The notes beneath the pieces were generated by a model. That model was not told the DNA's origin and ran no database searches. It worked only from the letters and a program-made list of their open reading frames with translations. Below, piece after piece: positions 1 through 25,263 of a DNA stretch of 25,263 nt. The position numbers and the translations under genes are program-made. Source of the DNA: a virus. The stretch spans positions 1 through 25,263 of IMG/VR virus record IMGVR_UViG_3300032579_000642; one strand, 5' to 3'. Every line of letters starts with the position of its first letter. The stretch's first letter is position 1.

Positions 1-705
1 GAGGCCGTGATGAAGTCGCAGATCAAGGAGCGGAAGTCGGGCGTCGAGTTGACCATCAATTCCCTCTCTCGCAACCTCGCCAACGGATTCACCATGGAGA
101 ACATCCCATGCGACATTACCTACAATCTGCCCAATGTCGGCGAGGTCACTTACACTGACCCGCAGGGTGTCGTCGTCAAGACCAGGGCCATGACGCTGAG
201 CGAGCGCCAAGAGGAGTTACCATTTGACGACGCCCTCAACGGTCCGGTAGTCGTGGTCCCGCCCGAGCAATCGGAGGAGAACATCGCCGAGTTCTTTGGC
301 AAGCAGGACGAGACGGCGACCGACCAGCCGGAGCCCATCGAGGAAGCGGTAGCACAGGAGCCCGCACTCCCCGAGACGTTTGAATCCGAGGTCCGCGAGT
401 CCATGGGCGTACCAGAGCCGTTCCCTGCCACGCTCAAGGATCAACTCGCCCAGGCCGAGAACACATCCAGCGACGATGCCATCTGGCAGGCGGCACTCAA
501 GACGCTCAAGAACCACCCCAAAGTCACGGCGGGCCTGTTCCAGCGCGAGTTGCGGGTCAGTTACGTCCAGGCCGCACACCTGATCGACCGCATGGAAGAC
601 GACAAGTTGATTGATAAGACGGGCACCAGGCTGGCGGCGAAGAAGAAGTCGGGTCCGAAGGAACTGGCGGACGAGCACAAGAAGCAGATTGACGAGGGCT
701 GGTAG
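1..705 (+). CDS. FtsK-gamma-like winged-helix protein (5' partial)
   Basis: The frame is open to the left edge, with in-frame GTG at 7 and ATG at 10, so the true start is probably outside the window. Counting from the GTG, residues 1-75 resemble a common phage hypothetical segment: a Lys/Glu-rich helix, then a strand-rich part ending in MTLSERQEEL. Residues 76-150 are acidic, Pro-rich and probably disordered. Residues 156-212 resemble the FtsK gamma winged helix, with the pattern LFQRELRVSYVQAAHLIDRM followed by a short wing, as in LQRRFRIGYNRAARLIDEME of FtsK. No FtsK motor domain is visible, so this is probably a sequence-specific or structural DNA-binding protein acting in replication or segregation. 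It lies 9 bases before the helicase gene. The gamma-domain resemblance is clear by eye; the function is inferred. Confidence 0.75.
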   Translation, partial: EAVMKSQIKERKSGVELTINSLSRNLANGFTMENIPCDITYNLPNVGEVTYTDPQGVVVKTRAMTLSERQEELPFDDALNGPVVVVPPEQSEENIAEFFGKQDETATDQPEPIEEAVAQEPALPETFESEVRESMGVPEPFPATLKDQLAQAENTSSDDAIWQAALKTLKNHPKVTAGLFQRELRVSYVQAAHLIDRMEDDKLIDKTGTRLAAKKKSGPKELADEHKKQIDEGW

Positions 706-714
706 AAAGAACGC

Positions 715-2025
715 ATGACCGATCAACTCAATTACGACGATCCTCTCCCCGCCTCAATCGACGGGGAGCGGACCATCCTCGGGGCCATCCTTCTCGACAA
801 CGAGGCGTTTGCCCAAGCCGAGGAGCACCTCAGGCCGGACGATTTCTCTCACGACAGCCATCGCCGCATCTTTCAGCGCATAGCCGACCTGATGCACGCA
901 TTCCGCGCGGTGGACATTGTTACCCTAGCCAACGAGCTGGACCGCAACAAGGAGCTCGACGCCATCGGTGGCCGGGCCTATCTCTTTTCGCTGACCGAGG
1001 GTTTGCCGCGCCGGCCGGTAATTTCCGACTACATCCGGATTGTCAAGGACAAGTCGCTGCTCCGCAAGGCAATGCTGATCTGCAACAAGGGCTATGCGCG
1101 CGCCGCCGACCAGTTCGAGCCAGGCGAGACGGTCATCACGTCGATCATGCGGGACCTTGAGGACGCCGTTGACAGCAACATGCAGGGCGCTGATCTTGAA
1201 TCGGTGGGCCAATGGCTTGACCATAATGACGTCTTTGCGCCGCGCGTTCCGGGGATCAGGACAGGGATTGACGACTACGACGAGATGACGGCGGGCTTGC
1301 ATCCCGGGGAGTTGACCATCATAGGCGCGCGAACCTCGATGGGGAAGACCTCTCACGCCTGCACGATAGCCTGGCAGATAGCAACGCGGGGTAAGTCTGT
1401 TTCCGTGTTTCTGAATGAGCAGAGAAAAGCATCTTTTGTCGGTCGAATGCTTTGCGGGTCCGCAACAGTTTCCTTCAAGGCGTACCAGCGCGGGACGTTG
1501 GATTGGGTCGAGAAAGCCTACATCGACGATGCGCTCAAAATCTTCAAGACTCTTCCAATCTTCTGGGATCAACGGAGTTCGATGAGCATTGCCAGTATCC
1601 GAGCAAGATCAGCGAGACTCAAACGCTCTGGCGAGCTGGACGCAATTGTGATCGACCAGCTATCGGGACTCTCTAACGAGGGATTCTACGAGAAGGGTAA
1701 GCGCTTTGATCTGATCGTCGGAGACAAAGTGCAGGCCCTGAAAGATATGGCGATGGAACTTGACGTTCCGGTTGTGGTGTACAGCCAAGTGACCAGGGCC
1801 AGCACGAAGAACAAAGACTTCAGGCCAACGCTGGCCGACCTGAAAGAGTCGGGAAACATCGAGGATAAGGCGGATAACGTAGACTTTCTCCATCGGCCAA
1901 AGTATTACGATGGAGCTTCAACGGATGCCGACGAGATCATCCGCGCGAAATGCCGTGACGGAGAAACGGGAATCGTGAAGTGTGAATTTGTACCTGGATG
2001 TTGCCTCTGGAGGAATCGGAAATGA
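715..2025 (+). CDS. dnaB: DnaB-like replicative DNA helicase
   Basis: This is a hexameric 5'-3' replicative helicase that unwinds the phage fork and would contact a primase. Residues 15-115 form the DnaB N-terminal helical domain (SIDGERTILGAILLD at its start). The RecA-like ATPase follows, with Walker A GARTSMGKT at 204-212 and Walker B IVIDQLSGL around 311-319. The late motif LADLKESGNIEDKADNV and the C-terminal AKCRDGETG match the DnaB core. At 436 residues it is slightly shorter than bacterial DnaB (about 470), which is usual for phage copies. The start ATG follows a weak AGAAAGAA site. The stop overlaps the next ATG as ATGA. No polymerase or primase gene is in the window, so the rest of the replisome must be elsewhere or come from the host. 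Confidence 0.95.
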   Translation: MTDQLNYDDPLPASIDGERTILGAILLDNEAFAQAEEHLRPDDFSHDSHRRIFQRIADLMHAFRAVDIVTLANELDRNKELDAIGGRAYLFSLTEGLPRRPVISDYIRIVKDKSLLRKAMLICNKGYARAADQFEPGETVITSIMRDLEDAVDSNMQGADLESVGQWLDHNDVFAPRVPGIRTGIDDYDEMTAGLHPGELTIIGARTSMGKTSHACTIAWQIATRGKSVSVFLNEQRKASFVGRMLCGSATVSFKAYQRGTLDWVEKAYIDDALKIFKTLPIFWDQRSSMSIASIRARSARLKRSGELDAIVIDQLSGLSNEGFYEKGKRFDLIVGDKVQALKDMAMELDVPVVVYSQVTRASTKNKDFRPTLADLKESGNIEDKADNVDFLHRPKYYDGASTDADEIIRAKCRDGETGIVKCEFVPGCCLWRNRK

Positions 2026-2216
2026 AGTCCGGACGCACAGTTCTCGAATCCCGAATCCACGCCCGAGTTAGCGCGATGCACGACAGCCCCACCAACGAGC
2101 CCGGCTGGATATCGAAAGCCTGCAAGCGCGGCAGGGTTCACACCGGATGCTCGGATTGCTACTCGCTCAAATGCGCTTGCGACTGTCACAGAAAGATCAA
2201 GGAGAAAACACGATGA
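2022..2216 (+). CDS. small Cys-rich protein, probably metal-binding
   Basis: This 64-residue protein is of no family I recognise. I chose ATG 2022 because it overlaps the helicase stop (ATGA) and has GGAGGA at 2009-2014. An in-frame ATG at 1998 lies well inside the helicase gene and is unlikely. The C-terminal half holds Cys and His in close spacing (GCSDCYSLKCACDCH, residues 42-56 or so), followed by a basic tail. That spacing suggests zinc binding and nucleic-acid or protein contact. The gene's own stop overlaps the next start as ATGA. Confidence 0.75.
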   Translation: MKSGRTVLESRIHARVSAMHDSPTNEPGWISKACKRGRVHTGCSDCYSLKCACDCHRKIKEKTR

Positions 2217-2572
2217 CGCATAGCGGCAGAACCTACAGGCAAGCTAGAGCGATAGCATTTCAGCTTATACTGCATCCCACGCACCACGCGATGGTTGTCT
2301 ATATCCACGACGCTACCGCCGATTTAATCAAGAGTTACCTGCGCGAATGGGTGCCGAGCTTTCCGGCACTGGCCGATTGGGAGAAGCGCGTTACATTCCG
2401 CAATTTCAACGAGAAGCCGAAGCTCGAAACGCTGCCGAAGATCACGATTGACGAGTGGCCGGAGGTGCCGAGCATAGCAGAACAGTTTTGGGACGCCAAT
2501 GAGCGCCTTCAGCGGCAAGCAGAGATACTCTACGGCGCGGACCCTAAGCTTTTCAAGGAGAAAAAATCATGA
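2213..2572 (+). CDS. hypothetical protein, 119 residues
   Basis: Not recognised. The start ATG at 2213 is supported by AAGGAGAA at 2199-2206 and by ATGA overlap with the previous stop. A longer reading from 2147 would lie over the upstream gene and lacks a ribosome site. The protein has a basic, His-containing N-terminal third, a central predicted mix of strand and helix with several aromatics, and a charged C-terminal helix ending in KLFKEKKS. No signal peptide, membrane segment or Cys cluster is seen. It ends in an ATGA overlap with the GroES gene, so its expression is probably tied to the chaperone genes. Confidence 0.75.
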   Translation: MTHSGRTYRQARAIAFQLILHPTHHAMVVYIHDATADLIKSYLREWVPSFPALADWEKRVTFRNFNEKPKLETLPKITIDEWPEVPSIAEQFWDANERLQRQAEILYGADPKLFKEKKS

Positions 2573-2886
2573 GAACATTCAAGCCCCTCGGAGACCGCCT
2601 GCTGGTCCTGCCCGACGCACCAATCGCCAAGAAGACCACAGGGCTGGCTGAGCCGCCCAGCCAAAAGGAAGCGCCTACAGAGGGAATCGTGGTGGCCGTG
2701 GGGCCGAACATTCGTTGTACCTGCGGACTCACTGATTGTCCTGTAGCCGGAGACTATGCGGTTAAAGTGGGCCAGCGCATCCAGTACACCAAATACGCCG
2801 GTCGTGACGTGATGCACAACGGCGTCAAACACAAGCTGCTGCGGCTGGAGGAAGTGGAAGGCATCATCGAGGATGACGGCGAATGA
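2569..2886 (+). CDS. groES: GroES-like co-chaperonin
   Basis: The product is a lid protein for GroEL-type chaperonins, acting as a heptamer in the cytoplasm. It opens with the family signature FKPLGDRLLV, then a mobile loop (about 18-36), GIVVAVG at 39-45, KVGQRI at 66-71 and a C-terminal strand pair ending LRLEEVEGIIED. The length is 105 residues against 97 in E. coli. Two features are odd. The mobile-loop tripeptide that docks into GroEL (Ile-Val-Leu in E. coli) reads Leu-Ala-Glu at 26-28, with no gap needed in the alignment from DR to AVG. The roof loop between AVG and KVG is longer and has Cys at 50, 52 and 57. The start has AAGGAG upstream and an ATGA overlap. The GroEL gene lies two genes downstream, so the two likely work as a pair. 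Confidence 0.93.
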   Translation: MRTFKPLGDRLLVLPDAPIAKKTTGLAEPPSQKEAPTEGIVVAVGPNIRCTCGLTDCPVAGDYAVKVGQRIQYTKYAGRDVMHNGVKHKLLRLEEVEGIIEDDGE

Positions 2887-3524
2887 TAGGCTACGCATCC
2901 AACACAGGAACGAAACGGAACTTAGCGGCGCTCCTCGCTTCTGGATGGCGCATTATGCTGACTCCAGATAACCCTATCGAGAGAGAAGGGCTAAAGCATT
3001 GTATCGACAATGGTGCGTGGGGTTGCCACCAGAAGGGTATTCCGTTCCAGCCGGAGCCGTTTGAGCGATTAGTGGATAAGTCGGCTGTTCGCGCGGACTT
3101 TATTGTTCTTCCAGATATTGTCGGTGGTGGCGGAAATAGTCTCGCCCTTTCAATTAGTTGGCTTCCGAGGCTTAGAGGGTATCGCTCACTCTTGCTCCCA
3201 GTACAGGACGGAATGGACCCAAAGGCTGTACTTGCGATTCTCCGCGCATGGCCGCATCTTGGCATATTTCTCGGGGGGTCTACCGAATACAAGTTATCGA
3301 CCATGCACGATTGGGGCGTTGCGGCGGCGTCCCTTGGTCGCTGGTATCATGTGGCCCGAGTAAATTCCCGTCGGCGCATCAGGATGGCAGCACATTGTGG
3401 CGCGACGAGCTTTGACGGGACCAGCGCAACACGTTTCAGTTGTACACTTCCGCTGCTCGATGCGGCCAGAAGGCAACCAAACCTTTTCGCGCCGCAAGTA
3501 TATCGCAAAGGGGGAATCCAATGA
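2883..3524 (+). CDS. tRNA-guanine transglycosylase-like (DpdA-like) protein
   Basis: This 213-residue protein looks like a compact member of the TGT fold, the base-exchange enzymes that insert 7-deazaguanines into tRNA (Tgt) or DNA (DpdA). The motifs in order are DNGAW at 42-46, LPDIVGGGG at 76-84, QDGM at 108-111, GIFLGGSTEYK at 127-137, HVARVNS at 156-162 and GATSFDGTSATRF at 173-185. The GGS and FD segments match the position and flavour of the TGT substrate loop and the catalytic Asp of Tgt. It is much shorter than bacterial Tgt (about 370), as expected for phage DpdA-type proteins. Phages with such enzymes modify their genomes to evade restriction. No preQ0 synthesis genes are in the window, so the modified base would come from the host or from other phage genes. 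The family call is by motif memory; DNA as the substrate is inferred. Confidence 0.6.
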   Translation: MIGYASNTGTKRNLAALLASGWRIMLTPDNPIEREGLKHCIDNGAWGCHQKGIPFQPEPFERLVDKSAVRADFIVLPDIVGGGGNSLALSISWLPRLRGYRSLLLPVQDGMDPKAVLAILRAWPHLGIFLGGSTEYKLSTMHDWGVAAASLGRWYHVARVNSRRRIRMAAHCGATSFDGTSATRFSCTLPLLDAARRQPNLFAPQVYRKGGIQ

Positions 3525-3724
3525 CCCCGCCAACGCTCCACATGCACATCTCGGAAGCGTACCTCTGCCCCTGCGGCATCGTCGGTAACTCGTCAACCCG
3601 CTGCGCCTGCGGGAACGAAACGCTGCTCTCGCTGGCCGTGGTGCTCGACCAGGAGCGTAAACCGCCAACCAGCGCGCGGGTACTGGCGCTGATCGACACG
3701 CTGGATCGGGTTCTGGCGGCATAA
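3521..3724 (+). CDS. small zinc-ribbon-like protein
   Basis: This 67-residue protein is unrecognised as a family. The start ATG 3521 has AAAGGGGG at 3508-3515 and an ATGA overlap with the DpdA-like gene. An in-frame ATG at 3440 lies inside that gene and has no ribosome site. The motif LCPCGIVGNSSTRCACGN (from about residue 16) is a CxC-x9-CxC arrangement typical of a small zinc ribbon. A helical C-terminal half follows (residues 38-67). The position between the TGT-like and GroEL genes gives no direct clue to its role. Confidence 0.72.
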   Translation: MTPPTLHMHISEAYLCPCGIVGNSSTRCACGNETLLSLAVVLDQERKPPTSARVLALIDTLDRVLAA

Positions 3725-3743
3725 CCGAAAGGAAGATCGAAGC

Positions 3744-5348
3744 ATGAGCAGGAAAGTCTTATCAGGACCGGAAATCCGCGCGGCACTCTTGCGCGGCGTC
3801 AACACGCTGGCCAACACTGTTACGGCAACCCTCGGACCAAAGGGCCGTTGCATCATCCTCGAACGTAATCCCATGTGGCCGCCAGTCGTTACAAAGGACG
3901 GCGTGACTGTGAGCAAGGAAGTCCGCGACCTAGCCGACCCCTACGAGAACGCCGGCGCGCAGCTCATCCGTGAGGCAGCCAGCAAGACGAGCGACCAGGC
4001 GGGAGACGGCACCACCACGGCTACCCTGCTGGCCCAGCGCATCTACCAGAAGGGTCTGGAGTGCCTTGACGCAGGAGCCAACCCTGTCGCCCTCAAGCGC
4101 GGCATCGACAAAGCCGTAGCTGTCGTGGTCGAGCACATCAAGACTATCGCGCAGCCGGTAGAGGACAACGAGACCATCGCCCGGGTGGGCACCATCTCGT
4201 CAAATGGCGACCGCTCCATAGGCGACCTGATAGCCGACGCCATGCACCGCGTAGGCCGGGACGGGGTTATCACCATATCCGACTCGAACGATGCCGATAC
4301 CACGCTCACCGTGTCCGAGGGAATGCAGATCGACCGCGGCTGGTTCCCGCTGCATCCATTCGTGACCAATCCTGAGCGCCTGGAGACCGTGCTGCACGAT
4401 GCCTACATCCTGCTCACTGAGCGCAAGATGTTCACCATGACCGACGAGCTGTCGAACGTGCTGGCGGAGATTGGCAAGAGCGAGAAAACCGTTCTCTTGA
4501 TCGTCGGTGACTACGACCAGCCGTTTATCGTGACGCTCATCCACAACAACCAACTTGGCGTGCTGCGGTCTGTGGTCATCAAGGCGCCGGCATTCGGCGA
4601 CGACCGGCGGGCAGCGCTTGAGGATCTGGCCGTCGTGACCGGCGGGTACGCCTTCACCGAGAACTGCGGGCGGGAGTTGGCCAGCATCACGGTTGACGAC
4701 CTGGGCCGGGCAAGTCAGATCACGGTCGAGCAGAACAGCACCACCATCGTCGGCGGGTACGGCGACAAGCACGCCAAGGATGTGCGCATGACCATGCTGC
4801 GGTCGCTGATCGAGGCGACTGACAATGACTACCAGCGTGAGTTGCTGCGCAAGCGACTGGCGCGCCTCGCGTCCGGTGTGGCTGTTATCAAGGTTGGAGC
4901 CGTCACTGAGGCGGAGCGGAACGAGCGGAAGGACCGCGTTGACGATGCGGTGTGCGCGACTCGGGCAGCCGTGATGGAGGGAATCGTACCTGGCGGGGGT
5001 ATGGCGCTGATCCTGTCGATAGATGCGGTGAGCGTTCTGATGGCTGAGCACAGGGCCACCGATGACGAGGCCGATGGGATGGCGATTATCATGGACGTCC
5101 TGCGCGAGCCCCTACTCCAGATTTGTTCCAATGCGGGCGAGGATGGGACCGAGATACTCAATACCATCGTTCGCGGCGGGCCGGGGATTGGCTACAACGC
5201 GGCGACGGGGGTATTCGAGGATCTGATCCAGGCGGGCGTGATCGATCCTTGCCGGGTAGTTCGGTGCGCTCTCCAGAATGCGGCAAGCGTGGCAGCGCTG
5301 ATGCTCACAACCGAAAGTATGGTTTGCACAATTCCTGACAAAAAGTAG
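3744..5348 (+). CDS. groEL: GroEL-like chaperonin
   Basis: The product is an ATP-driven protein-folding chamber. Conserved elements are LGPKGR at 30-35, TKDG with the ATPase Asp52, GDGTTT at 87-92, KAPAFGD at 280-286, [13 protein letters not shown] at 398-410 with Asp401 equal to E. coli Asp398, and PGGGMALI at 416-423. The length is 534 against 548 residues: the Gly-Gly-Met tail is missing and the protein ends soon after TTESMV. By alignment to E. coli GroEL, the apical binding groove differs (Tyr199 to Trp200, Val264 to His267, with a one-residue insertion near Tyr203). Of the contacts known to hold the two rings together, Arg452 is Leu458 and Val464 is Glu470. A phage copy may be specialised for a capsid or tail protein. 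The ribosome site is AGGAAG before ATG 3744. The gene is intact. Confidence 0.96.
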
Positions 5349-5358
5349 TAGAATGGGG

Positions 5359-5383
5359 CTGTCGGGATTGGAAGTCCCGGCAG
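5359..5383 (+). promoter_or_regulatory. leader hairpin before the HNH endonuclease
   Basis: A 9-pair stem (CTGTCGGGA against TCCCGGCAG, one G-U pair) closes a 7-base loop. It fills the gap between the GroEL stop and the GGGAGGT ribosome site at 5393-5399. There is no following T-run, so it does not look like a standard intrinsic terminator. It may slow or attenuate expression of the endonuclease, or protect the end of the upstream message. If the endonuclease really starts at ATG 5353, the hairpin would be inside the coding region. Confidence 0.45.
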
Positions 5384-5406
5384 TCTCTACTCGGGAGGTA
5401 GAAACC

Positions 5407-6132
5407 TTGACAACCCCATCGAAACCCATCTTACCACTTTGCATCTGTGGTGACCCGTCGTGCAGGATTCCCTACGGATTCTGTCACTGCGAATGTGGAA
5501 AACTGACTAGAATTGCAGATAAGAATTGCAGCAAGAGGGGAGACGTTAAAGGGTTTCCTCGCCGCTTTCGTGTTGGTCATGGAAGCAGAACAGTGTGCCG
5601 ACCCGAATACGCTGTTCCCTTCAAACTAGATGGGGTTTATTGCCGAGTGATACCCCTCGGAGATGGTCTTGTGGCCATCGTGAATGAGGATGATTACTAT
5701 GTGCTCGCATTCTTCAAATGGAGCTACTTTAAATCTCCGCACACAGGTACTTTCTATGCTCATCGAGGTATCAAACTTTCCGACCGACGTAACTCTACGT
5801 ACTCGATGCATCGGCAGGTTATGGGTTTTAAGCGAGGAGATCCTCGCCAGGTAGACCACAAAGACAACTTGGACACCTTGAACAACACAAGAAACAATCT
5901 TCGCGATGCGACCCATGACCAGAACATGCATAACCGTGGAATGCTCGCAACCAACAAGAGCGGATATAAGGGAGTAAGTTGGAAAGAGAACAATAACTCG
6001 TATGTTGCTCAAATTTCATTTCAAGGAAAGAGGATCCACTTGGGCTACCGAAAGACAGCGAGAGCCGCCCACGAAGAACTGTACGTCCCCGCCGCACTAA
6101 AGTACCACCGCAAGTTTGCGAGGGTAGCATGA
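5407..6132 (+). CDS. HNH/AP2 homing endonuclease
   Basis: This is a free-standing homing endonuclease that would cut DNA lacking the insert and spread its own gene. From TTG 5407 it is 241 residues. The N-terminus is a zinc-binding cluster (CICGDPSC and CHCECG, residues 12-31). The HNH core is SMHRQVMGFKRGDPRQVDHK at 133-152, with His135, Asp150-His151 and a downstream LNNTRNNLR. An AP2-like DNA-binding module follows at about 183-225 (SGYKGVSWKENN, then IHLGYRKTARAA). I prefer TTG 5407 because GGGAGGT lies 8 bases upstream. ATG 5353 gives 18 extra residues with only a weak site. The gene is visibly more AT-rich than GroEL before it, consistent with recent insertion. It shares the GDPRQ-type HNH core with the second endonuclease at 8973. 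The stop overlaps the next ATG. Confidence 0.88.
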   Translation: MTTPSKPILPLCICGDPSCRIPYGFCHCECGKLTRIADKNCSKRGDVKGFPRRFRVGHGSRTVCRPEYAVPFKLDGVYCRVIPLGDGLVAIVNEDDYYVLAFFKWSYFKSPHTGTFYAHRGIKLSDRRNSTYSMHRQVMGFKRGDPRQVDHKDNLDTLNNTRNNLRDATHDQNMHNRGMLATNKSGYKGVSWKENNNSYVAQISFQGKRIHLGYRKTARAAHEELYVPAALKYHRKFARVA

Positions 6133-6203
6133 CCGCCGAGCACCTAGCAAACATCTGGAAGCAAATCGCGCTGATATTGGCGCAGGTGAACAAGAAGAAA
6201 TGA
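6129..6203 (+). CDS. 24-residue micro-ORF
   Basis: The reading is MTAEHLANIWKQIALILAQV followed by NKKK. It starts in an ATGA overlap with the endonuclease stop and ends in another overlap with the next start. It could be a short amphipathic helix with a basic tail, or only a coupling leader that keeps ribosomes moving to the downstream genes. No family is known to me. Support comes only from the overlap pattern. Confidence 0.4.
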   Translation: MTAEHLANIWKQIALILAQVNKKK

Positions 6204-6334
6204 AAACTCCTCGTCGCAAACGCACACCGTACACGCTGGAGTTCAAGCACGACTGCACGCTGTACTTCGCGGCCAGCACCGTGTTCGTCAAAAAGGGGTC
6301 CAGGGTTCGCGTGGTGGAAAGGAAAGGCAAGTGA
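6200..6334 (+). CDS. small basic protein, 44 residues
   Basis: The sequence begins MKTPRRKRTPYTLEFKHDCT and continues as alternating hydrophobic and basic residues, suggesting a small beta-sheet protein that could bind nucleic acid. It starts in an overlap with the preceding micro-ORF and ends in a GTGA overlap with the methyltransferase. The ribosome site is weak (AAGAAG). Not recognised; support is from the tight coupling and absence of any other use of this stretch. Confidence 0.55.
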   Translation: MKTPRRKRTPYTLEFKHDCTLYFAASTVFVKKGSRVRVVERKGK

Positions 6335-7575
6335 AAGCGACCGTCTTGGTAGGCGACGTGCTGACACGGCTGGCGCAGTTAGCTGATAACAGTGTCCAGT
6401 GCGTGGTGACGAGTCCACCATACTGGGGCCTTCGCGATTATGGCGTGGACGGCCAGCTCGGCATGGAGTCCAGCCCATACGAGTACATCGCCAAGCTGGT
6501 CGGAATCTTCCATGAAGTTCGCCGCGTTCTGTGTGGGGATGGAACTTTGTGGTGCAACATGGGCGACTGCTACGCGAGCGGTGACAAGGGCGGATACGCG
6601 CGAAACCGTGTCACGGCTTCAGACTCGATGCAAGCATCGAACTTAGGAGATAACTTCATTGGAGCGCCTAACAGGCAATGGGGCGGCCTTCCACCTAAGA
6701 ACCTTATCGGGATGCCTTGGCGTTTAGCTTTTGCACTCCAAGCTGACGGTTGGTATCTGCGCCAGGACATCGTTTGGGCCAAGCCGAACCCGATGCCGGA
6801 GAGCGTCACTGACCGATGCACCAAGAGCCATGAGTACCTGTTTCTGCTGACCAAGAGCGCCCGGTACTACTACGATCAGAATGCCATTCTCGAAAACTGC
6901 AGTCCTGCCACGCACGACCGTCTTTCACAGAACGTTCAAGCGCAAATCGGCTCGGAACGCGCCCATGCGGGGGGGAAAACTAACGGGAACATGAAAGCCG
7001 TTGCGCGCCATCTCCCCGGCAATAAAACTCACAAAGGAACCACAGCCTACGAGAACGGCGACAAGCGAATGCGGACCAAGGCAGGACTCGTGGACTATGC
7101 CGTGCGGGTTCGCAAGCTGGCCGAGGCGGGCAGCGGGACAAAGAACAACGATAGTTTTGATGCGGCCATGTCGATCATGCCAGAGAAGCGCAACAAGCGA
7201 TCTGTCTGGACCATCACGACCCAGCCCTATTCCGAAGCCCACTTTGCAACATTCCCCGAGGCCCTTGTCGAACCCTGCATTCTCGCCGGAAGTAAAGAGG
7301 GAGATATGGTACTTGACCCGTTCTGCGGTTCTGGCACGACAGGGGCCGTGGCGCTCAGGTATCAGAGAGAGTTTGTGGGCATCGAACTGAACCCGGCATA
7401 CGCTGAACTGAGTCGCAAGCGCATCGGAGCAGAAGCGCCAATGTTCAACGATGTATCTGTGCTCGCCCCAGACTCGGCCTACCCATGGTCACCGGCTGGG
7501 CCAACTTCGCCGACGCCTGCTCCATCTTCCACCGTGTCACCGCAATCGAGCGCTGATCGACGCCAGCCGCAATGA
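6331..7575 (+). CDS. beta-class DNA methyltransferase (N4-cytosine or N6-adenine)
   Basis: The enzyme methylates exocyclic amines in DNA using S-adenosylmethionine. Catalytic motif IV TSPPYW (27-32) comes before the SAM-binding motif I DPFCGSGTTG (329-338), which is the beta-class order. The Ser-Pro-Pro-Tyr form is more usual in N4-cytosine enzymes, whereas N6-adenine enzymes often have Asp-Pro-Pro-Tyr. The middle part (about 80-300) is the target-recognition region. The start is GTG 6331 with GGAAAGGAAAGG upstream, in a GTGA overlap. No restriction enzyme gene is adjacent, so it is probably a phage orphan protecting DNA or marking it. The conserved core ends near residue 371 (EAPMF). The last 43 residues are Pro/Ser-rich and are read antisense to the terminase 3' end, so the tail is probably not functional. 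Confidence 0.92.
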   Translation: MKATVLVGDVLTRLAQLADNSVQCVVTSPPYWGLRDYGVDGQLGMESSPYEYIAKLVGIFHEVRRVLCGDGTLWCNMGDCYASGDKGGYARNRVTASDSMQASNLGDNFIGAPNRQWGGLPPKNLIGMPWRLAFALQADGWYLRQDIVWAKPNPMPESVTDRCTKSHEYLFLLTKSARYYYDQNAILENCSPATHDRLSQNVQAQIGSERAHAGGKTNGNMKAVARHLPGNKTHKGTTAYENGDKRMRTKAGLVDYAVRVRKLAEAGSGTKNNDSFDAAMSIMPEKRNKRSVWTITTQPYSEAHFATFPEALVEPCILAGSKEGDMVLDPFCGSGTTGAVALRYQREFVGIELNPAYAELSRKRIGAEAPMFNDVSVLAPDSAYPWSPAGPTSPTPAPSSTVSPQSSADRRQPQ

Positions 7576-8992
7576 GTTGCTGGATCTTCTCCTCGGTGGC
7601 TACTTGGTCCGGCTTCCTGTCGCCAGTGAGGAACTGGTTCAGTCCATACAAAGTCTCATCGAGTACGTCGTCTAACTCGTCACCGGGAACCTTCAAAATA
7701 GCGCCCGGCCTGTCCGGGTCTGTCTTCCGACTGGTCAAACTCTCGTATGTCTTGGGACAAAGGTCGGTGACGATGAATTCTCCCCGACTCAACTTGCCGC
7801 TGAGTAGTTGCGCATTGCCTACGCTATCCTTTGCGGCCTTGGTCAGCGTAACTCCGTTGTTGATCAGAACATCGTTGATAAGGTCGAGGTTACTCTTGCC
7901 TGTCCCTGTGTGCGCGTCCATTGCCGGATCCGCATACCCTGAGACAATCCGGCACTGTTGGCCGCCAGGCCCTACCCGCTGAATGAACTTGCGGGCGATA
8001 TGGTGCGCGTACTCCTCCGACTTCATCTTGCGCTCAACGTCCTCGGCAATCTTATAGATGCGCGTGTTCTCGTGCAGGAAGTATAGGCCTGTCGCCGCCG
8101 CTGATCCAGAGTAGCCGTAATCCATCGAAATGAAGTGGGTCATCCACCACTGCTCACCGCACTCGGAGTACGGCAGGATGTAACTCTCGTTGAGGAACGG
8201 GAAGAAGGCGCCCTCTGTGGCACACCAGCACCCAAACAGTAACTTCTTCTGAATATCAGCGGTCTGCGACATCAGAGCGGCGACTTTCTCCTCGCCGTAC
8301 AAGGGGTTATCGGACGCCTTGGCAGGAATGAAGCATGTAGTTTTCATTACTGGCGACTCGTCTTCTTTCCAGCGAGCCCCAGCGTACACAGCTCCAGGAA
8401 TAACCGATCTTTCAGGATGGCAGAGAGGACATGCATTGTTGAGGAATATAGACATCAGCCACGGAGTAGACGGGTTCGCTGTCAATCTGATTCGATTTCT
8501 CAACCCATACTCGGGAGGAGTTGCCACCCATGGGAATAGAGACCGAACACGCTTTTCTGTTTGAAACTGTGCCTCATCGATGCCTAGCCATGAGATAGGC
8601 TTTCCAGTGTACAGCTCAACGTCTGAGTCTTTAGCCATGTATCCCAGACGCATTTGTCCACCGGCAGGGAAACGCCAGAGGCGACCGCCCTCACTCTTCC
8701 GTCCTCCGAGGGGCTCATAGATTTTCTTCATCTCATCCATGATGTTTGCCATCTCAGTGAACGACTTACGAAGGAGAATACCGCGAAAGTTGGGGTTATC
8801 AAATTCTTGAGCGGAATCTCCTACCAAACTCGATGTTTTTCCTCCGCCTGAACTTCCCCCGAAAAGCGCTAACTGCGCACGGCAGTTGATGAGTGTCATT
8901 TGTGGGGGGCAGTTAGGTGCCCATCCAGACACAGCGTGAACGTCTGCGGGAAGGGGTATGATACCTCTATTTTCAAGAAGGGTTAAGGCCAT
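7445..8992 (-). CDS. terL: terminase large subunit (ATPase-nuclease)
   Basis: This is the motor that pumps phage DNA into the prohead and cuts it to length. Walker A is GGSSGGGKT at 45-53 and Walker B SWLGIDEA is at 134-141, with the catalytic Glu at 140. The C-terminal RNase-H-like nuclease shows its acidic triad in ISMDYGYS (Asp291), YADPAMD (Asp355) and DELDDVLD (Asp441/442). At 515 residues the length is normal. The ATPase also carries a small CPLCH element (188-192). The start ATG 8992 lies inside the 3' end of the endonuclease gene, with AGAGGA just upstream. It is the last gene of the minus-strand block, as TerL is in T7-like phages. Its 3' end overlaps the convergent methyltransferase by 131 bases. 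Confidence 0.96.
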   Translation of the reverse strand: MALTLLENRGIIPLPADVHAVSGWAPNCPPQMTLINCRAQLALFGGSSGGGKTSSLVGDSAQEFDNPNFRGILLRKSFTEMANIMDEMKKIYEPLGGRKSEGGRLWRFPAGGQMRLGYMAKDSDVELYTGKPISWLGIDEAQFQTEKRVRSLFPWVATPPEYGLRNRIRLTANPSTPWLMSIFLNNACPLCHPERSVIPGAVYAGARWKEDESPVMKTTCFIPAKASDNPLYGEEKVAALMSQTADIQKKLLFGCWCATEGAFFPFLNESYILPYSECGEQWWMTHFISMDYGYSGSAAATGLYFLHENTRIYKIAEDVERKMKSEEYAHHIARKFIQRVGPGGQQCRIVSGYADPAMDAHTGTGKSNLDLINDVLINNGVTLTKAAKDSVGNAQLLSGKLSRGEFIVTDLCPKTYESLTSRKTDPDRPGAILKVPGDELDDVLDETLYGLNQFLTGDRKPDQVATEEKIQQLIAAGVDQRSIAVTRWKMEQASAKLAQPVTMGRPSLGRAQIHR

Positions 8993-9536
8993 AGTCCTCT
9001 TTTGGAAAATTCAATCTTGCAAATTGGCCGCGCAGTTCAATTGCTTTCCTGTCGCGGGCTCGCGCTGCGGACTCTTTTGTCTTGAAGCATCCAATGTAAG
9101 TGTGCTTGTTCAAGTGCGATATGACAGCGACAAAACAGTCATTCTGTCTGTGGGCATAAACGCCAATGAATCCGCTCGTGTTCTTCCGCGTGGCGCGCGC
9201 GTTTTGCTTGTTCTCTAAAACAGTCGAGATACGCAGATTAGAGCGTCGATTGTCTAAGGTGTGGGTGATCTCTTCGTGATCTCCCTGTCTTGGGTCGCCG
9301 CGTTTCAATCCGAGAATCTCGCGGTGCATGTAAATCTGGTGACGCCCACCTATCTCTTTTCGAGACGACGAGCGGACAGCGTAAAAACTCTGGCTGTTCT
9401 CGCACCAGGTCGCGTACCACTTGTAAAGAGACAGCCATTCGTAATCAGCGGCGTCAACGATGGTCGCCTGCCCCTTTGTGAGTTGAATTGTGCGATACTC
9501 GGGAGTGGGCTGGGAAGCCAGTTCAAGCTGGTCCAT
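8973..9536 (-). CDS. HNH/AP2 homing endonuclease between the terminase genes
   Basis: This 187-residue protein separates the small and large terminase genes. After an N-terminal strand-rich region with two tryptophans (WLSLYKWY), the HNH core is IYMHREILGLKRGDPRQGDH at 68-87 (His71, Asp86-His87), followed by LDNRRSNLR. An AP2-like module (SGFIGVYAHRQ to the ESAARARDR helix) follows at about 121-163. I chose ATG 9536 over GTG 9551 because GGAGG sits 8 bases upstream of it. The stop lies 20 bases inside the terminase gene and supplies that gene's ribosome site. Residue order and the KRGDPRQ motif show it is a relative of the endonuclease at 5407. A packaging-linked HNH role (as in HK97 gp74) is a less likely alternative because of the AP2 module. 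Confidence 0.88.
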   Translation of the reverse strand: MDQLELASQPTPEYRTIQLTKGQATIVDAADYEWLSLYKWYATWCENSQSFYAVRSSSRKEIGGRHQIYMHREILGLKRGDPRQGDHEEITHTLDNRRSNLRISTVLENKQNARATRKNTSGFIGVYAHRQNDCFVAVISHLNKHTYIGCFKTKESAARARDRKAIELRGQFARLNFPKEDYGLNPS

Positions 9537-9538
9537 AG

Positions 9539-9558
9539 AAGCGCCCTCCACGGCGCTT
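9539..9558 (-). promoter_or_regulatory. hairpin holding the ribosome site of the HNH gene
   Basis: On the minus strand AAGCGCC and GGCGCTT form a perfect 7-pair, GC-rich stem around the loop GTGGAG. The Shine-Dalgarno GGAGGG is half in the loop and half in the stem. The stem ends 2 bases before ATG 9536. Such a fold would limit ribosome access. RBS-masking hairpins are known on homing endonuclease genes of T4-type phages; regulation here is inferred. Confidence 0.6.
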
Positions 9559-9580
9559 TGATCTCAGCCCTTATTTTACC

Positions 9581-10171
9581 TCAAAAGTTGGCCCAGGGAT
9601 CGTCTTCGACTTGCGCCTCGATCGTTGGCGCGTTTTGAACAGGGGCTTGTGGAACCTGTGGAGAATAGGTCTGTCCGCTTCGCTGTGTGACCACCTGCCG
9701 CGTCTCGGTGATCGAGTGGGTGATGATGGTCTGCTCCGCCGGCCGGTAGATGCGCGGCGCCTCTTCTTTGGTGGGACCGCTCGACGCGTCGGGTACGAAG
9801 TTGTTATCGAGGAGCAGGCCTACCCGCTTGTAGCCCATCTCGATTGCGTTGACCTTTGGGGTGGCCAGGCTGGGGGTCGCCTCAAGCGTCTTGCGCGGAA
9901 TCGTGATGACCTGCTTCAAGTTGGCGTCGAGCATCTCGACATTGATAAGCCGCTTCTTGACCAGGACCGCAGTCACAGCCTTCTCGACGGGCTCCATGCG
10001 GCGGGTGATCTCCTCGAATACCGCCTTGCGCCGGTAGAGGCCCATGCCTTCTCTGGACGTAAAGCCCGCCTCAAGTGCTGCTTTGCCTACATCCCGGCAA
10101 GCGCAATAGGCGTCCACGAACTTGAGCAGTTGCGGCTGGAGCGGAATGGGGATGCTGGTATCGACTTCCAT
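9581..10171 (-). CDS. terS: terminase small subunit
   Basis: The small terminase recognises the packaging site and hands DNA to the motor. The call rests on the N-terminal helix-turn-helix region (QLLKFVDAYCACRDVGKAAL to EAGFTSREGMGLYRRKAVFE, residues 14-53), which matches the usual phage TerS pattern of repeated crossing helices. A helical oligomerisation part follows (to about 95). The last 60 residues are Pro/Gln/Thr-rich and end in DDPWANF, a short acidic tail of the kind that often contacts TerL. The start ATG directly follows the stop of the upstream gene (TAAATG), with AAGGAG 12 bases before it. The location upstream of TerL agrees, although an endonuclease gene now lies between them. 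Confidence 0.8.
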   Translation of the reverse strand: MEVDTSIPIPLQPQLLKFVDAYCACRDVGKAALEAGFTSREGMGLYRRKAVFEEITRRMEPVEKAVTAVLVKKRLINVEMLDANLKQVITIPRKTLEATPSLATPKVNAIEMGYKRVGLLLDNNFVPDASSGPTKEEAPRIYRPAEQTIITHSITETRQVVTQRSGQTYSPQVPQAPVQNAPTIEAQVEDDPWANF

Positions 10172-10390
10172 TTAGGTCTGAGGCTCCTTGGGATAGTCTC
10201 TCCAGACAATCAAATCGCCTAACTCGCATACAGTAAATGCGTTCATGTGAATCTCTGGACGATCTTCTGAAAATGTTACCGGAGCTTCCATCGTTTTCCC
10301 GTCCGCGCTTTGGCCGCCGAGATGGACGCAAATTGGAATGCCGCCGATGGTGGGATAACGGGTTGCGTGGCCAACTGGGTATTCGCTCAT
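10172..10390 (-). CDS. hypothetical protein, 72 residues
   Basis: Not recognised. It has a strand-rich pattern with HATRYPTIGGIPICVHLGG near the start and CELGDLIVWRDYP at the end, which suggests a small beta-barrel or SH3-like fold. There is no membrane segment. AGGGGTG lies 9 bases before the ATG, and the stop is immediately followed by the small-terminase start, so the two are co-translated. In T7-like genomes small genes of varied function occupy this place near the terminases. Confidence 0.65.
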   Translation of the reverse strand: MSEYPVGHATRYPTIGGIPICVHLGGQSADGKTMEAPVTFSEDRPEIHMNAFTVCELGDLIVWRDYPKEPQT

Positions 10391-10440
10391 TTTAGATCAC
10401 CCCTGGCAGATATTGTACCGCTTGTTCCATTTAGGTAGCC

Positions 10441-10818
10441 TCAGTCATAGAAGATCATCCCCGGCAAGGTGTCGAGCCATTGCTTCAATTGGGAGCGTTC
10501 GTCTTCTGGCAGTGCGGCCCAGCCTTCGGGGGTGATTAGCTCCAGGTTTCCCCAAACCGCCCCAGGTCCAGAGATATATCCCCAATGCTCTTTGGCTTTT
10601 GGATCGATCCTTCCGACCCGTCGCCACCAGCCGATGAAATCGGATAGAATTTCCCTTCCGTTACCCCAGAAAGTGATGGCGCATCGACCAGCCACGGTGC
10701 AATTGACGGTGTTGCACCGGAAATCCTTCAAGTAAGCCGGCATAGGCAGATAGCGCCAATGGCACAGACGCCAGAGATATTCGTCACTTCGGGTACACTT
10801 CATCGTTCTGTGTGCCAT
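10441..10818 (-). CDS. hypothetical Trp- and Cys-rich protein, 125 residues
   Basis: Not recognised. It is rich in Trp and Cys: LWRLCHWRYLPMP near residue 15, then CNTVNCTVAGRC at about 35-46 (three Cys), FIGWWRRVG, and several more Trp in the C-terminal half. It ends LPGMIFYD. Its ATG shares one base with the stop of the upstream membrane peptide (TGATG), so translation is coupled. A lysis-cassette role is possible from its place after a holin-like peptide, but no enzymatic motif of an endolysin is visible. Confidence 0.65.
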   Translation of the reverse strand: MAHRTMKCTRSDEYLWRLCHWRYLPMPAYLKDFRCNTVNCTVAGRCAITFWGNGREILSDFIGWWRRVGRIDPKAKEHWGYISGPGAVWGNLELITPEGWAALPEDERSQLKQWLDTLPGMIFYD

Positions 10819-10943
10819 CAGTGCCGCTCTCGATTGAAAATGTCGGAGATGGACACGCCCACGGCTGGGATGAGTGCTTTCAGGAGTAGCGCAACGATCA
10901 CGATGAAGATCAGAGCAGCGAGGTTCAGAGCGAGCGTAATCAT
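10818..10943 (-). CDS. single-span membrane peptide (holin-like?)
   Basis: The 41-residue product starts MITLALNLAALIFIVIVALL and has one clear hydrophobic segment (about 3-21 or longer), then a short amphipathic tail ending FNRERH. It starts in an ATGA overlap with the 669-residue multi-domain protein and ends in TGATG with the next gene, so it is very likely translated. T7 places its holin (gene 17.5) in the same position before the small terminase. A holin, a spanin part or a membrane partner of the upstream protein are all possible. Confidence 0.6.
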   Translation of the reverse strand: MITLALNLAALIFIVIVALLLKALIPAVGVSISDIFNRERH

Positions 10944-12949
10944 GCGACTATTTTACCCGTGTTTCGCTCGACATGGACTGCGCGATCATCGTAAAACTTT
11001 TCCAGAAGATCATCCTTCACGTCCTGCATGGGTAGACTTCTCCCGAACACTTTATAAGTCCAGGCTTCAAGTGCCGCGCGGTTCAATCCTTTCGGATCAT
11101 CCGATAGTTTCGCTGTGAAGAGCCGCACATCTTTTCCGTCGGCGATATCCTTTTTGGCTCGTTCCACCAGCGCCGAAACGGGATTCCCTATTTTGAATGA
11201 CGGTTGGCCCTTGGTCCAATGAGCAAGAGAACCATCGACATCATATCCAATCCAGTGCAATGCCGGGTTTGGCTTTGGGGAGTGCGGGATAGGTTGCAAT
11301 TCACTTCCCTTGAATGTACGCAGACCGCCGGGAGAGAGAACGCTCCAACGGCCTCCATTTGAGAAGTTGGGATTACCACCGTGGACGATGCCGAAGCTAT
11401 CCTTTCCGATGATCACGGTGATGCCTTTGGATAACTTGACAGGCTCAACTTTCGATGACTTCTCGCTATCGTTCCGCTCGTTAAACTTTTCCATTGCAGC
11501 ATCGTTTATAGCTTTGGCCTGCTTCTCTTTCTTTTCGGCGGTCGCATCCTTGCCCTCTAAGTCGGCCTCGCGCGCTGCATCGTATACGTCATGCTGATGC
11601 GCATTGGCTTCCAAGACCTCCTTGGGCACAATGTGAATCTCGGCTGACAACTGCGGCGTCACCCGAGCCTGTAGCTTGTGGACGCGATAGTTCGTCGGTG
11701 GTGATCCCCTCTCAAATTCGTCCTCGTCTCGGATCACTTTGAAGTGATTCTTAACTGCGGCAACAGTGCGCTCGTGGGCATCGCGGGAGTCCACGCCGAT
11801 CCTGCCGGCCAGAATATCGGGGATGGTGTGGACCGGCTGGCCCTCTTCCTTGATCTTCTCATCAATCCGCTCCGGAGATTTCTCAGGCCGAACGGCATCG
11901 AATTTTGCTCCGGCAATGCCGCGGGTAACCGCCTTGAGTCCGTCCTCGAATTGCTGAGCGTGCGCTTTGGCTTGGCTGACAAGCTGCGCGCGGTCCTTGG
12001 ATTTGTGGAGTATATCGCGACCGGTGGAGGGATCTTTGGAGGGAAAGTCTCGTTGCTCTAATTGAACCTCATCAGCATTGCCGTCACGGTCGGTGATTGA
12101 GATGGAGTTGACGGTGAAAGTCTTGCCGTCAGCCTCGGTCATGCCGGTGTAGCGTTTCGCCTCTTCTGGCTTTACGTAGGCAACCGTGGCGTGTGGCTTG
12201 TATTCAGGGAATGACCGCTCGGCAAATGTGCCGTGCTTCTCGATCTCCTTTTCCATCCGGCGCAGGTCGGCAGACTCAACCGGCACAATGATCGGCGCCG
12301 CCCCATCGCTGTGCTCGCTAGGCGGGAATGCCTGAGTCTTGCCGAGGGACGCCTCAAAGGGCGCTTGCTTCTCCAGATACGCGCGAACGCCTGCGGTGTC
12401 GCCGTCGATGCCGTACCGCACGGTGATGTGCGCGTCCTCAATCAAACCATCGCCCATCAGATCGGCGGGGTCGATAGCCTTGCGGAGTTTGGCGAGCGCT
12501 TTGCCTGCATCGCTGTCGGGAGGAATGTCGGCCTGCGTGTAGCCGTGCTTGTACTTCGGTTTTACTTCTTCCGCATGATCCTTTTGCCCGCCCGGCTTGG
12601 CGCTTTCTCCGGCAGTTTGAGCCCCTTGCTGCTGTCCTGCCACTCCTTCACTCCGCTCGCTCCCAGTGCCTTCTTTGCGCTCGGGGTGTATAGCCATCTC
12701 CTCTGGCTTTCTGACTTCGCTGGCATCTTCTTTTTCTCCTTGTCGATGGTCTGCAATTGAATCGATGTTGTTCCGACTGCCGTGATACTCATGGGATATT
12801 TCCTCTTTTTCTCCATCGGTTGAGGCGCGGCGCACGATAGGTAGCCCAGTCGCTTCATCGAACGCCGTTACCTTTCCAGCGGGATGAACTGATCCGTGAG
12901 GCCTGAATCCTGCACTTAGATCGATATCGTCTTCGATTGCAATTGCCAC
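10940..12949 (-). CDS. 2H phosphoesterase / RelA-SpoT-like / HAD-like fusion protein
   Basis: This 669-residue protein has three enzyme-like domains. Residues 1-45 are folded-looking and 46-130 low-complexity. The 2H phosphoesterase domain (about 133-300) has both signature motifs, HITV at 174-177 and HATV at 253-256. The RelA/SpoT-like domain (about 320-455) has Arg354, Lys357, Lys365, Asp378 in IPDILAGR, Tyr421 and Glu437 in AEIHI, matching the pyrophosphate-transfer residues of Rel synthetases. The HAD-like domain (560-669) has DVDGS at 570-574, FTAK at 611-614 and YDDRAV at 653-658. The start is GTG 12949, sharing one base with the upstream stop (TAGTG). The gene sits where T7 has gp16, an ejected core protein, so delivery with the DNA is plausible. 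Function is inferred: processing of alarmones, cyclic oligonucleotides or tRNA ends. No membrane segment is seen. Confidence 0.85.
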   Translation of the reverse strand: MAIAIEDDIDLSAGFRPHGSVHPAGKVTAFDEATGLPIVRRASTDGEKEEISHEYHGSRNNIDSIADHRQGEKEDASEVRKPEEMAIHPERKEGTGSERSEGVAGQQQGAQTAGESAKPGGQKDHAEEVKPKYKHGYTQADIPPDSDAGKALAKLRKAIDPADLMGDGLIEDAHITVRYGIDGDTAGVRAYLEKQAPFEASLGKTQAFPPSEHSDGAAPIIVPVESADLRRMEKEIEKHGTFAERSFPEYKPHATVAYVKPEEAKRYTGMTEADGKTFTVNSISITDRDGNADEVQLEQRDFPSKDPSTGRDILHKSKDRAQLVSQAKAHAQQFEDGLKAVTRGIAGAKFDAVRPEKSPERIDEKIKEEGQPVHTIPDILAGRIGVDSRDAHERTVAAVKNHFKVIRDEDEFERGSPPTNYRVHKLQARVTPQLSAEIHIVPKEVLEANAHQHDVYDAAREADLEGKDATAEKKEKQAKAINDAAMEKFNERNDSEKSSKVEPVKLSKGITVIIGKDSFGIVHGGNPNFSNGGRWSVLSPGGLRTFKGSELQPIPHSPKPNPALHWIGYDVDGSLAHWTKGQPSFKIGNPVSALVERAKKDIADGKDVRLFTAKLSDDPKGLNRAALEAWTYKVFGRSLPMQDVKDDLLEKFYDDRAVHVERNTGKIVA
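12562..12726 (-). CDS. nested small phage protein in an alternative frame
   Basis: A 54-residue reading lies entirely inside the 669-residue gene, in another frame of the same strand. It starts MPAKSESQRRWLYTPSAKKA and continues with GVKEW and GLKLPEKA, ending in a basic tail. The pattern of KS-x-x-QRRW, an EW pair and a LPE element resembles small phage proteins starting MPAKSKAQQRF that occur near head genes. AAGGAG at 12736-12741 lies 9 bases before the ATG. The host frame at this place is a disordered linker, as expected where one sequence serves two frames. The family resemblance is from memory. Confidence 0.5.
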   Translation of the reverse strand: MPAKSESQRRWLYTPSAKKALGASGVKEWQDSSKGLKLPEKAPSRAGKRIMRKK

Positions 12950-15228
12950 TATTCCACCACCTTATAGCCCAACGCGCGGGCATGTTTCGATGCTGCCGCT
13001 AAATCACGTTTTGGATTAGCCGCCCGCCATGCCGATTTGCTCCATTCATGGGTTGCTGGAGATGGCAGCGGTTTCGGGGTTGGCAATTGACCCGCTGGGA
13101 TTCTTTCCGGCAATCCCGCCGGCCCAACCTTGAATCCTGCTGGGGCTGGTGGCGTCGGCACCGGGTTGGACGCCAGCGGCTGCACCCTCATTCGGCTTGT
13201 GGCCTCATTCAAGGGCGGTGCGGTCGGGGGTGATGGTAGTGGCGCTCCCTGCGCCCCTGGACTGGCCTGCGCGGGCAACTGGAGCACGGCATCCGGTTCG
13301 GGCGTGATGACCGCTGGGGTGACCGGCGCTGGCGATCCTGGGCGCGCTGCGCCTTCCGGCGTGACGTTGAAGCCGGGAGGCGCCCCCGGTGGCGCTGCGG
13401 GTGGCTGTGGCTGTCCTGATGGCCCAACCTCGGCATTGCCCGGTACGTCTGCGGGGAGTTGCAACTGTGGGTTGGCTAGTTGTCGCCGAGCGGCGCTGAA
13501 TTGCGGCGGCGGTTCAGGCGGCGGGGTGCGGTCGGGCAACTTTGAGAAAAATCGCTGCAATCCCTCTTGCACCTGGCCGAGTGGCGTTACGCCGAGTCCC
13601 TTCTCGGCAATGATTCTCGCTGTTCCCGAGATTGGGCCAGCGCCCATCGTTCTTGCGCCCGTCAGCGCGTCCGCGATAGTCGCCTTGACACCCTTCGGCT
13701 CCTGAATCAGCGCCTCTTTGGACGCCAATTGCGGGGCAGCATTGCCGAGCGCCTCCTGAGCCTTCATGATGCTTGACTCTGTGCGCTTGGCTGCGCTGAA
13801 ATCCTGCCCGCTGGCCTTTTCTAGTTGGTCGTAATACTCACCACGGAGTTTCGATAGCGCGTCCGACATGGCCGAGTCGACGGTCCCACTCCGGCCGGCG
13901 GCAATTGCGTTCTTGCGGAACTGTGGCGCTAGTTCGCGGTTGAGGTACATCCGGAGTTCGTTGGCCCCGCCCAACGTATCAACCTTACCTAGCCGATCCT
14001 TCAGGTCGGTGATGGCTGCCGCATCTTCCGGCGAGAATCCCTCAAGCGATTCAGGGAATGTCACTGCGGCCTGGACTGGACGGGGATCGAACGGAGCATT
14101 GGCGACGGGCTGGAGTGCAGCTTGGTGCTGATCGTCAATAATCCCCTTGGCTTTGTCGAGCAGGTTTTGAGTCGCCGCAAGCGCATCTTCCGGCGCTCCC
14201 GAGCGAATCGCCTTGACTATCTCTGGATTATCGGCGGCAACCTGCCGGAGTGGACTGCCAATGTCCTGGGCGACCTGCTTTGGGAAGTAGTCTTTCCCCA
14301 TGCCGGTTCCGCGCGCCAGAACGCCGCTAAGTGACTTGTGCTGCCCCTGGGTGTAGTTCTCGCCCTCGACTGGGCGGTTGCGCCGGAACTGAGTCAGCGC
14401 CTCGTCTGCGGTATCCTGGGCGACAGCACGGACGGCATCAGGGAGCGCCTTGACACCCTCAATCACTTTCGGCGCCAACTTTCCAGACGCCATGGTTGCG
14501 GCCAGAGGAAGCAGCGCGGCGATAGCGCCTCCAATGTCGCCCGCCGCTACGTGTTCTCCGATCTGCTGTCCAGCATCGGCGGCCATAGGTCCGAGACCTG
14601 GAATAGTCGCTGCTAGTCCATGACCGAGAGCTAACTCGCGGTGCTCAACCGCTTGCGGTGAGGGATTCATTGAATACCAGGGAGTTGCAGCATCAGCTTG
14701 TTTGAATTCGCTTACCGCTTGAGAGCCCTGATCTATGGCGCCCCGTGCAATTCCCTCAAGACCCCTTTCGACAATCGCTCCTCCAGGCACTACGGCATTT
14801 GCTGCCGATTCTTGCGGATTAGTCGCGTCGGGATTGATCGACTGCGCAATACCTTTGCCAAGGTTTGTAAATCCTCGCCGCGCTGTTTCCGAGAACCCTC
14901 TCGCCGGACGTGTGGGGTCTTGCGTGAAATCTTGCTGATACGCTTCTTCTGGTTTCAGCCCACGCTGTGGGATGGGATTCGTGTCGAACTGGTAGCCGAG
15001 TTCCTTAGCCTTCGGGACGGCGCTGTATGGAATCGGTAACTTATGCCCGTTGTCGTTCCACATCGGATAAACGCCTTCGCCAGGCTTGCCTGTCAGATCG
15101 GGAGGCGCGGCGGGTTGGTTACCAAGCGGAACCTCGGTGAGCCCATCCGGAACGCCTTGCACCCCAGACGATATTGGGACTTCGGTCAGTCCTTCCGGCA
15201 CTCCCTCAATTGCTGGACTGGTAGGCAT
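12949..15228 (-). CDS. large virion core-like protein, 759 residues
   Basis: Probably an internal virion (DNA-ejection) protein, judged by place and composition; I recognise no enzyme motif. The N-terminus has two copies of GVP(E/D)GLTEVP. Residues 75-170 are Gly/Ala-rich. Around 200-250 lie Ala/Gly-rich hydrophobic stretches (ELALGHGLAATIPGLGP and IGGAIAALLPLAATMASG) that could insert in a membrane. Residues 260-540 are helical and charged, likely coiled. From about 560 to 740 the chain is very Pro-rich, ending in a short basic helix. It starts in TAATG with the upstream gene. T7 gp15 (747 residues) is similar in size and place. No lytic transglycosylase motif is visible. Confidence 0.8.
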   Translation of the reverse strand: MPTSPAIEGVPEGLTEVPISSGVQGVPDGLTEVPLGNQPAAPPDLTGKPGEGVYPMWNDNGHKLPIPYSAVPKAKELGYQFDTNPIPQRGLKPEEAYQQDFTQDPTRPARGFSETARRGFTNLGKGIAQSINPDATNPQESAANAVVPGGAIVERGLEGIARGAIDQGSQAVSEFKQADAATPWYSMNPSPQAVEHRELALGHGLAATIPGLGPMAADAGQQIGEHVAAGDIGGAIAALLPLAATMASGKLAPKVIEGVKALPDAVRAVAQDTADEALTQFRRNRPVEGENYTQGQHKSLSGVLARGTGMGKDYFPKQVAQDIGSPLRQVAADNPEIVKAIRSGAPEDALAATQNLLDKAKGIIDDQHQAALQPVANAPFDPRPVQAAVTFPESLEGFSPEDAAAITDLKDRLGKVDTLGGANELRMYLNRELAPQFRKNAIAAGRSGTVDSAMSDALSKLRGEYYDQLEKASGQDFSAAKRTESSIMKAQEALGNAAPQLASKEALIQEPKGVKATIADALTGARTMGAGPISGTARIIAEKGLGVTPLGQVQEGLQRFFSKLPDRTPPPEPPPQFSAARRQLANPQLQLPADVPGNAEVGPSGQPQPPAAPPGAPPGFNVTPEGAARPGSPAPVTPAVITPEPDAVLQLPAQASPGAQGAPLPSPPTAPPLNEATSRMRVQPLASNPVPTPPAPAGFKVGPAGLPERIPAGQLPTPKPLPSPATHEWSKSAWRAANPKRDLAAASKHARALGYKVVE
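15127..15204 (-). repeat. two-copy protein-coding repeat
   Basis: Two copies of a 10-residue unit, GVPEGLTEVP and GVPDGLTEVP, are encoded with a period of 16 codons at the start of the 759-residue protein. The DNA copies have diverged at third positions, so the repeat is kept at protein level. It could be a binding motif for another virion protein. Confidence 0.6.
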
Positions 15229-17216
15229 TATTTTTTCACCGCCTGATATTTTCCGTTGACCGCATATCCGACAACCGCGCCACTCTTATCGGTGTAGGCG
15301 TGGGTAGCGCCGGGAGGTGGGGAAGGTGCTTTCGGGGTAGATGTGGGAGTAGTTCCGCCACGCACGTTATGGCCGCCCTTCATCTGCGGCAAACCCTCAG
15401 CGAGACGATTGGCGGTCAGGCGAATCTGACCGGTCTGCTTCTTGAGGTAATCGAGGTCCGGAGTGCTGGCTCCTGGAGCCATTTCCATGAGGCGATTGAC
15501 TTGAGCATCGGACACGCCACCGCCAGCCGATTGCCTGAGAGCCTGCAAGTTCTCTTTGTACGCCTTGACGTTGGTAACATAATCGCGCTCCTCCGGTGAG
15601 AGCCCGCTCGTTGCAAAAGCACCTTGAGCCCATTGGACCGAAGTACTCTTCGGATCAGCAATGGCTGTAGCAACTGCCGGATTGTTGAGTTGTCCGCCAG
15701 CCTGCACGAGCCGTTCAGCAGTCTTTTCGATGTTATCGGTCGCGCCAAGGACGTCGTTGAATTGCGCCGTCTTGCCTTCCTGCTTGATGTAGGGGGCCGC
15801 AAGCGAAGTGCCGATAGGTTTACCTGCTGCCGAAGTGGCCCCGCCTTCGAGTTGGTTTCCTTCTAAGTCAGTTCCGAGCATCTGTCCCGATGCACGAAGG
15901 GCGTAGGAGTTTGCCTTCTTCATCTCGGCGTCTATTTGTTTCTGTTTTTGCTCGAAAGCTGGAGTTCCTGGGGTGATCTTTTCCCTTTCGATTTCGGCAC
16001 GTAATTGCTGTGTTTTCTGTATTGAAGCTCGCCAATCGCTGAGAGCCTGTTTTTGCTTTGTGATAGGCGAGTCGGGATCTTCTGAGTAAGTCAACTTCCC
16101 ATCTGGTCCTGTCGTAGATTTAAGGCCTAGCGCGGCAGCCCGTTCGTCAGCATTCAATCCGGCAATGTCTTTTCTTCCTTGAGTGTTAACCCCCGCCACC
16201 GCAACCGTCTTAACGGCAGATGCCGGCAAGGACGTTCCAACGAAGGGCTTTAGCGCTGCATTCTCTTCACCCATAGCGGCAGTGATTGGAATGGGCTGTT
16301 CTGATTCAGTTCTGGCTTGCTCTTCTGCTGTTTTCGTATTTGCTGCGCCCTGTGTGAGTTGCTGTTGGAGATTCGCAGTCATCCCGGCGTTACGCCTGGC
16401 TGCGTCAGAGAACGCGCGAGTCGGTGCGCCGTATGGAGTTGCGCCTACCGCAGCCGGATCGACTGCGCCCATGAGAGCGCCAGCTATGCCGTGCTCAGCC
16501 AAACCCTCAAGGCCAGCCTTCAAGCCTCTGCCAAACCTCTGCCAGCGCGTCGGGTTGTAGGTCCCGCTGTTCGGGTCATTGGGGTCACGGAGTTGCGGTA
16601 CGCCTGTCGGATTCGCTGCGGTGCGTGGTGAGTTCGCCGCCGCCAATCGCGACTCAACGGCGTTCATATCGACCGGCGCGCTGGTATTGGAAGAATTAGG
16701 CTTCAAAGATAGTACGCCGTCTTGGACGTTGTTTGGATTGACGGGATTTTCTTGCCCGGTTGATGCTCCGTCCATCGGGAGAACATTTGACGGGACCGCC
16801 CGCGCGCCCGTCGAATCAGTTGGCGGATTGGGCGCATTGGTCGTCGGCATCTGGGCCTGCGCACCAGCCGCAAGACTCTGCCCGAATCCCTCCATTGGGC
16901 TCTTGTTATCGAGTGTCATGCCGTATGGTTTGGAGTCTTGCTCCGCGGGCTGGTTGGTTGCCGTGCCTGTCGCTGGCGCCGGCGTCGATGCGGGAGCAAC
17001 CGCGGCTTGCGGCTTTCCTACCGCCGCGGCAAGAGGGCTCGGTGGAGCAACCACCGGTCGCGCGGCTGTCGGCAGGGGAAACGGTACTCCCGATTGGTGC
17101 GCCGCCAAATACCCGGATGGGTCTCCCGACGCAAGCATCTCCTCCCAATCGACGCCGGATGACGCAATCGGGGATGCCGATGGAATTAGGCCTTGAAGTC
17201 CGTTCGTGTCCGCCAT
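15228..17216 (-). CDS. large virion core-like protein, 662 residues
   Basis: Likely an internal virion or tail-associated structural protein, from its place in the late block. The first 230 residues are rich in Pro, Ala, Ser and Asn and look disordered. A Gly/Ala segment follows (GLKAGLEGLAEHGIAGALMG, about 235-254). Residues 280-600 are mostly helical and charged, with Gln-rich stretches such as QKQALSDWRASIQKTQQLRA consistent with coiled coils. The C-terminus has a Pro-rich linker and a short strand pair (HAYTDKSGAVVGYAVNGKYQ) ending in AVKK. No catalytic motif is seen. GGGGA precedes ATG 17216. The 3' end shares one base with the next start. Confidence 0.8.
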   Translation of the reverse strand: MADTNGLQGLIPSASPIASSGVDWEEMLASGDPSGYLAAHQSGVPFPLPTAARPVVAPPSPLAAAVGKPQAAVAPASTPAPATGTATNQPAEQDSKPYGMTLDNKSPMEGFGQSLAAGAQAQMPTTNAPNPPTDSTGARAVPSNVLPMDGASTGQENPVNPNNVQDGVLSLKPNSSNTSAPVDMNAVESRLAAANSPRTAANPTGVPQLRDPNDPNSGTYNPTRWQRFGRGLKAGLEGLAEHGIAGALMGAVDPAAVGATPYGAPTRAFSDAARRNAGMTANLQQQLTQGAANTKTAEEQARTESEQPIPITAAMGEENAALKPFVGTSLPASAVKTVAVAGVNTQGRKDIAGLNADERAAALGLKSTTGPDGKLTYSEDPDSPITKQKQALSDWRASIQKTQQLRAEIEREKITPGTPAFEQKQKQIDAEMKKANSYALRASGQMLGTDLEGNQLEGGATSAAGKPIGTSLAAPYIKQEGKTAQFNDVLGATDNIEKTAERLVQAGGQLNNPAVATAIADPKSTSVQWAQGAFATSGLSPEERDYVTNVKAYKENLQALRQSAGGGVSDAQVNRLMEMAPGASTPDLDYLKKQTGQIRLTANRLAEGLPQMKGGHNVRGGTTPTSTPKAPSPPPGATHAYTDKSGAVVGYAVNGKYQAVKK

Positions 17217-17225
17217 GCGTTCCCC

Positions 17226-17804
17226 CTACTTCTTTCCCACGTAAGCCGCGCCTATCTGTCCGGCACCAGTAATAAGCCCCTGCCCCAGTTCATCCATAAA
17301 GCTCGGCGTCTGCGCGGCCTGCTCCTCGGTGCTTGCCTGGCCCTGAGCCGTGTTCGATTCCTGAGAGGCAAGATTCTGCTGCGCCTGCGTGATCTGCCCT
17401 TCCGCTCCGAGCACGTCCTGGCCGTACTTTGCCCCCGCCGCAAGCCGGCTCTCGGTCGCCCCAGCCTCCTGGGTGCCTAGCATACGCTGTGCCGCTTGCT
17501 GCTCCGCCTCACCTGCCGCCACGCCGGCCGATGCGTTCTGCCCGGTTCTCTGAGCCTGCGTCTGGTTCTTGGCCGCCGCCGCCGCCGCTGTCGCATCCGC
17601 CGTTCCTGCCAACTGGCGATTCGTCACCGAATCCATCTGGCCGCCCTGGACATAGGGATTATTGGCCGCGAACTTGGCGAGTTGGCTCTGCTGTGTGCCA
17701 ATGTCGGCCTGAGTCGCGGCATCCGACGCCTGCGTTTCCGCTGTGCTTGTCGCGGTATTGGCCTTCTCGGTATCAACGATGTCACCTTGCTGGGCACGGC
17801 TCAT
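17226..17804 (-). CDS. Ala/Gln-rich protein, gp14-like by position
   Basis: The 192-residue product is dominated by Ala, Gln, Thr and Gly, with long helical runs (ADATAAAAAAKNQTQAQRTG and similar). It ends with a weakly hydrophobic stretch, GQGLITGAGQIGAAYVGKK. Size and place match T7 gp14 (196 residues), an internal core protein that forms an outer-membrane channel during DNA ejection. I see the position and composition, not sequence identity. It starts in an ATGA overlap with the acetyltransferase-like gene and is followed by the two large core-like proteins. Confidence 0.75.
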   Translation of the reverse strand: MSRAQQGDIVDTEKANTATSTAETQASDAATQADIGTQQSQLAKFAANNPYVQGGQMDSVTNRQLAGTADATAAAAAAKNQTQAQRTGQNASAGVAAGEAEQQAAQRMLGTQEAGATESRLAAGAKYGQDVLGAEGQITQAQQNLASQESNTAQGQASTEEQAAQTPSFMDELGQGLITGAGQIGAAYVGKK

Positions 17805-18244
17805 TGTGTCTTCTCCCTTAAATCCTTGAAAAAGTGCGCTAAACAGTCATCGTTTCGGCTGAATCCCGCCTTGTCGAGCGGCTTGCCGATGGCGTCAGCG
17901 AGAGCGATGGGCACATCGCAATGCAGGCCTGAGTAGCCAAGCCATGAGAGCACGCCTGCCAGACCGTCAATATCCCGCCGCGCGAATGCCGTAGCCTTCG
18001 GGTTATCGCAGCCAGCAAACATCAACTCCGCCCGCCGTTCAACCCAGATCGCCTGTACCGGCACATCAGACCCTTCCTCGCAACCCACAAGCGCCACCGG
18101 CACACGATCGGTTCCAGCTCCCACCTTGTCAAAGAAAGCAGGCAGCGGGTAGCTGGTCCCGTCACGCTCATTCTGCTCGTCATGGAAGCGGCGAATATAC
18201 GGAAGATCGGCGGGGGTCGCTGGACGGAGGATGATCGGCTTCAC
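17801..18244 (-). CDS. GNAT-fold acetyltransferase-like protein
   Basis: The 147-residue protein opens as GNAT proteins do (IILRPATPADLPYIRRFHDE, residues 4-23) and closes with a GNAT-type helix and strand (KPLDKAGFSRNDDCLAHFFK). The canonical acetyl-CoA loop (Gln/Arg-x-x-Gly-x-Gly/Ala) is not visible, so enzyme activity is doubtful. T7 gp13 (138 residues) occupies the same place between tail and core genes, so this may be a virion-assembly protein on a GNAT scaffold. The start is GTG 18244 in a GTGA overlap, with GGGAG upstream. Confidence 0.75.
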   Translation of the reverse strand: MKPIILRPATPADLPYIRRFHDEQNERDGTSYPLPAFFDKVGAGTDRVPVALVGCEEGSDVPVQAIWVERRAELMFAGCDNPKATAFARRDIDGLAGVLSWLGYSGLHCDVPIALADAIGKPLDKAGFSRNDDCLAHFFKDLREKTQ

Positions 18245-18609
18245 TTCGTCTCCCGCGGTACGTGCATCATGCGCCCAAATGGATGCGTCGTGATCTTGTG
18301 GCCGGGCGGAACGTGGGAATGTAGGGGCCCAAGGTGAATCGGTACTCCATGTTTTCCGGCGTACTCCATGATGGCGTTGTGGTTTCCCATCAGTGATTCA
18401 ATCGCCGCGTTGATTTCCGCCGCCGGGTCAAGATGCCCAAGATCATCCTGCGCGAACGGCCGATGACATTCTCGGCATGTCGGAGCGCCCAAGAGAAGGT
18501 CGATGTTGTGCTCTCCGCCTGTAACCTGGTTGAAAAGGTGGATGTGGTGGACGTGCGTGCGCCCGTCAATGTGATTGTGTTCGTGTCCTGGTCGAATCTG
18601 CCATGCCAT
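18241..18609 (-). CDS. His-rich metal-binding-like protein
   Basis: About 18 of 122 residues are His, with the clusters HEHNH (9-13) and HVHHIH (19-24) and a CRECH motif near 45. This suggests metal binding, perhaps a divergent HNH-like or structural zinc site. I chose ATG 18609 because GGAG is 6 bases upstream. A TTG at 18621 directly after the previous stop is the alternative. The C-terminal half also has regularly spaced His (HLGPLHSHVPPGHK). Not recognised as a family. It lies between a fibre-like protein and the GNAT-like protein. Confidence 0.7.
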   Translation of the reverse strand: MAWQIRPGHEHNHIDGRTHVHHIHLFNQVTGGEHNIDLLLGAPTCRECHRPFAQDDLGHLDPAAEINAAIESLMGNHNAIMEYAGKHGVPIHLGPLHSHVPPGHKITTHPFGRMMHVPRETK

Positions 18610-18621
18610 TACGGTCTCCAA

Positions 18622-19695
18622 TCACCCCAAAGTACCATCGTTGACTACCAGCCGCCCGCCATTCCCGCCGATGGACTGCCCTCCGCCAAGATTCCCGCCA
18701 AAGACACCGCCGCTCACTGTAACTGGCTGGTCACCGGGCGTGTATCCACTGCCAGCCGCCCCATTCGCAATCGAGATCAGCACGCCAGCATGGATCGTCT
18801 GCGCTCCCGGGGTGGCACCTACTCCCACGTCGGCGATATTGAGCGTCACAGGGTCGCTGAGCGCGTTGCCGCCGCTAACCACATTCCATCCTGTCACGGT
18901 ACCAGTCAATCCAACTGTGACCGTTACCACCGGGAGAACAACCGCGCCGCTGCCGACCACGCTGACGGCGCCAATCGGCGTAGTTCCATCGGTCAGAACC
19001 TCGGGCAGTGTTCCACGTGCAACATAGTCCTGGCCCTGAAATCCAACCACCTGCTCTGTCGCAAACGGCACGTTGATGATCGACGCCGAGGGAAGGATAG
19101 TCTCGACACCGCCCTTGACCGATGGAAACTGGGTATTGAATCCAGACTTGCCGTAAACCCTAATCACCGCTGCCGTTCCTGCCGTGTCCGATACTGAGTC
19201 AACCGTCGCGTAGTTGGTCTGATTCAGCACGATAGCCGCCTCTGCCCCAGCCGACGACCGCAACTCGCTCGATACCGCGCCCGGCTGGACCTGATAAGCA
19301 TTCCATGCGTGCTGGTCGTAGCTCGACCGAAGCCGCCAGAAGACGGTCAAGCCGGGAGCCGGCACGGTCAACTGTGTCGTTGTCTGGACCGGCAGAGTCG
19401 TCACCTGCCCGACAAAGCTGGTCACGGCGCAATAACTCATCTCGTGGTAGATGGTCTTGTTGATCGACTGTTTAGGGTTGGTGATCTGTATGTTGAAAGC
19501 GGCATTCGCGCCAGTAACCGAGAACGAGGCGGCCGGCGGCGGAGCCGAGGACGGTTGTTGAGGCGAATTCGTAGGCTCGACAAAGTTTGTCCCTGTCGCG
19601 TTGTTGTGGACCTCGAGCTGCGCGTACATCCCGAGCAGAACGGTGCGCAGCCCGAAATCTTTCACGGCATTTATTTGAGACTTTGAGAGTGCCAT
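18622..19695 (-). CDS. tail fibre/appendage-like protein, 357 residues
   Basis: Probably an exposed tail protein that contacts the host surface. The N-terminal 45 residues are helical. Residues 50-145 look like a fibronectin-III or Ig-type sandwich (PAPGLTVFWRLRSSYDQHAW is typical of such folds). The remainder is Thr/Val/Gly-rich beta sequence with fibre-type elements such as GAAGSGYTPGDQPVTVSGG, ending in a Gly-rich tail. No catalytic motif is seen. It directly follows the nozzle-like gene (stop and start adjacent), in agreement with podovirus tail order. Confidence 0.75.
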   Translation of the reverse strand: MALSKSQINAVKDFGLRTVLLGMYAQLEVHNNATGTNFVEPTNSPQQPSSAPPPAASFSVTGANAAFNIQITNPKQSINKTIYHEMSYCAVTSFVGQVTTLPVQTTTQLTVPAPGLTVFWRLRSSYDQHAWNAYQVQPGAVSSELRSSAGAEAAIVLNQTNYATVDSVSDTAGTAAVIRVYGKSGFNTQFPSVKGGVETILPSASIINVPFATEQVVGFQGQDYVARGTLPEVLTDGTTPIGAVSVVGSGAVVLPVVTVTVGLTGTVTGWNVVSGGNALSDPVTLNIADVGVGATPGAQTIHAGVLISIANGAAGSGYTPGDQPVTVSGGVFGGNLGGGQSIGGNGGRLVVNDGTLG

Positions 19696-22600
19696 CTACT
19701 TGCTCTCCCCGGCCAGCCGGCCTGCAAACATCGGCGAGATAAAGACGCAACTGTATTTCATCGACCACCAGGCGTCGGCGATGCAACCGTTGGTCAGCCG
19801 CAACCTCCAGCGCTCATTCAACTTGCTGGGCGTGTTCTTGCTGATTCCCTTGGTCGGATTCAATTCAAGCTGAATCGGCTTCATCTTGACCAGCCAGCTC
19901 GGCTGCGGTGTATCGGCCTCCCAGTCGGTGATGCGGCGGGCTCCTGCGATGAATTCAACGAACAGGCTGCCGTTGCCGCGGGCATTCATATTCAAGCCCT
20001 GCAACTTGCACAGCGTCATCATCTGCTGCGCGGCGACGGTCTCATACTGGCAATCAATTCCGGCCGTGTTGTCGTTGTAGATACCGGGAGTTAGAGCCTG
20101 GACTGTTCCGTCCGGAGCCGATGAGGCATAAAGCATCTGCGAGATGTATTGCCGGCTGATCTCCTCGGTCGTGTCTACCGGACCTTCATCTGGCGTAGGC
20201 AAGCCTGTGACTGTCCGGTATGCCCGCATCCCGCAGTAGGCGGTGATGTTGGTCCAGACGCTGTACTTACGGCATGCCTCAATGGTGATTTCCTTGCCAG
20301 AGTAACGCGAGAACAGAAGCGGATTGTTCCACCCCTCCTCATAGTTCAGCACCAAAACAACATTGGGAACCGTGCTCGATCCAACCGGGAGGCCGATGTG
20401 GACCTCGTGATACTCAACATCGATCGCGCACCAGATAGTCTCCTGAGCCTGCCAGTTGATCGTGTTCCAGAAGCGATTCAGCTCCTTTGAGACCAACTCC
20501 GGCCAGGACGACTCGTACTTGTAGATTCCGCTCGAATGGATGAAAAGCAGGAATTGACCACATACATCGACGGCGCGCGGCCCGCACGGCCCCACCTTCG
20601 TCCAGCGTTTCGTCACAGTCCATGTGGCTGGATCTGCAGTTGATGGTGACAACTCAAAGCCAGACCGCTCTCGAAGCGAGTAGGGGACGCCCTGATACTC
20701 CCTTACGCACCAGGCACGCTCACCGTCATCGGTTCCAACCTGAATGCCGGACGTGTCACCGTAGTAGCTCTCAGGGTCGGCGGCCAGCGAGACCCAGTGA
20801 CCGGAGTAGAATCCCGGCACGCCACTCTGGAATATGCGGTCAGTCGCCTCCGAGTAGTAGAGATCAACGCATTGCTGTGGCTGGATCACGCGCAGCCGGT
20901 CGGTTGTATTCGTGCCCACGGATGCGATGAGTCCGGCAAGATACTCGTCCGTGAAGTTGACGGTTGCTGTCGAAGTTCCATTCGGGAAGATAGTCGCCGT
21001 GATTTGAATTCCATCAGAGACCAGAGTGGTCGGCGAGTAGGCGTAAGGCCCTGCGCTCACTCCATCGGCAACCGCGAAGTTGCAGATTACATTCTGGATG
21101 TAAGCAGGCCCAGTCGGAAGATTGAAGACGGAAAGCTCCCACCCATTCTCGTCAACGATGTAGTTGACCGCCGACGCCTGCGTGAATCCGGAGATGGTGT
21201 CAAACATATCCTGATAGGCAATCGTCATCCAGCGGTAGCCCTGAGTTCCGTTGGGCCCACCCTGTGCCGTGTCCTGGGCGATGTTGCCGGCTGTGCCGGT
21301 CGTATTGGCCGTGGGCGGGGGCGGGCCAGATACACTGCTTGCGACGGTCACGGTCGCGCCAGTGCCGTAGGTTCCGATTAAGGCGAAGTCTCCGAATTGA
21401 GGGAATGTGCTGCCATCGAATACCGTCCCGGTCGGCACGTCGCATTCATAGAGCCGGATCCCAGTGACAGCATAGCCTTGTGGAAATTGCGTGGAAATGA
21501 CGAACGCATCATCGACCAATGTGTTAACCATCGAGTTTGCTGGGCCTGGGAGCGTCTCTCCGGCGGCGTTGACATATGTCTGGAGGATATAGACATCGCG
21601 TCCGGCAGGGAATGTGCCGCCACCTGCGGAGCGCGCCATGACTGGCTCAACGTCGGGCGTCGGCAACTGACCGCCTGTAATGCGCGCCGTGTTGGTTGTT
21701 GGCGGATTCACCGAGCCGCCAAGAGTGGTCACTCCGTAAAGTGTTCCAAGCGCAACCGGGGTCGCGTTGAATTTTACATAAGTTAAGAGTTGCGGGGCCG
21801 GAGATCCGTGTGTTACCTCCGCCACATAGACGTTCGCTCCAGTGGGGACGTAGTTAGCGGGCAAACCCTGCATCCATCCAGCTAGAGACGCCAACGCGGG
21901 GATTTTCACGTTGACCGTCGTACCGCCTGCAATTGGATTGATGAAAACCGGGATAGATGGCAGTGTCTCGCCGATGCTGTTGACCATCGTGATGGCAATA
22001 TAGACATCGGCTCCGGTTCCCCATGTCCCGCCGCCGGCCAGAGATAGAACTGGGGATGCCGGAATAGGAATACGATTAGCCATTACCGGCGTCTGCTCTT
22101 TCCAGATAACGCCACCATCGTTGTATATCTGTCCCTCGACGGCGGTCCAAACTGGCTGCACATTGCCGCAAGTTCCAGCCTGCGTGCAGATGTAGAGATG
22201 GCCATTCCCGACGGCAACCGTAACGCCGTACCGAATATCAGACAGCGTGCAGCACTCGCCGACAAGAACCTGGGCGCCGGCGTACCAGCCAAAGCCGACC
22301 GGTTTCATGCCGTAGGGGTAGAGGTTTTGGGTGAAGAGATCGTATGCGGCAGGGAATTCTGTGGGAGTGAGAAGGTTTGAGAATGCCATCCATGCCCGGT
22401 TGTAGGCCTGGGTTCCGATCATGTAGGATTGGGCGGGCAGGTTCACCAGCGGGGAGCTGATGGGTGTTGTGCGGCCCGTCCCGGTGGGGTTCTCTATCTG
22501 GAGCGCGCCGGAATAGTCGTAGAGCAGGATGGTTTGAAAGTAGTCCTGAGTCGCACTCTCCGGCGTGTAGGCGCACGGCAAGAGACCTGCGATGGGACTT

Positions 22601-22779
22601 TGGTTGATTCCTTGGATGGCAGTTTGGACGCCATACCTTGTTCCCACTTCAGTCAAATTGAATCGGCAGTTCAGCGATAAGGCAGCACACCCCATCGGGA
22701 GATTGGTGGGGTCGTCCTCATCGACCAACCCCAACCAGCGACTAAATTCAACCTTAGTGGCCCCGCCGTAATTGGCCAT
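19696..22779 (-). CDS. tail tube/nozzle-like protein, 1027 residues
   Basis: Likely the podovirus tail nozzle (tail tubular protein B-like). The opening FSRWLGLVDEDDPTNLPMGC followed by SLNCRFN and RYG matches the usual start of these proteins (ring contact, conserved Asn, then Arg-x-Gly). Residues 190-228 hold a GNGHLYICTQAG to IYNDGGVIWKE module common in phage tail proteins. Two Ig-like repeats begin GGGTWGTGADVYIAITMVNS (249) and GGGTFPAGRDVYILQTYVNA (386). The rest is beta-rich with many Tyr/Trp, fitting a propeller. It is longer than T7 gp12 (794), partly because of the inserted repeats. The ATG has GGCAGG upstream. A role in DNA channel and host contact is inferred. Confidence 0.82.
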   Translation of the reverse strand: MANYGGATKVEFSRWLGLVDEDDPTNLPMGCAALSLNCRFNLTEVGTRYGVQTAIQGINQSPIAGLLPCAYTPESATQDYFQTILLYDYSGALQIENPTGTGRTTPISSPLVNLPAQSYMIGTQAYNRAWMAFSNLLTPTEFPAAYDLFTQNLYPYGMKPVGFGWYAGAQVLVGECCTLSDIRYGVTVAVGNGHLYICTQAGTCGNVQPVWTAVEGQIYNDGGVIWKEQTPVMANRIPIPASPVLSLAGGGTWGTGADVYIAITMVNSIGETLPSIPVFINPIAGGTTVNVKIPALASLAGWMQGLPANYVPTGANVYVAEVTHGSPAPQLLTYVKFNATPVALGTLYGVTTLGGSVNPPTTNTARITGGQLPTPDVEPVMARSAGGGTFPAGRDVYILQTYVNAAGETLPGPANSMVNTLVDDAFVISTQFPQGYAVTGIRLYECDVPTGTVFDGSTFPQFGDFALIGTYGTGATVTVASSVSGPPPPTANTTGTAGNIAQDTAQGGPNGTQGYRWMTIAYQDMFDTISGFTQASAVNYIVDENGWELSVFNLPTGPAYIQNVICNFAVADGVSAGPYAYSPTTLVSDGIQITATIFPNGTSTATVNFTDEYLAGLIASVGTNTTDRLRVIQPQQCVDLYYSEATDRIFQSGVPGFYSGHWVSLAADPESYYGDTSGIQVGTDDGERAWCVREYQGVPYSLRERSGFELSPSTADPATWTVTKRWTKVGPCGPRAVDVCGQFLLFIHSSGIYKYESSWPELVSKELNRFWNTINWQAQETIWCAIDVEYHEVHIGLPVGSSTVPNVVLVLNYEEGWNNPLLFSRYSGKEITIEACRKYSVWTNITAYCGMRAYRTVTGLPTPDEGPVDTTEEISRQYISQMLYASSAPDGTVQALTPGIYNDNTAGIDCQYETVAAQQMMTLCKLQGLNMNARGNGSLFVEFIAGARRITDWEADTPQPSWLVKMKPIQLELNPTKGISKNTPSKLNERWRLRLTNGCIADAWWSMKYSCVFISPMFAGRLAGESK

Positions 22780-22788
22780 TTACCTGCC

Positions 22789-23136
22789 TTACAGTTCCTG
22801 CATGGCGTGGTCGATTTCGACAGTGATGTTCGCACCGGCAGCATAGGCCCCAGCGAATGCGGCAGCAGCGGCAGCTAGCGTCAGGTTGTACTGTCCCGCC
22901 GTGGCCGTGGCAACAAGGTTGGGCACATAGCCAGATACGTTGTTCGACGTGATGCGCGGAGGCAGCATTGCCGCTCCCGAGGGCCCGGTCACGGTATGGG
23001 CGGCCGGGTTGGATGCAGCGCTGGTGAGCGTCACGACCTCGGGCGCCGCGTAGTTTCCGCTGAGCGCAATGTTGAATACGGTGGACTTGAAGTTGACGCC
23101 ATGCTTCTGGTAGAGAATAGTAACTGCGTTTGCCAT
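22789..23136 (-). CDS. small beta-rich, Ala-rich structural-like protein
   Basis: This 115-residue product is not recognised. It has alternating strands (ILYQKHGVNFKSTVFNIALS), a middle with Ser/Asn/Pro, and an Ala-rich stretch (YNLTLAAAAAAFAGAYAAG) before a final strand ending DHAMQEL. It could be a head decoration or tail-completion protein. AGGAG precedes ATG 23136 well. It sits between the adaptor-like and nozzle-like genes, so a virion role is likely. Confidence 0.75.
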   Translation of the reverse strand: MANAVTILYQKHGVNFKSTVFNIALSGNYAAPEVVTLTSAASNPAAHTVTGPSGAAMLPPRITSNNVSGYVPNLVATATAGQYNLTLAAAAAAFAGAYAAGANITVEIDHAMQEL

Positions 23137-23161
23137 GGTGAATGCTCCTTGGTTGAATTGT

Positions 23162-23881
23162 TTAGACCATCTGGACGTACAGGCCGAACGAACGCCATTC
23201 GAAACCTATGTTTCCTTGTAGATTCCAGTTCCACCCGCCGCGCTGTCGGGTATTGTGATTCGGTGAACCGAGCCGGAATGTTTGCCGCTGCATCTGCTGG
23301 GTGAGCTTTGCAGAGATCACATCCCAAGAGGCTTTGGCCTGCTTGCCGTAGTTCTCCGCCCACGCATCATTGGGCCGCTCCAGTCCAATCAGCGCACCAA
23401 TCGAATACGCCAGGGCATGCGCCGCGAGCGGGTGAAGCTCGACCACGCTATCATCGGTTGTGAGATCGTCGGGCCGGAAGTCTCCGCGCACGCGAAAGTC
23501 GAATATCCCTTGTTGCACTTGTGGCGGCGTATCCGGCAGGATGGTGCAGTCCTGGCAGGGCTTCCACGGTCCAGTCTGCCCGGTAACTCGGAAGTCAACG
23601 AAACGGGGTTCAACGAGATTCTTGAGCGGATAAGTCTGATTGTTTCCCTGTCCAACTGCAAACGGAGTGAGGTTGTTCTCATCCACGCCAACCGGCACGG
23701 CGGGAATGATGACCACCTTTTCGATATACGGCGAGCAAGAAAGCTCCAAATACATGATGCTCTGCTCGTAAGCCGTATTGCATTTCGGGGCGAGATACTC
23801 CTGAGTGAGCCAGTCATCATCGGGGTAGGTGACCCCAACGAGGCCACCTACCTGGGAGAAAACATCCCCTCTATTTTGCAT
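23162..23881 (-). CDS. head-tail adaptor / tail tube A-like protein
   Basis: The 239-residue protein lies directly before the small structural and nozzle-like genes, where T7 has tail tube protein A (gp11, 196 residues). The N-terminal helix region holds WLTQEYLAPKCNTAYEQSIM, and a middle beta part (about 55-150) follows. Residues 146-205 (VELHPLAAHALAYSIGALIG, then a long helix to QRQTFRLGS) have the pattern of adaptor C-terminal helices. The start ATG 23881 has GAGGGA upstream. The call is by position and helix pattern, and no signature motif fixes it. Confidence 0.6.
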   Translation of the reverse strand: MQNRGDVFSQVGGLVGVTYPDDDWLTQEYLAPKCNTAYEQSIMYLELSCSPYIEKVVIIPAVPVGVDENNLTPFAVGQGNNQTYPLKNLVEPRFVDFRVTGQTGPWKPCQDCTILPDTPPQVQQGIFDFRVRGDFRPDDLTTDDSVVELHPLAAHALAYSIGALIGLERPNDAWAENYGKQAKASWDVISAKLTQQMQRQTFRLGSPNHNTRQRGGWNWNLQGNIGFEWRSFGLYVQMV

Positions 23882-23884
23882 GGA

Positions 23885-24823
23885 CTATTCCCTCAACTTA
23901 ATGCGCCGGTCCTGCTCAGCCTTGGCTTTCTTCCACGCCTCACCGGTCAGTGTGTTCATTCGGACATTCTCGAATTCGATTTCACCGCTCATGAATGCGA
24001 GCAGCGGATCGACCACGTAAGAGCACTTGCACATGCCTGTTTTCGACACGTACTGCGCGTTGCATCGCGGGCAGCAATCCTCGGCCTTGAACTGGACTTC
24101 GCGCCAGGATGGGGCTTTCTGAATCTGCTTCTGCTGCAACATGAAGTCAGCCACGGTGTGCTGGTACTTCTGAATGTTCTTGCGCTTCTGCGGGTCGTCG
24201 GCATCGTGTCCCGCCTCAATCAGCACCGCATGGCAATGGTTGTAAAGTTGCTCCCTTGCCTGGGCGATGCAGTCTTTCAGTGGACGGTCGATGAAGCGTA
24301 AATAGCGGCGTCCCTTTTTGAAGACGTATTCCGGAACGCGAACAACGGTGTCCGGCTTCACGCCGTCCATGTCGCCCTCGAAGACCACAACGCCGCCCGA
24401 CTTCACGAGTTTGTCCTCGTCGGTCTCGCCAATGTACCAGTGCTTGAATTCCATCAACTGTTCGACCGGGAGCAGAATCTTGACGTCGTAGCGAGCCCGG
24501 AGGCTCTTGTCCGACATCTCCTGATTGCCGCGGTAGATGGGAAAGCTGCGGGTTCCAATGACGGTGAGAACGCCAAACGGCTTGTCACTGGGCTTTGCGG
24601 GAACCGTGTAGTCCCAGAGGCCAGTTTCGACCTTGAGCGGGAACGGCGAAAGGTTGATGATCGTTGCCGGCTTGATTTCGCCGCGGAGTTCCAGTTCGGT
24701 GAGTTTCTGTTCGCGGATTGCAAGCCGCTCCTGGGCTGCATGACCGAGGCTTGCGGTGTCGGGACGGCCGCCGGATGAAAGCATTGAGTCGGCGCCGATG
24801 ATTGGGGCTGGGATAGTTGCCAT
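23885..24823 (-). CDS. zinc-ribbon protein of unknown function, 312 residues
   Basis: Not recognised. Residues 48-175 are strand-rich (INLSPFPLKVETGLWDYTVP, VLTVIGTRSFPIY, VVFEGDMDG). Helices follow (PLKDCIAQAREQLYNHCHAV and on to 235), then a zinc-ribbon-like unit with CCPRC at 250-254 and CKC at 265-267. The C-terminus is a charged helix. GGAG precedes ATG 24823. It comes just before the adaptor-like gene, so it could be a head or packaging protein, but it has no visible resemblance to a portal, scaffold or capsid protein. Confidence 0.75.
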   Translation of the reverse strand: MATIPAPIIGADSMLSSGGRPDTASLGHAAQERLAIREQKLTELELRGEIKPATIINLSPFPLKVETGLWDYTVPAKPSDKPFGVLTVIGTRSFPIYRGNQEMSDKSLRARYDVKILLPVEQLMEFKHWYIGETDEDKLVKSGGVVVFEGDMDGVKPDTVVRVPEYVFKKGRRYLRFIDRPLKDCIAQAREQLYNHCHAVLIEAGHDADDPQKRKNIQKYQHTVADFMLQQKQIQKAPSWREVQFKAEDCCPRCNAQYVSKTGMCKCSYVVDPLLAFMSGEIEFENVRMNTLTGEAWKKAKAEQDRRIKLRE

Positions 24824-24869
24824 GGTGATACGCTCCTTCTGTTGCGCTCCGAGAACTTGTCCCGCGAGG

Positions 24870-25263
24870 TTAGAGGTGACTCATCAAGCCTTGCTTGTTG
24901 ACGAGCCGGTTGCGGAAGCCCGAGAGTGCCGGATTTCCCTTGATGAATTCCAGATGCGTCTCGCGCATGTAGGTGACTTCGCGCAGGAAAGCGTCATACT
25001 GGGCCGCTTCCTTTGCGTCAGCCTCCTCCATGTCCTTCTGCATCGCGCGGGCAATTTCCTTCTCGTCAACAATGCCATGACAGTGCGATGAGTTTTCCCA
25101 TTGCGCGATGGCCTGGTGAATGTCCTCGAGCAGCGGTATCTGCGGCCATGGACCACCGCCGGATAGCATGAAGTAGCCGCCGCGCTCGGGATATGGGCCC
25201 ATCATCGGCGTCACGTTGTCCTGAGAGAGAGCCGACTCCCACTGCTGCCTGGACCCATAAGCC
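24870..25263 (-). CDS. hypothetical protein (5' partial)
   Basis: The frame is open to the right edge of the window, so the start is probably outside. An internal GTG at 25214 would give 114 residues. The visible part has a Gly/Pro-rich segment (GGYFMLSGGGPWPQIPLLED) followed by a long charged helical region with many Glu, Lys and Ala (KEIARAMQKDMEEADAKEAA) and ends NKQGLMSHL. Not recognised. The helical character could suit a structural or scaffold-type role near the head genes, but nothing visible proves this. Confidence 0.6.
   Translation of the reverse strand, partial: AYGSRQQWESALSQDNVTPMMGPYPERGGYFMLSGGGPWPQIPLLEDIHQAIAQWENSSHCHGIVDEKEIARAMQKDMEEADAKEAAQYDAFLREVTYMRETHLEFIKGNPALSGFRNRLVNKQGLMSHL

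Follow-up and report, generated by a model that had tools for sequence, protein, structure and literature searches.

Gene order around the 669-aa protein

The window, meaning the whole 25,263 nt stretch of viral DNA that was analysed, carries an ORF of 669 aa on its minus strand (10940–12949). The ORF begins with a GTG start codon and encodes, in order, a 2H phosphoesterase, a RelA/SpoT-type (Rel), a small SH3/KOW-like and a HAD-type domain. An earlier note on this DNA had given the ORF at these positions, and the strand is added here. The GTG start overlaps the TAG stop of an upstream gene of 759 aa (12949–15228, minus strand), and the two genes are likely to be translationally coupled. In one relative (L007), the homologue of the 759-aa protein is fused at its C-terminal side into a longer protein of 1512 aa, of which it makes up the N-terminal portion.

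The 669-aa gene sits between a structural cassette (1027, 357, 126, 147, 192 and 662 aa) and the terminase genes. Within the cassette, the 147-aa gene (17801–18244, minus strand) is conserved in relatives, and the 662-aa gene (15228–17216, minus strand) is weakly conserved at the same place. Downstream are the genes for the terminase small subunit (TerS; 9581–10171, minus strand; PHROG 51, E 9.8e-6) and large subunit (TerL; 7445–8992, minus strand; PHROG 979, E 1.3e-27). Much of this structural-cassette/terminase gene order is kept in relatives. No annotated phage was matched in tblastn searches with the 1027-aa and 147-aa cassette proteins. The earlier note had likened the gene to that of T7 gp16, and the position between structural genes and terminase does agree. 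The likeness ends there; neither Pfam nor PHROG returned a transglycosylase or gp16 match for the window protein or the two upstream proteins, and sequence kinship to gp16 was rejected.

Several other genes lie nearby. An HNH endonuclease gene is located between the terminase genes (8973–9551, minus strand). It is 97 % identical in the relative L002, versus 75–83 % for TerS/TerL, which suggests a putative homing endonuclease that has recently moved. A block of opposite-strand genes includes an N6/N4 DNA methyltransferase (6331–7575, plus strand; E 2.1e-49). The phage also encodes a chaperonin pair on the plus strand, a GroES-like Cpn10 (2569–2886; E 1.2e-13) and a GroEL-like Cpn60 (3744–5348; E 4.4e-60), with a 213-aa gene between them.

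Three enzymatic domains in one polypeptide

The fusion of 2H, Rel and HAD domains described in the earlier note was confirmed, each of the three being supported by motifs, profiles or predicted folds. Several distinct effector-type domains are therefore present within a single polypeptide. PADLOC gave no match for the window protein, which showed neither a zincin peptidase nor a MuF domain. Ahead of the first domain, residues 22–42 (HPAGKVTAFDEATGLPIVRR; 12824–12886, minus strand) are almost identical in the relatives L002 and L005, within a region otherwise predicted to be disordered (pLDDT ~35–50 in the full-length model).

The 2H domain (residues 134–298; 12056–12550, minus strand) is supported by Pfam, structure and residue conservation. 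Pfam 2_5_RNA_ligase2 matches above its curated cut-off (E=1.9e-9), and the PHROGs match is a 2H-type ‘RNA ligase’ family. The two H-x-T motifs read by the earlier note, His174-x-Thr176 and His253-x-Thr255, are identical in 13/13 aligned homologues. Fold comparison had been proposed as a check. The 2H domain is confidently modelled (pLDDT ~95) and its predicted structure matches LigT, CPDase, Usb1 and Acb1 (VIA Z 13–16 over 135–163 residues). With Acb1, an anti-CBASS 2H nuclease (PMC9117128), it shares the fold and the HxT/HxT tetrad (VIA Z 13.1). It differs from Acb1 in being fused to other enzymes and in falling below the cut-off of the Pfam Acb1 model (E 1.3e-3; 18.9 versus 27 bits), and LigT, CPDase and Usb1 fit it equally well or better. 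A 2H profile gave only weak matches among PDB sequences, two of them to Acb1 (E 0.15 and 0.32). Judged from the predicted structure, the domain cannot be assigned to Acb1 over other 2H enzymes, and CBASS, which the earlier note had put forward as an example of a target, is not upheld as a specific one.

The Rel domain (residues 311–467; 11549–12019, minus strand) reaches 21.3 bits with Pfam RelA_SpoT, short of the cut-off of 27 (E=3.3e-4). A shallow alignment makes the full-length model unreliable over Rel, and the fold was judged from a separate family model built on 21 sequences (pLDDT 88.3). Alarmone synthetases are the top PDB matches to this model: the best 50 Foldseek matches are all RelA/SpoT-type synthetases, as are the best 29 in VIA (Z 14.5 to 9.3). 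Searching PDB sequences with a Rel profile produced 19 hits at E=1 or better (best E 0.0036), almost all of them to RelA/SpoT-family enzymes and three to a cytochrome. In that profile alignment Lys357 faces residue 243 of RelSeq (1vj7).

In an alignment of 21 homologues with identities as low as 18 %, just 8 of 157 Rel positions are invariant. Six residues had been named in the earlier note as catalytic-type positions in family order, and five of these (Arg354, Lys357, Lys365, Asp378 and Glu437) are among the eight (hypergeometric P=4.4e-7). The sixth, Tyr421, varies (Y in 9, F in 6, A in 5 and L in 1). In RelA/SpoT synthetases, a residue of this type stacks on the guanine acceptor. A GDP/GTP acceptor is thus doubtful for part of the family, given that Tyr421 is not conserved. 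As far as computation allows, a Rel synthetase fold and active site are established by the model and the alignment.

Small alarmone synthetases and toxSAS proteins (RelP/RelQ, CapRel, Tas1, FaRel2) share with the window-family Rel the synthetase fold (Z up to 14.5) and the catalytic Arg/Lys/Lys/Asp/Glu set. They differ in sequence (~12–20 % identity), in the guanine-stacking Tyr, which is not conserved in the window family, and in that the window Rel is embedded in a phage multi-enzyme protein. In a tblastn search of 50,697 phage records, neither the window form of the Rel domain nor that of the relative L042 found a match. In Acidobacteria genomes, the Rel profile next picks up long Rel/SpoT-like proteins that belong to the bacteria themselves (E 1e-7 to 1e-12).

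The resemblance to the Rel-fold toxins Tas1, CapRel and FaRel2 raises the possibility of a host-takeover toxin, with Rel as the main part, acting as a (p)ppApp or tRNA pyrophosphokinase, and the other domains serving in self-protection or turnover. Phage SAS proteins linked to MuF, Apk2 among them, have been described (PMC12691689). However, no antitoxin-like partner was identified and many of the 2H-bearing relatives have no Rel domain, and we regard this explanation as unlikely.

Between Rel and HAD is a small SH3/KOW-like beta domain (residues 503–556; 11282–11443, minus strand), recognized by a weak VIA match to Tudor/KOW domains (Z ~7.5) and by its conservation in L002, L005 and L007. The HAD-type phosphatase domain closes the protein (residues 566–669; 10943–11254, minus strand). 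The HAD-type end reported earlier is well founded in that all four motifs are kept (I, D570/D572; II, T612; III, K645; IV, D654/D655) and are invariant in six same-order homologues. Its best match among solved folds is the T4 Pnkp phosphatase, a 3′-phosphatase, and this match is weak (E ~0.1, probability up to 0.97). An HAD profile found no relatives among PDB sequences. The phage HAD family phrog_1238 (‘phosphoheptose isomerase’) is related to this domain and covers the C-terminal part of the window protein weakly (E 0.011). Proteins of Rhizobium, Vibrio and Burkholderia phages are 31–39 % identical to the HAD domain, the matches in sequenced phages covering only this part of the query.

All 2H enzymes have a LigT-like fold, which bears on a further explanation, namely that the protein serves in the repair or control of tRNAs in the infected cell and not in the destruction of signals. 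The 2H domain would open 2′,3′-cyclic phosphates, a Pnkp-like HAD would remove 3′-phosphates and Rel would modify tRNA CCA ends. The nearest solved folds (CPDase/LigT for 2H and T4 Pnkp for HAD), the presence of CapRel and FaRel2, which pyrophosphorylate tRNA, among the Rel structure matches and a variable Tyr421, which fits an acceptor other than GTP, are all in keeping with such a role. Set against these are the generality of the LigT fold, the weakness of the Pnkp match, the lack of an RNA ligase partner among the window proteins searched and the report that 2H domains of polyvalent proteins were never seen with RNA ligases (PMC5512222). On balance this explanation is quite unlikely.

In the alignments, the catalytic residues of 2H, of Rel and of HAD are each constrained across the family. 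A protein with a purely structural role in ejection, its enzyme folds degenerate and catalytically inactive, would suit the structural/terminase neighbourhood, and the earlier note had named homologues without the catalytic residues as the case that would count against its own reading. The homologues instead retain both HxT motifs, all HAD motifs and five of the six Rel residues, and the invariant Rel positions are mainly catalytic; a purely structural protein is highly improbable.

Recurrence and reshuffling of the domains in related phages

A near-identical phage is present in IMG/VR as a 57.7 kb contig (99.995 % over 22 kb). Searches with the individual domains retrieved the relatives L002, L005 and L007; a 2H domain search retrieved 22 contigs and a wider 2H profile 47. 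The wider search also retrieved five contigs from bacterial genomes, of which two are Acidobacteria MAGs. The window phage probably infects soil Acidobacteria.

About a dozen contigs of phage or prophage origin encode all three domains in a single polypeptide, a count in which near-identical contigs (such as L046/L048) were not formally de-replicated. The search for homologues with the order 2H–Rel–HAD, suggested in the earlier note, yielded L002 and L005 in addition to the window. The order is Rel–2H–HAD in L036 and L052, and Rel–HAD–2H in L042, L043, L044, L046/L048, L051, L053, L056 and L058. Partial sets also occur: Rel and 2H without HAD in one protein (L057, L062, L065), Rel and 2H on adjoining genes (L037/L066, L060) and Rel and HAD without 2H (L007, L030, L032). 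Many 2H-bearing contigs have neither Rel nor HAD. As relatives were gathered with 2H and Rel queries, domain frequencies in this set are biased. The three-domain observation goes beyond chance: the named Rel residues are conserved far more often than expected at random, and other phages combine these domains too.

In several relatives, unlike the window protein and other relatives with the normal order, the HAD domain appears from its motif order to be circularly permuted (L006/L007, L030, L042, L043, L044, L046–L048, L053/L054, L056). Motif I (DxDxT) is located ~91–102 residues past the domain start in these domains, behind motifs II–IV; in L044 it reads DLDGTI. A keyword search of the literature, which was not exhaustive, gave no clear match for a published circularly permuted HAD.

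The class that fits the window protein best is that of the phage polyvalent proteins, which have many enzymatic domains per polypeptide, are encoded with virion and packaging genes and are predicted to be ejected (PMC5512222). Iyer et al. 2017 (PMC5512222) list both 2H and RelA/SpoT domains for this class, with proposed roles in destroying the host's nucleotide signals, in RNA cleavage or in alarmone synthesis. Relatives of the window protein likewise bear the DarB-like MTase–SNF2, ART-PolyVal and ddrB-ParB domains of the class: the three domains precede an N6 methylase and an SNF2 helicase in L051 and L056, L058 has a weak ART-PolyVal match and L062 matches ddrB-ParB. The 2H/Rel/HAD combination and the Acidobacteria-phage lineage were not found in PMC5512222, which places RelA/SpoT acquisitions in (pro)phages of Spirochaetes and epsilon-Proteobacteria; a word search of its main text returned no HAD phosphatase. 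Among the papers searched, none brought 2H, RelA/SpoT and HAD together. The polyvalent protein itself is a known kind, and on these searches the recurring combination with HAD is new.

Typical polyvalent proteins mix unrelated domains (PMC5512222), which favours the explanation that 2H, Rel and HAD are independent weapons against unrelated targets, joined in one polypeptide only through accretion. Relatives gain methylase, helicase, ART and ParB domains and freely lose one of the three. Yet the three re-form in three orders in diverged phages, a recurrence inflated by ascertainment through 2H and Rel queries, while Rel and 2H are found on neighbouring genes elsewhere and HAD is kept even when circularly permuted. 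This is a serious alternative, with somewhat less than an even chance of being correct.

A proposed virion-borne effector of nucleotide or RNA-end chemistry

The retention of the three domains despite their reshuffled order suggests an injected anti-host or anti-defence tool. The reading preferred here, which we consider reasonably probable, is that of a polyvalent effector. It would most likely travel in the virion, enter the cell together with the phage DNA and there act against nucleotide or RNA-end chemistry at the onset of infection. The protein would be made alongside the virion proteins, packaged, ejected and active early in the host. Its 2H domain may cleave a host-made 2′-5′, cyclic or 2′,3′-cyclic nucleotide bond as counter-defence; Rel would use ATP to pyrophosphorylate a nucleotide or a tRNA, so that the host is reprogrammed or shut down; and HAD would take off terminal phosphates. 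Against the effector reading, some relatives keep just two of the three domains, and many of those with 2H carry neither of the other two.

By analogy with related proteins, packaging and ejection are most likely. The gene lies beside TerS/TerL in the structural/packaging block, which indirectly supports a virion or ejected status. Further indirect support comes from relatives in which the three domains are fused to a DarB-like protein, since the 4515-aa DarB-like gp69 of phage JC1 was detected in purified virions by mass spectrometry (PMC9144972). The methylase–helicase part of L051 is 35–40 % identical over ~1500 aa to phage DarB-like antirestriction proteins (E=0); among known systems, Bcep22-like DarB-like proteins (JC1 gp69, PMC9144972) and P1 DarB come close. 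The window protein, in contrast, has only the N-terminal effector-type domains and no methylase–helicase, and its packaging is therefore argued from relatives and from position. In JC1, genes for a 146-aa acetyltransferase, a 196-aa virion protein and a 510-aa virion protein precede gp69 (PMC9144972), a layout that parallels the window cassette by size and order only. The acetyltransferase gene corresponds to the 147-aa window gene in size and place, with no sequence match found.

The earlier proposal, a single polypeptide able to make and to break nucleotide signals, is compatible with all three folds and, for 2H and RelA/SpoT, in line with the predictions in PMC5512222. In its strongest form, the three domains would be a single ejected write-and-erase unit that controls a nucleotide signal before phage gene expression, Rel pyrophosphorylating a non-canonical acceptor (a nucleotide second messenger or a tRNA end) and 2H and HAD removing or resetting nucleotide signals. 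Cooperation between the domains is inferred, and this strong form is decidedly unlikely.

The window protein is a compact example, open to testing, of enzymes that are probably carried together in the virion and directed at nucleotide signalling or RNA ends. With it an HAD phosphatase joins the polyvalent repertoire, in a combination that outlasts both changes of domain order and the circular permutation of HAD. At 669 aa, the window protein should also be easier to purify and assay than relatives of 2000–4000 aa.

Two relatives have further domains. The 4151-aa protein of L056 (6746–19198) contains a GGDEF domain above the Pfam cut-off (residues 698–761) between Rel and HAD; GGDEF domains are cyclic-dinucleotide synthases. 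The nearest 2H domain in an isolated phage is that of gp321 of Tunturiibacter phage Tunturi_5 (L086), whose gene lies between those for a head–tail connector and a minor tail protein. Annotated as a MutT/NUDIX hydrolase, gp321 matches Pfam 2H, ART-PolyVal (E 6e-48), GNAT and SprT-like domains, and on these matches is a predicted polyvalent protein in a cultivated acidobacterial phage.
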